Positions 1 through 64,000 of a stretch of DNA of 64,000 bases are shown here, piece by piece. The translations under genes and the position numbers were made by a program. The DNA lies in the NCBI RefSeq assembly GCF_900188485.1, contig NZ_FZPH01000011.1:186001-250000 (forward strand), in the 5' to 3' direction. The stretch is from Asanoa hainanensis (GTDB lineage: Bacteria > Actinomycetota > Actinomycetes > Mycobacteriales > Micromonosporaceae). Each line of letters starts with the position of its first letter. Positions within the stretch are counted from its first letter, which is position 1. A model generated the notes under the pieces. That model was not told where the DNA came from, searched no databases, and saw only the letters and a list, made by a program, of their open reading frames with translations.

Positions 1-449
1 GCGAACGCGGCCACCAGCCAGAGCAGCGACGGACCCCGCTGGTGGTCGGCGATCGTGTAGACCGTGGCCGTCGGGTCGTCCGCGGAGGTCAGCGGGGTGA
101 CGATCACCGCGTCGCCGACGTCGACGCTGGGCGCGCCCGGGCCGTTCGGCAGGTCCGTCTCCCGGGTCTGGCCCTTGTCGGGGCCGGAGTCGAGCGTGAC
201 CGTGGCGGTGCCGCACGGGCCGGGCTCCGTCTCGCCGGACGGCGTCGCCGGGCAGATCGACTCCACGATCGTGGTGACCGTGGCGTGGAAGCGCGGCACC
301 GGGTCGGCCCGGTCGGGCTGCGGCAGGTCGCCCGGCCAGAGCAGCGCGGTGGCGATCCCGGTGGCCAGGAAGGCGGGCACCAGGATGGCGGCGAGGATGA
401 TCCGCAGGCGGCGTGGGGCCCGCGGCGCGGGCTGGTGGTCGTGACCCAT
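1..449 (-). CDS. YibE/F family membrane protein, N-terminal part (runs off window)
   Basis: An uninterrupted reading frame starts at ATG 449 and runs to the window edge. It encodes a short His/Pro/Arg-rich cytoplasmic start, one hydrophobic segment (about residues 16-36), then an extracytoplasmic stretch rich in acidic and Thr residues with two Cys. The visible part ends in LLWLVAAFA, the start of a second membrane segment. This order (one helix, a soluble domain with a GPD-type turn, then DHQRGPSLLW before the helical bundle) is the N-terminal layout of actinobacterial YibE/F proteins, whose function is not known. The start lies four bases after the stop of the formate dehydrogenase membrane subunit, so it may be the last gene of that operon. 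No strong ribosome site is visible. The C-terminal bulk is outside the window. Confidence 0.7.
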   Translation of the reverse strand, partial: MGHDHQPAPRAPRRLRIILAAILVPAFLATGIATALLWPGDLPQPDRADPVPRFHATVTTIVESICPATPSGETEPGPCGTATVTLDSGPDKGQTRETDLPNGPGAPSVDVGDAVIVTPLTSADDPTATVYTIADHQRGPSLLWLVAAF

Positions 450-453
450 CGGG

Positions 454-1434
454 TCAGAGGGTACCGAGGCGCTCCCGCTGCGGAACCACCGTGTACTTCG
501 GGTCCTCCGCCGACGCCTTGCCCGCCTCGAAGACGCCGAGGCGGGTGGCCAGCGAGCCGGCCAGCAGCGCGCCGCCGGCCAGCGCCGACACCGTGCGGCT
601 CCGCGAGCCGAGCAACGCACCGACGGCGCCGGCCGCGGTCAGCACCCGGGCCGCGCGCAGCAGCGTGCCCGCCCGGCCCGTGCGGTAGGGCTCGCTGAGC
701 AGGCCCATCCGGTGCTCGACGCCGTGGGTCGCGGCCAGCTCCAGGGCGGCGCCGGCCACCGCGAGGGTGCGGGCCGGGCCGGCCTGGGCGGTCGGCGCGC
801 CGATCATCCCGGCTGCGCCGCCGCTGGCCAGCGCGCTGCCGGCGAAGACGAAGGGCATTCGGGGGTACGCCGCATGCCAGGAGGGCGTCGCGGTGTCAGA
901 GATCAACACGGCGGTGTACGTCGCCATGGCGGGCGCCAGGGCGGCGGCGGCCAGCCCACCCGCCCGGCCGGCGACCGGCAGCGCCCGGGCGGCCAGCCCG
1001 ACGGCGCCCCGGCGCGGCAACAGCGGCGCGGCCTCGGCGACCGCCGCCAGGCCCGCGGCCGCGCTGAAACCGCTGAAGATCCAGGTGCCCATCGACATGG
1101 GTGAGGTCGGCTTGGCCACGCGGAGCATGTTGAGGAAGCGGCTCGGCCGGCCCAGGTCGACGACGAGGAAGTACGTGCTGGCGAGGATCGCACCCAGCCC
1201 AGTGAGCCGGGCGGTGGTGCGCAGCGCGGCGCGCCCGGTCAGGTCGGCTCCGGCGGCGACGAGCGCGGACCCGGCCGCGAGCCCACCAGTGAAGAAGTAG
1301 GCGGCGATGTCGTGCGTCCAGACCGGCTTCTTGACGATCGGCCGGCCGTAGTAGGAGCGGAACTCGGCCGGCGGCACCATGACCCGGTCGCCCTTGCCAC
1401 CACCGCGCCGGCCCGCGCGTACCCGATCGGTCAC
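454..1434 (-). CDS. formate dehydrogenase membrane subunit, NrfD/PsrC-like
   Basis: A 326-residue protein dominated by hydrophobic helices (about eight). Near the N-terminus it has the motif PVWTHDIAAYFFTGG, typical of the NrfD/PsrC quinone-interacting membrane anchor family, with a conserved DLGRP turn after the second helix. In NrfD-type complexes this subunit anchors the iron-sulfur subunit and passes electrons to the menaquinone pool. It replaces the di-haem cytochrome b556 subunit of the enteric enzyme; no conserved haem-histidine pairs stand out. GTG at 1434 is chosen because it overlaps the beta-subunit stop in a GTGA junction; a longer in-frame extension to 1506 would lie inside the beta gene. 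Third gene of a tightly coupled operon. Confidence 0.85.
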   Translation of the reverse strand: MTDRVRAGRRGGGKGDRVMVPPAEFRSYYGRPIVKKPVWTHDIAAYFFTGGLAAGSALVAAGADLTGRAALRTTARLTGLGAILASTYFLVVDLGRPSRFLNMLRVAKPTSPMSMGTWIFSGFSAAAGLAAVAEAAPLLPRRGAVGLAARALPVAGRAGGLAAAALAPAMATYTAVLISDTATPSWHAAYPRMPFVFAGSALASGGAAGMIGAPTAQAGPARTLAVAGAALELAATHGVEHRMGLLSEPYRTGRAGTLLRAARVLTAAGAVGALLGSRSRTVSALAGGALLAGSLATRLGVFEAGKASAEDPKYTVVPQRERLGTL

Positions 1435-2351
1435 GGCCTTCTCCCCAGGAACGCCACGACGGCCGCGGCCGCCATGCCCAACGCTGCCACGCCCGCATGC
1501 TTCCACATGCTCGGCAGGTCGCGGGTGGTGACCACGGGATCCGGCGGCAGGCCGTACACCTCGGGCTCGTCGAGCAGCAGGAAGAACGCGCCGTCACCGC
1601 CGACGCCGTCGTCGGGGTCATGGCCGTAGAGCTTGGCCTCGGTGACGCCGCGCTGGTGCAGCACCTCGACCCGCTGCGCGGCACGCTCCCGGAGCTCGTC
1701 GAGCTCACCGTACTGAATGGACTGGGTCGGGCAGGCCTGCGCGCAGGCGGGGGTCATGCCCTCGCCGATCCGGTCGTAGCAGAGCGTGCACTTCCACGCC
1801 CGCCCGTCGTCCTCGCGCCGGTCGATCACGCCGTACGGGCAGGCCGCGACGCAGTAGCCGCAGCCGTTGCAGATGTCCTCCTGCACGACGACGGTGCCGT
1901 ACTCGGTGCGGAACAGCGACCCCGTCGGGCACACGTCGAGGCAGCCGGCGTGCGTGCAGTGCTTGCACACGTTCGACATCATCAGCCAGCGCAGGTCGCG
2001 GCCCTCGCGGCCCTCGGTGCCGGGCAGGGTCGAGGAGGGCATGCCGAGGAACTGGGTCGACACCGTCGCCTCGGCCTCGCGCAGCACGTCCATGGCGGCC
2101 GGGCTCGGTGCGGCCTGCTCGATGAAGGCCACGTGCCGCCAGCTGTTGGCGGACAGCCCGCCGGTGTTGTCGTACGACATGCCGAGCAGGTCGAAACCGT
2201 CGTCGGGTACGGCGTTCCACTCCTTGCAGGCGACCTCGCAGGCCTTGCAGCCGATGCAGACGCTGGTGTCGGTGAAGAAGCCCATCCGCGGCGGCGCGTC
2301 GGTGTAGCCGGCATCCTTTGCCGGGTCGATCGGGCCAAACAGGCTGTTCAT
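1431..2351 (-). CDS. fdoH: formate dehydrogenase iron-sulfur (beta) subunit
   Basis: A 306-residue ferredoxin-like subunit with sixteen Cys in four [4Fe-4S] motifs: CIGCKACEVACKEW near residue 33, CKHCTHAGCLDVCP, CNGCGYCVAACP, and a last cluster split between CTLC and CAQACP. These form the electron wire from the molybdopterin subunit to the membrane. The C-terminus carries a single hydrophobic helix (WKHAGVAALGMAAAAVVAFL), as in FdnH/FdoH. The ATG at 2351 shares one base with the alpha-subunit stop (TGATG), with GGGGGAG immediately upstream, so the two are translationally coupled. A GTG one codon earlier is also possible. Length and cluster order match the family. Confidence 0.92.
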   Translation of the reverse strand: MNSLFGPIDPAKDAGYTDAPPRMGFFTDTSVCIGCKACEVACKEWNAVPDDGFDLLGMSYDNTGGLSANSWRHVAFIEQAAPSPAAMDVLREAEATVSTQFLGMPSSTLPGTEGREGRDLRWLMMSNVCKHCTHAGCLDVCPTGSLFRTEYGTVVVQEDICNGCGYCVAACPYGVIDRREDDGRAWKCTLCYDRIGEGMTPACAQACPTQSIQYGELDELRERAAQRVEVLHQRGVTEAKLYGHDPDDGVGGDGAFFLLLDEPEVYGLPPDPVVTTRDLPSMWKHAGVAALGMAAAAVVAFLGRRP

Positions 2352-5300
2352 CACTCCCCCGCTCCGGGTGTCTCCAACGGCGCGTAGTGCGAGGCGTCCA
2401 ACCCCGCCCGCCGAAGATAGTCGGCGATGTAGTCGAGCAGGGCCCGCCCGGTGGGCCGGCGGCCCGGCTGGATGTCGCAGGTGCCGACCTTGCTCTCCTG
2501 GATCAGCACGTTGGGGTCGAGGGTGATGCCGAACAGGTCGTTGGCCGAGTCGCCGGTGACCAGACCCGAACCGCCCCAGTGGTACGGCAGCCAGATCTGG
2601 TGGATGACCCGCCCGTCCAGCCGCAACGGGCGCAGCCGGGCCGTGACCAGCACCCGCGCCTCGACGGCGGCCCGCCCGGTGACCACGTGCGCCCAGCCCA
2701 GGTGCTCGAGCCCGCGCTCCTCGGCCAGCGCCGGCGAGACCTCGACGAACATCGCGGGCTGCAGCTCCGACAGGTAGGCCAGCTGCCGGCTCATCCCACC
2801 GGCGGTGTGGTGCTCGGTGAGGCGGCTGGTGGTGAAGACGTACGGGAACACCTCGCTGTGCCGTTCCGGCGGGGCGGGGTTGAGCTGGTTCTCCGGCCGG
2901 TCGTACACCTTGCGGACCGGGTTGGCCTGCTGCGCGTAGAGCGGGTTGCGCAGCGGCGACTCGGCCGGCTCGTAGTGGGTCGGCATCGGGCCGTCGATCA
3001 GGCCGGCCGGCGCGTACAGCCAGCCCTTTCCGTCACCCTGCATGATGAACGCGTCGTCGCCCGCGAGCCCGTGGACGCCGATGGTGCCCGGCGCGGGCCG
3101 GAAGGCCGGGTCCTTCGTCTTCTCGAAGTCGGGCACGTCGTGGCCGGTCCACTCGCCCTTCTCCGGATCCCACCAGACGTACGCCTTCTTCGCGCTCCAC
3201 GGCGCCCCTTGCGGGTCGGCGGACGCGCGGTTGTAGAGGATCCGCCGGTTGGCCGGCCAGACCCAGCCCCACTCGGGCGCGACCCAGCTCTGCTCCTTGC
3301 CGGGCTTGCGCCGGGCGGCCTGGTTGACGCCGTCGGCGAATACTCCACTGTAGATCCAGCAGCCACACGCGGTGGAGCCGTCGGCCTGGAGCTGGGTGAA
3401 GCCGGACAACGGCGCGCCGGTGGCCACGTCGTACCCGTTGATCTCCTTGAGCACCGCCTCGGCGTCGGGCTCGTTGTGCTGCCCGCTGATCGGGTAGCTC
3501 CAGGCCAGCTTTTTGATCGGCTCGTCGCGCTCCAGTGTGGACGTCGCGAGGCGCTCCCGGACCAGGCGGCCGAGGTGGTAGAAGAACCACAGTTCCGAGC
3601 GGCAGTCCTGCGGCGGGTCGAGGGCCTTCTCCCGCCACTGCAGCATGCGCTGGGTCTGGGTGAACGTGCCCTCCTTCTCCACATGGGACGCCGCAGGCAG
3701 GAAGAACACCTCGGTGCGGCACTCCTCCGTGACGATCTCGCCGGTCTCGATCTCGGGCGAGTCCTTCCAGAACGTCGCGCTCTCGATCATGTAGAGGTCG
3801 CGGACCACGAGCCAGTCGAGGTTGGCCATGCCGAGCCGCTGCGCCCGGCCGTGCGCCGAGCCGACCGCCGGGTTCTGGCCGAGCAGGAAGTACCCCTTGA
3901 TCTTCCCGTCGATCATGTTGAGCACCTGTTGGTACGTGCCGTGGTCGCCGGTCAGCCGGGGCAGCCAGCCGTAACCCCAGTCGTTCTCCTCGGTCGCGTG
4001 CTCGCCGAAGTAGGCCTTGAGCAGGCTGACCGCATAGCAGCGGGCGTACGCCCAGAAGCCCTTCTGCCCCAGGTGTCGGATCGCCTCGGCCCACATGTCG
4101 AAGGTCTCGTGCTGCTTGAAGTGCGGCATCGGCAGGTAGCCCGGCAGCAGGTTGAACAGCGTCGGGATGTCGGTCGAGCCCTGGATGCTGGCGTGCCCGC
4201 GCAGCGCCATGATGCCGCCGCCCGGGCGACCCATGTTGCCGAGCAGGAGCTGGATGATGGCGCCGGCCCGGATGTACTGGACGCCGACGGTGTGCTGGGT
4301 CCAACCCACCGAGTAGACCAGCGCCGTCGTGCGCTCGCGCCCCGAGTTGCGGGTCCAGGCCTCACAGACCTTCCGGAACTGCTCCGGGGGTACGCCGCAG
4401 ACGCGCTCGACCACCTCGGGGGTGTAGCGGGCGTAGTGGCGCTTGAGGATCTGGTAGACGCAGCGCGGATCCTGGAGGGTCTCGTCGCGGGCGACGAAGC
4501 CGCTGACCGGCGGACCGTGGGCCTCGTGCTGGAAACCGGCCGCGGTCTCCCGATGGACGTGCGTGTCCTCGTGCGTCTGGGCGAACTCCTCGTGGCCCTC
4601 GTACTGCCAGCTGGCCGGGTCGTACGTGCCGGTCTCGGGGTGGTAGCCGGAGAACAGCCCGCCGAGGTCCTCGGTGTCCTGGAACCCTTCGGTCACCAGC
4701 GTGGCCGCGTTGGTGTAGGCGACCACGTACTCCCGGAAGTCGAGCTCGTTGGACAGGATGTAGTTGATCACCCCGCCGAGGAACGCGATGTCGGAGCCGA
4801 CCCGCAGCGGCACGAACTCGTCGGCCACCGCGCTGGTCCGGGTGAACCGCGGGTCGACGTGGATCACCGTCGCACCGCGCTTCTTCGCCTCCATCACCCA
4901 CTGGAACCCGACCGGGTGCGCCTCGGCCATGTTGGACCCTTGGATGACGATGCAGTCGGCGTTAGCCAGGTCCTGCTGGAACCCGGTGGCCCCGCCACGG
5001 CCGAAGCTGGTCCCCAGACCGGGGACGGTGGAGGAGTGTCAAATGCGCGCCTGGTTCTCGATCTGGATCGCGCCCATCGCGGTGAACAACTTCTTGATCA
5101 GGTAGTTCTCTTCGTTGTCCAGCGTGGCGCCACCCAGGCTCGAGATGCCCAGAGTACGGTTGAGCGGACGCCCGTCGTCGTCCTTGTCCTCCCAGGTGTC
5201 GGCGCGAGCCTTGACCACCCGATCGGCGATCATCTCCATGGCGGTGTCGAGGTCGAGCTCTTCCCAGTCGGTGCCGTAGGGACGGCGATAGAGCACCGTG

Positions 5301-5608
5301 CGCTGACGGCGGTCGCTGGTGACAAGGCTCTTGCTGGCTGAGCCCTTGGGACAGAGCCGGCCACGCGAGATGGGGCTGTCGGGATCGCCCTCGATCTGGA
5401 CGACCTTGCCGTCCTTGACGAACACCCGCTGCCCACACCCGACAGCGCAGTAGGGACAGACGGACCTGGCCACCGAGTCGGCGGCCTTGGTGCGTGGCTC
5501 GAGCGCATCGGTGCGCGCGGAACGGGCGGCGTGCCCGCGGCCAAGCGGGTCAGTGCCGGTGAGCTGCCGGTAAACCGGCCACCCCTCGATCCACGTCCGC
5601 ACCCCCAC
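2351..5608 (-). CDS. fdoG: selenocysteine-containing formate dehydrogenase catalytic (alpha) subunit
   Basis: Molybdopterin oxidoreductase of about 1085 residues that oxidises formate to CO2. It is read as one protein through an in-frame TGA at 5041-5039 (residue 190). N-terminal [4Fe-4S] cysteines are at about 51, 54, 58 and 86 (CPYCAVGCGQ ... GRLCPKGS). The sequence around the TGA reads ENQARI-U-HSSTVPGLGTSFGRG, where FdnG/FdhF enzymes carry the selenocysteine that ligates Mo/W. Both halves are in the same frame and continue the family alignment into NMAEAHPVGFQW. A bSECIS-like hairpin follows the TGA. There is no twin-arginine signal, so a cytoplasm-facing enzyme is likely. The GTG start at 5608 has AGGGTGG upstream; a second GTG lies two codons in. 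selA, selB, selC and selD are not in the window and must be elsewhere if the protein is made. Confidence 0.93.
5010..5041 (-). promoter_or_regulatory. bSECIS element for selenocysteine insertion
   Basis: On the minus strand the UGA is followed by 18 bases and then the loop GGUCU. The loop is closed by a perfect six-base stem, GUCCCC (5026-5021) with GGGGAC (5015-5010). From the published E. coli fdhF element as I remember it, the same GGUCU apical loop lies the same distance after the UGA, with loop G and U contacting SelB. Loop sequence, stem and spacing therefore all fit a functional element, although it also has to encode the GLGTSFGRG residues. Confidence 0.82.
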
Positions 5609-5708
5609 GCAACCACCCTAGATCACCGCCCCGACCCGCGCACCCGTTGCGCAACGCCCGCGCCACACCCAGCGCGGCGCGGCGCGCAACTTCACGCCAG
5701 ACCCCGCC

Positions 5709-5758
5709 AGATCTAGGTAAACCGTTGTCGCGACAGCAGCAACGGCTTACCTAGATCT
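5709..5758. repeat. 50-bp palindromic repeat, copy 1
   Basis: The left arm AGATCTAGGTAAACCGTTG and the right arm are reverse complements at 18 of 19 positions. They are separated by a 12-base loop, TCGCGACAGCAG. Outer TAG and TAA triplets read as stops from both sides. There is no T-run after either arm, so it does not look like a classical intrinsic terminator. It is much more AT-rich than its surroundings. Confidence 0.85.
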
Positions 5759-5853
5759 CCATGGCGACGCGGGCCGCGAGACGCGGGCCGGGCGGCGCGC
5801 GCCGGGCGGCTGCCTGGTACGGCGTGGCGCGCGACGCCACGCCGTACCCCAGC

Positions 5854-5903
5854 AGATCTAGGTAAACCGTTGTCGCGATAGCAGCAACGATTTACCTAGA
5901 TCT
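5854..5903. repeat. 50-bp palindromic repeat, copy 2
   Basis: Same left arm as copy 1, and the 12-base loop differs by one base (TCGCGATAGCAG). The right arm pairs at 18 of 19 positions, with its single mismatch at a different place from copy 1. The start is 145 bp from copy 1. Confidence 0.85.
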
Positions 5904-6040
5904 CATGGCGGCGCAGGCCGCGCAACGCGCGGCGCAGGCCGCACGGCGCGGACCGCGCGGCGCGGGCTGGGGGGCGCTGGTCTCGCGCGGACGGCGCGGC
6001 GGGGTGCGGCGTGGCGCGTGGCGCCGCGCCGGAGCCCGGC

Positions 6041-6090
6041 GGATCTAGGTCAAGGGTTGTCGCTATGGCGGCAATCCTTTACCTAGATCT
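6041..6090. repeat. 50-bp palindromic repeat, copy 3, overlapping a gene end
   Basis: A diverged copy: left arm GGATCTAGGTCAAGGGTTG, loop TCGCTATGGCGG, right arm CAATCCTTTACCTAGATCT, with 16 of 19 arm positions paired. The inner arm sequence has changed on both sides (CCG to GGG or GGA) while pairing is mostly kept, which suggests the fold is retained. The right arm encodes the last residues and TAA stop of the minus-strand gene that ends at 6079. Confidence 0.8.
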
Positions 6091-7068
6091 CTCCTTGGGT
6101 GGGGTGTAGCCGCGGGAGATGAGGGCGCGGAGGAGTTGGGACGCCACCGTTTCCGGGTTGCTGCGGATCTGGGACGCCGGGAAGCGGAGGACGAGGTCAC
6201 CGGCTATCCATAGGTCGTTGTGGCGGGCCATGTCCGCCTCCCATTGCCTGATCTCCGTGTGGTGGCCGCCGTCTACTTCGGCGTGGATGCCGAACGCTTC
6301 CCAGTACGCGTCCAGGTAGCGGGTCCGCCCCGAGGCGTCGGTCCGTCGGCGTTGGAGGTCTGGTCTGGGCAAGCGGCGGACGCGGCAGAGCCGCACGAAG
6401 TCGATCTCCGCCAGCGAGCCCGCGCCACCGGCCACGTCGGTTGCCGTGGTCAGCACCAGGCGGCGGCGACGGGCGCGCGGCAGCCGATCGACCACGGCGA
6501 GGAGCTCTTCGGGCAACACCCTGCCCTGTTGGCACGCGGCGGCCACCACGGCGCGCGCCTCGTCGTCGCTCGGCGCCCAGGCCGCGGCGTCCACCACCGA
6601 TCGGGCCATACTCGTGCGATCCGGCCGCGCGCGCTGGCGGTCCACCTCGGGAAGCGTCGACGTCCGGTGCACCTTGACGGCGGGAAGCTCGTGCGGGAGC
6701 CGGCGCAGCAGGTCAGGTGATTTGCGTTCGCCGGGCACGAGCACGTCGACCGCGGTGCGCTTCCAGCTGCCGCGCAGCCCGCCGGCTGCGGCCGCGGCGA
6801 GGCCGGCGAGCAGCGCGCCGCGACCGGCTGCGAGCACGGCGACCCAGGCCTGTTGTTCGACTCCGAGGGGACCGGGTCGCGTGACGAGCACACCCACGGA
6901 CACCCGTTGCCAACGGTTCGACGCCAACCGGTGGCGGACGACGCCCGGCCCGACCGCGGCGACCGCCTGCCGATATGTGAGAACGCCCGCCTGCTCGAAC
7001 ACCAACCACTCGAAGGGCGACGCGGAGTCAGCGGGAACCGGCATCGCACCAGGACAGCGAAAGTCCAC
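6079..7068 (-). CDS. DUF559 / Vsr-like endonuclease-fold protein with AbiEi-like N-terminus
   Basis: A 329-residue protein common in actinobacteria. The N-terminal part (FEQAGVLTYRQAVAAVG ... RLASNRWQRVSVGV) resembles the winged-helix head of AbiEi-type proteins. The C-terminal part, from about residue 225, has the DUF559/VSR nuclease pattern: an acidic DFVRLCR segment, then HAEVDGGHH, a conserved W and D, and LVLRFPASQI. The function of these solitary proteins is not established; a DNA-nuclease fold is inferred. The listed start is GTG 7068; ATG 7044 (MPVPADSASP) is a good alternative. The final codons, reading R-S-R-stop, fall inside palindromic repeat copy 3, so the repeat has either replaced or formed the natural C-terminus. 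No adjacent partner antitoxin is seen. Confidence 0.65.
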   Translation of the reverse strand: MDFRCPGAMPVPADSASPFEWLVFEQAGVLTYRQAVAAVGPGVVRHRLASNRWQRVSVGVLVTRPGPLGVEQQAWVAVLAAGRGALLAGLAAAAAGGLRGSWKRTAVDVLVPGERKSPDLLRRLPHELPAVKVHRTSTLPEVDRQRARPDRTSMARSVVDAAAWAPSDDEARAVVAAACQQGRVLPEELLAVVDRLPRARRRRLVLTTATDVAGGAGSLAEIDFVRLCRVRRLPRPDLQRRRTDASGRTRYLDAYWEAFGIHAEVDGGHHTEIRQWEADMARHNDLWIAGDLVLRFPASQIRSNPETVASQLLRALISRGYTPPKERSR

Positions 7069-7102
7069 ATCGGGCGCTGCCCCGACGCCGAAAGCTGCGG
7101 TC

Positions 7103-7678
7103 TCAGCCAGCCGCGGTGACGCGGTCGACCAGGGTGGCGATCAGGTCGTCGTACGGGTACGGGGCTAAGACGTCCGGGACCGTCAGGTCGTCGATCAGGA
7201 GGCCCGACATCGCCAGGTAGAGCAGGACGACTGTGGACTCGTCGCCTGGTAGGTCGGCGTCCAGGTGGAACTTGATGCTTTCCCGCAGGTTCTGGCTGAA
7301 GACGTCGACCAGGACCGCGCGCAGTTCTGGGCGGCGGGTGGCTTCCAGGCGTAGCTCCAGCATCGCCAGGTAGGTCGGGCGGTCCCGGCGCAGCCGGTCC
7401 AGGAGTTGGTGCATCAGGAGCGTGACCAACTCCCGGGTAAGCGGCGCGCGCATCGTCGACGCCACCTCCGACTCGTGAGGGGTCAGACGCTCCCGGGTCC
7501 GCTGCGCCACCTGGGCGATCAGGTCGTCGCGGTTGGCGAAGTAGTTCGACGCCGTGCCGGTCGGGACCCCGGCCGCCGTGTCGACCGCGCGGAAGGTCAG
7601 GCCGCGGGAGCCGTCGCCGGCCAGCACCGAGATCGCGGCGTCGAGCAGGGCGGTGCGGCGGGCGGGGTTCTGGCGCAT
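7103..7678 (-). CDS. TetR family transcriptional regulator
   Basis: 191 residues. The N-terminal helix-turn-helix (about residues 8-55) contains the TetR signature: ALLDAAISVLAGDG, then LTFRAVDTAAGVPTGTASNYF and NRDDLIAQV, ahead of an all-helical ligand domain. It is transcribed away from the DHFR-like gene. The 67-bp gap holds a perfect 12+12 inverted repeat that is its most likely operator, so it probably represses itself and the divergent reductase. The start at ATG 7678 is the only one that keeps the full DNA-binding domain. Ligand unknown. Confidence 0.9.
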   Translation of the reverse strand: MRQNPARRTALLDAAISVLAGDGSRGLTFRAVDTAAGVPTGTASNYFANRDDLIAQVAQRTRERLTPHESEVASTMRAPLTRELVTLLMHQLLDRLRRDRPTYLAMLELRLEATRRPELRAVLVDVFSQNLRESIKFHLDADLPGDESTVVLLYLAMSGLLIDDLTVPDVLAPYPYDDLIATLVDRVTAAG

Positions 7679-7697
7679 CGGGCTTCTCCAAGAGGCG

Positions 7698-7756
7698 TTG
7701 ACACCACTGCAAGTGTAGTACTACGTTCTAACCACTACATGGGGAGTGGTTAGAAC
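7698..7756 (+). promoter_or_regulatory. promoter and TetR operator of the DHFR-like gene
   Basis: TTGACA at 7698-7703 is a good -35 element, and TACGTT near 7722 is a possible -10. Downstream lies a perfect inverted repeat, GTTCTAACCACT (7725-7736) and AGTGGTTAGAAC (7745-7756), with an 8-bp spacer. It abuts a separate 10-bp palindrome, GTAGTACTAC (7715-7724). Bound repressor would cover the transcription start and the translation start region, fitting control by the adjacent TetR protein. Confidence 0.7.
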
Positions 7757-7757
7757 C

Positions 7758-8333
7758 TTGCGAAAGCTCACGTACTACGTCGCCGCCAGCATCGACGGGT
7801 TCATCGCCGATCCTGACGGGCGCTACGACTTCTTTCCGATCGAGCCCGACGTGATGGCCGCGATGAACGCCGAGCGGCCCGAGACGATCCCGACCCCGTT
7901 CCGCGCGCGGATGGGCATCGCGGACGAACCGAACCGGAGCTATGACACCGTCCTCATGGGACGGCACAGCTACCTGCCAGGCCTGGAAATGGGCATGACA
8001 AGCCCATACAGCCATCTTCGGCAATACGTGTTCTCCCGCACGCTAACCCCGCGGGAGCCCGAGGTCGAGATCGTGGCCGGCGACGCCCGAGGCACCGTCA
8101 AAGCGCTGAAGAGCGAGCCGGGCGGGCTCGGCATCTGGCTCTGCGGCGGCGGGCGACTGGCCAGCCAGCTCCTCCCGGAGATCGACGAGCTCGTGATCAA
8201 GCAGTACCCGCTGGTGCTCGGCGCCGGCATTCCGCTGTTCGCCGACGCGGTCGCGCCGACCACGTTCGCCCTCGCGGCCGCGCGGTCGTTCGCGTCCGGG
8301 GCGGTCGTGCTCACGTACACCCGGGCTTTGTGA
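7758..8333 (+). CDS. dihydrofolate reductase family protein (RibD C-terminal-like)
   Basis: 191 residues starting KLTYYVAASIDGFIADPDG, the opening strand and loop of the RibD-C/DHFR-like fold. It continues with VLMGRHSY, YVFSRTL and the nucleotide-binding IWLCGGGRLASQLL, then LVLGAGIPLF. Members reduce pteridine- or pyrimidine-like substrates with NADPH, but the substrate of this subgroup is unknown. TTG 7758 is chosen because it gives the usual short N-terminus; a GTG at 7746 lies inside the operator repeat and lacks a ribosome site. Divergent from, and probably repressed by, the TetR gene. Confidence 0.82.
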   Translation: MRKLTYYVAASIDGFIADPDGRYDFFPIEPDVMAAMNAERPETIPTPFRARMGIADEPNRSYDTVLMGRHSYLPGLEMGMTSPYSHLRQYVFSRTLTPREPEVEIVAGDARGTVKALKSEPGGLGIWLCGGGRLASQLLPEIDELVIKQYPLVLGAGIPLFADAVAPTTFALAAARSFASGAVVLTYTRAL

Positions 8334-8381
8334 CAGAACCAAGACATTTTCCGGACGGTACGGGGAACAGCGCGCGCCAGG

Positions 8382-9266
8382 ATGATCGCCGTGAACCTGG
8401 AAACGCCTACTCTCCGGTTACTCGCGGCCGCCGGCGCGTCCGCGATCGCGTTCGGTCTCACGTGGCTCGTGTTCGTGCGGACCGCCGCCGGCCAGGTTGT
8501 CGACGGCCGGCTCCTCCCCCGCGCCGACCAGGGAGGCGGCTACGCCCAGGACACCGTCCTGTACGGACCCGCCGCCCGGGTGCTGGGCCGGTTCGGCAAC
8601 CCGCTGCTGATCGGCGCGCTGGTGGTCGCGATCGTGGTGCTGGCGCTGCTGGTCAGGCGGTTCCGGGCCGGGCTGGCCGGCGCGGTCGTCGTGGTGGCCT
8701 CGGCGGGCGCCGCCGCGCTCGCCAAGCAGGAGATCGCCCGGCCGGAGCTCGGCGTCGTCGACTCGTCGACGCACAACAGCTTCCCGAGCGGCCACGTCGC
8801 CCTGGCCGCCGCGCTGCTGTTGGGCTTCCTGCTGGTGGTGCCGGCGCGGTTCCGGTGGTGGGTGGCGGTGCCCGGCGCCACGGGGGTGTCGGTCATCGCC
8901 GCCGCCACGATGATCGCGGGCTGGCACCGGTTCAGCGACGTGGCGGGCAGCGTGCTGCTGGTGGCCACGGTGTACTTCCTGGTCGCGAGCGTGCTGGCCC
9001 GATGGCCCGGCCGCCACGAGCCGGCGGACCCGCCCGACGACTGGTCCGGCTTCCTGACCCTGGCCATCGGGCTGACGCTGCTGATGATGGCCCTGCTCGC
9101 GATCGCACCCAACGCGGGCCTGCCCCTGCTGGCCGCGATCGCCACCGCCGGCGGCCTGACGATCCTGGTGGTCTGGGCCGCCGTCTACCTGACCCGGCCG
9201 CCGGACCGGGAGCCCGACGACCCCAAGAGCGAAGCGGCGACGCCGATGGCGACCAGCCGGGCATGA
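8382..9266 (+). CDS. PAP2-family membrane phosphatase
   Basis: 294 residues with about eight hydrophobic segments. The three PAP2 signature blocks are present in order: KQEIARP (about residue 115), SFPSGHVA, and GWHRFSDVAG with the catalytic His. Such enzymes dephosphorylate lipid phosphates such as phosphatidic acid or undecaprenyl pyrophosphate at the outer membrane face. Two extra helices lie after the catalytic core. ATG 8382 follows a 48-bp gap after the reductase stop. A strong hairpin directly follows its stop codon. Confidence 0.85.
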   Translation: MIAVNLETPTLRLLAAAGASAIAFGLTWLVFVRTAAGQVVDGRLLPRADQGGGYAQDTVLYGPAARVLGRFGNPLLIGALVVAIVVLALLVRRFRAGLAGAVVVVASAGAAALAKQEIARPELGVVDSSTHNSFPSGHVALAAALLLGFLLVVPARFRWWVAVPGATGVSVIAAATMIAGWHRFSDVAGSVLLVATVYFLVASVLARWPGRHEPADPPDDWSGFLTLAIGLTLLMMALLAIAPNAGLPLLAAIATAGGLTILVVWAAVYLTRPPDREPDDPKSEAATPMATSRA

Positions 9267-9267
9267 C

Positions 9268-9303
9268 GAAGCCGCCCAGAGCGCGTACACCCTGGGCGGC
9301 TTC
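9268..9303. terminator. bidirectional hairpin terminator between the PAP2 gene and lon
   Basis: A perfect 12-bp stem, GAAGCCGCCCAG (9268-9279) with its complement at 9292-9303, has a 12-base loop and is followed by GGTTTTG. It begins one base after the PAP2 stop and ends 18 bases from the convergent lon stop. Confidence 0.85.
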
Positions 9304-9321
9304 GGTTTTGATGTGGTGAAG

Positions 9322-11640
<2,319 letters not shown>

Positions 11641-11822
11641 GTCCGTACTCAAGTTACAAAGCGTCTACTCTGTTCCCGGCCCGCGATGTGACCCAGACCA
11701 TAGGTCAGGAGCGGCCGTTACCTCCGGCTGTGGGTCCGATGTCGTCTTTCGGTCAATTCGCGCTACCTGGGCAGCGCCCAGACTTACTGTGCCCGACAGT
11801 CCACTACTCGCTGGAGTCGTCG

Positions 11823-12869
11823 ATGACATCGCGCGCTGAGAGACCGCCGCAGCGGGATTGGCTATGGCTATCGGCTGCACTGTTGATTTCGGCTCTCGCG
11901 GTGGCGTATGCCCAACTCTGGTCTGGCGCCAAACCAGAGGTCGCAGTCACGCTCGTAGGCGCGGTGGTGACTGCCGTTGTGTCCCTACTCGGTCTGTTGT
12001 TCAAGCGGCAGAACGACCGACGCCTAGAGGTCGAGACAGGCCAGGCTGATGCTCGACTCGCCCAAGAGCGGGACGATGAGCATCGCAGGCTTAGCATCGA
12101 GCACGAAGACCAAGAGCGCCGGCTTCGATTGGACGCCGCTATGCGCGCCGGCGCCATGTTCACGGCCAGCCCAGACCGAACGGCCGACCGTGCTGCGGTG
12201 GCATCAGGGCTGCTCGCTCTGACCAAGCTGGACAACGCGGACCTCGCGGTCGTGCTACTCCTCGATCTGTGGGGCGAGGACCGGAACGCCTTGGACGAGA
12301 CAGCCGTTCTCGTCATCGACGCCGCGCTACGGAGCGCGGACCCCAAGGCCCAACTCGTCGCTGCCGAGGTGCTGTGCCGGAACGCCGAAAGGCTCGGCGC
12401 CAGTCAGTCGCTGCACTGGCCTTACACGATCGACGGCTGTTGGAATCCTGCGTTTCTGCCGAAGACCAAGCTGCTGCTTGTCGAAGCGCTCTTGAACATG
12501 GCTGTTAGAGGCGAGGAGCAGACCCAGAACGCGTTGCGCTCAGTCGCCGTCCGTCTTTACGGGATGTGGGAGGACCCCGATCCACGCTTCAAGGGATGCT
12601 TAGGGACATTGATCGAAGCGATAGTACCTCGGCTCAGGGAGCTCGGTTACACCGACTTTATGCAGGGACGGCGAAAGATCCACCTCAGCGACTTCGAAGC
12701 AGCCGCCAACACCGCGACGGCCAACCCAGACGGGTTTCTCGACCAGTTAGTGCAGGCGCGCGTTCGATCGCTGAGAGATTGGGCAAACGGCTGCGAGAAA
12801 GTTGACCTCGGACACGGCGCACTGGCGACCAGCGTCTCTAACCCGATGCGTGCGGTGACCCTAAGCTGA
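11823..12869 (+). CDS. membrane-anchored coiled-coil protein of unknown function
   Basis: 348 residues. Two close hydrophobic helices at about 14-32 and 42-60 are followed by a charged segment predicted as coiled coil (roughly 62-115, rich in Arg, Glu, Asp and Gln), then an all-helical C-terminal region (130-340) with regular Leu/Ala pairs, reminiscent of HEAT-like repeats. No known family was recognised. Base composition is visibly lower in GC and third-position GC than its neighbours, suggesting transfer. The frame stays open upstream to 11634, but ATG 11823 directly precedes the basic MTSRAERP start and first helix. It is divergent from lon with a 182-bp gap. Single-gene effector or sensor roles are possible but unsupported. 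Confidence 0.6.
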   Translation: MTSRAERPPQRDWLWLSAALLISALAVAYAQLWSGAKPEVAVTLVGAVVTAVVSLLGLLFKRQNDRRLEVETGQADARLAQERDDEHRRLSIEHEDQERRLRLDAAMRAGAMFTASPDRTADRAAVASGLLALTKLDNADLAVVLLLDLWGEDRNALDETAVLVIDAALRSADPKAQLVAAEVLCRNAERLGASQSLHWPYTIDGCWNPAFLPKTKLLLVEALLNMAVRGEEQTQNALRSVAVRLYGMWEDPDPRFKGCLGTLIEAIVPRLRELGYTDFMQGRRKIHLSDFEAAANTATANPDGFLDQLVQARVRSLRDWANGCEKVDLGHGALATSVSNPMRAVTLS

Positions 12870-12891
12870 CCTGGCACCCCTGCACATTCGG

Positions 12892-13005
12892 TTAGCGGTA
12901 AGGAAGGGTGCAGGTGGAGTCGCCCGTCCGGGCCGAGACGTGCCGGGCTACCAGCACCTTGTCGGCCTCGAGGCACACGGCGTTGGCCGCGAGGCGGAAG
13001 CTCAT
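12892..13005 (-). CDS. possible 37-residue protein coupled to the PPOX gene
   Basis: A short frame starts at ATG 13005, overlapping the PPOX-class gene stop in an ATGA junction. It encodes a small peptide beginning MSFRLAANAVCLEADKVL, with two Cys. Codon bias looks acceptable, but the frame is very short and no homologue is recalled. It ends within an imperfect hairpin (stem CCTGCAC/GTGCAGG, 12879-12914) that could terminate the operon. Treat as tentative. Confidence 0.3.
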   Translation of the reverse strand: MSFRLAANAVCLEADKVLVARHVSARTGDSTCTLPYR

Positions 13006-13403
13006 GCGGCCGACCAGCCGGACCACCGACGGACGTCGACGGCCAGGACCGGGCCGCGCCGCTCGAACGCCGGGTAGCGCTCCCCCAGCCGGACCGCCGC
13101 CCGGTCGGCCTCCGGACCCGACTCCAGGACCCGGGCCGTGCCGTCCGCGCGGGCCCACCACAGGCGCGACCAGTCGTCGTCGTAGACGTCGGCCAGCAGG
13201 GACACCTGGGGGTTGGCCTCGATGTTGGCCAGGCGGCGCAGCGCGGTCGAGCGTTTGGGTTTCGCGTCCACCGCGCTGTAGATCGTGTTGCCGTCCAGCG
13301 CGAACGTGACCGGGACCAGGTGCGGTTGGCCGGTCGCCGAGACCGTGGCCAGGCGGGCTACCCGGGCCTCGGCGAACCGGGCCCGGGCGTCGGCGGGGGT
13401 CAC
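13002..13403 (-). CDS. PPOX-class F420-dependent enzyme (pyridoxamine-oxidase-like fold)
   Basis: 133 residues forming a split-barrel flavin/deazaflavin domain: ARLATVSATGQPHLVPVTF at the first strands, KPKRSTALRRLANIEANP for the phosphate-contacting loop, SLLADVYDDDWSRLWWARADG, and a C-terminal RWSGWSA. This pattern fits the actinobacterial Rv0121-type subgroup, whose members use coenzyme F420. GTG 13403 overlaps the stop of the LLM oxidoreductase (GTGA), so both are made from one transcript and may act in one reaction sequence. Substrate unknown. Confidence 0.82.
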   Translation of the reverse strand: MTPADARARFAEARVARLATVSATGQPHLVPVTFALDGNTIYSAVDAKPKRSTALRRLANIEANPQVSLLADVYDDDWSRLWWARADGTARVLESGPEADRAAVRLGERYPAFERRGPVLAVDVRRWSGWSAA

Positions 13404-14224
13404 TCGGGGTTGTACTCCGTGATCGCCGCTTCCCACTTGTCGAACGCCTGCTCGACGCGGGAGCGCGGGCCGGACGGGAACCAGCGCGCGACCCGGCGTA
13501 CGCCTGCGTCGCGGAGTTGCTCGAAGATCTTCGGGTCCGCCGGCACGCTCATGACCTGGACCTCGATCGGGCGCTCGGCGCGGGCGCGGAGCTCGGCGAT
13601 GCGGTCCAGGATGCCGTCGTGGTAGTTCGGGAACCAGGCGTCGCCGAACGACAGGACCCGGTCCAGGACCGTCGGGCCGGTGCCGCCGACCAGGACCGGC
13701 GGGTGCGGCTTCTGCGCCGGCTTCGGCCACGACCAGATCCGCTCGAAGTTGACGTAGCGGCCCGCGTAGCTCGCCTCGTCCTGCGTCCAGATCGTCTTCA
13801 TCGCCTCGACGCGTTCCTTGAGCACGCGCATGCGTACGCGCGGATCCGTGCCGTGGTTGCGCATCTCGGTGCGGTTCCAGCCGGCGCCGACGCCGAACTC
13901 GAGGCGGCCACCGGAGAGGTGGTCGACGCTGGCGACCTCCTTCGCCGTGGTGATCGGGTCGCGCTCGATGACCAGGCAGATGCCGCTGCACACCCGCAGC
14001 CGGGTGGTCGCCGCGGCGGCCGCGGTGAGGGAGACGAACAGGTCGTACGTCTTCCAGTACTTGTTGGGGATGGGCTGACCGGGGAAGCGGTCGGTCTCGG
14101 TGGCGGGGATGTGCGTGTGCTCCGCGAAGTAGATCGCGTCCGCGCCGCGCTCCTCGGCCAGGCGAGCGACCTCGCCCGGCTTCATGCCGTCAAAGGTGGG
14201 GAAGTAACCGACTCCGAACTCCAT
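13400..14224 (-). CDS. LLM class F420-dependent oxidoreductase (TIGR03619-type)
   Basis: 274 residues with a luciferase-like TIM barrel: MEFGVGYFPTFDG at the first strand, EHTHIP, a long insertion RFPGQPIPNKYWKTYD, then ASVDHLSGGRLEFGVGAGWN, the most conserved LLM motif, and PPVLVGGTGP near the C-terminal strand. The subgroup characteristically uses reduced F420 for hydride transfer. Start at ATG 14224. Upstream is a clear intergenic promoter region shared divergently with the amidase genes. Confidence 0.88.
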   Translation of the reverse strand: MEFGVGYFPTFDGMKPGEVARLAEERGADAIYFAEHTHIPATETDRFPGQPIPNKYWKTYDLFVSLTAAAAATTRLRVCSGICLVIERDPITTAKEVASVDHLSGGRLEFGVGAGWNRTEMRNHGTDPRVRMRVLKERVEAMKTIWTQDEASYAGRYVNFERIWSWPKPAQKPHPPVLVGGTGPTVLDRVLSFGDAWFPNYHDGILDRIAELRARAERPIEVQVMSVPADPKIFEQLRDAGVRRVARWFPSGPRSRVEQAFDKWEAAITEYNPE

Positions 14225-14346
14225 GGGAATGGTCTACCACGTCCACATTGAAGATAAGTTTCAGGATCGAGTTATACATCGGCAACTATCGACATAGACA
14301 GCCTTCACGGTATAGCGTGCGCCTCACCTGCCACCGAAGGAGTGCC

Positions 14347-14529
14347 GTGAGCGACTTCCCACCACGCCGGTTCCGCCGGCGCGTCGTGCTCGGCCTGCCG
14401 GCCCTGGCCGCCGCAGCCGTCACCGTCGCCGCCAACCCGGCCGCCGCAGCCGCGGCGCCGGCGGCCGCCAAGCCCGAGTGCGTCGCCGACCTGATCATCG
14501 CCGAACCCAGCCTGGCGCGAGGTGCCTGA
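14347..14529 (+). CDS. twin-arginine signal peptide fragment preceding the amidase
   Basis: 60 residues starting at GTG 14347 with GAAGGAG eight bases upstream. It consists almost wholly of a Tat signal: a basic n-region with RRFRRRVVLGLPA, a long Ala-rich h-region, and an AAAA/PAAAKPE cleavage area, then 25 residues to a TGA. That stop overlaps the ATG of the next gene (TGATG), which encodes an amidase with no signal of its own. The natural reading is that these are two halves of one exported protein in different frames, separated by a frameshift (in the genome or the assembly). Programmed frameshifting is not supported by any visible slippery sequence. Confidence 0.6.
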   Translation: MSDFPPRRFRRRVVLGLPALAAAAVTVAANPAAAAAAPAAAKPECVADLIIAEPSLARGA

Positions 14530-15494
14530 TGCCGAACGTTCCCTGGTTGCTCGACGTCCTGCGCGGCGCCGGCGTCACGTGCGTCACCGAAGGTGACTGG
14601 GTCAACCGCTACCGCCCTGGCTCGTTCGACCCGATCGGCGTGCTCTGGCACCACACCGCCGCCACGTCCAGCGCCAGCAACCCGCACCCGGCGCTGAACG
14701 TTTGCATCAACGGGCGGCCCGACCTGACCGGCCCGCTGTGCCAGGCGCTGGTCGACTACAACGGCGTGTTCCACCTGATCTCCGCCGGCCGGGCCAACCA
14801 CGCCGGCGCGAGCCGCGGCAGCGGCCCCATCCCGGCCGGCGACGGCAACACGCTCATGATCGGCTGGGAGATCGACTACAACGGGGTCAACCAGCAGATG
14901 ACCTCGGCCCAGTACAACGCGTCCATCGCCGCCACGGCCGCGGTGCTGACCCGGCTCGGCCGGAACTCGACCTACGCCCGGGGCCACCGCGAGACCAGCA
15001 CGACGGGCAAGATCGACCCGTCGTTCATCGACCTCGACGTGATGCGCGCCGACGTGGCCGCGCGGATGAGCGGTGGCGGCGGGACCTGGTCGTCGATCGT
15101 CGACAACACCACGTCCGGCCGGTTCACGGCGAGCGCCAACTGGGGCACGTCGTCCTACTCGACGCAGCGCTACGGCACCGACTACCGCTTCGCGGACCCG
15201 GTCGCGGCCAGCGACCCGGCTTGGTACAAGTTCGCCGTCCCGACGGCGGGCGCCTACCGGGTCGACGTCTGGTACGCCGCGAACGCCGGCTACAACAGCG
15301 CGGCGCCCTACATCGTGGCGACCACGAGCGGAAACCAGACGGTCAACGTCGACCAACGTACGGGCGGCGGCGCCTGGCGCTCGATCGGCACGTTCAACCT
15401 GCCCGCCGGCGACGCCAACCGGGTAGCGGTGAGCCGCTGGACGAACGGCACCGGCCTGGTGATCGCCGACGCGGTCCGGCTCACGAGGCTCTAG
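14529..15494 (+). CDS. N-acetylmuramoyl-L-alanine amidase / PGRP domain with golvesin-type C-terminal domain
   Basis: 321 residues. Residues 1-190 are an amidase_2/PGRP domain with zinc-ligand positions visible as LWHHTA, then NHAGAS and GHRETSTTGKIDPS near the C-terminal end. Residues 195-320 form a beta-sandwich of the golvesin/xanthan-lyase C-terminal type (VDNTTSGRFTASANWGTS ... WYAANAGYNSAAPY ... NRVAVSRWTNGTG ... ADAVRLTRL). It should cleave peptide from glycan in peptidoglycan, outside the cell, yet this frame has no signal peptide. The Tat signal sits in the preceding overlapping frame. ATG 14529 is coupled to that frame's TGA. Confidence 0.83.
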   Translation: MPNVPWLLDVLRGAGVTCVTEGDWVNRYRPGSFDPIGVLWHHTAATSSASNPHPALNVCINGRPDLTGPLCQALVDYNGVFHLISAGRANHAGASRGSGPIPAGDGNTLMIGWEIDYNGVNQQMTSAQYNASIAATAAVLTRLGRNSTYARGHRETSTTGKIDPSFIDLDVMRADVAARMSGGGGTWSSIVDNTTSGRFTASANWGTSSYSTQRYGTDYRFADPVAASDPAWYKFAVPTAGAYRVDVWYAANAGYNSAAPYIVATTSGNQTVNVDQRTGGGAWRSIGTFNLPAGDANRVAVSRWTNGTGLVIADAVRLTRL

Positions 15495-15507
15495 CTATAT
15501 TGGGGCG

Positions 15508-15996
15508 ATGAGCGACCGGATCGAGTCGATCATCGAGGCGCAGATCCGTGCTGCCCGGGAGAACGGCGAGTTCGACGATCTCCCGGGCGCAGGCAAGCCG
15601 CTCCCCGGCCATTCGGAGCCCTACGACGAGCAGTGGTGGCTCAAGGAGTTCCTGCGCCGCGAGGGCATCACCGGCGCCGCCATGCTGCCGCCGTCGATCC
15701 AGCTCGCCCGCCAGGTCGAGCAGCTCCCCGACGAGATTCGCAAACTTCCCTCGGAGCAGCGCGTACGCGAGACGGTCGCCGAGCTCAACCGCGACATCCT
15801 CGACTACCAGCTCCGCCCGACGCCCCCGTTCGTCCCGGTGCGCCGGCTCGACGTGGAGGCGATGGTCGCGCTGTGGCGGGAGGCGCTGGAGGCCCGGTTC
15901 GCCGCGGCCCGCCAGCCCGCCCCAGAACCGGAGCCGCCACGCGAAAGGCAACGGCGCTGGTTCCGGAAGCGCTCAGAACCCCCACACGACGCGTAG
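15508..15996 (+). CDS. DUF1992 (DnaJ-C28-like) protein
   Basis: 162 residues. The N-terminal 75 residues match the DUF1992 pattern: IESIIEAQIRAARENGEFDDLPGAGKPL, then a WWLKEFLRREG block and LPPSIQLARQVEQL. A helical region and a basic, Pro-rich tail follow. The family is shared between bacteria and eukaryotic DNAJC28, without an agreed biochemical role. It starts 14 bp after the amidase stop and its 3' end overlaps the convergent membrane gene by 24 bp. Confidence 0.85.
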   Translation: MSDRIESIIEAQIRAARENGEFDDLPGAGKPLPGHSEPYDEQWWLKEFLRREGITGAAMLPPSIQLARQVEQLPDEIRKLPSEQRVRETVAELNRDILDYQLRPTPPFVPVRRLDVEAMVALWREALEARFAAARQPAPEPEPPRERQRRWFRKRSEPPHDA

Positions 15997-16992
15997 CCAC
16001 TCCTGGAACGCCGGGCTCGCCGGCGGCCAGGTGATCAGCTGTGCCCATTGCAGGAGCGCCACGGTGCCCAGGAAGGCACCCAGCCGGCGGCTCGGCGACC
16101 GAGGCACGGCGATCAGCGCGATCGTGGTCAGCAGCAGGTAGTTCGTCACCGCCGAGTAGGCCAGCCCGGCCAGCAGCGTCACGAACACCACCGCGACCGG
16201 GGCGAGGTAGCCGGCCAGGGCGCGCGGGCGGCGCACCGCGTAGACGACCGCGACCGCCGCGTAGAGCGGCGTGTGCACGACCGCCACCACGGCCCCGCCC
16301 AGCGCGCCGAAGAACCCGGCCGGGTCGAAACCGATCCCGGCGCCGCCGGTCAGGCGCCAGCTCAACAGCAGCGCGGTGGCGAGCGCCGCCAGCGCCGGGA
16401 ACAGCAGGACAGCCCGGGTCGGGGCCGCGTCGATCGCGGAGCCGCGCCGGCCGGCGGCGACGAACGGTGCCACGGCGGCAAAGACCAGCGCGTAGGCGAT
16501 AGCGGCCGGGTCGCAGAGCGCCGCGCCCGCGAGCATCAGCCCGGCCCGCACCGCGCCCTCGGGCTGGCCCGCGACCGCGACGTGCAGGAAGCCCTCGACC
16601 GCCAGCGCCAGGAAGGCGACCGTCAGCACGGCGATCGGATCGGCGGAACCCGTGTACGCCAGCGCCGGCACCAGCACCAGCGGCACGCCGACCCGCACCG
16701 GCACCTGCCAGCGGACCAGCCGCTCCGCCAGCGCGGCGAGCGCGATCCCGGTGGCGGCAGCGGCGACCAGGCCCACGCCGAGTGGGCCCAGCGCGCCCAG
16801 AACACCAGCCAACGGCCCGGGCCAACGAGGCACGAAACCGCGCGACGCCGTGTAGAGCGCCAGACCCGCGAACGGCAGCGCCAACGCCAGGCGCAGCAGC
16901 CAGCGCGCGATCGTGCCAGCCGGCCAGCGTTCCTCAGACTCGCTCCACCGCTGCCACCGAGGTGTCGCCACTGTGGACGGTGCGATCGCCAT
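15973..16992 (-). CDS. polytopic membrane protein of unknown function
   Basis: 339 residues with about ten hydrophobic helices and a short charged N-terminus containing several Trp (RWQRWSESEERW). No catalytic or transporter motif was recognised. It overlaps the upstream gene by about 59 bp, so the pair is an operon. The neighbour carries an MshEN-like cytoplasmic domain, so a joint role in envelope sensing or glycan assembly is possible but purely contextual. The start at ATG 16992 is within the upstream gene; a later start is possible but would remove only the soluble head. Confidence 0.65.
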   Translation of the reverse strand: MAIAPSTVATPRWQRWSESEERWPAGTIARWLLRLALALPFAGLALYTASRGFVPRWPGPLAGVLGALGPLGVGLVAAAATGIALAALAERLVRWQVPVRVGVPLVLVPALAYTGSADPIAVLTVAFLALAVEGFLHVAVAGQPEGAVRAGLMLAGAALCDPAAIAYALVFAAVAPFVAAGRRGSAIDAAPTRAVLLFPALAALATALLLSWRLTGGAGIGFDPAGFFGALGGAVVAVVHTPLYAAVAVVYAVRRPRALAGYLAPVAVVFVTLLAGLAYSAVTNYLLLTTIALIAVPRSPSRRLGAFLGTVALLQWAQLITWPPASPAFQEWLRVVWGF

Positions 16993-17740
16993 GCCTGGCC
17001 TTCTCCCGGGTCAAGGGCCGCCGCAGGGCCGCGGCGGAGTCGAGCAGCCAGCGCAGCGGGGCGCGCAGCGCGGGACCAACGGCACCGCCGCGCCGGAACG
17101 CGTCCAGCAGGTCGGCGTAGACCAGCGCAAAGTTGCCGGCCAGCAGGCTCGCCATCGTGATGCCGACCGACCAGGTCGGGAAGACCCGCGCGGCGGGCAG
17201 CACCAGGGCGGCGACGAACAGGACGTACAGGGGCGGAGTCAGTGGCAGAGCGATGTCGCGGGCGAGCGGCGCGGCCGGGTGGTCGGCGACCGTGGCGCCG
17301 ACGCCGGCCAGGAATCCCGCGCTGGCCAGCAGAGCCAGCACGACGACGGTCGGCACCGGAGCCAGCACCAGCGCGGCGGCGACTCCGAGCAGGGCCGCGA
17401 CCAGACCGATCTTGACCACGAGCGGGACCCGTTTCGGGTACGCCTGCCGGATCGCCTCCGCGAGGTCCACGTCGCAGGTGACCGCCACGCAGACCGGGGC
17501 GCCGACGGCCTCCTCGATCAGCGCGACCCGCTCGGGCGTGGGCTCGGCCGCGACGGCGACGAGCACGTAGCCCTCGTCGTCCACGTGCAGCGGCAGCCAG
17601 GCGTCGCGGGCGAGCGCGGCCAGGTCGTACCCCCGCTGCACCTCGGGGTCGATCCACTCCTCGCTGAGCTCGACGTAGCCGCAGTTCCAGTCGGCCGCGA
17701 GCGTGCGGAAGCGGTCCCGGCGACTCTCGGTCAGCGCCAT
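16934..17740 (-). CDS. membrane protein with N-terminal MshEN/GspE-N-like domain
   Basis: 268 residues. Residues 1-100 look like a type II secretion GspE N-terminal (MshEN) domain: YVELSEEWIDPEVQ, LARDAWLPLHVDDEG, VLVAVAAEPTPE and VDLAEAIRQAYPKR. In other bacteria such domains bind cyclic di-GMP, but the full ligand motif was not verified here. Residues 110-210 hold four hydrophobic helices, then a basic cytoplasmic tail. Similar modules occur beside glycosyltransferases in actinobacteria. Start at ATG 17740, divergent from the DUF1345 gene. Confidence 0.65.
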   Translation of the reverse strand: MALTESRRDRFRTLAADWNCGYVELSEEWIDPEVQRGYDLAALARDAWLPLHVDDEGYVLVAVAAEPTPERVALIEEAVGAPVCVAVTCDVDLAEAIRQAYPKRVPLVVKIGLVAALLGVAAALVLAPVPTVVVLALLASAGFLAGVGATVADHPAAPLARDIALPLTPPLYVLFVAALVLPAARVFPTWSVGITMASLLAGNFALVYADLLDAFRRGGAVGPALRAPLRWLLDSAAALRRPLTREKARHGDRTVHSGDTSVAAVERV

Positions 17741-17799
17741 ACCCCGATGCTGCTCCTATCCGCCCAATTTGTCCGGTTACCGAGATCCGGCGTGTCTGG

Positions 17800-18522
17800 A
17801 TGACCACGTGGGTTCCCTGCGAGACTTCCTGTGTGGGCAGCGAGCCGGCACCTCCGATGGGCCGCCGCATGCTGGGCTGGCACGGCCCGGCGATCCACCG
17901 CGCCACCGCCGTGATCATCATCTGGGCGGTCGTCGCGGCCGCCCTGGCCGTCAGCCCGATCAACTGGGAGCTCGCGGTGATCGCCGGCTACGACGCCGCC
18001 TCGCTGGCTTTCCTCGGGTCGGTCTGGCCGATCTTCATGAGCGCCGACGGTGACAAGACCGAGAAGCTGGCCGGCAGGGAGGACCAGACCCACGGCTCGG
18101 CGACGGCACTGCTGGTCGCCGCGGCCCTGGTCAGCCTGCTCGGCGTCGGGTTCGCGCTCGGTGAGGCCGCCAACGAGCACGGTGCGCTCAGGGGCGTGCT
18201 CGTCGGGATCGCCGTGCTCACCGTGACGACCGCCTGGATCACGATGAACACCGTCTTCACGCTGCGGTACGCGAAGCTCGACTACCTGAGCCAGGGCAGC
18301 CGCATCGACTTCGGGGAGCCGTTGTCGGAGCACAAGCCGACGTACCGTGATTTCGCCTACCTGGCCTTCACGATCGGCATGACCTACCAGGTCTCCGACA
18401 CGACCCTGCGCAGCTCCCCGATCCGCCGCACGGCCCTGGGCCACGCCCTGCTCTCGTACGTGTTCGGCGTAGCCATCGTGGCCGGCGCGATCAACCTCTT
18501 GGCCGGGCTGGTCAACAACTAG
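17800..18522 (+). CDS. DUF1345 family membrane protein
   Basis: Up to 240 residues with six hydrophobic helices and the family hallmarks GYDAASLAFLGSVW, RYAKLDYL and PTYRDFAYLAFTIGMTYQVSDT. The conserved TIGMTYQVSDT motif and short C-terminal helix make the assignment firm; the function of DUF1345 proteins is unknown. The start is uncertain: ATG 17800 gives a non-conserved leader, and ATG 17857 (MGRRMLGWHG) is a plausible shorter start. The 3' end overlaps the convergent oxidoreductase gene by 11 bp. Confidence 0.82.
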   Translation: MTTWVPCETSCVGSEPAPPMGRRMLGWHGPAIHRATAVIIIWAVVAAALAVSPINWELAVIAGYDAASLAFLGSVWPIFMSADGDKTEKLAGREDQTHGSATALLVAAALVSLLGVGFALGEAANEHGALRGVLVGIAVLTVTTAWITMNTVFTLRYAKLDYLSQGSRIDFGEPLSEHKPTYRDFAYLAFTIGMTYQVSDTTLRSSPIRRTALGHALLSYVFGVAIVAGAINLLAGLVNN

Positions 18523-19378
18523 CAAGCAACTGCTGAAGGTGTACGCCGTGGTCGGCGTCGAGCGGGTGCGACGTGCCGGTGCGGACCGCGTGGGCGAACT
18601 CCGCGCGCAGCACGGGCCAGCACTCGGCATGGTCGACGGTCGCGAAGTCGATCTCCAATGCGCCGGTCGGGCCGTAGAGCTCGACCCCGGCGCGCGAGCC
18701 GGTGAGCCCACCGACCATGCCCGAGAGGGAGAGCTGGCTGATCGCGCCGCCGCGGTGACGGCAGGCCAGTTCGAGCCACGTGCTGCCGCGCCGGTCGATC
18801 GCCTCGATCGGGCCGAGGGCCGCCTCGACCAGGTCGAGCAGGTGGGGGCCGAGGTCGTAGAGCGCGCCGTGGTCGAGCCGCCAGCCCGTGGCGAAGGGAC
18901 CGGCGAGGAAGCCGCCGTGCAGATAGCGGGACCGGGCGCCGATCGCGGGGAAACTCGCGGCCGCCGCCAGGAAGGCCCGGGTCGCCGGGTGGTATCGCTT
19001 GGTCAGCACGAGCTGGCTGACCACACCGTTCTCGCGCACGGCCTTCGCGACCCGCTCGGCGTCGGCGACGGTGAGCGCGACCGGCTTCTCCAGCAGCAGC
19101 GCCCGCCCGGCCTCGGCGGCCTGGACGGCCAGGTCGGCCTGGATGTCGGGCGGCACCGCGAAGGCGACCGCCTCGCACCGGTCGAGCAGCGCCTCGAACG
19201 AGGGTGCCGCGCTCGTGCCCAATCGGGTCGCCAGCGAAGCGGCCGCCTCCGCACGCCGTGCCCAGACCCCGACCAGCGTGGTCTCCGGCCCGGCGGCCAG
19301 CGTCGGTCCGTGCATGACCTCGGCCCAGTGGCCGGCACCGACCAGCCCGACCCGCACCGGCTCTTCCACAGTCGACAT
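18512..19378 (-). CDS. Gfo/Idh/MocA family oxidoreductase
   Basis: 288 residues. An N-terminal Rossmann fold has VGLVGAGHWAEVMHGP as the dinucleotide loop and LLLEKPVALT as the signature EKP motif with the catalytic-region Lys. The C-terminal alpha/beta substrate domain includes GWRLDHGALYDLGPHLLDLV. The family oxidises or reduces sugars and inositols with NAD(P). The ATG at 19378 directly abuts the stop of the DNA glycosylase gene, suggesting cotranscription without an obvious functional link. Substrate unknown. Confidence 0.85.
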   Translation of the reverse strand: MSTVEEPVRVGLVGAGHWAEVMHGPTLAAGPETTLVGVWARRAEAAASLATRLGTSAAPSFEALLDRCEAVAFAVPPDIQADLAVQAAEAGRALLLEKPVALTVADAERVAKAVRENGVVSQLVLTKRYHPATRAFLAAAASFPAIGARSRYLHGGFLAGPFATGWRLDHGALYDLGPHLLDLVEAALGPIEAIDRRGSTWLELACRHRGGAISQLSLSGMVGGLTGSRAGVELYGPTGALEIDFATVDHAECWPVLRAEFAHAVRTGTSHPLDADHGVHLQQLLASC

Positions 19379-20089
19379 TCAAGCGCCGCCGCCGGAGCCG
19401 GGCCGGCGCGCCACGCCGTGCGCCAGCAGGATCGGGTCGTCGCCGATCGGGAGCGTGGGAGTGCGGCCGGCGATCACGGCCTCGGCCATCCAGCAGTACC
19501 AGGCCGCCGTGGTCCGGTAGGGGCGGAACTGCTCGCCGAGCGGTTCCAGCTCCCGCTCCGTCGGGGTCGGGATGTCGTAGGCGACCCCGTAGCCCCGCCG
19601 GATGCCGAGGTCGCCGACCGGCCACACGTCCGGGCGGCGGAGCTGGAACATGATGAAGAGCTGCGACGACCACGGACCGATGCCCTTGACCGTCGACAAC
19701 CGCCGGATGATCTCGTCGTCGGCGAGGTGGCCGAGCCGGCGGTTGTCCAGCACGACGTCGCCGTCGCGGACCTTGGTGGCCAGGTCGCGCAGCGAGATCA
19801 CCTTGCGGGCGGAGAGACCCACCTTCCGCAGCACCGGGTCCGAGAGCGGCAGCACCGAGTCCGGCGTCAGCGAGCCGCCGGCGGCAGAGATCAACCGCCC
19901 GAGGATCGCCACCGCGGCCGGCCGGGCGAGCTGCTGGAACACGATCCCGCGTACCAGTGACTCGAAGTTGCTCTCCTTCCACAGCGGAATCCGCGGCGCC
20001 GGCGCGCCTGCGACCAGGCGCGCCATCACCGGATCCCGCTCGGCCAGCAGCGCCGCCGCCTGCCGGAAGGTGACCTTGCCAGTGCTCAC
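19379..20089 (-). CDS. DNA-3-methyladenine glycosylase II-like (AlkA/HhH-GPD)
   Basis: 236 residues with an HhH-GPD core: helix-hairpin-helix LSTVKGIGPWSSQLFIM (about residue 140), followed by VWPVGDLGIRRG containing the catalytic Asp. There are no C-terminal iron-sulfur cysteines, so it belongs to the AlkA-like branch rather than EndoIII/MutY. It removes alkylated bases in DNA repair. GTG 20089 is chosen because the longer open frame would run into the end of the LysR gene. It lies 4 bp downstream of the LysR gene's stop, on the same strand. Confidence 0.88.
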   Translation of the reverse strand: MSTGKVTFRQAAALLAERDPVMARLVAGAPAPRIPLWKESNFESLVRGIVFQQLARPAAVAILGRLISAAGGSLTPDSVLPLSDPVLRKVGLSARKVISLRDLATKVRDGDVVLDNRRLGHLADDEIIRRLSTVKGIGPWSSQLFIMFQLRRPDVWPVGDLGIRRGYGVAYDIPTPTERELEPLGEQFRPYRTTAAWYCWMAEAVIAGRTPTLPIGDDPILLAHGVARRPGSGGGA

Positions 20090-20093
20090 GCAC

Positions 20094-20975
20094 CTACCAT
20101 GCCCCGGTCGGACCTCCGTCGGGACCGGAAACGATTTCCCGGGCGAGGGCGACCAGGTCGGCCACCGCCGGGTGGCTGGGCGGCGAGCGCCAGGCCAGCG
20201 AGACGGTGACGGGCGGAGCATCGGCCAGGGGTACGTAGGCCACGGCCGGATGCGGATGCATGGCGGCGGTGGCCTCGGTGGTGACCCCGACCGCCCGGCC
20301 GGCGGCGATGGCGGCCAGCCAGTCGTCCGTGTTGGCCGTGTCGATGGCGGTGGCCGGAGTCCGCGCGGGCGCCCACAGGTCGAGCGTCGTCGTGCCGCTC
20401 ATCGAGTTGACCGCGATGGGATGGGTCGCGAGATCGGCAAGCGAAGCGACCGGGCGGCCGGCCAGGGGGCTGTCTACCGCCACCGCGGCCACGCGGGCCT
20501 CGCTCAGCAACGGCTCCACGACGATGTCCGGCAGGTCGACGGGCGCACGCAGGATCGCGACGTCGACGCTGCCGCGGGCCAGGCCGCCGGTGCGCTCGTC
20601 GATGCGCAGCAGCTCCAGCGGGGTCGCCGGGTGCTCCTGCTGCCAGCGGCGCAGCAGCGTGGTGGTGTGCGCGCCCAGAGCCGACCAGGCGTGGCCGAGG
20701 CGCAGCGGCCAGGTGCCGGCCCGGGTGGGGTCCAGGACGTCGTCGACGGCGGCCACCGCCGCCGCGGCCCGGTCGCGGAAGGCCGTGCCGGCGGGCGTCA
20801 GGTGCAGATGGTGCGTCGAGCGGTCGACGAGCCGGTGGCCCAGGTGGGCCTCGAGTTGGCGCAGCGTGCGGGACAGAGCCGGCTGCGTCAGGTGGAGCCG
20901 GACCGCCGCCCCGGTGATCGTGCCTTCCTCCGCGATGGCGAGAAAGGCGCGCAGGTGACGCACCTCGACGGTCAT
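20094..20975 (-). CDS. LysR family transcriptional regulator
   Basis: 293 residues. The N-terminal winged helix (1-65) reads VRHLRAFLAIAEEGTITGAAVRLHLTQPALSRTLRQLE in family style, with the two-lobed effector domain after residue 90. It is divergent from an EamA exporter, which it probably controls; two CATAACC repeats lie at its start. ATG 20975 gives MTVEVRHL; a longer in-frame start at 21017 has an atypical leader. The effector is unknown, possibly an amino acid or amine given the exporter type. Confidence 0.88.
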   Translation of the reverse strand: MTVEVRHLRAFLAIAEEGTITGAAVRLHLTQPALSRTLRQLEAHLGHRLVDRSTHHLHLTPAGTAFRDRAAAAVAAVDDVLDPTRAGTWPLRLGHAWSALGAHTTTLLRRWQQEHPATPLELLRIDERTGGLARGSVDVAILRAPVDLPDIVVEPLLSEARVAAVAVDSPLAGRPVASLADLATHPIAVNSMSGTTTLDLWAPARTPATAIDTANTDDWLAAIAAGRAVGVTTEATAAMHPHPAVAYVPLADAPPVTVSLAWRSPPSHPAVADLVALAREIVSGPDGGPTGAW

Positions 20976-20992
20976 AACCGTGAAGCATAACC
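20973..20992. promoter_or_regulatory. paired CATAACC direct repeats, candidate LysR site
   Basis: CATAACC occurs at 20973-20979 and 20986-20992, with starts 13 bp apart. The first copy overlaps the LysR start codon. The region lies between the divergent LysR and EamA genes and is more AT-rich than its surroundings. It is only a candidate, as no perfect T-N11-A dyad was found. Confidence 0.35.
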
Positions 20993-21043
20993 ACAGCCGA
21001 AGCGGCATTTCCGGCACCGCCAGAACGCTCTTAGCGTCGAGCC

Positions 21044-21961
21044 GTGACTACGACACGGCACTCCGGCGTCGGCCTCGTGCTCGGCGGGGCGTTGTCGGTG
21101 CAGTTCGGCAGCTCGGTGGCCGCGCTGCTGTTCCCCCGCGCCGGGGTGTCCACGGTGGTGACGCTGCGACTGGCGATCGCCGCGATCGTGCTGCTGGTCG
21201 TCTGCCGCCCCCGCGTACGCGGCTACGCGCGCGCCGACTGGGCCGCGATCGCCGGCTTCGGGGTGGCCCTGGCCGGCATGAACACGCTCTTCTACCACGC
21301 GATCGACCGCATCCCGCTGGGCCTGGCCGTGACCCTGGAGGTGCTCGGCCCGCTGGCGCTGTCCGTGTCGACGGGTCGCCGGGCGGCGAACTGGCTGTGG
21401 GCGATCCTGGCCCTGGCGGGCGTGGCGTTGCTGGGCCGCACGGGTTTCGACCGGCTCGACCCGGCCGGGATCGGCTTCGCCCTGGGCGCGGGCGCCATGT
21501 GGGCGGCCTACATCGTGCTCAGCGCCCGCGTCGGCGCCCGCTTCCCGAAGCTCGACGGCCTGGCGCTGGCGATGACGGTAGCGGCGGCGCTGACGCTCCC
21601 CCTGGGCATCGGCCCGACACTGCTCCAGCCACCGGTCCTCGCACTGGGCGCCGCGGTGGCGGTGCTCTCGTCGCTGCTGCCCTACACCCTCGAGCTGACC
21701 GCCCTGCGCCGCATGCCGACCGCCACGTTCGCCGTGCTGATGAGCCTCGGGCCGGCCATCGCCGCCCTCGCCGGCTTCCTCGTCCTCCAGCAACACCTCA
21801 CCCTTACGGAGGGCCTGGCCACCGTCCTGATCATCAGCGCCAGCATCGGCGCCGTCCGGACGCCTCGCGAGCCCGCGGTCGCCGTCGGCGCCGACGCTCC
21901 AGGACAAGACAACCGATCGGCTGGATGTCTTTTGCCTGCTGGTCCGCCCGCGAGATCATGA
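21044..21961 (+). CDS. EamA/RhtA-like DMT superfamily exporter
   Basis: 305 residues with ten hydrophobic helices in two EamA repeats. Family cues are NTLFYHAIDRIPLGLAVTLEVLGPL in the first half and LPYTLELTALRRMPTATFAVLMSLGPAIAALAG in the second, close to RhtA, which exports threonine and homoserine. The GTG at 21044 is the first start after the divergent promoter. The last 30 residues are non-conserved. The tail codons run to within four bases of the next gene. Confidence 0.87.
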   Translation: MTTTRHSGVGLVLGGALSVQFGSSVAALLFPRAGVSTVVTLRLAIAAIVLLVVCRPRVRGYARADWAAIAGFGVALAGMNTLFYHAIDRIPLGLAVTLEVLGPLALSVSTGRRAANWLWAILALAGVALLGRTGFDRLDPAGIGFALGAGAMWAAYIVLSARVGARFPKLDGLALAMTVAAALTLPLGIGPTLLQPPVLALGAAVAVLSSLLPYTLELTALRRMPTATFAVLMSLGPAIAALAGFLVLQQHLTLTEGLATVLIISASIGAVRTPREPAVAVGADAPGQDNRSAGCLLPAGPPARS

Positions 21962-21965
21962 CCCC

Positions 21966-22817
21966 ATGTCCGACAGTGCCGCGGAATGGGCCGAGGCCCA
22001 GCTCGCCGCCGTGCGCGACCACCCGCTGCAGCGGATCGAGCTGCTGGCCCGCACCTACCTCGGCCCGTTCGGCCACGCGCCCAAGCACCTGCCGTTCCGG
22101 CGGGCGGCGCTGTCGTTCATGCGCTGGCAGGCCGGCCGCGGCGTGCTCGACCCCACGACCGGCAGCCACTGGTGGCGAGCGGTCAACGACCGGCTCATCC
22201 GGGACGGCTGCGAGGCGATGGCCCGGTCCGGCGGCCTCACCGGAGCGGTCTCATCCCCGACCGTCGACCAGTGGACGGCCTTCGTCGACGAACCCACGGC
22301 CAGCAACTGGTACCGCGCCCACAACGCGAGCATCGTCGCCGGCTACCTGGACAGCCGCGACCTCGCCGAGGCCGAGCCCGCGCCGGAGCGCTTCTTCCTC
22401 AACGTCGTCCTGCTGCGGGTCCTCTACACGCACGCCCTCGTCGCCGCGCCGAAGCTCGCGCTCGGCAAGCTGGCCGTCATCGGCAGGAGCGTCGGAGACC
22501 CGCGCCTCGGCGGCGCCGGCGTGTTCCTCTCGCTCCGGCGCGTCCTGCCCGACCGCTACCCGGCCGACGACGAGCTCCAGTCGTATCTCGACCACGAGAA
22601 CCGCTTCGGGCGGCTCCTCGACTACGGCGTGATCCAACCCCGACTGCAGCGGCTGTACGAGTGGTCCGCGCGCGAGCTCGACCAACCGGGCCTGTGCGAC
22701 CTGGTGCGGGACGGCAACCCGACCTACGCCTGGTCGTACGCGGACCGGCACGTCTGGGCCGCGCCCACCAGCGCGATCCACCGCGCGCTCCGCCAGCTCA
22801 CCCGGCCCGGGGACTGA
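21966..22817 (+). CDS. conserved hypothetical actinobacterial protein
   Basis: 283 residues, soluble, Trp-rich and mostly helical, with recognisable segments such as LPFRRAALSFMRWQAGRGVLDP and GSHWWRAVND. The good codon bias and clean start four bases after the exporter stop support a real gene. No domain or catalytic motif was recognised. The aromatic, Arg-rich helical character resembles several uncharacterised actinobacterial families; no function is proposed. The end overlaps the convergent ROK gene by 20 bp. Confidence 0.6.
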   Translation: MSDSAAEWAEAQLAAVRDHPLQRIELLARTYLGPFGHAPKHLPFRRAALSFMRWQAGRGVLDPTTGSHWWRAVNDRLIRDGCEAMARSGGLTGAVSSPTVDQWTAFVDEPTASNWYRAHNASIVAGYLDSRDLAEAEPAPERFFLNVVLLRVLYTHALVAAPKLALGKLAVIGRSVGDPRLGGAGVFLSLRRVLPDRYPADDELQSYLDHENRFGRLLDYGVIQPRLQRLYEWSARELDQPGLCDLVRDGNPTYAWSYADRHVWAAPTSAIHRALRQLTRPGD

Positions 22818-24051
22818 GCGCCAGCCCGGACAGCTCGGCGTCGACCGCGCGCGGGGAGTAGATCTCGTCCAGCACCATGGCGTGGGCACCGGTGACCGCC
22901 GACTGCGGCCCCAACCGGCTCGTGGTGACCTCCAGGTGGCGGGTCGCGCGCGGCAACGCGTACCGGTACAGCATCTCGCGTACGCCGGTCACGAAGTGGG
23001 TCTCCGCCAGGTCGCCGGCGATCACCAGGACGCCGGGGTTGACCAGGCAGACCACCGTGGCCAGCACCTCGCCGGCCAGGCGTCCGGCCTCCCGGGCCAG
23101 GTGCACGGCCTCGCCGTGGCCTTCGCGGATGCGTTCGACGAGCTGCGGGCCCGACTGGGTGGGCGTGCCGCCGAGCGTCAGCCGTTGCGCCAGGGCCAGA
23201 CCGCTGGCCACGGCCGAGAGGCAGCCGTAGAGGCCGCACTCACACCGGGCCTCCGGGAACGAGGCGAGGCGGATGTGCCCGATGTCGCCGGCGCCGCCGT
23301 CGATGCCGCGGTACACCCGGCCGTCGATCACGATGCCCGCGCCGATCCCCGTCGCGACCTTGACCAGCAGCAACGCCGGGCAGTCCGGATAGAACGCGAC
23401 CTGCTCGCCGAGCGCCATCAGGTTGGCGTCGTTGTCGACGAAGACCGGGCAGCCCCAGGTCTCCCGGAGCCGGTCGGCGATGGGGAACCCGTCCCAGCCC
23501 GGCATGATCGGCGGTTCGGTGACCACGCCGGCGTCGTACTCGACGGGGCCGGGCACGCCGACGCCGATCCCCCGCACCCGCTCGCGGGACTCCCCCGCCG
23601 CGGCCAGCAGGCGGCCGAAGGCGGCATCGACCCAGTCCAGCACGTACGCCGGGCCCTCGCCGATCTTGATGTGTTCGTGCTCCTCGCCGCGCAGGGTGCC
23701 GCCGACGTCGAGGACCGCCGCCCGGGCGTGGTTGGCCCCGAGGTCGGCGACCAGCACCACCCCGTGGCCGGTGTCGAACTCCAGGAGCTCGGCGGGCCGG
23801 CCGCCGGTCGACTCCTCCACGCCGGAGCTGCGCAGGTAGCCGGCCGCCCGGAGCGCGTCGATCCGGGTGACCAGCGTCGACCGCGACAGGCCCGTGTAGG
23901 ACTGGAGCTCCGACCGGGTCCGCGCCCGGCCGGTGCGCACCAGCGCGAGCAGGTGGCCGGCGGAGTTCTGGTTGCCGGCCGCGCCGCCGCGAATCACGGC
24001 CGGCGAGCCGGGTGGGCCGCCCTGGGCCGGCGGCCTATCCCTTGTCGGCAC
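22798..24051 (-). CDS. ROK family transcriptional regulator of the sugar locus
   Basis: 417 residues. An N-terminal winged helix (about 30-85) reads RTRSELQSYTGLSRSTLVTRIDALRAAGYL, followed by a sugar-kinase-fold ROK domain: VLVADLGANHARAAVLD for the phosphate loop, GVPGPVEY, VDNDANLMALGE, and the zinc motif CECGLYGCLSAVASG. It likely senses a sugar and represses the transport operon it terminates and the divergent catabolic operon. GTG 24051 overlaps the upstream permease stop by 17 bp; the first 20 residues are low-complexity and a later start is possible. Confidence 0.88.
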   Translation of the reverse strand: MPTRDRPPAQGGPPGSPAVIRGGAAGNQNSAGHLLALVRTGRARTRSELQSYTGLSRSTLVTRIDALRAAGYLRSSGVEESTGGRPAELLEFDTGHGVVLVADLGANHARAAVLDVGGTLRGEEHEHIKIGEGPAYVLDWVDAAFGRLLAAAGESRERVRGIGVGVPGPVEYDAGVVTEPPIMPGWDGFPIADRLRETWGCPVFVDNDANLMALGEQVAFYPDCPALLLVKVATGIGAGIVIDGRVYRGIDGGAGDIGHIRLASFPEARCECGLYGCLSAVASGLALAQRLTLGGTPTQSGPQLVERIREGHGEAVHLAREAGRLAGEVLATVVCLVNPGVLVIAGDLAETHFVTGVREMLYRYALPRATRHLEVTTSRLGPQSAVTGAHAMVLDEIYSPRAVDAELSGLALSPRAG

Positions 24052-24904
24052 CGGCGGTCAGCCCCTCCGTCAGCAGGCGCTCCGTCGCGAAGAAGATGAT
24101 CACGATGGGCAGGGTAAGCACCACCGACCCGGCCATCAAAACCGTCTTGCTCACTTCGATGCCTCCGGCTAGCTGGGCGAGGCCGAGGGAGACCGTCCAG
24201 TTCTGACGGTTCTCGACCAGGAACAGGAGGGCGAACAGGTACTCGTTCCATGCGATCATGAAGACGTAGAGTGCGTTCGCCATCACGGCCGGTGCCGCGA
24301 GCGGCAAGATTACCTTACGCAGGGTTTGTAACCGTGTGTAACCATCCATGGCGGCGGCCTCTTCGAGGCTCTCCGGGATCGTGCTCAGGTAGTTGCGCAG
24401 CATGTAGATCGACACGGGGATCGTCTGCGCGATGTAGACGACGACCAGCCCGGCCAGCGAGCCGCGCAGGCCCAGCCGGGTGAACACGGTGAACAGCGGG
24501 ATGGCCAGCAGGATCGCCGGGAACAGGTAGACCGCCAGGAACAGGAAGTGCACCTGCCGGCGGCCGACGAACCGCAACCGGCTGACCGCGTACGACCCGG
24601 GAATCGACACGAGCAGCGTCAGGATCGTCGCTGACGCCGCCACCAGGAACGTGTTGAGGATCAGCCGCACGAAGCCCTGGCCCCCGCTGTCGACGGAGCC
24701 GAGCACCTCGCGATAGGTCGAGACGGTCCACTCCGCCGGGCCGGCCCAGAGGCTCCCCGGCTCCTGCAGCACCGCCTCGATCGGCCGGATCGAGAGCAGC
24801 ACCATGTAGTAGAACGGGAACAGCGTGACCACGACCAGCACCGCGATCACGACCCAGCGCAGCACGCCGAACAGGCGGGTCTCGAAGGTCGCCCGGTCCA
24901 TCAC
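24035..24904 (-). CDS. carbohydrate ABC transporter permease (MalG-type)
   Basis: 289 residues with six transmembrane helices. It has the cytoplasmic EAA loop SLEEAAAMDGYTRLQTLRKV with the invariant Gly, plus the long loop and FPFYYM segment typical of CUT1 MalG-type permeases. It pairs with the MalF-type permease, its ATG overlapping that gene's stop (ATGA). No ATP-binding gene is in the operon, so a shared ATPase such as an MsiK-type protein encoded elsewhere would be needed, as in streptomycetes. Confidence 0.93.
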   Translation of the reverse strand: MMDRATFETRLFGVLRWVVIAVLVVVTLFPFYYMVLLSIRPIEAVLQEPGSLWAGPAEWTVSTYREVLGSVDSGGQGFVRLILNTFLVAASATILTLLVSIPGSYAVSRLRFVGRRQVHFLFLAVYLFPAILLAIPLFTVFTRLGLRGSLAGLVVVYIAQTIPVSIYMLRNYLSTIPESLEEAAAMDGYTRLQTLRKVILPLAAPAVMANALYVFMIAWNEYLFALLFLVENRQNWTVSLGLAQLAGGIEVSKTVLMAGSVVLTLPIVIIFFATERLLTEGLTAGADKG

Positions 24905-25881
24905 GACTCATCCTCCCGGGGCGCGAAGAACTTGAGATAGACCACCAGCAGGATGACCAGCACGGCGGCGAGCACGAGGCCCTGGGCCGCGGCGGCGCCG
25001 ATGTCGAGGCGCGAGGTGAGGAAGTCGTAGACCCGGACGCTGGCCACCTGGGTGCCGGCACCGCCGCCGGTGAGCAGCCAGACGTCGTCGAACTTGTTGA
25101 AGGTCATGATGAACCGGAGCACCGACAGCAGGGCGATGACGGCGCCGAGCTGCGGGAGCAGGATGTGCCGGAAGAGCTGGGTCGGCGCGGCGCCGTCGAC
25201 CACGGCCGCCTCCTCCAGATCGCGAGGCACCGCCTGGAGCCGGGCCAGGATGAACAGGAACGCGAACGGGAAGTAGCGCCAGGCCTCGAAGGCGATCACG
25301 GTGATCAGCGCGAGCGGGATGTCGATGCCCCACAGGCTGTATTCGCGCTGGCTCAGGAAGGCGATCGGCCGGTCCCAGCCGAGGAACCGGGTGCCCCAGT
25401 CGTTGGCGACGCCGAACTGCGGGCTGAGCATGATCTCCCAGACGAAGGTCACCGCGACCACCGGCGCCACGTACGGCAGCAGCACGCTGGCCCGCACCAG
25501 CGTCCGACCAGGGAACCGCTTGCGCAGGGCGAGCGCGGCGACCAGCCCGAACAGGATCGAGAACGCGGTGCCGCCGACCGTGTAGACCAGCGTGGTCCAC
25601 AGCGAGCTCCAGAAGCCCGGCGAGGTGAACACGTACTCGAAGTTGCGCAGGGTGAAGTCGCCGAACAGGCCGGTGCGCCGGATGTTGATCAGCCGCAGCC
25701 GCTGGAACGCCAGCAGGATCGTCCACAGGATGGGCACGACGACCACGACCAGCACGACGACGAACGTCGGCGACAGGTAGGCCAGGCCGGCCCGGTTCTC
25801 GCGTTGGCGGCGGGTCAGTGGCCGCGCCGGCCGGCGGCGCCGTTCGGACGCCGCCGGCCGACCCTCGCGGGTCGCGACCAT
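24901..25881 (-). CDS. carbohydrate ABC transporter permease (MalF-type)
   Basis: 326 residues. A basic cytoplasmic leader (1-30) precedes six helices. The EAA loop is DLEEAAVVDGAAPTQLFRHI, followed by LPQLG. It is the CUT1 MalF-type partner. Its start shares one base with the stop of the solute-binding protein gene, giving tight coupling. Confidence 0.93.
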   Translation of the reverse strand: MVATREGRPAASERRRRPARPLTRRQRENRAGLAYLSPTFVVVLVVVVVPILWTILLAFQRLRLINIRRTGLFGDFTLRNFEYVFTSPGFWSSLWTTLVYTVGGTAFSILFGLVAALALRKRFPGRTLVRASVLLPYVAPVVAVTFVWEIMLSPQFGVANDWGTRFLGWDRPIAFLSQREYSLWGIDIPLALITVIAFEAWRYFPFAFLFILARLQAVPRDLEEAAVVDGAAPTQLFRHILLPQLGAVIALLSVLRFIMTFNKFDDVWLLTGGGAGTQVASVRVYDFLTSRLDIGAAAAQGLVLAAVLVILLVVYLKFFAPREDES

Positions 25882-27272
25882 CAGTTCAGGGACTTCTGGA
25901 TCGCCCGCACGTCGTCGGCGGCCCGTTTCGCGGCGCCGGCGGCATCGAGCTCACCACCGGCCAGGGCGTTGACCGCCTTGGGTACGGGCAGCTCGCCGAG
26001 CGTGGCGCCGAGCAGCGCGCCCTGCTTCTGCGGCAGGGCCCAGCGCTTGAACGTGTCGGGGCTGGTGCGCAGCGCCTCCAGCACGTCGGCCGGGTAGCTG
26101 TCGGCGAGCGGCTTGCGGGTGTCGACGCCGGCCGGCAGCGTGTTCCAGGCCGTCTCGAACTTCGCGGCGTCGGCCGAGTCGCCCTTGCGGACCGGGAACT
26201 TGCCCTCGGGCGCGATGCCGAGCCAGCCCGGGTAGCCCTCGTTCATCATGTACGCGACGAACTTGCGGGCCTGGTCGGTGCTCGGGCCGTCCTTGGTGAT
26301 CGCCCAGCTCGTGATCTCGCCGAACTGCGCCGGCTGCCCGTCGGGACCGGCCACGGCGGTCACGATGCCGCTGTTCTTGGCCAGGTAGGCGGGGTCGGCC
26401 TTGCACTCGGGGCAGGTCGGCAGGGCGTCGTTGCGCAGCCCCGCCATCTCGTCCAGCAGGAACGACGACCAGACCACCATGGCGGCCTTGCCGGCGAAGT
26501 ACGTGGCCCGCGTGGTGTCGACGTCCTGCGCGCCGGGCACCGACCAGTTCTTGACCAGGTCCTCGTAGAGCTGGAACGTGGCCACGCACTGGGGCGTGTC
26601 GAGCGTGACGTTCTTGGCGTCGTCGACCATCTCGCACCCGTTGCCGAGGGCGAAGTTCTCGAACGTCTGCTCGGTGAACGCGTCGTTGGGGACGGTCGCC
26701 AGGGTGATGCCGGCGACCCCGCCGGTGTTCAGCCGCTGCGCGGCGGTCCGGATCTCGTCGAAGGTGTCCGGGGCCGCGAGGCCCGCCTTGTCGAACAGGT
26801 CCTTGCGGTAGAACAGCAGCTGGGCCCAGCCGTCGCTCGGCACGGCGAGCTGGTTGCCGTCCTGCGCGGTCAGCTCCAGGGCGCGCGGCGAGAAGGTGCC
26901 GCGGCCGAGCTCGTCGACGACGGCCTTGGCGGCATCGGTGTCGAGCAGGTCGTTGGTGGCCATCTGGGCCACCGCCGCCAGCGGCAGCGCGCCGACGACG
27001 TCCGGCAGCTGGCCGGAGGCGGCCGCCGAGGTGATCAGGCTGGTGAACTGGTTCTCGTCCGTCGCCACGATCTTGACCTGGATGCCGGTCGCGGCGGTGA
27101 ACTGGTCGGCGATCTTCTGGGTGGCCTGGACCCGGTCGGTCTGGTTCTCCAGGCTCCACACGGTGATCGAGCCGCTGGCGTCGTCTTCGGGGTCGTCCCC
27201 TCCACAGGCGCTCAGGGCGGTGGTCGTCAGGGTCGCCGCGACCACGGCGGTGAGCAGTCTTCTCGCGTTCAC
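25881..27272 (-). CDS. extracellular sugar-binding lipoprotein of ABC transporter
   Basis: 463 residues. The N-terminal lipoprotein signal ends in lipobox LSAC (Cys23), and the mature protein starts with an Asp/Glu-rich linker. The body is a CUT1-type binding fold (ITVWSLENQTDRVQATQKIADQF, then LPDVVGALPLA), with conserved GKAAMVVWSSFLLDEM near the ligand cleft. A CPEC pair may form a disulfide. It is the first gene of the transport operon, with the promoter in the 218-bp divergent region carrying two 36-bp repeats. The ligand is unknown; the neighbouring hydrolases suggest a glucoside or glycosylglycerate. Confidence 0.92.
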   Translation of the reverse strand: MNARRLLTAVVAATLTTTALSACGGDDPEDDASGSITVWSLENQTDRVQATQKIADQFTAATGIQVKIVATDENQFTSLITSAAASGQLPDVVGALPLAAVAQMATNDLLDTDAAKAVVDELGRGTFSPRALELTAQDGNQLAVPSDGWAQLLFYRKDLFDKAGLAAPDTFDEIRTAAQRLNTGGVAGITLATVPNDAFTEQTFENFALGNGCEMVDDAKNVTLDTPQCVATFQLYEDLVKNWSVPGAQDVDTTRATYFAGKAAMVVWSSFLLDEMAGLRNDALPTCPECKADPAYLAKNSGIVTAVAGPDGQPAQFGEITSWAITKDGPSTDQARKFVAYMMNEGYPGWLGIAPEGKFPVRKGDSADAAKFETAWNTLPAGVDTRKPLADSYPADVLEALRTSPDTFKRWALPQKQGALLGATLGELPVPKAVNALAGGELDAAGAAKRAADDVRAIQKSLN

Positions 27273-27343
27273 GCGATTCGCTCCTTCGTCCGATATATCG
27301 ATTGCGCTCCTTTGTGAACGGATCTACGGACGAATAACACCAA

Positions 27344-27467
27344 GGTCTTATACGCGAAGGCAAGACATGTGTACGTAACGTTCACGTGCTGCGAGTCCTT
27401 TGTCCACGTTTGACACGAGTGGTGGCGATCCGGACTTATACTTGATTGCCAGACATAAGTGCGTAAC
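27344..27467. promoter_or_regulatory. two 36-bp direct repeats, candidate ROK operators
   Basis: Copy A is 27344-27379 and copy B is 27432-27467; by eye they match at 27 of 36 positions. Each has a GG[T/A]CTTATAC head, a central AGACAT and a CGTAAC tail. In copy B, ACTTAT (27434) and ATAAGT (27455) form an inverted repeat. The repeats start 88 bp apart and sit between the divergent transport and catabolic operons. Binding of the ROK regulator to both would couple the operons; this is inferred from position. Confidence 0.6.
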
Positions 27468-27532
27468 ATCTCGGCGGAACGACCGTCGTTATGTCGCGCG
27501 CTTCTCTCTTCGAGCATGGGTGGAAGGCCGTC

Positions 27533-28579
27533 GTGCCGCAGATTGTGCAGTTCACCTCTCCCCGTCACGTGGAGGTCGTCGACCAGCCCCACGTCGAGCT
27601 GCGGCCGGGGCAGGTGCGCGTCCGCACCATGTACTCCGGGATCTCGGCGGGCACCGAGCTCACCGCGTACCGGGGCACGAACCCCTACCTCAACCGCGAC
27701 TGGGACCCGGACCTGCGGCTGTTCGTCGAGGGGTCGACCGGGCTGAACTACCCGGTGGCGGGCCTCGGCTACTCCGAGGTCGGCGAGGTGGTCGAGGTGG
27801 TGGCCGAGGAGCCCCATCCCGACGACCCGCATCCCGGCCAGCAGGTCTGGGGCATCTGGGGGCACCGCGGCGAGGCCGTACTCCCGGTCGAGAAGGTCCG
27901 CGGCTGCGTCGTGCCGCCCGGCCTCGACCCGGTCGCGGCCACCTTCGCGCGGGTAGGCGCGGTCGCGCTCAACGGCGTGCTGGCCGCCGACATCCACCTC
28001 TCCGAGGTGGTCGTGGTCTTCGGCCAGGGCGTGCTCGGGCTGCTCGCGACCCGGCTGGCCCAGCTCTCCGGCGCCACCGTGGTCGCCGTCGACACGCTGC
28101 CGGCCCGGCTCGAGAAGGCCAAGGAATACGGTGCGACGCACGTCGTCGACGCCGCCGCGACCGACGTGGGTATCGCCCTGCGCGGGCTGACCGACGGGCG
28201 CGGCGCCGACGTGGCGATCGAGATCAGCGGCCACTACCCGGCCCTGCACGACGCGATCCGCTCGGTGGCGGTCGACGGCCGGGTGGTGGCCTCCGGCTTC
28301 TACCAGGGCGACGGCGCCGGGCTGCGGCTCGGCGACGAGTTCCACCACAACCGGGTCCGGATCGTCTCCTCCCAGATCGGGGGCGTGCCGCCGGAGCTCG
28401 CCGGGCGCTGGAACCAGGCCCGCCTCAACCAGGCGTTCCTGAGCCTCGCCCAGCAGGGCGCGGTCGACCCCGTCGGCCTCGTGACACACGTCATCGCGGT
28501 GGAGGAGGCGGCGGAGGCGTTCGCCATGCTCGACCACCGTCCGCAGGAAGCACTCCAGGTGGTGTTGAAGTTCTCATGA
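27533..28579 (+). CDS. zinc-type medium-chain alcohol/sugar dehydrogenase
   Basis: 348 residues of the medium-chain dehydrogenase superfamily. An N-terminal GroES-like part (PHVELRPGQVRVRTMYSGISAGTEL) precedes a Rossmann domain with VVVVFGQGVLGLLATRLAQL. The usual catalytic Cys is replaced in the GISAGTE motif, and the four-Cys structural zinc loop is absent, as in the sorbitol/bacteriochlorophyllide-type branch. GTG 27533 is preferred over ATG 27491 because GGAAGG lies five bases upstream and it gives the normal PQIVQFTSPRHVEV start. First gene of a coupled catabolic operon, probably oxidising a sugar. Confidence 0.82.
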   Translation: MPQIVQFTSPRHVEVVDQPHVELRPGQVRVRTMYSGISAGTELTAYRGTNPYLNRDWDPDLRLFVEGSTGLNYPVAGLGYSEVGEVVEVVAEEPHPDDPHPGQQVWGIWGHRGEAVLPVEKVRGCVVPPGLDPVAATFARVGAVALNGVLAADIHLSEVVVVFGQGVLGLLATRLAQLSGATVVAVDTLPARLEKAKEYGATHVVDAAATDVGIALRGLTDGRGADVAIEISGHYPALHDAIRSVAVDGRVVASGFYQGDGAGLRLGDEFHHNRVRIVSSQIGGVPPELAGRWNQARLNQAFLSLAQQGAVDPVGLVTHVIAVEEAAEAFAMLDHRPQEALQVVLKFS

Positions 28580-29373
28580 TCAAGATCTCCTGCCAGGAGC
28601 AGCTGCTCCCCGGCGAGAGCCTCCAGGCGAAGTGGGACTTCGCCGCCCGCGCCGGCTACGACGGCATCGAGCTGCGGGCCAAGGGCGACTTCGCGTTCCG
28701 CGACCGGCTGCCCGAGCTGCGCCAGGCCGCCCGCGACGGCGTGCCGATGCCGTCCGTCTGCGTCGACATGCTGCACTTCATCGGCGCGTTCGACGCCGAC
28801 CTGCGCCGCGACGCGATCGCCCAGCTCCGCTCGCAGCTCTCCGTGCTCGCGGAGATCGGCGGCACGGTGGCCTGCACGCCGGCCTCCTACGGCATGTTCT
28901 CCCGGCGGCTGCCCCCGTTCGAGCCGCCCCGCTCCCCCGAGGCCGACCGGGCGGTGCTGCTGGCGGCGCTCACCGAGCTCGGCAAGCACGCCGAGTCGGT
29001 CGGGGTGACGCTGGTGCTCGAACCGCTGAACCGCTACGAGGACCACATGGTCAACCGGCTCGACGAGGCCGTCTCGCTGGTCGACGAGGTCGGGCTGCGG
29101 TCCGTGCGGGTGCTGGCCGACACGTACCACATGAACATCGAGGAGGACGAGCCCACCAGCGCGCTGGTCAAGGCCGCCGACCACCTCGGGCACGTGCAGG
29201 TCAGCGACTCCAACCGCTTTCAACCCGGGGCCGGGCACATCGACTGGGGTGCGCTGCTCGGCACGCTGGACGCGGTCGGCTACGAGGGGCACCTGGCGGT
29301 CGAGTGCCGGTTGCGCGGCGAGCCCGCGGCGGCGGTCGCGGCGATCCCGGGCTTCCTGCGGAGGTGGTCGTGA
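28576..29373 (+). CDS. sugar phosphate isomerase/epimerase (AP-endonuclease-2 fold)
   Basis: 265 residues forming a xylose-isomerase-like TIM barrel: FAARAGYDGIELRAKGDF near the first strands, TLVLEPLNRYEDHMVN with the metal-binding Glu, VLADTYHMNIEE with metal-binding Asp and His, HVQVSDSNRFQPGAGHIDW, and a final YEGHLAVECR Glu. The metal-ligand set (Glu, Asp, His, Glu) is complete. ATG 28576 overlaps the dehydrogenase stop (ATGA). With the dehydrogenase it likely performs keto-sugar interconversion; the substrate is not determinable. Confidence 0.88.
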   Translation: MIKISCQEQLLPGESLQAKWDFAARAGYDGIELRAKGDFAFRDRLPELRQAARDGVPMPSVCVDMLHFIGAFDADLRRDAIAQLRSQLSVLAEIGGTVACTPASYGMFSRRLPPFEPPRSPEADRAVLLAALTELGKHAESVGVTLVLEPLNRYEDHMVNRLDEAVSLVDEVGLRSVRVLADTYHMNIEEDEPTSALVKAADHLGHVQVSDSNRFQPGAGHIDWGALLGTLDAVGYEGHLAVECRLRGEPAAAVAAIPGFLRRWS

Positions 29374-30692
29374 CCATCGCCCCCGAACGACCCGCGCTCA
29401 CCGCCATCGCGCCGTCCGCGTCGCTCGACCGGGCGGCGCGCCGGGTGCTGGCGGCCAACTGGCGGCGCGGCGCGACCGTGCCCGCCGGTGGCCTCTACCC
29501 GCACCAGTGGAGCTGGGACTCCGCGTTCATCGCGCTGGGGCTGCGGCACTTCTCTCCGGTGCGGGCGCAGCGCGAGCTCGAGTCGCTGTTCGGCGCGCAG
29601 TGGGCCGACGGCCGGGTGCCGCACATCGTCTTCGACCCGCTGGTGCCGGCCGACGCGTACTTCCCCGGTCCGGCGTTCTGGCGGTCCGGTGACCGCTCCG
29701 GGACTCCGGGAGTGCCGACCTCCGGGATCGTGCAGCCGCCCGCGCACGCCCTGGCCGCCTGGGAGACGTACCGGGCCGCACCCGCCGTCGCCCGCTCCCG
29801 CCGGTTCCTGGAGCGCCTCTACCCCCGGCTGGTCGCCTGGCACGACTGGCTGCTGACCGGGCGCGACCTGCGCGGACGCGGCCTGGTGTCCGTGGTGCAC
29901 CCGTGGGAGTCCGGGATGGACAACAGCCCGGCCTGGGACGTCCCGCTGTCCCGGGTCGCGCCGCTGCCGCCGACCGAGCTCGCCCGGCGCGACCTCGCGC
30001 ACGCCGCCGCCACCGAGCGGCCGACGGACGCCGACTACGGGCGCTACATCCGGCTGGCCCGCGACTACCGCGACTCCCGTTACGAGGGGACGCCAGGGTT
30101 CGCCGTGGAGGACCCGCTGTGCAACGGGCTGCTCGCCGCCGGCGAGTACGCGCTGGCCTCGATCGCCACCGAGATCGGGCAGGACCCGAACCGCCACCTG
30201 GTACGCGCCCAGCAGGTGACCGACGCGCTGATGACCGAGCTGTGGGACACGGGCGCCGGCACCTTCTTCGCCTACGACGTGCTCGGCGACGCGGTGCTGC
30301 GGTCGTACTCGATCGCCGGTCTGCTGCCGTTGGTCGTGCCGGACCTGCCGGTGGCGACGGACCTGGTCAAGACCGCGCTCGGCGACCGCTTCCGGCTGGC
30401 CGACGCGTGCCCGCTACCCAGCTACGACCTGACGGCCGAGGACCACGAGCCCGGCCGCTACTGGCGCGGGCCGGGGTGGATCAACACGAGCTGGCTCTTC
30501 TGGCACGGGCTGCGCCTGCACGGTGAGACGGGCCTCGCCGACGACCTGCGCGACCGGCTGCTGGCCCGGGTGCGGGCGTGCGGCTTCCGCGAGTACGTCG
30601 ACCCGCTCACCGGCGCCGGCCACGGCACCAACGACTTCAGCTGGACGGCGGCACTGACCCTGGACCTCATCCGCACCGGGCCGCGCCGCTGA
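29370..30692 (+). CDS. MGH1-type glycoside hydrolase (GH63-like)
   Basis: 440 residues, an (alpha/alpha)6-barrel enzyme. The conserved YPHQWSWDSAFIALGL opening, RVPHIVF, HPWESGMDNSPAWD with the acidic pair, and GRYWRGPGWINTSWLFW match the mannosylglycerate/glucosylglycerate hydrolase group of GH63-like proteins. The general acid Asp lies in the GMDNSP segment and the base Glu is probably near the C-terminus, by family analogy. GTG 29370 overlaps the isomerase stop (GTGA). No signal peptide, so it acts on an imported substrate. Confidence 0.85.
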   Translation: MTIAPERPALTAIAPSASLDRAARRVLAANWRRGATVPAGGLYPHQWSWDSAFIALGLRHFSPVRAQRELESLFGAQWADGRVPHIVFDPLVPADAYFPGPAFWRSGDRSGTPGVPTSGIVQPPAHALAAWETYRAAPAVARSRRFLERLYPRLVAWHDWLLTGRDLRGRGLVSVVHPWESGMDNSPAWDVPLSRVAPLPPTELARRDLAHAAATERPTDADYGRYIRLARDYRDSRYEGTPGFAVEDPLCNGLLAAGEYALASIATEIGQDPNRHLVRAQQVTDALMTELWDTGAGTFFAYDVLGDAVLRSYSIAGLLPLVVPDLPVATDLVKTALGDRFRLADACPLPSYDLTAEDHEPGRYWRGPGWINTSWLFWHGLRLHGETGLADDLRDRLLARVRACGFREYVDPLTGAGHGTNDFSWTAALTLDLIRTGPRR

Positions 30693-30707
30693 CTCGTTGA
30701 CCCCGAT

Positions 30708-32534
30708 ATGCGAACCCTGGTTTCCGGCGTCACCTGCCTCCTGACGGACGCCGGCGGCAACGTCACCGACACCGGCGGTCTGTTCGTCGCGGACACCCGG
30801 CACCTGTCCCGCTGGGTGCTGACCGTGCACGGCCGCGCCCTGCGCGCCCTGGCCGACTCGGCCGGCGAGGTGGTGCTGGCGCCGCCGACCGCGCGCAACG
30901 AGAACCCGCCGTTCGTGCTGCGCCGGGTCCAACGCCTCGCGTCGCGGTCGCTGGTCGAGGAGCTGACGCTGACCAGCTTCGTGGCCTCCCCGCAGACCGT
31001 GCGGGTGGCGCTGTCCGCCGAGGCCGACTTCGCCGACCAGTTCGAGCTGCGGTCGGCGCGGCTGTTCGACAAGTCGGACGCGATCCGCGAGCTGTCGACG
31101 GACGAGGCCTCGCTCGTCTTCCTCTACGCACGGCGGGGTTTTCGCCGGCAGACCCGGATCACGGCGGCGCCGCCGGCCCGGCTCTCCACCGACGGTGTGC
31201 AGTGGACGGTCACCGTGCCGGCGCACGGCACGGTGACCTTGCGCGCGGCCGTCACGGCGGGCGACGGTGCGGTGCCGGTCCTGGTGCCGGAACCGTCCGC
31301 CGTGGCCGCCCCGGCCGACGATCTCGACCGGTGCGTCGCGCGGGGCCTCGCCGACCTCGACAGCCTCCGCGTGCCGGCCGCCGACCTGCCGCCGATCGCC
31401 GGCGTCGAGCTGCCCGCCGGTGCGGTGGTGCCGGCCGCGGGCGCGCCCTGGTTCCTCACGCTGTTCGGCCGGGACAGCCTGCTCACGTCGCTGTTCGCGC
31501 TGCCGTACCGGCCCGAGCTGGCCGAGGGGACGCTGCGGCTGCTGGCGGCGACCCAGGGCCGGGTGACCGACCCCGACCGGATCGAGGAACCCGGCAAGAT
31601 CCTGCACGAGCTGCGCCAGGGCGAGCTGGCCACGCTCGGCGAGGTCCCGTACGGCCGCTACTACGGCACGGTCGACGCGACGCCGCTGTTCCTCGTGCTG
31701 CTGGCCGAACACCACACCGTCACCGGCGACACGGTCGTGGCCAAGGACCTCGAACCGGCGGCCCGGGCCGCGGTGGCGTGGATGCTCGACGACGGCGGCA
31801 TCCAGGCCACGGGCTACCTGCGCTACCGCACCGACGGGCCGGGGTTGGTGCACCACTGCTGGAAGGACTCGGCCGACTCGATGGTCTTCGCGGACGGCCA
31901 GGTCGCGGCCGGACCCATCGCGGTCAGCGAGGCGCAGGGGTACGCGTACCGCGCGCTCCGTGGCACCGCCGAGCTGGCCCGCACCGCCTGGGGCGACCCG
32001 ACCTGGGCCGCCGAGCTGGACCGCCGGGCCGACCGCCTGCGGGCGATGTTCTCCGCCGACTTCCGCCTGCCGAACGCGTTCGTGGCGCTGGCCCTGGACG
32101 GCGCCGACCGGCAGGTCGACGCACTCGCCTCGAACGCCGGCCACGTGCTGTGGTCCGGCATCCTCGACGACTCCTGGGCCGACCTGGTCGCGGAACGGCT
32201 CGCCGAGGACGACTTCTTCTCCGGTTGGGGCATCCGCACCCTCGCCGAGGGCCAGCCGCCCTACCACCCGCTCTCCTACCACCGGGGCGGCGTCTGGCCG
32301 CACGACACGGCTCTCGCGGTCGCCGGGCTGGCCCGGGTCGGGCACACGGCCGCGGCCGCCCGGATCGCCGACGGGCTGGTAGCGGCCGCCGCGTCCGGGG
32401 GCGGGCGGCTGCCCGAGGTGCTGACCGGCCTGACCCGCCGGCCCGGTCAGGCGCCGGTGCCGTACCCGCACTCGTGCTCGCCGCAGGCCTGGGCCGCGGC
32501 GGCGCCGCTGCTGGTGAAGACGGCGCTCAGCTGA
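30708..32534 (+). CDS. amylo-alpha-1,6-glucosidase / glycogen-debranching-type protein
   Basis: 608 residues. The N-terminal 190 residues are a beta-rich domain of the GDE_N_bis type (TDAGGNVTDTGGLFVADTRHLSRWVL). The rest is an alpha/alpha barrel with WFLTLFGRDSLLTSLFALPY, HCWKDSADSMVFADG, and SYHRGGVWPHDTALAVAG near the C-terminus. Such proteins cleave alpha-1,6 or related glucosidic bonds. It follows the GH63-like gene by 15 bp, so is probably the fourth gene of the operon. The 3' end overlaps the convergent methyltransferase gene by eight bases. Confidence 0.87.
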   Translation: MRTLVSGVTCLLTDAGGNVTDTGGLFVADTRHLSRWVLTVHGRALRALADSAGEVVLAPPTARNENPPFVLRRVQRLASRSLVEELTLTSFVASPQTVRVALSAEADFADQFELRSARLFDKSDAIRELSTDEASLVFLYARRGFRRQTRITAAPPARLSTDGVQWTVTVPAHGTVTLRAAVTAGDGAVPVLVPEPSAVAAPADDLDRCVARGLADLDSLRVPAADLPPIAGVELPAGAVVPAAGAPWFLTLFGRDSLLTSLFALPYRPELAEGTLRLLAATQGRVTDPDRIEEPGKILHELRQGELATLGEVPYGRYYGTVDATPLFLVLLAEHHTVTGDTVVAKDLEPAARAAVAWMLDDGGIQATGYLRYRTDGPGLVHHCWKDSADSMVFADGQVAAGPIAVSEAQGYAYRALRGTAELARTAWGDPTWAAELDRRADRLRAMFSADFRLPNAFVALALDGADRQVDALASNAGHVLWSGILDDSWADLVAERLAEDDFFSGWGIRTLAEGQPPYHPLSYHRGGVWPHDTALAVAGLARVGHTAAAARIADGLVAAAASGGGRLPEVLTGLTRRPGQAPVPYPHSCSPQAWAAAAPLLVKTALS

Positions 32535-33345
32535 CGACTCCGGCGGCCACCCAGATGGTCAGCACGGCCAGGAACTCGCCGCGCTCGCCGGCCGCCGCGA
32601 GCTCGGCGAACCAGGTGTCCCGCAGGTCGTCGGGGATCATGCCGGCCTCCGGCGGGACCGCCGGGTCGAACAGCGGCACCACCACGGCGGCCGAGGCGGG
32701 ATCGGGGAAGTAGCAGGCCACCGGGGTGGCCGTCACGTCGCTCAGGCCGGCCCGGACGAGGCGGCGGCGCAGCGTGCGGCCCATGTCGTCGTGGTGGTGC
32801 GGGTCAGCGCCGAGCAGGCGCTCGCGCAGCGAGAGGGTCAGGTCGGCCCGGATGCCGTCGACGGCCAGGGACTCCCAGTCGGTGTCGATCAGGCAGACCC
32901 GCCCGCCGGGCCGGGTGACGCGGACGAGCTCGCGCACCGCGGCGTCGGGGTCGGCGAGGTGCTGGAGCACGCGCTCGGAGCGGACGCCGTCGAAGGTGTC
33001 GGCCTGGAACTCGAGGTGGGTGACGTCGCCTTGGACGAACCGGATCGGCAGGTCGGTCGGCGTCAGGTCCCGGGCGCGGGTCAGGGTCCTGGTGGACGCG
33101 TCCATGGCCACGACCTCGCCGTCGCGGCCGACCACGGCGGCCAGGTCGCGGGCCACCTCCCCGGCGCCGGCGCCCGCGTCCAGCAGCCGCTGGCCCGGCG
33201 CCGGAAGCAACGCCTCGCGCGCGACCGCGCGTACCCGCCGGATCTCGGGATGTTCCGCCATGGCCCGCAGCACCCCGAAGATCGCGTCGAAGATGGGCTC
33301 CGGCAGAGCGTCGATATTCCGGAAAGCCCCCGCGTCGTCCGTCAT
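32527..33345 (-). CDS. class I SAM-dependent methyltransferase
   Basis: 272 residues with a Rossmann methyltransferase fold. Motif I is [16 protein letters not shown], followed by [39 protein letters not shown] and [11 protein letters not shown]. The layout resembles UbiE/Methyltransf_11 enzymes acting on small molecules. ATG 33345 ([12 protein letters not shown]) is chosen; the longer frame extends into the opposite-strand regulator gene. It is divergent from that regulator with a 73-bp gap. Substrate unknown. Confidence 0.85.
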
Positions 33346-33418
33346 GGTTATCAACCTAGGGCTACGCCGAGCGCGAAACCGGGCCGCGCCGCGCCCGGAT
33401 CCGCCTAGAGTCGGCGAC

Positions 33419-33754
33419 GTGACCGATCCGCCGCTGCGTGAGGTGTTCGGCAAGCTGCTGCGCCGGGTGCGGCTGCGGCAGGGCCGCACGCTGGCCGAGG
33501 TCGCCTCGGCGGCACGGGTTTCCGCGCAATATCTCTCGGAGGTCGAGCGCGGCCGCAAGGAGCCCTCGTCAGAGGTCCTCGCGGCCGTCTGTGCCGCGCT
33601 CGGCATCGACCTGCCCGACCTGCTGGCCGCGGCGGGCCGCGACCTTCTCGCCGCCCGGCCCGTGGCGCCGGTGCTGCGCCTGGCCGACGCCCGTATCGGC
33701 CGTCCCCCGTCGATCGGCCGCCCCGGCGAGGTCCGACTGCTGGTGGCCGCCTAA
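33419..33754 (+). CDS. popR: XRE-type regulator, PopR/ClgR-like
   Basis: 111 residues. A Cro/C1-type helix-turn-helix (10-70) reads [41 protein letters not shown], the sequence style of actinobacterial ClgR/PopR. It is convergent with, and overlaps by four bases, a two-gene clpP operon. In Streptomyces lividans PopR activates clpP3-clpP4 and is itself degraded by ClpP1/ClpP2, relying on two C-terminal alanines. This protein ends ...LLVAA, keeping that Ala-Ala signal. Start at GTG 33419. The specific PopR assignment rests on location, size and degron; ClgR is the alternative. Confidence 0.78.
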
Positions 33755-34365
33755 CCGACGCGGGCAAGCGGTGCGCCCTTGCGGTTGGCGACCACGTGGT
33801 CGGCCAGGCCGTAGGCCACCGCCTCGTCCGCCGACAGCGTCAGGTTGCGGTCGATGTCGGCGCGGATCTTCCCGGTCCCGTGCCCGCTGACCTCCGCGAG
33901 GATCTCCTCCATCTCCGCGCGTACGCGGCCCACCTCCTTGGCCTGCACGGCCAGGTCCGGCAGCGTGCCGCGGGCCTGGCTGGACGGCTGGTGCAGGGTC
34001 ACCTTCGCGTGCTTGAGCACCGCGCGCTTGCCCGGCGTGCCGGCGGCGAGCAGCACGGCGGCGGCCGACGCCGCCTGGCCCAGGCAGAACGTGGCGATGT
34101 TCGGGCGGACGAACCGCATCGTGTCGTAGATGGCGGTCAGCGCGCTGAACGAGCCGCCGGGCGAGTTGATGTAGAGGCCGATCTCCATCTCGCTGTTGGC
34201 CGACTCCAGGTGCAGGAGCTGGGCCATCACCACGTTGGCGACGCCGTCGTCGATCTCGGTGCCGAGGAAGATGATCCGCTCGGCCAGCAGCCGCGAGTAG
34301 ATGTCGAAGGCACGCTCGCCGGTCGAGGTGCGCTCGACGACGGTCGGGATCGTGTACTGGCTCAT
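33751..34365 (-). CDS. clpP: ClpP-like protease subunit with Ser-His-Asn triad
   Basis: 204 residues with the ClpP fold: [23 protein letters not shown], nucleophile Ser in [17 protein letters not shown] and catalytic His in VTLHQPSSQ. At the third triad position (aligned from the SADEAV motif back) an Asn occurs in [14 protein letters not shown] where E. coli ClpP has Asp171. Listeria ClpP1 has the same Ser-His-Asn arrangement and is active mainly in mixed complexes. ATG 34365 lies two bases after the stop of the other clpP, so the two are produced together and likely form a heteromeric barrel. Confidence 0.92.
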
Positions 34366-34367
34366 CG

Positions 34368-34973
34368 TCACAGCCCCACCGGCTGGCGGGTGACCGCCGG
34401 GCGCACGTCGTCGACCCGGTCCACGACGCGGTCGACCATCCCGTAGGCGAGGGCCTCGTCCGCGTTGAACCACCGGTCCCGCCCGCTGTCCCGGTCGACG
34501 ACCTCGACCGGCTGGCCGGTGTGCCGGGCGATGAGCTCGACGAGGGTACGCCCGACCCGCTCCAACTGGCCGGCGTAGATCTCGATGTCGGCCGCGGTGC
34601 CACCAAAGCCGGCACTGCCCTGGTGCATCAGGACCTGGGCGTGCGGCAGGGCGAACCGCTTGCCGGCCGTCCCGGCACAGAGCAGGAACTGCGCCATGCT
34701 GCCGGCCAGCCCCATCGCGACGGTCCGCACGTCGTTGGGGATCACCCGCATCGTGTCGTAGATGGCCAGCCCGGCGCTGACCGAGCCGCCCGGCGAGTTG
34801 ATGTAGAGGCTGATGTCCGACTGCGGGTCCTCGGCCGACAGCAGCAGCAGCTGGGCGCACAACCGGTTGGCGATCGGGTCGTCCACCTCGGCGCCGAGCA
34901 CGATGATCCGTTGGTGCAACAGCCGGGTCGCCAACTGGTCGTCGAGCGACATCCCGCCCGTCAAGCTCTGCAT
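34368..34973 (-). CDS. clpP: ClpP protease subunit, canonical Ser-His-Asp triad
   Basis: 201 residues, the first gene of the pair. It has [21 protein letters not shown], nucleophile Ser in [15 protein letters not shown], His in [12 protein letters not shown] and Asp in [24 protein letters not shown] lies eight bases upstream of ATG 34973; a longer open frame upstream is not conserved. It resembles ClpP3/ClpP4 of streptomycetes, which are silent unless ClpP1/ClpP2 function drops and PopR accumulates. The upstream region has a GTTC-N10-GAAC dyad. Confidence 0.94.
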
Positions 34974-35059
34974 GGTCTGTCTCCTTTGTTTTTGGCTGTG
35001 CGCCCACGATGCGGAGCCCGGACCCCCTTGATCCAGGGCGCGCTGCCAGCAGCAGCGAG

Positions 35060-35077
35060 GTTCAGCGGTCAGCGAAC
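35060..35077 (-). promoter_or_regulatory. candidate ClgR/PopR-type operator upstream of the clpP pair
   Basis: The 18-bp sequence GTTCGCTGACCGCTGAAC on the minus strand is a GTTC-N10-GAAC dyad whose core CGCTGAC is close to the actinobacterial ClgR recognition pattern, with one or two mismatches. It lies about 87 bp upstream of the first clpP start, in the gap shared with the GntR gene. Assignment is tentative. Confidence 0.35.
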
Positions 35078-35080
35078 GTC

Positions 35081-35117
35081 TTGACGCTCGGCGATGTGTG
35101 GAGTGCAATATGTTGCA
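35081..35117 (+). promoter_or_regulatory. promoter and operator at the GntR start codon
   Basis: TTGACG (35081-35086) is a good -35 element, and TGCAAT/CAATAT around 35104-35111 can serve as the -10, placing the transcription start near the ATG at 35117 (a leaderless messenger). Overlapping the -10 is a dyad, TGCAA (35104-35108) and TTGCA (35113-35117), separated by TATG. Its length and position suit autorepression by the encoded GntR protein. Confidence 0.6.
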
Positions 35118-35779
35118 TGCCGATCCCGTCCAGCGCCGGTGTGGTGGCCCGGTCGTTGCTGCGCGACGACGCCTACCGGGCGATTCGCGACGCCATCGTC
35201 GACGGCACGCTCGCGCCCGGCGAGCGGCTCAACGACGCCGACCTGGCCCGCTGGCTCGGCGTCAGCCGCACGCCGGTGCGCGAGGCGCTGACCCGCCTCG
35301 ACGAGGCCGGCCTCGTGCGCACCAAGCCCGGCCGCTGGACGATGGTCAGCCCGCTGGACGCGCGGGCGTTGCGGGCCGCGCGGTCGGTGACGTCGGCGAT
35401 GCACGAGCTGGCCGTCCGCGAGGCGCTGCCCAACCTGTCGACCGCCGAGCTCGACGCGATGCGCGCCGCCAACGCGCGGTTCGCGGCGGCGTTGCGGGCC
35501 GACGACGTCGACGCGGCGATCGCGGCCGACGACGACTTCCACGGTGTCGCGGTCACCGCCTGCGCCAACACCGCGGTGCGCAGCGTGCTCGACCAGTTCA
35601 CGCCCGCGCTGCGCCGGCTCGAACGGCTGCGCTTCGCCTCGCTGAGTGGCCGCGAGTCGGTCGCCCAGCACGACCGGATCATCGCGCTGTGCGCGGCCGG
35701 CGACGTCGAGGGCGCGGTCGCCGCCACCCGGGCCAACTGGCAGACCCTCGCCCCGCTGCTGCAAGAAGAAGGAGACTGA
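35117..35779 (+). CDS. GntR family (FadR/FCD-type) regulator of ACC deaminase
   Basis: 220 residues. The N-terminal winged helix (14-75) reads [39 protein letters not shown]. The helical FCD domain (90-215) has metal-ligand candidates in DDDFHG, then VLDQF and SVAQHDRII. It precedes the deaminase gene by two bases, so the pair is one operon; a role in sensing ACC, D-cysteine or a related amino acid is inferred. In proteobacteria acdS is usually controlled by an Lrp-type AcdR; a GntR partner is the actinobacterial arrangement. ATG 35117 falls inside the palindrome. Confidence 0.88.
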
Positions 35780-35781
35780 CC

Positions 35782-36789
35782 GTGCCGCTCGACGACTTCG
35801 CGCGCTACCCGCTGCTCTTCGGCCCGAGCCCCGTCCACCCGCTCGACCGCCTCACCGCGCACCTCGGCGGCGCCCGGATCTGGGCCAAGCGCGAAGACTG
35901 CAACAGCGGCCTGGCGTACGGCGGCAACAAGACCCGCAAGCTCGAATACCTGCTCGCCGACGCGCTGGCCACCGGGGCCGACACGCTGGTCAGCATCGGT
36001 GGCATCCAGTCCAACCACACCCGCCAGGTGGCCGCCGTCGCCGCCCGCGCCGGGCTGAAGGCCGTGCTCGTGCAGGAGAGCTGGGTCGACTGGCCGGACC
36101 CGGTCAACGACAAGGTCGGCAACATCCTGCTGTCCCGCATCCTCGGCGCCGACGTCCGCCTGGTCGAGGATTGCTTCGGGATCGGGTTCAAGGAGAGCTG
36201 GCAGCGGGCGCTCGACGACGTCCGGGCCGCCGGCGGTGTCCCCTACGCGATCCCGGCCGGCGCGTCCGACCACCGGCTGGGCGGGCTAGGCTTCGCCAAC
36301 TGGGCCTACGAGGTCGAGCGCCAGGAGCGCGAGCTCGGGGTCTTCTTCGACACGATCGTCGTCTGCAGCGTCACCGGCAGCACCCAGGCCGGAATGATCG
36401 CCGGGTTCGCCGGCCAGGACCGGCCGCGGCGGGTGCTCGGCATCGACGCGTCCGCGAAGATCGACGAGACCCGCGCCCAGGTGGAGAAGATCGCCCGCAA
36501 CACCGCGGAGCTGATCGGCCTCGGCCGGGACCTGCGCGCCGACGAGATAACGGTGCGCGAAGGCTGGGCCGGCGACCTCTACGGCATCCCGGTCGAGTCC
36601 ACCGTGGACGCGATCCGACTGACCGCCCAGCTCGAGGGCATGATCATCGACCCGGTCTACGAGGGCAAGTCGATGGCGGCCCTGATCGACCTGGTCCGCG
36701 ACGGCTCGATCCCGCCCGATTCGAACGTCCTCTACGCCCATCTCGGCGGCCAGCCGGCGCTCAACGCGTACAGCTCGGTGTTCGGATGA
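35782..36789 (+). CDS. acdS: 1-aminocyclopropane-1-carboxylate (ACC) deaminase
   Basis: 335 residues, a fold type II PLP enzyme converting the ethylene precursor ACC to 2-oxobutanoate and ammonia. PLP Lys is in [11 protein letters not shown] (about residue 51), and the phosphate and substrate loops are [13 protein letters not shown] and VTGSTQAGM. The diagnostic active-site pair is present as Tyr-Glu in DPVYEGKSM, and the C-terminal [15 protein letters not shown] retains the Leu position. Glu at that position separates ACC deaminases from D-cysteine desulfhydrases, which replace it. GTG start with GAAGAAGGAGA upstream. It suggests a plant- or soil-associated lifestyle. Confidence 0.9.
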
Positions 36790-36812
36790 CGGTCGGATTG
36801 CCGAACGAAGGG

Positions 36813-36842
36813 TTGACCTGCCCGAACCCGGCGACGTAGCAA
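36813..36842 (+). promoter_or_regulatory. promoter of the BTAD regulator gene
   Basis: TTGACC (36813-36818) and TAGCAA (36837-36842), with an 18-bp spacer, form a good vegetative promoter. The predicted transcription start falls at the GTG 36849, suggesting a leaderless transcript; no ribosome-binding sequence lies before it. Confidence 0.5.
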
Positions 36843-36848
36843 GACCAC

Positions 36849-39800
36849 GTGGGTACGACGGGCATCCGGCTCATCGGACCGTTCGCCGTGGTGCGCGGCG
36901 GACGGGCGCTGTCCGATGCCCAGGTGGGCAGCCGCAAGGCCCGGACACTGCTGGCGCTGCTCGCCGCCGAGCGCCGGATCGTCACCGTCGACCGGATCGT
37001 CGCGGTGCTGTGGCCGGGCCGGCCGCCGCAACGGCCCGCCGACAACGTCGCCACGCTGGTCAGCCGGGTCCGCGCGGCGCTCGGCCAGGATCTGGTCGAG
37101 GGCGGTCGCGGCGGCTACCGGCTGGCCGACCAGGTCACGGTCGACCTGCACGACGCCGCGCGGCTCGTGGCCGACGCTGTGCACCGGCTGGCCTCCGATC
37201 CCGCCGCGGCGCTCGATGCCGCCGCCCGCGCCGAGGAGATCCTGGCGGCCGCGCCCGCGCTCACCGGGGAGCCGGCCGCCGACTGGGCCGCCGCAGTCCG
37301 CGGCGACCAGGCCGGTCACCTGCGTCGCGCCCGGCAGACGGTGGCCGCCGCGGCGCTGGCGGCCGGGCAGCCCGCCCGCGCCCGCGACGCGGCCGACGCC
37401 GCGCTGCGCACCGACACCTTCGACGAGGACGCCGCCCGCGCCCTGATCCGCGCCCACGACGCGCTCGGCGAGCCGGCCCGAGCCCTCGCGGTCTACGAAC
37501 GCCTCCGCGCGGTCCTCGCCGACGAGCTCGGCGTCGACCCCTCCCCCGCGACCCGCGACGTGCACGTGGCGGTGCTGCGCGGCACCTCGGTGAGCCCGGA
37601 GCGGCCGGCGCGTGGCCGCCTTGCCGGGCGGGAGCGCGAGACGGCCGCCCTGCTCACCGCCTGGCAGGACGCCATCGGCGGCCGGCCGGGGGTGGTCCTG
37701 CTGACCGGGGAGCCCGGCATCGGCAAGACCCGCCTGGCCGCCGAGCTGGCCCGGTTGGCGCGCGGAACACCCGGCACCGTGGTCACCGTCCGCTGCTACG
37801 CCGCCGAGCGCTCGCTCTTCCTGCAACCGGTGGTCGAGGCGATCGGCGAGCTGGTGACGGCGACACCACCGGACGGGGTACGCGCCGCGGCCGCCGGCCG
37901 GACCGGCGCGCTGGCGGCCCTCGTCCCGGCCGCGGCCGCCGTCCTCGGCGCCCCGCCGGCCGAGCGCGGCAGCCCCGAGGCGGAGCGCCGGGCCGCCTAC
38001 GACGCGGTGACGACGTTCCTGCGCCGGCTCTCCCAGCCCCGCCCGGTGCTGCTGGTGGTCGACGACCTCCAGCACGCCGGCGCGGCGACGGTCGAGCTGC
38101 TGCACTACCTGGCCCGGCACGCCGGCACCGCCCGGCTGCTCGTCGTCGCGACCGTGCGGGCGGCCGAGGGCCGGCAGGCCGTCGCCACCCTCGACGGCGT
38201 CGCCACGACCGTGCCGCTGGGTCCGCTCGACGAGGCCGCCATCGCCGCGCTGGCCCGGGCAGCCGGGCAGCAGGCGCACGTGGCCGAGATCGCCCGGCGG
38301 ACCCGGGGCCACACCCTGTTCGTGGTGGAGACGCTGCGGGCGCTCGCGGCCGGCGACACCGGCGTCCCGGAGTCGCTGCGGGCCAGTGTGCTCACCCGGG
38401 TCCGGGCCGCCGGCGCGGGCGCCGAGGAGCTGCTGCGGGCCGCCGCGGTGCTCGGCCCGTCGTTCGCCCCGGCCACCGTCGCGGGCCTGCTGGGTGTGGG
38501 TGCGGCGGAGGCGACGCTGCGCTGCGAGCGGCTGCTGGAGACCCGGCTGACCCGGGTGGCCGGCCGGGCCTACGAGTTCGCCAACGACCTCGTCCAGGAA
38601 GTGGTCTACGACTCCACGCCCCCGCCGACCCGGCTGGCCCACCACCTGCGCGCTGCGGACCTGCTCGCCGACAACCCGGAGGCGGTCGCCCGGCACGCCC
38701 AGGCGGCGGGCGACGACCGCCGCGCCGGCCGAGCCTGGCTGGCCGCCGGGCAGCGCGCCGCCCGGCGCTACGCCGCCGCCGACGCCGAGGCGCTGTTCGA
38801 CAACGCGATCGACGCGGCGGGGCGGTGCGCCGACCTCGAGCTGCGGACCAGCGCGCTGCTGCTGCGCGCCCGGGTGCGGGACACGATGTTCCGCTACGAC
38901 GACGCGCTCGCCGACGCCGCCGTCGCGCTCCGGCTCAGCCGCGAGACCGGCGACCGCCGGGCCGAGATGGCCGCGCTGCGCGAGCTCGGCGGGCCGGCCT
39001 GGGCGGGCGTCGGACGGCCGGTCGAGGACGGCATCGGGCACATGCGCGCCGCGCTCGCGCTCGCCGAGCAGTTGGGCGACCGGGGTGCCGAGGCGGAGCT
39101 GCTCGGCTGGCTGGCCGTGCTGAGCAGCAACCAACTGCGGTTCGTCGAGGCCCTCGCGTACGGCCGGCGGGCGCGCGAGGTGGCGCCCGGCGGTCCGGCA
39201 CTGGCGGCGGCCTACGACGGGTTGAAGACGGCGTACGCCTATCTCGGCGAGGTGGCCGAGCTGTCCGCGCTGCTGGCCGAGCTCGAACCGTTGGTGCACG
39301 GCGACCTGAGGCTCCTGCAGTGGTGCCGGTTCGAGTCCGCCTTCCCGCACCTGGCGGCGGGCCGGTGGGCGGCGGCGGCCGACCGGGTCAGCGAGGCCAT
39401 GGCGATCAACGAGCGCAGCGGCTACCGCAGCTACGGGCCCTGGTTCCTGGCTCACCTCGGCTGGATCGCCCGCCTGGACGGCCGCCGCGCCGACGCGCTG
39501 GAGCTCGGCCGGCGGGCGTCCACGATGGAGTCCCACGCGTGGTTCTCGGCGGCGGTCGACGCGTTGCACGGCACGACCCTGGTCGAGTACGGCGACCCGG
39601 GCGCGGCGATCCCGGTGCTGGAGCGGGGCCTCGCGGTCACCGCGTCACACCGCACGGCCGCGTACCGCCTGCGCTGCCTCGCCCCGCTGGCCGAGGCGAC
39701 CGGCGACCCGGCCCTGCTCGACGAGGCCGACGCGTTGCTCCGCTCGGTGGTCGCGCCGCCCGACGCCGCCTGGCTCTACGGCGCCGACGCGTACACCTCG

Positions 39801-40007
39801 GTCGCCCGGGCCTGGCTGGCCCGCGACGAACCGGAGCGGGCCGCCGCGGTGCTCGACCCGCTGCTGGCCGCCGGCGCGCGGACCGGTTGGCTGGCACCGT
39901 TGGGCGCGGCTCGGGTCGCCGCGGCGGCGGCGCACGCTCGCCTTCAGAACAGCTCGGCCAGCAGGGCCGCGGCCCGCTCGGCGCCGTCGGTCTCCACCGG
40001 CCGGTAG
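36849..40007 (+). CDS. BTAD/SARP-type regulator with AAA ATPase and TPR region
   Basis: 1052 residues. Residues 5-95 are an OmpR-like winged helix (IRLIGPFAVVRGGRALSD, then RILRA-like turns and LWPGRPPQRPADNVATLVSRVR). Residues 96-245 are the bacterial transcriptional activator domain. An NTPase follows with Walker A LTGEPGIGKTRLA (about 286-298) and Walker B PVLLVVDDLQHA. The C-terminal 500 residues are TPR-like helical repeats. Such AfsR/SARP-like proteins activate specialised-metabolism genes by binding heptamer repeats at 11-bp spacing. Precisely such a triplet lies between the next two genes. The 3' end overlaps the convergent fusion gene by 64 bp. Confidence 0.9.
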   Translation: MGTTGIRLIGPFAVVRGGRALSDAQVGSRKARTLLALLAAERRIVTVDRIVAVLWPGRPPQRPADNVATLVSRVRAALGQDLVEGGRGGYRLADQVTVDLHDAARLVADAVHRLASDPAAALDAAARAEEILAAAPALTGEPAADWAAAVRGDQAGHLRRARQTVAAAALAAGQPARARDAADAALRTDTFDEDAARALIRAHDALGEPARALAVYERLRAVLADELGVDPSPATRDVHVAVLRGTSVSPERPARGRLAGRERETAALLTAWQDAIGGRPGVVLLTGEPGIGKTRLAAELARLARGTPGTVVTVRCYAAERSLFLQPVVEAIGELVTATPPDGVRAAAAGRTGALAALVPAAAAVLGAPPAERGSPEAERRAAYDAVTTFLRRLSQPRPVLLVVDDLQHAGAATVELLHYLARHAGTARLLVVATVRAAEGRQAVATLDGVATTVPLGPLDEAAIAALARAAGQQAHVAEIARRTRGHTLFVVETLRALAAGDTGVPESLRASVLTRVRAAGAGAEELLRAAAVLGPSFAPATVAGLLGVGAAEATLRCERLLETRLTRVAGRAYEFANDLVQEVVYDSTPPPTRLAHHLRAADLLADNPEAVARHAQAAGDDRRAGRAWLAAGQRAARRYAAADAEALFDNAIDAAGRCADLELRTSALLLRARVRDTMFRYDDALADAAVALRLSRETGDRRAEMAALRELGGPAWAGVGRPVEDGIGHMRAALALAEQLGDRGAEAELLGWLAVLSSNQLRFVEALAYGRRAREVAPGGPALAAAYDGLKTAYAYLGEVAELSALLAELEPLVHGDLRLLQWCRFESAFPHLAAGRWAAAADRVSEAMAINERSGYRSYGPWFLAHLGWIARLDGRRADALELGRRASTMESHAWFSAAVDALHGTTLVEYGDPGAAIPVLERGLAVTASHRTAAYRLRCLAPLAEATGDPALLDEADALLRSVVAPPDAAWLYGADAYTSVARAWLARDEPERAAAVLDPLLAAGARTGWLAPLGAARVAAAAAHARLQNSSASRAAARSAPSVSTGR

Positions 40008-42055
40008 TCGACCGGCCGGCCGAGGTTCGCCGCGATCAGCTCCGCCAGGTGGTCCGGGTCGGTCCGTCCATAGTCGACATGGGTGCCGGCGCCGTAGGCG
40101 GCGAGCCGGTGGCGCACGTGCCGGTTCTGCTCGAAGTGGTTGCGCAGCGGGACGTAGAGGAACGGGCGGCGATGCGCGGTCAGGGTCATCGTCGTCGTCA
40201 GCCCGCCGTGGGTGATCGCCAGGTCGCAGGCGGCCAGCAGCCGGTGCAGCCCGTGCACGTAGCCGTGCACCTCCAGCCCGTCGCGCGCCGGGATCCGGGC
40301 CGGGTCCAGGCGCGGGCCGGCCACCACCACAAGGCGCAGCCCCGGCACCGCACGCCGGGCCGCCGGGAACGCGTCGACCACCTTGCGTAGCAGGTCGCCG
40401 CCCACGCCGGACCCGCCGACGGTGGCCACGCAGACCGGCTCGTCCGTTGCCCAGCCGAGCTCGGCCCGCAGCCGGGCGCGCTCCTCGTCGTCGACCTCCG
40501 CGAAGTCGGTGACGTACCCGCTGAAGGTGAAGTGCTCGGTGGTCCAGTCGCGGACGCTGGGCAGCCCCGGTCCCAGCGGGTCGTCGACCAGGTCGGCCGG
40601 GTTGCCCACGAACACGGCCCGGTCGCGCAACCGGGGGAAGCGGGCGATCTGCTCGACCATCTCGGCGTTGTAGTCGCCGGTGAGGTCCGCCTCGTCGGGG
40701 GCCATCGGCAGCCAGCCGACGAAGTCGGTCAGCCACGCGTACGCGGTGCGCTTGAGCTCGGGATTCTCGTGGAGGAAGTAGTCGAGCTCCCAGGCCTCGT
40801 CGCCGACCCAGAGGTCGTACGGCTCGCGCTCGGCCAGGTCGGCGAACACCATGAAGTTGGCGACCAGGATCTCGTCCATCCGCCGGATCGCCTGGAACGC
40901 GTGCAGGTCGTGTTCGCCGGCCTCGCTCTCGATGTGCGCGGACTCGGTGACCAGGTGTTTCGACGCCGGATGGACGCGCTCGCCGCGCCGCTCCAGCACC
41001 TCGGTGACCGGGTGCTGCGCCAGCCAGTCGACCTGGACGCCGGGCCGCTTCGCGCGCAGGGCGTCGACGATCGCGGCGTCGCGCTCGACGTGCCCGAGGC
41101 CGATCGGGGACGACAGGTAGAGCACGCGGCGGGGTCTGTTCAGCGGGCGTTGCCAGCGGGTCGGCTTCGCCGGGGTCCTGGTCACGTCCCGGACGAAGTC
41201 GCGCAGCAGCCGGTTGACCACCACCGGCTCGCGGACGTGCGGCATGTGGTCGACGCCGTCGAGCACCACGTCGCGCGCGCGGCTGTAGAGCGCGGCCCGG
41301 GCCATTTCGTCCGGCGTGCGGCAGTGGTCGTCGGAGCCGCGGATGACCAGCACCGGACGGTCGATGCCGCGCAGCAGCGCCTCGGCCTCGTCGCGGTCGC
41401 GCACGCATCGCTGACTGCGCTCGGCCGCGATCAGCGACTCCGGCGTGGTCTGCACGGCCCAGCCGACGGCGTCCTCGATCTGCTTGGTCGAGTGCGGCTC
41501 GCTGATCACCGTCTGGAAGAAGAACTCGGCGAAACCGCGCAGGTCCTGCTGCCAGAAATGGCGGTTGAAGCGCTGCCAGCCCTCGTACGCGTCGCGGCGC
41601 CGCTCGAAATGCTCGACCTGGCGGTAGGGGGGCTGCTCGTCGAGGAACGGGGCCACAGGCGCGATCGCCACGGAGCCGAGCACCCGGTCGGGATGGCGGG
41701 CGGCGCCGACCAGCGACCACCAGCCGCCCCGGCTCAACCCGACCAGCACCACCCGGTCGGCGTCGACCGCGTCCAGCACCGCGATCAGATAGGCCAGGTG
41801 GGCGTCGTCGCTGTAGGCGGCGGGGTCGGTCGGGCGGTCCGAGCGGCCGTTGCCCGGCGGGTCGATCGTGATCACCCGGAACTCGCGGGACAGGTACGGG
41901 ACCTGCGCCTTCCAGTGCCGCGAGTCGACGATCGACCAGGCCGGCAGCAGCACGACCGTCGGCGCGTTGGCGTCTCCCGGGTCGAACACCTCGTACCCGA
42001 TCCGGACGCCGTCGCGTTTGACGTACCCCTCGATGTCTGGTTCCCGTGCCCGCAT
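39944..42055 (-). CDS. fusion of alpha/beta hydrolase and GT-B glycosyltransferase
   Basis: 703 residues. Residues 10-290 are an alpha/beta hydrolase with nucleophile Ser108 in VGLSRGGWW, acid in IRGSDDHCRTP (about 242) and His270 in GVDHMPHV; the triad appears complete. Residues 308-703 are a GT-B transferase: RRVLYLSSPIGLGHVERD at the N-lobe, VCVATVGGSGVGGDLL, then VHGYVHGLHRLLAACDLAITHGGLTTTMTL and FLYVPLRNHFEQN, the donor-binding region of UGT/MurG-like enzymes. The domains share one uninterrupted frame. ATG 42055 is chosen; codons upstream are in the divergent promoter. The hydrolase might act on an ester or lactone of a molecule that the transferase glycosylates; this is inference. Confidence 0.85.
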   Translation of the reverse strand: MRAREPDIEGYVKRDGVRIGYEVFDPGDANAPTVVLLPAWSIVDSRHWKAQVPYLSREFRVITIDPPGNGRSDRPTDPAAYSDDAHLAYLIAVLDAVDADRVVLVGLSRGGWWSLVGAARHPDRVLGSVAIAPVAPFLDEQPPYRQVEHFERRRDAYEGWQRFNRHFWQQDLRGFAEFFFQTVISEPHSTKQIEDAVGWAVQTTPESLIAAERSQRCVRDRDEAEALLRGIDRPVLVIRGSDDHCRTPDEMARAALYSRARDVVLDGVDHMPHVREPVVVNRLLRDFVRDVTRTPAKPTRWQRPLNRPRRVLYLSSPIGLGHVERDAAIVDALRAKRPGVQVDWLAQHPVTEVLERRGERVHPASKHLVTESAHIESEAGEHDLHAFQAIRRMDEILVANFMVFADLAEREPYDLWVGDEAWELDYFLHENPELKRTAYAWLTDFVGWLPMAPDEADLTGDYNAEMVEQIARFPRLRDRAVFVGNPADLVDDPLGPGLPSVRDWTTEHFTFSGYVTDFAEVDDEERARLRAELGWATDEPVCVATVGGSGVGGDLLRKVVDAFPAARRAVPGLRLVVVAGPRLDPARIPARDGLEVHGYVHGLHRLLAACDLAITHGGLTTTMTLTAHRRPFLYVPLRNHFEQNRHVRHRLAAYGAGTHVDYGRTDPDHLAELIAANLGRPVDYRPVETDGAERAAALLAELF

Positions 42056-42078
42056 GACCGCCAGCCTGCCCGGTGGCA

Positions 42079-42107
42079 TTGCAATGCGGTTGCAAGCGGC
42101 CTGCAAC
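42079..42107. promoter_or_regulatory. SARP-type box: three heptamers at 11-bp spacing
   Basis: TTGCAAT (42079-42085), TTGCAAG (42090-42096) and CTGCAAC (42101-42107) are separated by four bases each, giving exact 11-bp periodicity. This is the geometry recognised by SARP/BTAD activators. The array lies between the divergent fusion gene and methyltransferase gene, with a BTAD regulator encoded next door. The first heptamer is also part of a 12-bp palindrome (GCATTGCAATGC, 42077-42088). Confidence 0.7.
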
Positions 42108-42158
42108 GCCGGTCCGGAGGGTGTGCCGGGACACGACCTTCCAGAGGGGGAAATGATC

Positions 42159-43214
42159 ATGGCGATCGACAACGACCGGTTGATGGAGTTCCTGGGCCGG
42201 TTCGTCGGTGACCTGGGCGCCACGATGGCGGCCGGCAACGTGGTGGTCGGCGAGCGGTTGGGGCTCTACCGTGCGCTCGCCGCGGCACCGCGCACGCCCG
42301 CCGAGCTCGCCGAGGCGACCGGGACCGACACGCGCTACGTGGACGAGTGGCTGCGCGGCCAGGCGGCCGGCGGCTACGCGCAGTACGACGCGGAGACCGG
42401 CTCCTACTCGCTGACCGAGGAGCAGGCGTTCGCGCTGACCGACCCGGAGGGCCCGGTGTTCGTGCCCGGCGCGTTCCAGCTCGCGCTGGGTGCGCTGCGC
42501 GCCGAGCCCCGGATCACCGCCGCGATCCGCAGCGGCGACGGGGTCGGCTGGCACGAGCACGACGCCGAGGTGTTCGAGGGGTGCGAGCGGTTCTTCCGGC
42601 CCGGCTACCTGGCCAACCTGACCGCGGCCTGGCTGCCCGCGCTGGACGGCGTCGAGGACAAGCTGCGCGCGGGCGCCAGCGTGGCCGACATCGGCTGCGG
42701 GCACGGCGCGTCGACCGTGCTGATGGCCAAGGCGTTCCCGGCGTCGCGGTTCTCCGGCTCGGACTACCACGACGGGTCGATCATGCAGGCGCACAAGCGG
42801 GCCGCCGACGCCGGTGTGGCCGAGCGGGTGTCGTTCGAGACCGCGACCGCGCAGACGTTCAGCGGCGGACCGTACGACCTGGTCACGACGTTCGACGCGA
42901 TCCACGACATGGGCGACCCGCTGGGCGCGGCCCGGCACGTCCGCGAGTCGCTGGCCACCGACGGCACCTGGATGATCGTCGAGCCGATCGCCGGTGACAC
43001 GGTCGCCGAGAACCTCAACCCGGTCGGCCGGGTGTACTACGGGTTCTCGACGTTCCTGTGCGTGCCCAACGCGCTCTCGCAGGAGGGCGGCTACGCCCTG
43101 GGCGCCCAGGCTGGCGAGGCGGCCATCCGCCGGATCGCGACGGAGGCCGGCTTCACGCGCTTCCGCCGGGTCTCCGAGACCCCGTTCAACCTGGTGTACG
43201 AGGCCCGGCCGTAG
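42159..43214 (+). CDS. class I methyltransferase with N-terminal winged-helix domain
   Basis: 351 residues. The N-terminal 100 residues resemble the dimerisation/winged-helix head of S-adenosylmethionine-dependent O-methyltransferase-like proteins (LGLYRALAAAPRTPAELAEATGTDTRYVDEWLRGQAA). The C-terminal Rossmann domain has motif I VADIGCGHGASTVLMAKAFP, then FSGSDYHDGSI and YDLVTTFDAIHDMGDP. ATG 42159 is preferred over ATG 42153 because AGAGGGGG lies eight bases upstream. Its promoter region carries the SARP box, so BTAD control is likely. Substrate unknown; a small molecule is suspected from the context. Confidence 0.85.
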   Translation: MAIDNDRLMEFLGRFVGDLGATMAAGNVVVGERLGLYRALAAAPRTPAELAEATGTDTRYVDEWLRGQAAGGYAQYDAETGSYSLTEEQAFALTDPEGPVFVPGAFQLALGALRAEPRITAAIRSGDGVGWHEHDAEVFEGCERFFRPGYLANLTAAWLPALDGVEDKLRAGASVADIGCGHGASTVLMAKAFPASRFSGSDYHDGSIMQAHKRAADAGVAERVSFETATAQTFSGGPYDLVTTFDAIHDMGDPLGAARHVRESLATDGTWMIVEPIAGDTVAENLNPVGRVYYGFSTFLCVPNALSQEGGYALGAQAGEAAIRRIATEAGFTRFRRVSETPFNLVYEARP

Positions 43215-43306
43215 GAATTTCCGTCGGGCTGTCGATTCCGGCATCGTGGGGTTCGTCGGTGTGGTGAGGGGGCCACACCGCGGCCCCACGTACGGAAGGC
43301 CGTTCC

Positions 43307-43663
43307 ATGGCGAAGTACATGTTGTTGATCTTTGGTGACCCGAAGCAGTGGGACGCGATGACGCCGGAGGAGTGGAGAGCGCACGACGCCGCGCACGCCG
43401 CGTTCAACGCCGCCGCCGGTTCGCGCGTCCTCCGCGGCGAGCAGTTGGAGTCGCCGCCCGTGGCGACCACCCTGCGGGCCGGGTCCGACGGCGGCCTGGT
43501 GCTGACCGACGGGCCGTTCCTGGAGACCAAGGAAGGGCTGGGCGGGTACTACCTGATCCAGGCCGACGACCTCGACGAGGTCACCAAGCTGGCGGCGCTG
43601 CTGCCCGAGGTGCGGGCCGCGCACAGCGCGGTGGAGATCCGGCCGGTGGTCGACCACGGATGA
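43307..43663 (+). CDS. DGPF/YCII-related protein partner of ECF42
   Basis: 118 residues with the YCII/DGPF ferredoxin-like fold: MAKYMLLIFGDPKQW at the start and the family motif LTDGPFLETKEGLGGYYLIQA in the middle, then a His near the C-terminus (VRAAHSAVEIRPVVD). DGPF proteins are encoded beside ECF42 sigma factors and are their known regulon members; their chemistry is unclear. ATG 43307. The sigma factor ATG overlaps its stop (ATGA), so it is operonic. Confidence 0.92.
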   Translation: MAKYMLLIFGDPKQWDAMTPEEWRAHDAAHAAFNAAAGSRVLRGEQLESPPVATTLRAGSDGGLVLTDGPFLETKEGLGGYYLIQADDLDEVTKLAALLPEVRAAHSAVEIRPVVDHG

Positions 43664-44880
43664 GCGCGCACGTCGATGCGGCGGTGGCGCTGGCCCACCG
43701 CCGCGAGTGGGCGCAGCTGCTGGCCGTGCTGGCGCGGACGACCGGGGACCTGGAGCTGGCCGAGGAGTGCGTGCAGGAGGCGTTCGCGCAGGCGCTGGTG
43801 GTGTGGCCGGTTTCCGGCATCCCGGACCGGCCCGGTGCCTGGCTCACCCGGGTCGCCCGCAACCGCGCTCTTGACGAGCTGCGGCGGCGCGCGGCCCTTC
43901 GGCGACGGCTTCCCCTGCTGGTGACCGACGGGCCGGTTTCCGGGCCGGACTCCGCGTTGGACGACGACCGCCTCCGGTTGATCTTCACGTGCTGTCACCC
44001 CGCGCTGTCCCAGGAGGCACAGGCGGCCCTGACGCTGCGGCTCGTGTGCGGCCTGTCGACCGGTGAGGTGGCCCGGGCGTTCCTGGTCTCCGAGGCGACG
44101 ATGGCGGCGCGGTTGACCCGGGCCAAGAAGAAGATCGCGACGGCCCGGATCCCGTACCGCACGCCGGCGCCGGAGTCCCTGGGTGCGCGGGTCTCCGTGG
44201 TGCTCGAAGTCGTGCAGCTCATCTTCACGACCGGGCACACGGCGCCGGCGGGGCCGGGGCTGGTGCGGCACGACCTGCTCGACCGGGCGTTGGACCTGGG
44301 CCGGCTGCTGCACCTGCTGATGCCCACGTCGGCCGAGGTCGCGGCGCAGCTCGCGCTGATGCTGCTGACCTCAGCCCGGGCCGCGGCGCGGGTGTCGTCC
44401 GACGGGCGGCTGCTGTTGCTGTCCGAACAGGACCGTTCACTGTGGAATCCTTCGCGGATCGCCCAGGGGGTGGCGTTGTTGGACGAGGCGTTGCGGCGTG
44501 GGCCGGCGAGTCGCTATGCGCTCCAGGCGGCGATCGCCGCCACCCACGCTTCCGCCGCTTCCTGGGAGGCGACCGACTGGGCGGAGATCGTCGAGCTGTA
44601 CTCGCGGTTGTTCGTGCTGTGGCCTTCGCCGGTGGTGGCACTGAACCGGGCGGTGGCGGTCGGCATGCGGGACGGGCCCGCGGCGGGTTTGGCCGCGCTC
44701 TCGCCGCTGTTGAGCGAGCCCGCGCTGGCCACGTATCCGTATCTCAGTGCCGCGCGGGCCGACTTCCTGCGGCAGCTCGGGCGGGTTTCGGAGGCGGCCT
44801 CGGCGTACGAGGAGGCCCTGGTCCTGACGTCCAACGACGTCGAGCGCCGGTTCCTCCTCGAACGCCTCGGTGCGCTCTAA
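43660..44880 (+). CDS. ECF42-type RNA polymerase sigma factor with C-terminal extension
   Basis: 406 residues. Sigma-2 (about 8-75) contains LAEECVQEAFAQAL and DRPGAWLTRVARNRALDELRRR. Sigma-4 (110-165) contains LRLVCGLSTGEVARAFLVSEATMAARLTRAKKKI. A helical, TPR-like C-terminal domain (175-406) reads PAPESLGARVSVVLEVVQLIF and LDEALRRGPASRYALQAAIAATHA. This architecture plus the coupled DGPF gene is diagnostic of group ECF42, which has no anti-sigma factor and is thought to be controlled through its C-terminal domain. It overlaps the convergent lipoprotein gene by four bases. Confidence 0.93.
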   Translation: MSAHVDAAVALAHRREWAQLLAVLARTTGDLELAEECVQEAFAQALVVWPVSGIPDRPGAWLTRVARNRALDELRRRAALRRRLPLLVTDGPVSGPDSALDDDRLRLIFTCCHPALSQEAQAALTLRLVCGLSTGEVARAFLVSEATMAARLTRAKKKIATARIPYRTPAPESLGARVSVVLEVVQLIFTTGHTAPAGPGLVRHDLLDRALDLGRLLHLLMPTSAEVAAQLALMLLTSARAAARVSSDGRLLLLSEQDRSLWNPSRIAQGVALLDEALRRGPASRYALQAAIAATHASAASWEATDWAEIVELYSRLFVLWPSPVVALNRAVAVGMRDGPAAGLAALSPLLSEPALATYPYLSAARADFLRQLGRVSEAASAYEEALVLTSNDVERRFLLERLGAL

Positions 44881-45587
44881 GTGCTCTGTACCAACGGGTT
44901 GGTCGGGTTGAACAGGCCCGCCGGGTTGTGGAACCAGAGCCAGACGTGCATGGTGACCAGCTTCGGATGCCAGAAGCCGAACGGTTCACCGCCGTTGGTC
45001 TTGGCGCAGTCGGCCTCCTTCTCTTCGGCGACGAAGGTGCCGTCCTGGTAGTGGCAGGCTGCGGCGAACTCGCCGTAGGTGGCGCCCGGCAGGGGTGGGC
45101 CGGTCGGTTGCTCGGGCCAGACCCATTCCAGGGCGCCGAGCTCCCAGTGGTTGTCGTTCTTGACGTACACGAGGATCGCCGGTGTGGTCAGGTCGAAGGC
45201 CGGGGCCTTGGGGTTGAGGTAGTGGTAGCCCATGCCGGGCATCATCGGGGTGATGATCTGGTAGCCGTCCTTGAGCGCTGCCGGTAGGTCGGTGGCGTAT
45301 TTCGCGGTGGCCGCTCGGGCCTTCGCCAGGGCGGCGGCCAGTTCCGGCGTCGCCGTCTGCTGGCTTTGGTCTTGGCTGTGGCTCTGGTCTTGGCTGTGGC
45401 TCTGGTCTTGGCTGTGGCTCTGGTCTTGGCTGTGGCTTTGGTCTTGGCTGTGGCTCTGGTCTTGGCTGTGGCTCTGGTCTTGGCTGTGGCTTTGGGTCGC
45501 GGGCTGCTCTTCTTTCGCACCGCAGGCCGCCGTCGCGCCAGCGGCCAGAGCCAGCGCGACGGCCGCCGCCAGGACGCGGCCCCTCAC
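44877..45587 (-). CDS. secreted lipoprotein with (SHSQDQ)7 repeat
   Basis: 236 residues. The N-terminal lipoprotein signal ends TAAC (Cys22). It is followed by seven perfect SHSQDQ hexapeptides (33-74), a flexible Ser/His/Gln linker, then a folded C-terminal domain from about residue 80 (KYATDLPAALKDGYQIITP, GMGYHYLNP, LEWVWPEQP, HPKLVTMHVWLWFHNPAGLF). The C-terminal domain is like other uncharacterised actinobacterial secreted proteins; its His, Met and Trp content would suit metal or redox binding, but that is speculation. GTG 45587 overlaps the stop of the SCO4226-type gene (GTGA), so they form an operon. The exact 18-bp DNA repeat suggests recent expansion. Confidence 0.8.
   Translation of the reverse strand: MRGRVLAAAVALALAAGATAACGAKEEQPATQSHSQDQSHSQDQSHSQDQSHSQDQSHSQDQSHSQDQSHSQDQSQQTATPELAAALAKARAATAKYATDLPAALKDGYQIITPMMPGMGYHYLNPKAPAFDLTTPAILVYVKNDNHWELGALEWVWPEQPTGPPLPGATYGEFAAACHYQDGTFVAEEKEADCAKTNGGEPFGFWHPKLVTMHVWLWFHNPAGLFNPTNPLVQST
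45366..45491 (-). repeat. seven 18-bp tandem repeats encoding SHSQDQ
   Basis: Seven consecutive 18-bp units, differing only at one or two silent positions (CTC/TTC-type changes), encode the hexapeptide array of the lipoprotein. The length is a multiple of three, so copy number can change without loss of frame. Confidence 0.92.
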
Positions 45588-45856
45588 GAGTAGAAGTAGG
45601 GATCGAGGACGCGGACCTCGCTGATCCGGTCGACCGGGAGCGCGTTGCGGCTCGCGGTGCGGCGGACGGCTTCGGGGTCCGGGGCGTCGTACACGCAGAA
45701 GGTCTTGGTCTTGTCGCTGGTGACGTAGGAGTGGATCCAGGTGACGCCCTCTTCGGCGTTGCCGTCCACGACGCCCAGGCAGGTGGCCGCGCCCGCCTCG
45801 TCGACGGGGATGTGCAGGCCGCTGTCGAAGGTCCGCTCCACGATGTATCTCGGCAT
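45584..45856 (-). CDS. SCO4226-type nickel-binding protein (DUF4242)
   Basis: 90 residues with a ferredoxin-like fold: MPRYIVERTFDSGLHIP, WIHSYVTSDKTKTFCVYDAPDPEAVRRTASRNALPVDRI and a C-terminal DPYFYS. It closely follows the SCO4226 pattern, where a Streptomyces homologue binds nickel at a dimer interface. ATG 45856 is preceded by GGAGG. It is coupled to the downstream repeat lipoprotein, which raises the idea of a shared metal role. Confidence 0.9.
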   Translation of the reverse strand: MPRYIVERTFDSGLHIPVDEAGAATCLGVVDGNAEEGVTWIHSYVTSDKTKTFCVYDAPDPEAVRRTASRNALPVDRISEVRVLDPYFYS

Positions 45857-45950
45857 CTCGTTTCCTCCCGGTGGTGGTTTCTCATCACCGTAGGAATCGG
45901 GACAGGTCGGGAGATCCGAACAACTACCTAGGTTGCGGGTACGGGGATGC

Positions 45951-48449
45951 CTAAGTTGCGATGCCCCGCCTCGAGGCTTCGGTGACGGCCTGGGTGCGGC
46001 TGCTGACGCCGAGCTTGCGCAGGATCGCCGAGACGTGGTGGTGCACGGTCCGCTCCGACAGGAACAGCCGGGCGGCGATCTCGGCGTTGGAGTCGCCTTG
46101 GCGGACCAGCGTGAGCACCTCGCCCTCGCGCCGGGTCAGCTGGCCGGGGTTGCCGGCGGTGTGGGGGCGGGGGCCGCGGGGCAGCTTGCGCACCCCTCGC
46201 TCGCGGAGGCGGCGGGTGGCGATGGCCACGGCCGGGCGCGCACCCAGTTTCTGCAGTTCGTCGAGCGCGCCGCGGAGGTCCGCTTCGTTCGTGGTGTCGA
46301 GCAGGGCGAGGGCTTCGTCGTAGGGGCCCGGAATTCTCGTCGGCTCGGTTCGTTCGATGCCGGCCAGGCGGCGCAGCGCTCTGACCTCTCTCACGAGTGG
46401 GGCAGCTTGGCGGTCCTCGGCTTGTGCGAGGACGTCGCGGGTCGCCTCGTCGACGGCGTCGTTGCGGCCGGCGAGCCAGAGGGCCTCGGCATGGGCGAGG
46501 GCGACGGGGGCGCGGTACTGGAGCTCGCTCTGTCCATCCAGGAGCGTGCGGGCCTCCTCGATCGGCGCCCACTGGTCGGGGTCGCCGCGCCGGGCCCGGA
46601 TCGTGCCGATGGTGGTCAGGGCGAGGATCCGCAGCAGGGGTACGGACTCCGCGGACCGCAGCACGAAGGCCGCGTCGTCGGCCGCCGCGTCCCAGCGACC
46701 CTGGTCGAGATGGAACCGGGCCCGGTACGCCTGGACGTACAGCCGCCAGCCCTCCAGACCGAGCTCGTCGCACAGCTCGATGCCGCGGTCGAGCCAGGGC
46801 GCGAGGTCGTACGCCCGGGTGCGGGTCATCGCCCATCCCACGTGGATGAACACGCGGCCGATGTGCTCCTCGAAGCCGGGCCGCTCGGACATCGCCCGGC
46901 TGCGTTCGAGCTTGGCGAGCCCTTGCCGGTCGCCGTTGAGGAGCTCGATGGTGCCGATGTTGTTGAGCGCGTGCACGATCACCGCATTGTCGTCGAGGGT
47001 CTCGGCTAAATCGATCGCGCGGCGTGCCCAGGCGACGGTCTCCGGTCGTCGCTCGTCGTTGAGGAAGAGCTGGGAGAGGTTGCTGTACGCGAGGGCCAGC
47101 TCGCGGCCGGGCGGCAGGCCTTCGAGGATGCGTACGGCCTCGTCGCCCCGCCGGGTGGCCTCCTCGGTGCGGGCGGCGCACCAGAGCCGGCGGGTCAGTT
47201 GCGACACGGCGGCGGCCTCGGCGCGCCGGTCCCCCGCTTCTTGCCACACTTTGATCGCCAGCTCCAGCGCGGTGATCGACTCGTCGGTCTGGTCGGTGAG
47301 GTAGCACTCCTGCGACTGTCGCTCGAGCAGGTCGGCCCTGGTCTCGGGTGGCAGGCCGGCCCCGAACCGCAGCGCCCGCGCGTAGTGGGCGGCGGCCTCG
47401 CGGTGCGACCCGATGGCGGCGGCCTGCTCGGCGGCCCTGGGCGCGAAGCGCTGCACGGCCTCGGCGTCGCCGGCGGCCTCGGCGTGGTGGGCGAGCCGGG
47501 TCGCGTCGCCGGCCGGAATCGCTCTCAGCGCCCGGCGGTGGAGGGCGACCCGGCGGTGTGGGCTCAGCGACTCCTCGATGGTCCGGCGGGCAAGCTCGTG
47601 CCGGAACCGGATCTTGCCGCCGGGCGCGACCTCGACAATGCCCGCGGCGAGCGCGCGCTCCAGCCCGTCTTGCGCGGCGGCGCCGTCGACCAGCGCGTCC
47701 AGGAGATCGAGCTCGCACTGCGGCACGGCGACGGAGACGGCCTCGACGACGGTGGTCGCTTCGGCGTCGAGCCTGGCCGCGCGGGCGAGCACGGCGTCCC
47801 GGACCGTCGCGGGGATGTCGTCGCCGCGAGCCGCGAGGACCTCGGTGACGAAGAACGGGTTGCCGGCGGTGGCCCGGTGCAGCTCGTGCGGGTCTCGGCC
47901 GAAGGGCCGGGCGAGCCCGGCGACGGCGTCCACCGAGAGCGGCCCGGCGGCCAGCCGTGTGCCGCGGACCTCCCCGAGCAGCCTCCGCAGGGGGTGTGTC
48001 CGGTGGAGCTCGTCGTCACGGTAGGTGGCGATGACGAGCATGGGCAGCGAGCCGATCCGCCGGCCGAGCAGGCTCAGCACGTCGAGGGTGGCCTCGTCGG
48101 CCCAGTGCAGATCCTCGAGCACCATGATGCCCTTGGCCTGCCGCCCGACCTCGACCGCAACCTGATGCGGCTTCGCCCCAGCGGCGATCAGCTCGCGCAG
48201 GGCACCACCGGTGTCGTGCGCGATGTCCGTGAACGGGCCGAGCGGCCGGGGCGTGAAGAGCGGGTCACACGCTCCCCAGAGGACCGGTGCGTGGTGACGG
48301 CAGAACTCCCGGACGAGGGCGGTCTTTCCGCCACCGGCCTCGCCACCGAGCAACACGAGAACCCCACCGTGGCCTGCGGTCACGGCGTCGAGCACGGCAT
48401 TGAGCACGGCGAGCTGCGGCGCACGCTCGACCAGATCCGACCCTCCCAC
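45951..48449 (-). CDS. large ATP-binding LuxR family regulator (LAL/MalT-like)
   Basis: About 832 residues. The N-terminal AAA-type NTPase has Walker A GGEAGGGKTAL (about 35-45) and Walker B MVLEDLHWADEATL. A long TPR-like helical centre contains repeated YSNLSQLFLND and LNNIGTIELLNGD units. The C-terminal LuxR helix-turn-helix (last 65 residues) reads LTRREGEVLTLVRQGDSNAEIAARLFLSERTVHHHVSAILRKL. Such regulators respond to small ligands. GTG 48449 is chosen; ATG 48626 would add 59 residues of non-conserved, Arg-rich sequence. Its target is unknown; the nearest same-strand upstream gene is a broken DUF2809 gene. Confidence 0.88.
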   Translation of the reverse strand: MGGSDLVERAPQLAVLNAVLDAVTAGHGGVLVLLGGEAGGGKTALVREFCRHHAPVLWGACDPLFTPRPLGPFTDIAHDTGGALRELIAAGAKPHQVAVEVGRQAKGIMVLEDLHWADEATLDVLSLLGRRIGSLPMLVIATYRDDELHRTHPLRRLLGEVRGTRLAAGPLSVDAVAGLARPFGRDPHELHRATAGNPFFVTEVLAARGDDIPATVRDAVLARAARLDAEATTVVEAVSVAVPQCELDLLDALVDGAAAQDGLERALAAGIVEVAPGGKIRFRHELARRTIEESLSPHRRVALHRRALRAIPAGDATRLAHHAEAAGDAEAVQRFAPRAAEQAAAIGSHREAAAHYARALRFGAGLPPETRADLLERQSQECYLTDQTDESITALELAIKVWQEAGDRRAEAAAVSQLTRRLWCAARTEEATRRGDEAVRILEGLPPGRELALAYSNLSQLFLNDERRPETVAWARRAIDLAETLDDNAVIVHALNNIGTIELLNGDRQGLAKLERSRAMSERPGFEEHIGRVFIHVGWAMTRTRAYDLAPWLDRGIELCDELGLEGWRLYVQAYRARFHLDQGRWDAAADDAAFVLRSAESVPLLRILALTTIGTIRARRGDPDQWAPIEEARTLLDGQSELQYRAPVALAHAEALWLAGRNDAVDEATRDVLAQAEDRQAAPLVREVRALRRLAGIERTEPTRIPGPYDEALALLDTTNEADLRGALDELQKLGARPAVAIATRRLRERGVRKLPRGPRPHTAGNPGQLTRREGEVLTLVRQGDSNAEIAARLFLSERTVHHHVSAILRKLGVSSRTQAVTEASRRGIAT

Positions 48450-48691
48450 ACCCGAACACTGCCAGAGCCCGACGGCACGCACTGTCAGGTTTGCGTCGTA
48501 CGCCGGGCATCGGTGCCCGGGTTCGGGATCGCGAGAAGCTCTTGGTCGCCGGCCCTCGCGCGCCGACGCGTCATGCTCGACGCCGCCGACCGGGCGGCTG
48601 TGGTGGTTCACCATCGAGTCGGCCATTGTCGCCAGGCGCCGCCCTACGAGGCTGGGTGACGGGCCGAGCTCCGCGGGATCTTGCGGTTCGT

Positions 48692-49132
48692 TCAGGCCGC
48701 CTTACTCGTCCAGGCCTCAGACCCAGGTCGTCCATCTTCGCGGCTGCGCCGGGCCAGAAACCAGTGCAGGGCGACGAGCGGCACTATCCCCGCCGGATAC
48801 CAGAACAGGTCGACCAGATCGAACCGCACCCCCAGCGCCATGCGCGACAGCAGGCTCCGGGCGGACAGATCGGCCGGGATACCGGTCAACTGGAAGAGCT
48901 CCGTCGCCCAACACCACCCCCAGGCGACGGCGCCGGCCACGGACGGTGACCACCAGGGCCGGAGAAACAGCACGCCCACCTAGATCATCGAGGCATACAG
49001 AACGGTCCCGGAGATCTGCTCGATCGTGCCGGTGCCGTCGAACCGACCTGCCCTGATGACCAATGCGACAGCCAGAAACCCGACCGCCGCAGCGAGCATC
49101 AGCAACCGAAAACGCGGACGGTCGATCGACAC
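48692..49132 (-). pseudogene. DUF2809 membrane protein gene interrupted by an in-frame TAG
   Basis: From GTG 49132 the minus strand encodes MSIDRPRFRLLMLAAAVGF, a first hydrophobic helix, then IEQISGTVLYASMI followed by TAG at 48982-48980. The same frame continues as VGVLFLRPWWSPSVAGAVA and WATELFQLTGIPADLSARS, the signature region of DUF2809 proteins, and ends normally at 48692. The two halves together have the usual length (about 146 residues) and order. A single base change has therefore truncated the gene. Initiation at GTG 48979 could still make the C-terminal half, but with one helix pair missing. Confidence 0.72.
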
Positions 49133-49846
49133 CCCGAAATCCTAGGCCCGTTGATCATGTAAACGCCGCGTGCTGCCCAGTGCTGGCGCACTGCCGAGAA
49201 TCGAGCAGCCCACACGCGGCCTCGACGACACCGGCCAGCCCAGGCCGACCACCGACGCCCAGCAGTCCACACACAGCGCCACGCAAACCTGCCAAGCCCA
49301 AGCCCCCCACCTGCAAGCCGACACGGCGCCCCACGCACACCCGCCAAGCCCAGGCGACCACCACCCACTCCACCTACCGCCAACCACTCCGCACCCCGCC
49401 TCGGCGACGCCCACCAAACCCAGCCCGACCACCTCCAAGCCCACACGGGGCCCCACGCATACCCACCAAGCCCAGGCGACCACCGCGCTCGCCAACGACC
49501 GCCGGGTAGTCCATGCGGGGCCTCGGCGACGTCCGATGGGTGGGGGTGGACCGTGGCTGAGCAACGCGCTTCAGTCACGTCGTCGCGCGAGCGGGGCCGC
49601 TCGTCCTGGCCATCAGGTCCGTTCCACATCGTCGCCCGGGACGCCGGCCACCCCAGGCGGCCCGGGAGGCGCCGAGGCGCCGCACGCCTGGTTCACCACA
49701 TTCCGCGAGGTCCCTGGGAAGGCGGCCGGGCCGTGGACCCCGGCCGACCAGGTCGCCGCGTGCGTGATGGTCAGTGCTGGACGATTCGTCAAACAGCCGC
49801 GACGCAGGATCAAGCACCGCGACCCGGCCGCGGCAACGCTTGCGCG
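49133..49846. other. gene-poor spacer with degenerate repeats
   Basis: About 710 bases between the DUF2809 pseudogene and the exporter gene. 49206-49490 is a run of Pro/Cys-rich-coding-looking but probably non-coding degenerate repeats (listed separately). 49491-49846 contains several overlapping open frames in both directions with no recognisable product. The exporter promoter should be in its last 150 bases, but no clear elements were seen. Confidence 0.5.
49206..49490. repeat. five degenerate 51-66-bp tandem repeats
   Basis: Units begin near 49206, 49263, 49314, 49380 and 49436. The best pair, 49314 and 49436, is nearly identical over 52 bp and shares the core CCAAGCCCAGGCGACCACC. Unit lengths vary (57, 51, 66 and 56 bp), one not a multiple of three, arguing against a coding repeat. 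The plus strand is strikingly poor in G and rich in C and A. Confidence 0.6.
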
Positions 49847-51043
49847 GTGACTCTGACCTCTGATCTTCGCGAGCCCACGGCCGGCGTCGCGGTACGCCCG
49901 GCGCGGTCGCCGTGGTTCGCCGTCGCCGCCGTCGGGCTTGGCATCTTCGCTCTCGTGACCAGCGAGTTCCTGCCGGCGAGTCTGCTACCCGGAATCGCCG
50001 CGGACATGAACGTCACCGAAGGCGTAGCCGGTCAAGCGGTCACCGCTACGGCGATCATGGGAGCGATCACCGCGCCGACGATCGCCGTCGTCGTGCCGCG
50101 CCTGGACCGCCGACGGCTGCTGGCTCTGCTGCTCGGCCTCGCCGTCGTCTCCGACGTGCTGGTCGCGCTCGCCCCTTGGTACCCGCTGCTGCTCCTCGGT
50201 CGGCTGATCATGGGTGTGGCGATCGCCGGCTTCTGGGCCATGGCCCTCGCGGTCGTCGGGCAACTCGTCAGCAGCGACAAGCTGGGCCGAGCGATGACGG
50301 TGGTCAACCTGGGCGTCTCGCTGGCGACGGTCACGGCGGTGCCACTCGGCACCTTCCTGGGCGACGCCTGGGGCTGGCGACCGGTGTTCTGGCTGGCCGG
50401 CGGCATGGCAGTGGTCGCCCTGATCGTGCTGCTGGCCTGGCTCCCACCGGTAGCGGCCGCCGGCGCACCGCCCCTGCGCGCCCTGGTCGACACAGCCCGC
50501 GGCCGCACGATGATCCTCGGCATGGTCGCGATCCTCCTGGTAGCGGGCGGCCACTTCGCGGCCTTCACCTACATCAGGCCGGCGGCCGAGCGCGTACCCG
50601 GGATCACGTCCTCGTCCCTCGCCCTCCTACTGACGATCTTCGGCATCGCGGCATTCGTCGGCACGATGATCGCCGGCCCGCTGGCCGACCGGCGGCTCCG
50701 CCTCGGCGTCCTGGCGGCACCGGTCCTGATCGGCTCGGCTGTAACGATCTTCGCCCTGCTGTCAGGCTCGTACGGCGCGGTCGCCGCCGCCGTCGGCCTC
50801 TGGGGCCTGGCATTCGGCGGCCTCCCGACGCTGGTGCTGACCTGGGTGGCTCGGGTCGAACCGAACCGCCTGGAACCAGCGGGCAGCCTGGCCACGGCGA
50901 TGTTCCAGGTAGCGATCGCCCTCGGCGCGGCCGTCGGAGGCGTCCTGGTCGACGCGTTCGACGTCCAGACGACCTTGATCGTGGCCGGAGTCGCCGCCAT
51001 CGCCGGCGGTGCGGTCTTCACGAGCGCACGCCGCGTCCTCTGA
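49847..51043 (+). CDS. MFS transporter, DHA1 drug-efflux type
   Basis: 398 residues with twelve hydrophobic helices. Helix 1 reads WFAVAAVGLGIFALVTSEFLPASLLPGIAADMNVTEG, in the style of the NepI/AraJ-like DHA1 branch. Motif A is represented by VVVPRLDRRRLLALLLGLA, and GRLIMGVAIAGFWAMA corresponds to motif C-like helix 4/5. These proteins export drugs, sugars or purine ribonucleosides. GTG 49847 gives VTLTSDLRE; a longer frame back to 49553 is unlikely to be coding. It is convergent with an AraC-type gene across a 355-bp gap. Confidence 0.85.
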   Translation: MTLTSDLREPTAGVAVRPARSPWFAVAAVGLGIFALVTSEFLPASLLPGIAADMNVTEGVAGQAVTATAIMGAITAPTIAVVVPRLDRRRLLALLLGLAVVSDVLVALAPWYPLLLLGRLIMGVAIAGFWAMALAVVGQLVSSDKLGRAMTVVNLGVSLATVTAVPLGTFLGDAWGWRPVFWLAGGMAVVALIVLLAWLPPVAAAGAPPLRALVDTARGRTMILGMVAILLVAGGHFAAFTYIRPAAERVPGITSSSLALLLTIFGIAAFVGTMIAGPLADRRLRLGVLAAPVLIGSAVTIFALLSGSYGAVAAAVGLWGLAFGGLPTLVLTWVARVEPNRLEPAGSLATAMFQVAIALGAAVGGVLVDAFDVQTTLIVAGVAAIAGGAVFTSARRVL

Positions 51044-51060
51044 CGTCGCATGATGTGGAT

Positions 51061-51087
51061 GGCCCGTGCGCTCACCGCGCACGGGCC
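51061..51087. terminator. hairpin terminator after the MFS gene
   Basis: A perfect 11-bp stem, GGCCCGTGCGC (51061-51071) with GCGCACGGGCC (51077-51087), has a five-base loop. It begins 18 bp after the exporter stop. No T-run follows, as is usual for actinobacterial terminators. Confidence 0.7.
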
Positions 51088-51398
51088 GAATCCCTTGTGG
51101 CTCCCCAGCCGACGGCGGTTGGCCTGGCGCGATCCTGACCCATCGCACGCGGACAACGCGCCAAACCCGGACACGCCAGCTACCGACGGACCCGGTCAAG
51201 CCGCCAAACGGCCGGGCCGGGCGGGAGTCTTCGTCGTCGATCCGCCGACAGGCAGCGCCAGACGGAAGCCGCCCCACACGCCGGCGCCGTCCAGGAGACA
51301 GTGCCACCCCACACGGTGCCACCGTCCACCAGACCGGCGCCGCCTCACGCGCGACGCGCGCGCTCACGCGCGAGGGCCGGGTCCGGTTGCCGCGATGA
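51088..51398. other. gene-free convergent spacer
   Basis: About 310 bases between the terminator hairpin and the stop of the AraC-type gene. Short frames on both strands lack recognisable products or starts. The composition is C- and A-rich on the plus strand, like the other spacers nearby. No repeat or regulatory site was seen. Confidence 0.5.
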
Positions 51399-52325
51399 TT
51401 AGACGTGCAGGCGCGCGGGCTCATCGCCGGCGTGTCGCCATTGGGTGGGTGGGACGCCGGCGTGCCGGCGAAAGGCACGGCTGAAGGCGGCCTCCGAGCC
51501 ATATCCCAGCCGCACGGCGACCTCGGCGACGCTGCCACGCTCCGCGAGCAGGCTCTTGGCGTGTTCCATCCGGATGCGGGCCAGGTAGCGTGCGGGCGAG
51601 TCGCCGACCGTGTCTCGGAAACGCTTGGCGAAGGCCGACCGCGACGCCAGCGCGATCCGCGCCAGCGCCTCTACGGTCCAGGGGGAACCGGGGTCGTCGT
51701 GGATGGCGTCCAGCGCACGCGCGATGTCGGTGTCGCGGAGCGGCACGGACAACAGCGACAGGCTCCCGCAACTGGACTCAACCCAGTTCCGGATCGCGGC
51801 CGCCGCGACGATGTTGGCCAACTGGGAGATCACCGACCGGGAGCCGGGGCGCGGTCCGCACGACTCGCCCTCCATACCCTCGAGCAGCGCCGCGACCACC
51901 GGCTCACGCGTAGTGAAGCGGCAGGCGACCACCATGTCCGGCATGACGGCCGCGACTCGGGCGGCGACCGGCGAGGCGTGCTCCAGGTCACCGGTGTGCA
52001 GCACGGTCTCGCCACGAGCTACCAACTCGTGGTCGCCGCCGCGCGGAAGCAACAGGAAGTCACCGGGGCTGAGCCGCTTCTCGGTGACGCCGCTCACCTC
52101 GCGCCGGCTTCCCAGGTCTTGCCGGCTTCGCACATCGATCCCACCCTGCACGACGAGGTGGAAGCGCATCCCGGCGTCGCTTACGGCGCGCCGCTCGCCT
52201 GCGCGCAACGTCTCCTTACGATAGGCGCCCACGGACCAGCGGAGCCGTTCGAGCACGTCGCTGAGGTCGTCGGTCGCCTGCGTCACAGTCACGAATCGAT
52301 CCAGCACCGCTGGCAGTGAACCCAT
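51399..52325 (-). CDS. AraC family regulator with cupin_6 domain
   Basis: 308 residues. The N-terminal 170 form an AraC_binding_2/cupin_6 effector domain (SVGAYRKETLRAGERRAVSDAGMRFHLVVQGG, SPGDFLLLPRGGDHELV). The C-terminal AraC DNA-binding domain (205-300) has two helix-turn-helix units: WTVEALARIALASRSAFAKRFRDTVGDSPARYL and SVAEVAVRLGYGSEAAFSRAFRRHAGVPPTQWR. This type often controls redox enzymes or exporters; the convergent MFS gene is a plausible target. ATG 52325 is used; GTG two codons earlier is also possible. Confidence 0.9.
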   Translation of the reverse strand: MGSLPAVLDRFVTVTQATDDLSDVLERLRWSVGAYRKETLRAGERRAVSDAGMRFHLVVQGGIDVRSRQDLGSRREVSGVTEKRLSPGDFLLLPRGGDHELVARGETVLHTGDLEHASPVAARVAAVMPDMVVACRFTTREPVVAALLEGMEGESCGPRPGSRSVISQLANIVAAAAIRNWVESSCGSLSLLSVPLRDTDIARALDAIHDDPGSPWTVEALARIALASRSAFAKRFRDTVGDSPARYLARIRMEHAKSLLAERGSVAEVAVRLGYGSEAAFSRAFRRHAGVPPTQWRHAGDEPARLHV

Positions 52326-52331
52326 TCCCAC

Positions 52332-53178
52332 TCGTGTCGACCGCCACGATCAGCTCGCGCGCCCAACACCGCCGGAGCCGCCTGCCACGTCGCGTTGGTG
52401 GGTTCCTGCCGTCACACGGCGCGAGCTGGTCGCTTCAGGTCATGCCTCGGCCAACACGGCGCCGCCGCCAGGCCGGGAGCGGCTATACAGTCCAGACCTC
52501 GGCGCGCCACCCCCAACCAACAACCCCCGCGTGGCCCGATAGGTCAGACCTCGATCCGTCGCCGCCCGGCGGCAAGGCCCCGCGTTAACCCCGACAAAGT
52601 AAACCTGGTCCGCCGCCACGCCGCGGCTAGGCCCGGGGGCAACCTGACAGATCAGACCCTGATCCGCCGCCGCACGGCGACAAGGTCCAGGGACAACCCG
52701 GACAGATCAGACTCTGATCCGCCGCCGCACGGCGGCAAGGCCCGGGGACAAGCCCGACAGGTCAGACGCTGGTCCGCCGCCGCACGGCGGCAAGGCGCGC
52801 CCTAACCCGACAAATCAAGCCTTGATCGGCGCCGCACAGCGGCAAGGCCCCGCGACAAACCGGCAGGCCAGTTCGGGTCCCACCGCTGTGGCTAGACATT
52901 TGCCGAGGGGTTAGCAAGGTCAGAACCGGCAACCCGGCGCCCACCGCCCAGACCCGAACGGCCCAGCCACGCCAAACCCGGCTCCCCAACCGCCTACAGC
53001 CCAGACCTGAGCAACCCGCCACCCCAAATCCGCACGCCCGCCGCCCACAGCACGGACCCGAGCCGCACTCCAGGTGAGACCTGGCCGGCGCCACGCGACC
53101 GCAAGACCCGAATGGTCCGCGAGGCGGACCTGGCCCTGCCGCCGCGGGGCGGCAGGGCCTAGCCAACGTGGCCGGCGC
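52332..53178. other. 850-bp gene-free spacer with repeat array
   Basis: The region between the AraC-type gene and the amylase. 52332-52552 shows no feature beyond presumably the AraC promoter. 52553-52877 is the six-unit 54-bp array (listed separately). 52878-53178 is C- and A-rich and unstructured except for short CCGCCCA-type runs. No reading frame with a recognisable product was found. Confidence 0.55.
52553..52877. repeat. six 53-55-bp tandem repeats, each with a short hairpin
   Basis: Units start at 52553, 52607, 52661, 52716, 52771 and 52824. The consensus begins GATCCGCCGCCGCACGGCGG, continues CAAGGCCCGGGGACAACCC and ends GACAGATCAGAC. Each typical unit contains GCCGCC-GCAC-GGCGGC, a six-bp stem with a four-base loop. 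Changes between units are scattered point differences and period length varies by a base or two, so the array is old and not under reading-frame constraint. Confidence 0.8.
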
Positions 53179-55974
53179 TCAGACCGCCGGTTTGGTCGTG
53201 TAGACCGTGGGATCGCCCTGGATCAGCCAGATCTCCGGGGTGTTGATCGGTAGGAACGAGCGGTCACCGCCTGGCTCTCGGGTCGACGGGACCGCGTCGC
53301 CACTGGGTAGGTGCATGATGAAGTTGACCGGTTGGGTGTCGTTGACCAGCGGGATCGCGTAGTCGGCCCAGCCGTCGGTCACACCAGAGCGTGGCCAGGG
53401 CTTGTCCCAGGCGACCTGGGCGAGCACCTCGGGAGCAACCGCGTCGCCCCACATGTGCAGGCCCCAACCAGCCGCTGCCGGGTCGCCGTAGTCACCCGCC
53501 GGTCGGTAGTAGTGAACCGTGGCCGACGTGGCCGGCGGGCCGGCCGCGCGGACCCGGCGTGGTTCGGACGTCGCGCCCGAACCGGCCAGGCCCCCGGGTA
53601 GCAGCACGGCCCGGTACTCGACCGGAGTGTTGGCCGCCAGGTCGAGCGGCGTCAGGTCGTCGAACACCGTGTAGGCCGGCGACGACGAGTCGGTGCCGAC
53701 ACGGGTCCACGCACCGTCGCCGACACGGCGCTCGATCGCGACCACGTTGGTCGCGCGCTCGGGGTCGACCACCGCGCGCACCTCGACGGTGCCCCGGACG
53801 CCGCTGCCCTCGGAGGGCGCCTCGATGGTGACCAGCGGCGCCGGCACGGTCGCCGACCGGACGGCCGATTCCCGGCTGTGGCCCTTGTTGTCGAGGACCA
53901 CCGCGCGGTAGCGGACCGAGGTGCCGGCCCGCTGGTCGCTCACGTCGTCGAAGACCTGGTACGGCGCGTTGTCGTCGGTGCCGACCGGCCGCCAGGGGCC
54001 ACCCGCGACCGAGGCGTAGAAGCTGACCTCGTAGAACGAGGAGCCGCCGACATTGGCCGTCACCTGCAACCGGCCGCGCGAGCCGGGTGCCGGCGTCGGC
54101 GTGCCCAGCGACACCGACGGCGCCGAGCGCGAGCCGGCCACCTTGTCGCCGGCCAGGTAGACCACCGCCGACAGCGGCGGCACCGTCAGCGACAGCCGGC
54201 CGTCGTTGCTCGTGCGCAGGGTCTGCGGCCCGTCGCCGTAGACGCTCTTGAAAGTCGAGCGACCCGTCGCGTAGGTCGGGATCGTCGCCGACTGGGCCGC
54301 CTCGCTGTTGTTGAGGGCGACCACGTATTCGCGCTGGTCACGCCGGTCGACCCGGGAGAAGGCGTAGACGCCGGGACCGTCGCTCGCGTAGCGGTGCTGC
54401 TGGGCGCCGTCGCGCAGCGCGGGATGCCGCTTCGTCAGCGCGGCCAGCCCACCGATCGACTCGTACAGGGGGTGGGTGGTGACGAAGTTGTCCTGGGCGT
54501 GCGTCGCGTCGGTGCCGAGCAGGTCGTCGTCGAGGTAGTCGGGCACCCGGCTGGCGAACAGCGTCTGCCGCGCGTCCTGGTCGCCGCCAGGACCGGTGAA
54601 GCCCTGCTCGTCGCCGTAGTAGATGACGGGGTTGCCGCGGGACAGGTACATCAGCTCGTGGGCGAGCCGGTCGCGGGCCACCCACTCGGCGTCGGTCGCG
54701 CCGGGGTTGTCGCCCCGGACGAAGCCGCCGATGCGGCCCATGTCGTGGTTTCCGAGGAACGTCGGGAGTTGGTAGACATTCGAGTCGGCGTCGGTGTACC
54801 AGTCGTCACCGGCGAAGAACGTCTGCAAGGCGGCGGCCGACTGCCCACGCGACGCGAAGTTGCGGGCCGCGTCCTGGAACGGGAAGTCGAGCACGGACTG
54901 CATCCGGTCGCGGGTGGTGAACTGCGAGGTGAAGCTCTTCGTGGTGTCGAAGACCTCGCCGAACATGAAGAACTCGGGCTTGCCCCGGCGGTGGGCGTAG
55001 TCGAGGATCTCCGGACCGAACTCCTGCCAGAACTCGTCGTTGACGTGCTTCATGGTGTCGATGCGGAAGCCGTCGACGCCGAAGTCGCGGATCCAGGTCT
55101 TGTAGATGTCGATCATCCCGCGGACCACCCGCGGGTTCTCGGTGAACAGGTCGTCGAGGCCGAAGAAGTCGCCGTAGTAGGAGTTCTCGCCGACGAAGGT
55201 CGTGTCGCCACGGTTGTGGTAGAGCGTGACGTCGTTGAGCCAGGCCGGCACCTTCAGGTTTTGCTCGGCGGGGTCGAGCACCGGCCGGTAGGGGAACGAC
55301 GTCGCGGGGTCGAGCGCCGGGAACGACGGCTTGCCGGCGAAGTCGCGGTCGTCGAAGGTCGCGCCGGACGCCGTCTTGTAGGGAGCCACGTCCTTGCTGA
55401 CGTAGCCCTTGCGCGCGCCCTCCGCGTACCCGATGACGTCCGCGGTGTGGTTGGTGATGATGTCGAAGTAGACCTTCATGCCCTTGGCGTGCGCGGTGTC
55501 GATCAGGGCACGCAGGTCGGCGTTGGTGCCGAGGTGGGGGTCGATCTGGGTGAAGTCGGTGATCCAGTAGCCGTGATAGCCCGCCGACGGACCGTCTTCG
55601 ATTTGCACCGCCTTGTTCTTGAAGCTGGGCGTGAGCCAGATCGAGGTGGTGCCGAGGCCCTTGATGTAGTCGATCTTCGAGCGCAGGCCCTTGAGATCGC
55701 CGCCGTTGTAGAAGCCCTTGCGGGTCGGGTCGAAGCCGGAGACCAGCGGGTCGGAGCCGAGGCCGCCCTGGTCGTTGGCGGTGTCGCCGTTGGCGAAGCG
55801 GTCGGCCATCACGAAGTAGAAGTTCTCGTCGGTCACCGACTCGCGTAGCGAATGCCGCGCCGGCAAATCGTCGTCGCGACCACCGGCAACGGCTGGAGCG
55901 GCGGGCAGGGTGGCCACGAGCACCAACGCGGCGATCAGGCCGATCACACGGCGGACGGATCCAGGTATGGACAT
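53179..55974 (-). CDS. secreted GH13 alpha-amylase/pullulanase-type enzyme
   Basis: 931 residues. The Sec signal peptide ends near AVA-GG (residue 30). The GH13 catalytic domain has HGYWITDFTQIDPHLG, DIITNHTADV, nucleophile Asp in DGFRIDTMKHVN, acid Glu in EFFMFGEVFD and Asp in FLGNHDMGR. After a C-terminal beta domain come two Ig/fibronectin-like repeats (about 620-700 and 710-790). Last is a CBM41/PUD-type module (VHYYRPAGDYGDPAAAGWGLHMWG, FLPINTPEIWLIQGD). It degrades starch-like glucans outside the cell. Family members vary between alpha-amylase and pullulanase activity; specificity is not resolved here. It has its own promoter region of 166 bp facing the NUDIX gene end. Confidence 0.93.
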   Translation of the reverse strand: MSIPGSVRRVIGLIAALVLVATLPAAPAVAGGRDDDLPARHSLRESVTDENFYFVMADRFANGDTANDQGGLGSDPLVSGFDPTRKGFYNGGDLKGLRSKIDYIKGLGTTSIWLTPSFKNKAVQIEDGPSAGYHGYWITDFTQIDPHLGTNADLRALIDTAHAKGMKVYFDIITNHTADVIGYAEGARKGYVSKDVAPYKTASGATFDDRDFAGKPSFPALDPATSFPYRPVLDPAEQNLKVPAWLNDVTLYHNRGDTTFVGENSYYGDFFGLDDLFTENPRVVRGMIDIYKTWIRDFGVDGFRIDTMKHVNDEFWQEFGPEILDYAHRRGKPEFFMFGEVFDTTKSFTSQFTTRDRMQSVLDFPFQDAARNFASRGQSAAALQTFFAGDDWYTDADSNVYQLPTFLGNHDMGRIGGFVRGDNPGATDAEWVARDRLAHELMYLSRGNPVIYYGDEQGFTGPGGDQDARQTLFASRVPDYLDDDLLGTDATHAQDNFVTTHPLYESIGGLAALTKRHPALRDGAQQHRYASDGPGVYAFSRVDRRDQREYVVALNNSEAAQSATIPTYATGRSTFKSVYGDGPQTLRTSNDGRLSLTVPPLSAVVYLAGDKVAGSRSAPSVSLGTPTPAPGSRGRLQVTANVGGSSFYEVSFYASVAGGPWRPVGTDDNAPYQVFDDVSDQRAGTSVRYRAVVLDNKGHSRESAVRSATVPAPLVTIEAPSEGSGVRGTVEVRAVVDPERATNVVAIERRVGDGAWTRVGTDSSSPAYTVFDDLTPLDLAANTPVEYRAVLLPGGLAGSGATSEPRRVRAAGPPATSATVHYYRPAGDYGDPAAAGWGLHMWGDAVAPEVLAQVAWDKPWPRSGVTDGWADYAIPLVNDTQPVNFIMHLPSGDAVPSTREPGGDRSFLPINTPEIWLIQGDPTVYTTKPAV

Positions 55975-56140
55975 CTTCCCCCCTCGGACATCGACGGACG
56001 GGACGTTACCGAAGGGCTACGACATTGCATACGGGTGAACCAGACGGACAATTCAGGGGGTACGCGGGCGCAAACGTCCTCTTCAGACAGCTGCCGGCAA
56101 CCGAATGCATAGAAACGGTGGGGTCTCCTTGACAGGATCG

Positions 56141-56668
56141 TTATCTGGCATCGGAGGCGTGGTGCCACGGGAGTTCCACCGCGGACGCCGGTCGACGCCC
56201 CGCCGCGAGCTCGTCGATCAACCCGGCCAGGCCGTACGGGAAAACCGTCTCCGCCGGACTCGCCAGCTCGGCGCTCGTCCACCAGCGGTGCCCGACGTGG
56301 AACGCCGATTCGACCTCCAGCATGCCGGACATGTCCGGCTCGAAGGCATCGACGCGCAGCGCGAAGAAGTCGTCCCGGAACACCCCTCGTGCCCAACCGA
56401 GGTCGGCATATCCCCCGGTGTACGCGACCGGCGCACCGAGGTCGTCCGGAGCGACGGCCAAACCGACCTCCTCGCCCACCTCGCGGGCCGCCGCCTCGGC
56501 GAGCGACTCGCCGGCTTCGACGCCGCCACCGGGCGCGCACCAGCCATATGCGCCGAACTCCGGCACGTCGCGCTGGTGGAAGGCGAACCTCAGGAGCAGG
56601 ACGCGAAAGTCGCCGTCGAGCAACAGCACCCGCGCGGACAGCCGCGCCAACTCGCCCTGATCCGTCAC
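56141..56668 (-). CDS. NUDIX hydrolase
   Basis: 175 residues. The NUDIX box is intact: GGGVEAGESLAEAAAREVGEEVG (given here as the pattern G-x5-E-x7-REV-x-EE-x-G), near residue 50, preceded by ARVLLLDGDFRVLLLRF. The substrate could be a nucleotide or coenzyme pyrophosphate. GTG 56668 gives MTDQGELARLSARV; the longer frame runs into the dinB promoter. It is divergent from dinB. Confidence 0.86.
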   Translation of the reverse strand: MTDQGELARLSARVLLLDGDFRVLLLRFAFHQRDVPEFGAYGWCAPGGGVEAGESLAEAAAREVGEEVGLAVAPDDLGAPVAYTGGYADLGWARGVFRDDFFALRVDAFEPDMSGMLEVESAFHVGHRWWTSAELASPAETVFPYGLAGLIDELAAGRRPASAVELPWHHASDAR

Positions 56669-56751
56669 GGACGCGCAGCTTATCGGCGCTTCCCAGATTT
56701 CCTCACCGCAATATCGCGTCACTCGCTGGACATCGCCCGACCTGCCCATGC

Positions 56752-56763
56752 GAACATATGTTC
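56752..56763. promoter_or_regulatory. SOS (LexA) box at the dinB start
   Basis: GAACATATGTTC is a perfect 12-bp palindrome that matches the Gram-positive/actinobacterial LexA box core GAAC-N4-GTTC. It ends one base before the dinB ATG at 56765, so LexA binding would block transcription start. It is the only such site noticed in the window. Confidence 0.82.
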
Positions 56764-56764
56764 T

Positions 56765-57949
56765 ATGTCCGAAGGCGCCATCCTCCACGCCGACCTCGAC
56801 GCGTTCTACGCGTCGGTCGAGCAGCGCGACGACCCCAGGCTGCGGGGCCGTCCGGTGATCGTGGGCGGCGGAGTGGTCCTGGCGGCGAGCTACGAGGCAA
56901 AGGCCGCGGGGGTACGCACGGCGATGGGCGGCCGCGCCGCGCGGCAACTGTGTCCGGACGCGATCGTCGTCGAGCCGCGGATGTCTGCCTACACCCGGGC
57001 GAGCCGGGCGGTGTTCGAGGTGTTCCGGCAGACCACGCCGTCGGTCGAGGGCCTGTCGATCGACGAGGCGTTCCTCGACGTCTCCGGGTTGCGGCGGATC
57101 GCGGGGCCGCCGTCGGAGATCGCGGCCGGCCTACGCGCGGCGGTGCGCGACCAGGTCGGGTTGCCGATCACGGTCGGGGTGGCGCGCACCAAGTTCCTGG
57201 CCAAGGTGGCGAGCGGTGTCGCCAAGCCCGACGGCCTGCTCGTGGTGGCCACCGAGAAGGAGCTCGAGTTCCTGCATCCGCTGCCAGTCGAGCGGTTGTG
57301 GGGCGTCGGGCCGGTCACCGCGGCCAAGCTCCGCGACCGGCGGATCTTCACGGTCGGCCAGCTCGCCCGGCTGGGCGAGGCCGGGCTGGTGTCGCTGCTG
57401 GGCCGGGCCGCGGGCCGACATCTCGACGCCCTGGCCCACAACCGCGACCCGCGCGCGGTGCAGACCGGCAAACGCCGCGGCTCGATGGGCGCCCAGCGGG
57501 CACTCGGCCGAGCCCCGCGCACACCGGCGGCGCTCGACGCGATGCTCGCGGGCCTGGTCGACCGGGTGACCCGGCGCATGCGCGGCGCGGGCCGCACCGG
57601 CCGCACGGTGGTGCTGCGGTTGCGGTTCACGGACTTCACCCGCGCCACGCGCTCGCACACCCTCCCCCGCGCGACGTCGCACACCCAGACGATCCTGGAC
57701 GCGACGCGGCGGCTGTTGGCGACGGCGTTACCGATGATCGAGGAACGCGGCATCACCCTGATCGGGATCTCGGTCGGCAACCTCGACGACCGCTTCATGC
57801 AGCTCCCGCTTCCCTTCGAGGAAAAGGACGGGGTCGCCCTCGACGCGGCGCTCGACGCGGTCCGCGACCGCTTCGGCTCGGCGGCCGTCACCCGCGGCGT
57901 CCTCGTCGGCCACAGCCCAGTCCTGGAGATGCCCATGCTCCCGGACTGA
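56765..57949 (+). CDS. dinB: DNA polymerase IV (DinB)
   Basis: 394 residues, Y-family polymerase. The catalytic motif is ILHADLDAFYASVEQRDDP, and SIDEAFLDVSG carries the other metal-binding acidic residues. RGRPVIVGG lies between, and thumb motifs VGVARTKFLAKVASGVAKPDG and LWGVGPVTAAKL follow. A little-finger domain ends in the clamp-binding peptide QLPLPF (about residue 345). It performs error-prone bypass of DNA lesions. The start at ATG 56765 is two bases from a perfect LexA box, giving SOS control and probably a leaderless messenger. Confidence 0.95.
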   Translation: MSEGAILHADLDAFYASVEQRDDPRLRGRPVIVGGGVVLAASYEAKAAGVRTAMGGRAARQLCPDAIVVEPRMSAYTRASRAVFEVFRQTTPSVEGLSIDEAFLDVSGLRRIAGPPSEIAAGLRAAVRDQVGLPITVGVARTKFLAKVASGVAKPDGLLVVATEKELEFLHPLPVERLWGVGPVTAAKLRDRRIFTVGQLARLGEAGLVSLLGRAAGRHLDALAHNRDPRAVQTGKRRGSMGAQRALGRAPRTPAALDAMLAGLVDRVTRRMRGAGRTGRTVVLRLRFTDFTRATRSHTLPRATSHTQTILDATRRLLATALPMIEERGITLIGISVGNLDDRFMQLPLPFEEKDGVALDAALDAVRDRFGSAAVTRGVLVGHSPVLEMPMLPD

Positions 57950-57973
57950 AGGCGCGCGAGGCGCGCGCGGCAC

Positions 57974-58750
57974 ATGGGAGTCGCCGAGGAAGGCTCCGCG
58001 ACCGAGCCCCCGGACAACGCCGATCGCGCGATGGGGACGCCGGGCGCGCGTGCCGGAACGGCCGCGCAGACCGGGACCCGCGCGGACCGCGACCGCCCGC
58101 CGAGCCGAGACCCGCGCGAGCCGGGACCTACGCGCGGACCGGGACCCGGCACGGACCGGGACCGCCCGGCGGGCCGAGACCCCCGCGCAAGCCGGGACCC
58201 GCGCGGACCGGGACCTACGCGCGGACCGGGACCGCCCGGCGCCCCGAGACCCTGGGCGGGCCGGACCCCGCACGGACCGGGACCCCCACGGCGGGCCGAG
58301 ACCCCGCGCGGACCGCGAACCCGCACGGACCACGAACGCCCGGCGGGCCGAGTCCCCTGCGCGAGCCGGGACCCCACACGGACCGGGACCGCCCGGCGGG
58401 CCGAGACCCCGCGCGAGCCGGGACCCCACACGGACCGGGACCGCCCGGCGGGCCGAGACCCCGCGCGAGCCGGGACCCCACACGGACCGGGACCGCCCAG
58501 CGGGCCGAGACCCCGCGCGAGCCGGGACCCCGCGCGAGCCAGGACCCGCGCGGACCGGGACCCCGCGCGGGCCGGGACCCCGCACGGATCCGGACCCCGC
58601 ACGGCGGGCCGAGACCCCCGAGCGTGCCGGACCCCGCACGGACGGGACACGGCACGGACCGCGACCGCACGGCGCGCCCAGAGCCCCACGCGAGCCGGGA
58701 CCCCACACGGACCGGGACCGCCACGCGAGCCGCGACCGCGGTCCGGCATG
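57974..58750. repeat. GC-rich minisatellite with 52-bp period core
   Basis: About 780 bases of degenerate repeats built from CGGGACC-type words. In the centre the block beginning CCGAGACCCCGCGCGAGCC recurs at 58401, 58453 and 58505, an exact 52-bp period, with near-identical units. Flanking units are more diverged and of variable length. All six frames are largely open because of composition, and 52 is not a multiple of three, so coding repeats are unlikely. Confidence 0.8.
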
Positions 58751-58779
58751 TCACCCCGCCGCTGCTGTCGCGACGTGCG

Positions 58780-59106
58780 TTATTTCTCGGTTGGGCCTGG
58801 GTTTGCGGTGAAGGACTCCTGGTAGACGTCCGCGTAGGTGCGGGTGCCTTTGATCAGGTCATCGCAGAAGGCGGCTACGTCCGGGCCGATGAGTTGGAGG
58901 ACTCCCTTGCCTGACGCAACGCCCTCCTCGAAGAAGTCGACGATGTCCGGGAGCAGGCGCCCTTCGGACAGGTCGATCGGGCCGACCTTGAACAGGTACT
59001 TCTGCATCTCCTTGTAGACGATCTGGTAGTCCGGCGGGAGCGCCTTGACCCGGGCCACGTGGGCCCGCCACTGCTTCTTGCCTTCGATGACGTCCTGGAT
59101 GCCCAC
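58780..59106 (-). CDS. DUF1048 family protein
   Basis: 108 residues, helical, with the DUF1048 pattern: RAHVARVKALPPDYQIVYKEMQKYLFKV, LLPDIVDFFEEGVASGKGVLQLIGPDVAAFCDDLI. These small proteins are encoded with PadR regulators; their action is unknown. Third gene of the PadR operon, ATG 59106 one base after the end of the second DUF1048 gene. Confidence 0.88.
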   Translation of the reverse strand: MGIQDVIEGKKQWRAHVARVKALPPDYQIVYKEMQKYLFKVGPIDLSEGRLLPDIVDFFEEGVASGKGVLQLIGPDVAAFCDDLIKGTRTYADVYQESFTANPGPTEK

Positions 59107-59107
59107 G

Positions 59108-59464
59108 TCAGCCTCCCAGCCGGCCCAGTTTTCGTGCCACGTTCCTGTTCAACTGCTCGCGCCACCGGTCTCGATAGGTTCGGGCACCCTCGCCGCCGGC
59201 CAGTGCTGCGCAGAACGCGGGGATGTCGTCGCCCAGGACCTCCTGGATGGGCTGACCGTCCGCCGACGCTTCTTCGAGTAGGCCCAGGGCCGCGTCGGCG
59301 ATCGGCATCAGGTTGCGGCCTGTGAAATCCCCGTACGCGAAGATGTTTCCTTTGATCTGTTCCCACGCCGACCGGTATTCGGCCGGTAGCTGCTGTGCCC
59401 GGGCTTCGAAGGCCTTCCATTCCCTGGTGAGGTCGCTGCCTGTGATGGTTTCCCAGAAGGTCAT
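59108..59464 (-). CDS. DUF1048 family protein (second copy)
   Basis: 118 residues. Pattern as its neighbour: LTREWKAFEARAQQLPAEYRSAWEQIKGNIFAYG and ALGLLEEASADGQPIQEVLGDDIPAFCAALAGG. The two DUF1048 proteins probably arose by duplication, as they align over nearly the full length. ATG 59464 overlaps the PadR stop (ATGA). Confidence 0.87.
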   Translation of the reverse strand: MTFWETITGSDLTREWKAFEARAQQLPAEYRSAWEQIKGNIFAYGDFTGRNLMPIADAALGLLEEASADGQPIQEVLGDDIPAFCAALAGGEGARTYRDRWREQLNRNVARKLGRLGG

Positions 59465-59787
59465 CTCCGGCCCTCCTTGAGCCCGTCGATGCGGGACGAG
59501 ACGTACTGCCATTTCGCCCAGAACGTCGCCAGCTCCGCTCGGCCGGCGTCGTTGAGCGCGTAGAACTTGCGCGGCGGGCCCACTTCGGACGGCCGCTTGG
59601 TCACCTCGACGAGTCCGTTCCGCTCCAGCCGCAGCAGGATCGTGTAGACCGTTCCCTCGATGACGTCCGCGAACCCGAGCTCGTTCAGCCGGCGGGTGAT
59701 GGCGTACCCGTAGGTCTCCTCGCCGCCGATGATCTCGAGCACGCAACCTTCGAGCGTGCCCTTCAGCATCTCCGTCAGATCGTCCAT
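59461..59787 (-). CDS. PadR family transcriptional regulator
   Basis: 108 residues. The winged helix of the PadR type reads LKGTLEGCVLEIIGGEETYGYAITRRLNELGFADVIEGTVYTILLRLERNGLVEV, followed by a helical tail. ATG 59787 has GGAGAGGAGC upstream. First gene of the operon with two DUF1048 genes, divergent from the erythromycin-esterase-like gene. The shared promoter holds three copies of an RAGTACC-type repeat, its likely binding sites. Confidence 0.9.
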   Translation of the reverse strand: MDDLTEMLKGTLEGCVLEIIGGEETYGYAITRRLNELGFADVIEGTVYTILLRLERNGLVEVTKRPSEVGPPRKFYALNDAGRAELATFWAKWQYVSSRIDGLKEGRR

Positions 59788-59821
59788 CGCGGCTCCTCTC
59801 CAGCCAGGCCCGGAAAGGCCC

Positions 59822-59891
59822 GGTACTTCGTGCCACCGAGTACCGCTATAACGTAGCACCAAGTACCGGTACGCGGTAGCACCGAGTACCG
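59822..59891. promoter_or_regulatory. PadR operator array, three repeats at 23-bp period
   Basis: CACCGAGTACCG occurs at 59834-59845 and 59880-59891, and CACCAAGTACCG at 59857-59868, with starts exactly 23 bp apart. The first copy is preceded by GGTACTTCGTG, making an imperfect palindrome (59822-59844); the last is preceded by GGTACGCGGT, giving another. The array lies between the divergent PadR operon and esterase gene. Confidence 0.7.
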
Positions 59892-59917
59892 CCGACGGCC
59901 CTATCGTCGTTGCCCAT

Positions 59918-61276
59918 GTGGATCACCAACGGCGCGGCATGACCGACCCCGCGGTCGGGGCGTGGTTGCGGGCCAACGGCAGCCTGTTGCGCACGATCGA
60001 CCCCAGTGATGACGACGACTTCGCCGACCTGGCACCACTGAGGCAGATCGTCGGCGATGCGCGGATCGTCGGCATCGGTGAGAGCACGCACCGGGTGCAC
60101 GAGTTCTACCGCGTACGCGACCGGCTGACCCGGTTCCTGCTCACCGAGCTCGGCTTCACGGCGGTCGTGCTGGAGTCGGGCTTCGCCGAGGGCGCCCTGG
60201 TCGACGAGTGGATCAAGAACGACGACGGCGATCTCGAGCAGGTGCTACGCGACGGGATCACCTACAGCTTCGGGCGCTGCGACGAGATGCGCGAGCAACT
60301 GCGCTGGCTGCGCGCGCACCGGCGGGCCGGCGCCGACGTGAGCTTCTACGGGATGGACCTCGCCGACTCGAGCGGCTCGGCCAGACCGGCGGTGCGGGCG
60401 GTGCTGACCTATCTCGACCGGGTCGACCCTGCGTACGCGGCGCACGTCCGGGCCACCCTGCTGCCGATGTTCGACTACCTGCCGACCGATCGCAGCGGGA
60501 TCGCCTGGGTGGCACCGACGCTGCACGCCTACATGGCTCTGCCCGCGCCGACCCGCCACGAGCTGACCGCCGCCATCAACGACCTGGCCGAACGCCTCCA
60601 GGCGATGCGGGTCGTCTACCTGAGCCGCGCGAACCGCGACGACTACGAGTTCGCGTACCGGTGCGCCGTCACCGCCCGGCACACCGACGCGTTCCTGAGT
60701 GGATTCCCGGACGGAGCCACCCGGCGGTACGAGGGTGCCAACGTTCGCGACTCCGCCATGGCGGAGAACCTCGAATGGATCCTGGCCCGGCACGAGCGGG
60801 TCGTCGTGCTCGCCGCCAACGGTCATCTGCAGACCCGGCCCTGGTCCGCCCCGCCGATCGTGCACAACGAGCTCACCATGTTGGGCGGGCAACTGGCCGT
60901 CGACCACCGGCACGAGATGGTGATGATCGCGACCGCGTGCGGCGGCGGCGAACTGCTGCTGCATCGCCCCCACCCGGACGACCCACCGGGCCACAGCCGC
61001 CTCTTCACCGAAGCGCTGACTCTGCTCGACCCGGACAGCCTGGACGAGCTGCTCGCCGGGTCCGGAATGCCGCGGTACCTGCTGGACCTACGGAAGGTGC
61101 CGGCCGACGGACCGGTCCGCGACGGGTTCGCGGCCGTGCGTTCGATCATGACCGGCGGGCAGGCCACCCCGGTCGACCCGTTGGCCGCCTTCGACGCGGT
61201 CGTCTACGTGGGCGACGTCAGCCCGTGGCGACACTTTCCCGAGTGGGGGCAGCCGCCGACAGCGGATGGTCACTAA
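59918..61276 (+). CDS. erythromycin esterase family protein
   Basis: 452 residues. Family motifs are visible: RIVGIGESTHRVHEFYRVRDRLTRFL with the catalytic-site Glu and His, FTAVVLESGFAEGALVDEWI, and NVRDSAMAENLEWIL followed by VVVLAANGHLQ with the second His. Characterised members hydrolyse the erythromycin lactone, but most chromosomal homologues have unknown substrates. GTG 59918 is the outermost start; ATG 59939 (MTDPAVGAWL) is equally plausible. The shared promoter with PadR suggests control by that regulator. Confidence 0.86.
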   Translation: MDHQRRGMTDPAVGAWLRANGSLLRTIDPSDDDDFADLAPLRQIVGDARIVGIGESTHRVHEFYRVRDRLTRFLLTELGFTAVVLESGFAEGALVDEWIKNDDGDLEQVLRDGITYSFGRCDEMREQLRWLRAHRRAGADVSFYGMDLADSSGSARPAVRAVLTYLDRVDPAYAAHVRATLLPMFDYLPTDRSGIAWVAPTLHAYMALPAPTRHELTAAINDLAERLQAMRVVYLSRANRDDYEFAYRCAVTARHTDAFLSGFPDGATRRYEGANVRDSAMAENLEWILARHERVVVLAANGHLQTRPWSAPPIVHNELTMLGGQLAVDHRHEMVMIATACGGGELLLHRPHPDDPPGHSRLFTEALTLLDPDSLDELLAGSGMPRYLLDLRKVPADGPVRDGFAAVRSIMTGGQATPVDPLAAFDAVVYVGDVSPWRHFPEWGQPPTADGH

Positions 61277-61668
61277 ACGAAAATTGCCCCATTTGTGGCA
61301 GGCCTCAGGCGCAACAGCGTAGCGTTTCGTAAGTGCTCGGTGACGATTTGATGATCGCGGGGGGCCGGAGCAGCCACGACGAACGGCGCCCACCCGAAAC
61401 CGCCACCCACGAGCAGCCGCGCCTCGCGGACGGCGACCGAGCGGACAGCAACGCAACGGCCGGCAACGCACCCGGCAGCAACCCGGAAAGTCGGCAAGAA
61501 CGGCGCGTGCCGGTCACCTCCCGCCGGCACGTGCAGAACAAGGTCGCCGGCGGCGAAACCCCGACCGCCGGCGATCGGCAAAAGCACGACCAGGAGGGGC
61601 GCCGCCCGCAGAAGCAAGACCACGCGGAGCGCGGCCCGCAGGAGTACGGCCTCGCGGAGCATCAGCAT
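61273..61668 (-). CDS. doubtful hydrophobic/secreted 131-residue protein
   Basis: A minus-strand frame in an otherwise gene-free 416-bp gap. It starts MLMLREAVLLRAALRVVLLL, which could be a signal or membrane segment, and ends near the esterase stop. Codon third positions are moderately GC-rich, but the later part (ATLLRLRPATNGAIFV) is atypical and no homologue is recalled. The opposite strand is also open. It may be noncoding. The promoter of the isocitrate-lyase-like gene must lie in this interval (61277-61692). Confidence 0.22.
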   Translation of the reverse strand: MLMLREAVLLRAALRVVLLLRAAPLLVVLLPIAGGRGFAAGDLVLHVPAGGDRHAPFLPTFRVAAGCVAGRCVAVRSVAVREARLLVGGGFGWAPFVVAAPAPRDHQIVTEHLRNATLLRLRPATNGAIFV

Positions 61669-61692
61669 CGCAGTGGGGTTGACGGGGTTGAT

Positions 61693-62553
61693 GTGGCGCC
61701 CGTGCCCAGAGCGATGCTGCGCGACGCCCTCATCAGCGGCGACCTCGTGATCGCACCGGGCTGCTACGACGTCCTCGGCGCCCGCGTCCTCGAAGCCGCC
61801 GGCCTCGAAGCCGCCTATCTCACCCCGTTCGGTTTCCAGGCCGCAGACGCCCCGAGCCCGCACGCCCCGCACGACCCCTGGGAGCGTTACCTCGACCTCG
61901 CCCGCGAGCTCGTCGACGCGTCCGGCCTCGCGATCATCGTCGACGGGCAGACGGGCCTGGAAGGCGAGCGCAGCGCCACCGAGCGGGCCGCGGACGCCTT
62001 TTCCGCCGGCGCCGCCGGGTTCGTGATCGAGGATCGCCAGGGGTTCGGCAAGGACCGGCCCCTGCGGACCATGGTCGAGGTCGGCCGGGAGATCGCCGCT
62101 GTCCGGCACGAGGTCGGACGCGAGACCACGGTGATCGTGCGCACCGACGCCGTACGCGAGTCCGTCGACGACGCCCGCGCCCGCTGCGAGTCCTATCTGG
62201 ACGCCGGTGCCGACCTCGTGCTGCCGTTGATGACCAGATATCTCAACTACCCCGACACGCCGGCCGACCGCGAGCGCCGGATGTCCGCGTACCACTTCCT
62301 GACCGAACGCGTACCCGCGCGCAGGATCGTCGTGCACTCCCCCACCGGGCGCCATCTCCCCGTGGACGAGGCCCGCCGGCTCGGGTTCGGGCTGTACCTG
62401 ATGTCGCAGCTGCTCATCGCGTCCGCGGTGACCGGCATGACCCACGAGCTCGCGGCCGCGCTGGCCGACGAGCCCGGGCCGATGCCGCTGCTGACGCCCG
62501 TCGACCTGGCGACGCTCACCCGCGTCGACCGATGGCTGGAGAACCGATGGTGA
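61693..62553 (+). CDS. isocitrate lyase / PEP mutase superfamily protein
   Basis: 286 residues with the TIM-barrel family pattern: LVIAPGCYDVLGARVLEAAGLEAAYLTPFG, IIVDGQTGLEG, FVIEDRQGFGKDRPL, VIVRTDAV and a C-terminal LYLMSQLLIASAVTGM. The metal-site positions are retained as ED and RTD, although the usual D-x-D-x-G loop is altered to VDGQTG. Members cleave or rearrange 2-oxo acid C-C or C-P bonds. The start is uncertain among GTG 61693, GTG 61702 and ATG 61714. It is coupled to a DapA-like aldolase gene, consistent with sequential aldol or lyase steps in a 2-oxo acid or sugar acid pathway. Confidence 0.8.
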   Translation: MAPVPRAMLRDALISGDLVIAPGCYDVLGARVLEAAGLEAAYLTPFGFQAADAPSPHAPHDPWERYLDLARELVDASGLAIIVDGQTGLEGERSATERAADAFSAGAAGFVIEDRQGFGKDRPLRTMVEVGREIAAVRHEVGRETTVIVRTDAVRESVDDARARCESYLDAGADLVLPLMTRYLNYPDTPADRERRMSAYHFLTERVPARRIVVHSPTGRHLPVDEARRLGFGLYLMSQLLIASAVTGMTHELAAALADEPGPMPLLTPVDLATLTRVDRWLENRW

Positions 62554-62615
62554 GCCACGGCCACAGCCACGGTCACAGCAAAAGCCACAGCCACAGGCGA
62601 GGAGGCGTCCGTTGA
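62547..62615 (+). CDS. 22-residue His-rich peptide between two coupled genes
   Basis: ATG 62547 overlaps the last codons of the isocitrate-lyase-like gene. The frame encodes MVSHGHSHGHSKSHSH followed by six residues, with seven His in all. Its TGA (62613-62615) overlaps the TTG start of the DapA-like gene (TTGA). The double overlap is what translational coupling would produce, and GHSH-type tails bind metals in other proteins. No ribosome site of its own is clear. It could equally be a leader peptide or chance. Confidence 0.35.
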   Translation: MVSHGHSHGHSKSHSHRRGGVR

Positions 62616-63574
62616 CGGATGCGAAACGGTGGGCCCGGACGAACCTGTCCGGCTACATCCCGGTGATGTTCACGCCCTACACCGACGAGGGTGCGATCGA
62701 CGAGGCGGCGGTACGCGACGACGTCGAGTACACGCTGCGCCTGCCCGGCGTCGGTGGCCTCTACGTCGGCTCGGTCTGGCAAGAGTTCTGGCTGCTGACC
62801 GTCGCCGAGCGCAAGCGCCTGACCGAGATCGTGCTCGACGCGGTCGCGGGCCGGGTCCCGGTCGCCGTATCGGCCACGCACACGGCGCCCGACGACGCGG
62901 TCGACCTCGCGGCGCACGCGGCCGAGTCCGGCGCCGGCATGATCATGCTCTGGCCGCCGTTCTTCGGGCCGCGGGGGCATGGCGGCGTGGTGGCCTTCTT
63001 CGACTACGTGCTCGGCCGGGTGCCCGCGCCGTTCGGGTTCTACAACACGAGCCTGTCCGAGATCGGGTACGAGATGGACCTGCCGTTGCTACGCGAGCTC
63101 GCGCAGCGGCCGCAGATAGCACTGCTGCTCGACGGCGCGGTGCGGCTCGACGTCTTCCTGGAGACGCTGGAGGCGATCGGCCGGGACGTCATGGTGACCA
63201 GCCCCGTCGAGGAGTACTTCCTGGTGGCCCGGATGCTCTATCCCGAGGTCGCGCCCGACGTCCTGATGGGGTCGAGCCGGGCCCTGTTCCTGCAGACGCC
63301 GCGCCAGCCGTATCTGCACGAGTTCTTCGTCGCTGTCGAGAAAGGACAGTGGCACGACGCGCAGAAACGGCTCGGCTGGATCATGGCGGCGGGCGAGTTC
63401 GCGCACGGTTCCGTCCTGCGCGAGGGCAAGACCCCGTTGGGACTGATCAAGGCCATCAGGGGGGCGTACGGGCAGTCGGGCGGGACGCCGCGGGTGCCAA
63501 TCCCGGCGCCGAGCGAGGTGGAGGTCGGCGACGCCGTGTCGAACCTGCGCGCGGCCGGGCTCGACCCGCTCTGA
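62612..63574 (+). CDS. DapA/NAL-family aldolase-like protein lacking the Schiff-base lysine
   Basis: 320 residues with a TIM-barrel fold and family features: GYIPVMFTPYTDEGAIDEAAVRDDVEYTL, GGLYVGSVWQEF in place of the usual GTTGE, and a Tyr in FGFYNTS matching the catalytic Tyr. Where DapA and N-acetylneuraminate lyase carry the Schiff-base Lys (GIK-x-SSGD), this protein reads QIALLLDGAVRLDV, with no Lys. It may therefore not be a class I aldolase, or may bind ligand without Schiff chemistry. TTG 62612 has GAGGAGG upstream. The C-terminal domain (FFVAVEKGQWHDAQKRLGWI) is normal. Confidence 0.8.
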   Translation: MTDAKRWARTNLSGYIPVMFTPYTDEGAIDEAAVRDDVEYTLRLPGVGGLYVGSVWQEFWLLTVAERKRLTEIVLDAVAGRVPVAVSATHTAPDDAVDLAAHAAESGAGMIMLWPPFFGPRGHGGVVAFFDYVLGRVPAPFGFYNTSLSEIGYEMDLPLLRELAQRPQIALLLDGAVRLDVFLETLEAIGRDVMVTSPVEEYFLVARMLYPEVAPDVLMGSSRALFLQTPRQPYLHEFFVAVEKGQWHDAQKRLGWIMAAGEFAHGSVLREGKTPLGLIKAIRGAYGQSGGTPRVPIPAPSEVEVGDAVSNLRAAGLDPL

Positions 63575-63614
63575 AAGCCCGCAAACCAGGCGCCGCCGGG
63601 GTAAGACTGGATGG

Positions 63615-63932
63615 ATGGCTAGGGAAGAGGACTTCACCACCGAGGCTGCCGAGGGCCAACGGGACCGGCGGTTCCACGGTGGCGCGCCGCAGCGGCTCGA
63701 CGACGACGAGTTGGCACGCCGCACGCGGGAGGAGCGGGTCGACGCCGGGACCTCCGACTACGACCCCGACGACGTGCCGCCGGCCACCGACGAGCCCGTG
63801 CCCACGGACCTGAGCGACTCGGCACTGGTCGAGGACATCGAGGGCGTCGCCGCGCGCCAGGAGGACGAGGACGAGACCCGCCCGCTCAGCGCGGATAACC
63901 CGTTCCCGCCCACCCGGTACGACGAAAGCTAG
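63615..63932 (+). CDS. acidic conserved hypothetical protein
   Basis: 105 residues, strongly acidic and probably largely unfolded (DYDPDDVPPATDEPVPTDLSD, EDIEGVAARQEDEDETRP). The ATG at 63615 and codon bias look genuine. Similar short Asp/Glu-rich proteins occur in many actinobacteria without assigned function. It follows the DapA-like gene after 40 bp and may be independent. Confidence 0.65.
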   Translation: MAREEDFTTEAAEGQRDRRFHGGAPQRLDDDELARRTREERVDAGTSDYDPDDVPPATDEPVPTDLSDSALVEDIEGVAARQEDEDETRPLSADNPFPPTRYDES

Positions 63933-64000
63933 GCGGCCAACGCCGCACCGCAGCCGGCCGAGACCCGGGCGACCAAACGCCCGCGCACACCCGGCCGATC

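Follow-up and report, generated by a model that had tools for sequence, protein, structure and literature searches.

A formate dehydrogenase gene of Asanoa hainanensis that appears to use a stop codon for selenocysteine insertion

In E. coli, selenocysteine (Sec) is made on its tRNA: SerRS loads serine onto tRNA-Sec, SelA turns this serine into Sec with selenophosphate from SelD, and SelB-GTP brings the Sec-tRNA to the ribosome. A formate dehydrogenase that contains Sec has been described in Actinomycetospora chiangmaiensis DSM 45062. According to the consulted part of the report (PMC7176365), the membrane-bound FDH1 of this organism has an FdhA of 1,078 amino acids with Sec, and its cluster comprises FdhA, FdhB, FdhC and then a 'permease (transmembrane protein)', with SelA and SelB included. 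The same part of the report states that a SECIS was sought with bSECISearch, and that the removal of formate depends on selenite. The Sec formate dehydrogenase is the ordinary form of the enzyme in the bacterial family considered here, and is already known (NCBIfam model NF041513; PMC7176365, in the part consulted). A limited literature search found no paper joining Micromonospora, selenocysteine and formate dehydrogenase.

The gene discussed here, fdhA, lies in a window of 64,000 nucleotides (the whole stretch of DNA that was analysed) from Asanoa hainanensis, a soil actinomycete with a genome of 8.6 Mb in 44 contigs. It occupies positions 2351..5608 on the minus strand, with a GTG start and a terminal TGA stop at 2353-2351. 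From the GTG at 5608, 189 amino acids are encoded up to another TGA at 5041-5039, and the same frame is then open to 2351, so that this in-frame TGA (5039..5041, minus strand) is codon 190. With the TGA translated as Sec, the product has 1,085 residues. The GTG start is found at the same place in all seven Asanoa loci inspected (six genomes), and the closest named relative by FdhA protein, among the best 80 of 593 relatives, is Asanoa ishikariensis (96%). An earlier, sequence-only reading of this DNA had been confined to 5010..5608, which takes in the N-terminal part of the gene and the hairpin discussed below, but not the whole gene. It had rightly predicted that gene callers would split the gene: a plain ORF list, in which TGA is a stop, cuts fdhA into frames of 189 and 859 amino acids, which is of concern for annotation.

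In profile searches, FdhA scores 1962.8 bits against NF041513 (formate_DH_Act, the actinobacterial formate dehydrogenase; cut-off 1400), with residues 6-1066 aligned to positions 2-1066 of the 1067 in the model, and 948.4 bits against TIGR01553 (formate dehydrogenase-N alpha; cut-off 814.2), and is a member of both families. Among solved structures, chain A of 1KQF (E. coli FdnG) matches FdhA best, and the alignment falls into two blocks, residues 17-338 and 369-1031. The residue that is written X in chain A stands opposite FdhA residue 190, so that Sec falls in the same column, and the flanks on both sides are aligned in one frame. Both the Sec position of the TGA and the alignment of its flanks with FdnG-type enzymes had been claimed in the sequence-only reading, and both hold. 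The fdhA product is almost certainly a formate-oxidising molybdo- or tungsto-enzyme whose metal is ligated by selenocysteine.

The two open frames of the plain ORF list would also be expected of a cysteine gene that carries a nonsense mutation or a sequencing error at this codon, in other words of a pseudogene or an artefact, and orthologues with Cys do occur in the same family. Against this stands the conservation of the codon, which is TGA in all 110 loci compared, from several genera. As the search string used for the motif-based gene set includes the motif, this conservation was taken from a separate, motif-free reading; the motif-based set, which kept 110 of 110, supplies the codon, proline, Tat and tree counts given below. 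Some species are represented more than once in the 110 loci, as by L023 and L052, and 108 of the genes are distinct; since only the best 80 of 593 relatives were retained, the sample favours close, Sec-type genes. Every one of the fdhA matches listed across the family genomes carries at least one TGA, and some relatives are printed with extra stops (two TGA, TGA and TAG, or TGA and TAA). Beyond the TGA, all 110 loci have an open frame of 871-972 codons (one runs to the end of its contig without reaching a stop), and this length fits a normal gene end. As the genome also contains the whole Sec machinery, it is exceedingly improbable that the TGA is an error or a disabling mutation.

The selC gene for tRNA-Sec is found at contig 20:201574 (70.1 bits, cut-off 47), with the anticodon UCA and, by eye, the discriminator base G73, as needed for Sec decoding. 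In the part consulted, PMC5330540 describes G73 as essential for tRNA-Sec. The selA gene starts 30 bases after selC (435.9 bits, cut-off 267.9). The selB and selD genes are arranged back to back at contig 25:177740-179719, outside the window and about 9 kb from fdhA, and like SelA, both products exceed the curated cut-offs for components of Sec decoding (SelB, 281.2 bits against 242.25; SelD, 383.8 bits against 125). The 682-residue SelB frame matches the families of the GTPase, of domain 2, of the SelB beta-barrel and of the terminal winged helix. At its CxCK motif, SelD carries Cys rather than Sec. The sequence-only reading had proposed a search for selA, selB, selC and selD, and had named their absence as the finding that would speak against it. 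The search was run, and the presence of all four genes removes this objection.

Eight of the nine tRNA-Sec matches in the genome were inspected. A second candidate (L002, 48.8 bits, cut-off 47) was rejected as tRNA-Sec, with its GCA anticodon and U73 (by eye); it also lies in front of rtcB, and has relatives in tRNA gene arrays. For six of the nine matches, which were fetched for a further look, ARAGORN calls tRNA-Ser (three), tRNA-Gly, tRNA-Leu and tRNA-Tyr. The rejected candidate (L002:1501-1585; G000 contig 31:34517) is a tRNA-Sec-shaped RNA with an 8/4 fold (by eye) and has relatives in L133, L134 and L135. It is found in four of the six Asanoa genomes searched. In three of these four, an rtcB-like RNA ligase gene follows 23-28 bases after its end; the fourth copy belongs to an array of 14 tRNA genes, with no rtcB visible in the 3 kb examined. 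Across the four sequences, six pairs of a hand-drawn structure are changed on both sides. A model of this RNA matches 23 of 121 family genomes, and among the 14 loci with full ARAGORN output, ten have at least five tRNA genes and six have a tRNA-Cys call. The RNA resembles selC-like tRNA-Cys, which a review places in other phyla (PMC7609411, in the part consulted).

Downstream of the Sec codon, the RNA can form a SECIS apical hairpin (5010..5026, minus strand). Its stem, GUCCCC/GGGGAC (5026-5021 with 5015-5010), is paired at six of six positions and encloses a GGUCU loop (5020-5016), with 18 bases between the UGA and GGUCU. An apical stem-loop of the kind expected of a SECIS, with a GGU-type loop that follows the UGA at a short and fixed spacing, is thus present, and the perfect stem and the 18-base spacing are as the sequence-only reading described them. 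That reading had called the element E. coli-like. The likeness applies to the fdhF SECIS, which shares the UGACAC start, the 18-base spacing, the GGUCU loop and a short apical stem, but has a bulged U in its predicted apical stem, which is missing here, and a different lower stem. It does not extend to the loop of E. coli fdnG itself, which is AGUCU. The Sec-position TGA and the downstream hairpin are confirmed as observed in the window.

Folding of the hairpin, which had been suggested as a check, bears out the stem and loop, but not an unusual stability: the fold energy is not better than that of dinucleotide shuffles (z 0.34 and -0.05 in two runs). An Rfam search of the window at gathering thresholds gave no matches. 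The unremarkable energy agrees with a reading in which the ribosome stops at the TGA or inserts some other amino acid there, and in which the conservation downstream reflects protein constraint only. We did not count stability above shuffles as a defining SECIS feature in GC-rich DNA. Since the fold energy is unremarkable in such DNA, the case for the element rests on comparison.

The comparison is most informative at synonymous sites. In the stem, the last base of the Val codon at +5 after Sec lies opposite that of the Gly codon at +9. In the 108 distinct genes, these two bases are C-G in 72, T-A in 26, G-C in one, T-G in six and G-T in three, so that all form a standard or G-U pair. Conserved four-fold sites that are up to 30 alignment columns apart form 2,752 pairs. 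Of these, the +5/+9 pair has the highest covariation (0.34; the next pair has 0.26) and the highest mutual information, and it is fourth when pairs are ordered simply by their share of complementary cells. Codons that are otherwise rare are enriched exactly at the stem positions. GTT is used at codon +5 in 32 of 108 genes, against 67 of 7,908 other Val codons in the same genes. At codon +9, 26 of the 108 have GGA, a codon that makes up 383 of the 11,142 Gly codons elsewhere; GGT stands at codon +7 in 106 of 108 (AGT in the other two), against 1,252 of 11,142. Complementary changes and codon enrichment of this kind argue against protein constraint as the only cause. Relatedness among the genes weakens the covariation signal. 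After correction for the tree, seven independent pairs are left, in which the partner changes in the same way in 5.1 cases on average, in the opposite way in none, and shows no difference in 1.9. The median p of 0.06 is not significant on the tree alone, a point in favour of an ordinary stop or another read-through. Conservation and synonymous covariation exceed chance, whereas the fold energy does not, and selection on stem pairing, which is expected of a SECIS, is observed.

Sequences with Cys in place of Sec offer a further comparison. A total of 250 family genomes were searched for fdhA (E up to 1e-100, with some matches partial) and selA (E up to 1e-60, with 162 of 163 matches above the curated cut-off). 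There were 159 genomes with an fdhA match and 163 with a selA match: 153 had both, six had fdhA only, ten had selA only and 81 had neither. The 153 are genomes that match both genes, and the Sec codon was read in only a minority of them. The sequence-only reading had presented Sec use as distinctive, in view of the patchy occurrence of selenoproteins; with 153 of 250 genomes matching both genes, it is not a rarity in this family, and the present genome is one more added to the users of selenocysteine.

Three of the fdhA-only genomes (G010, G068 and G081) have near-full-length copies without a stop, two of them in G081, and a fourth (G005, 69% complete) has fragments without a stop. The five sequences from these four genomes that cover the site (L147, L148, L149, L157 and L158) have TGC or TGT at the codon. 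They still pair at three to five of the six stem positions, as might be expected if the pairing were a by-product of protein constraint around an ordinary stop or a codon read as another amino acid. The GGTCT loop, on the other hand, is lost in four of the five and kept in one, and the co-occurrence of fdhA and selA likewise speaks for Sec. A stop or a different amino acid would moreover leave the enzyme with a missing or wrong catalytic ligand, and we consider either very unlikely. That fdhA uses the stop codon for inserting Sec appears well supported by these comparisons, and the earlier reading of the gene as a Sec formate dehydrogenase is supported with it.

The remaining two fdhA-only genomes (G025 and G089) have TGA but no selA match. 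They are a mismatch to the association of Sec with selA, although the absence of selA is weak evidence in assemblies that are 80% and 86% complete. The ten selA-only genomes may use other selenoproteins. In five of them (G004, G030, G041, G066 and G083) there is no FdhA match at E up to 1e-20, and these may have other selenoproteins or an orphan selA. A sixth (G242) has short pieces of fdhA among its matches, and the other four (G093, G113, G180 and G237) have distant homologues only.

The Cys sequences also differ at the sixth codon after the site, which supplies stem bases. All 110 Sec genes have a Pro codon there and none of the five Cys sequences does; they have Ile, Ala or Val instead. 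The RNA signal thus seems to fix an amino acid, and a switch to Cys may bring more than one change. Sec and Cys copies within one family form a comparative set, in which the constraint that a recoding signal places on synonymous and amino-acid choice can be studied.

The fdhA gene is followed by fdhB, fdhC and the gene of a YibE/F-type membrane protein, all on the minus strand. The iron-sulphur subunit gene fdhB (1431..2354) overlaps the end of fdhA. Its product matches Fer4_11 and other 4Fe-4S families, scores 187.2 bits against TIGR01582 (FDH-beta), below the cut-off of 334.7, and contains, close to its C terminus, a short run of hydrophobic residues that, by eye, reads like a membrane anchor. 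The fdhC gene (454..1380) encodes an NrfD-type membrane subunit (PF03916 NrfD, 66.3 bits); its open frame begins at 1506, but judged by eye translation probably starts near 1380. The YibE/F gene (1..449) runs off the window with only its start inside; the open frame is from 620, with a likely start near 449 (by eye), and the PF07907 YibE_F score of 247.6 bits was taken on the whole frame (L017:15187-16620). The cluster is similar to that of A. chiangmaiensis FDH1, as described in the consulted part of PMC7176365, in having a Sec-containing FdhA and the order fdhA, fdhB, fdhC and membrane protein gene. It differs in that selA and selB are inside the A. chiangmaiensis cluster, whereas in A. hainanensis selA is beside selC on another contig, and selB is beside selD.

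In the E. coli FdnGHI enzyme, FdnG has a Tat motif and FdnI is a PF01292 cytochrome b. In contrast, FdhA lacks an RR pair within its first 48 residues, and FdhC matches NrfD, but not PF01292. An RR somewhere in the N-terminal stretch is present in 19 of the 105 covered loci (window gene included), and a loose Tat-like match in five of the 105; in each of these five, the RR lies upstream of the point where the alignment begins. Given the lack of a Tat motif and the NrfD subunit, the description of the enzyme as FdnG-type is apt for the catalytic subunit, but not for the membrane module.

The gene, the TGA in the place of the Sec codon, the hairpin 18 bases downstream with its conservation and covariation, the predicted tRNA-Sec(UCA) and the predicted SelA, SelB and SelD can all be read from the genome sequence. 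By analogy with E. coli, SelB would dock on the hairpin via its C-terminal winged helix, and the UGA would be read as Sec rather than as a stop. Formate would be oxidised at the Sec-ligated metal centre of FdhA, and electrons would pass to the iron-sulphur subunit FdhB, from there to the NrfD-type FdhC, and on to the quinone pool. Because of the absence of a Tat motif, the catalytic side of FdhA most likely faces the cytoplasm. We tentatively suggest, as a possibility that we hold to be less probable than its opposite, that aerobic actinomycetes have in this enzyme a Sec formate dehydrogenase that faces the cytoplasm, is coupled through NrfD and feeds trace formate to quinones, and whose SECIS also dictates protein sequence.

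The region upstream of fdhA has features of its own. Between fdhA and the upstream gene (5664-6091), a 96-base unit is present three times in direct orientation; with one copy taken as the reference, the other two resemble it at 79% and 80%. Every copy contains a hairpin of roughly 50 bases (z -7.9 to -10.3). With up to three mismatches, the unit occurs at three more places in the rest of the genome (one with one mismatch, two with three); among 165 loci, an exact match is found in L018 only, which is the same place itself. The three hairpins and a DUF559 gene (6079-7068) lie between fdhA and a TetR-type gene (7103-7678). In the closest relative (L023 and L052, among the best 80 of 593), the TetR-type gene appears, by eye, to be directly upstream of fdhA. 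The segment 5700-7070, with the DUF559 gene and the hairpins, looks like an insertion.
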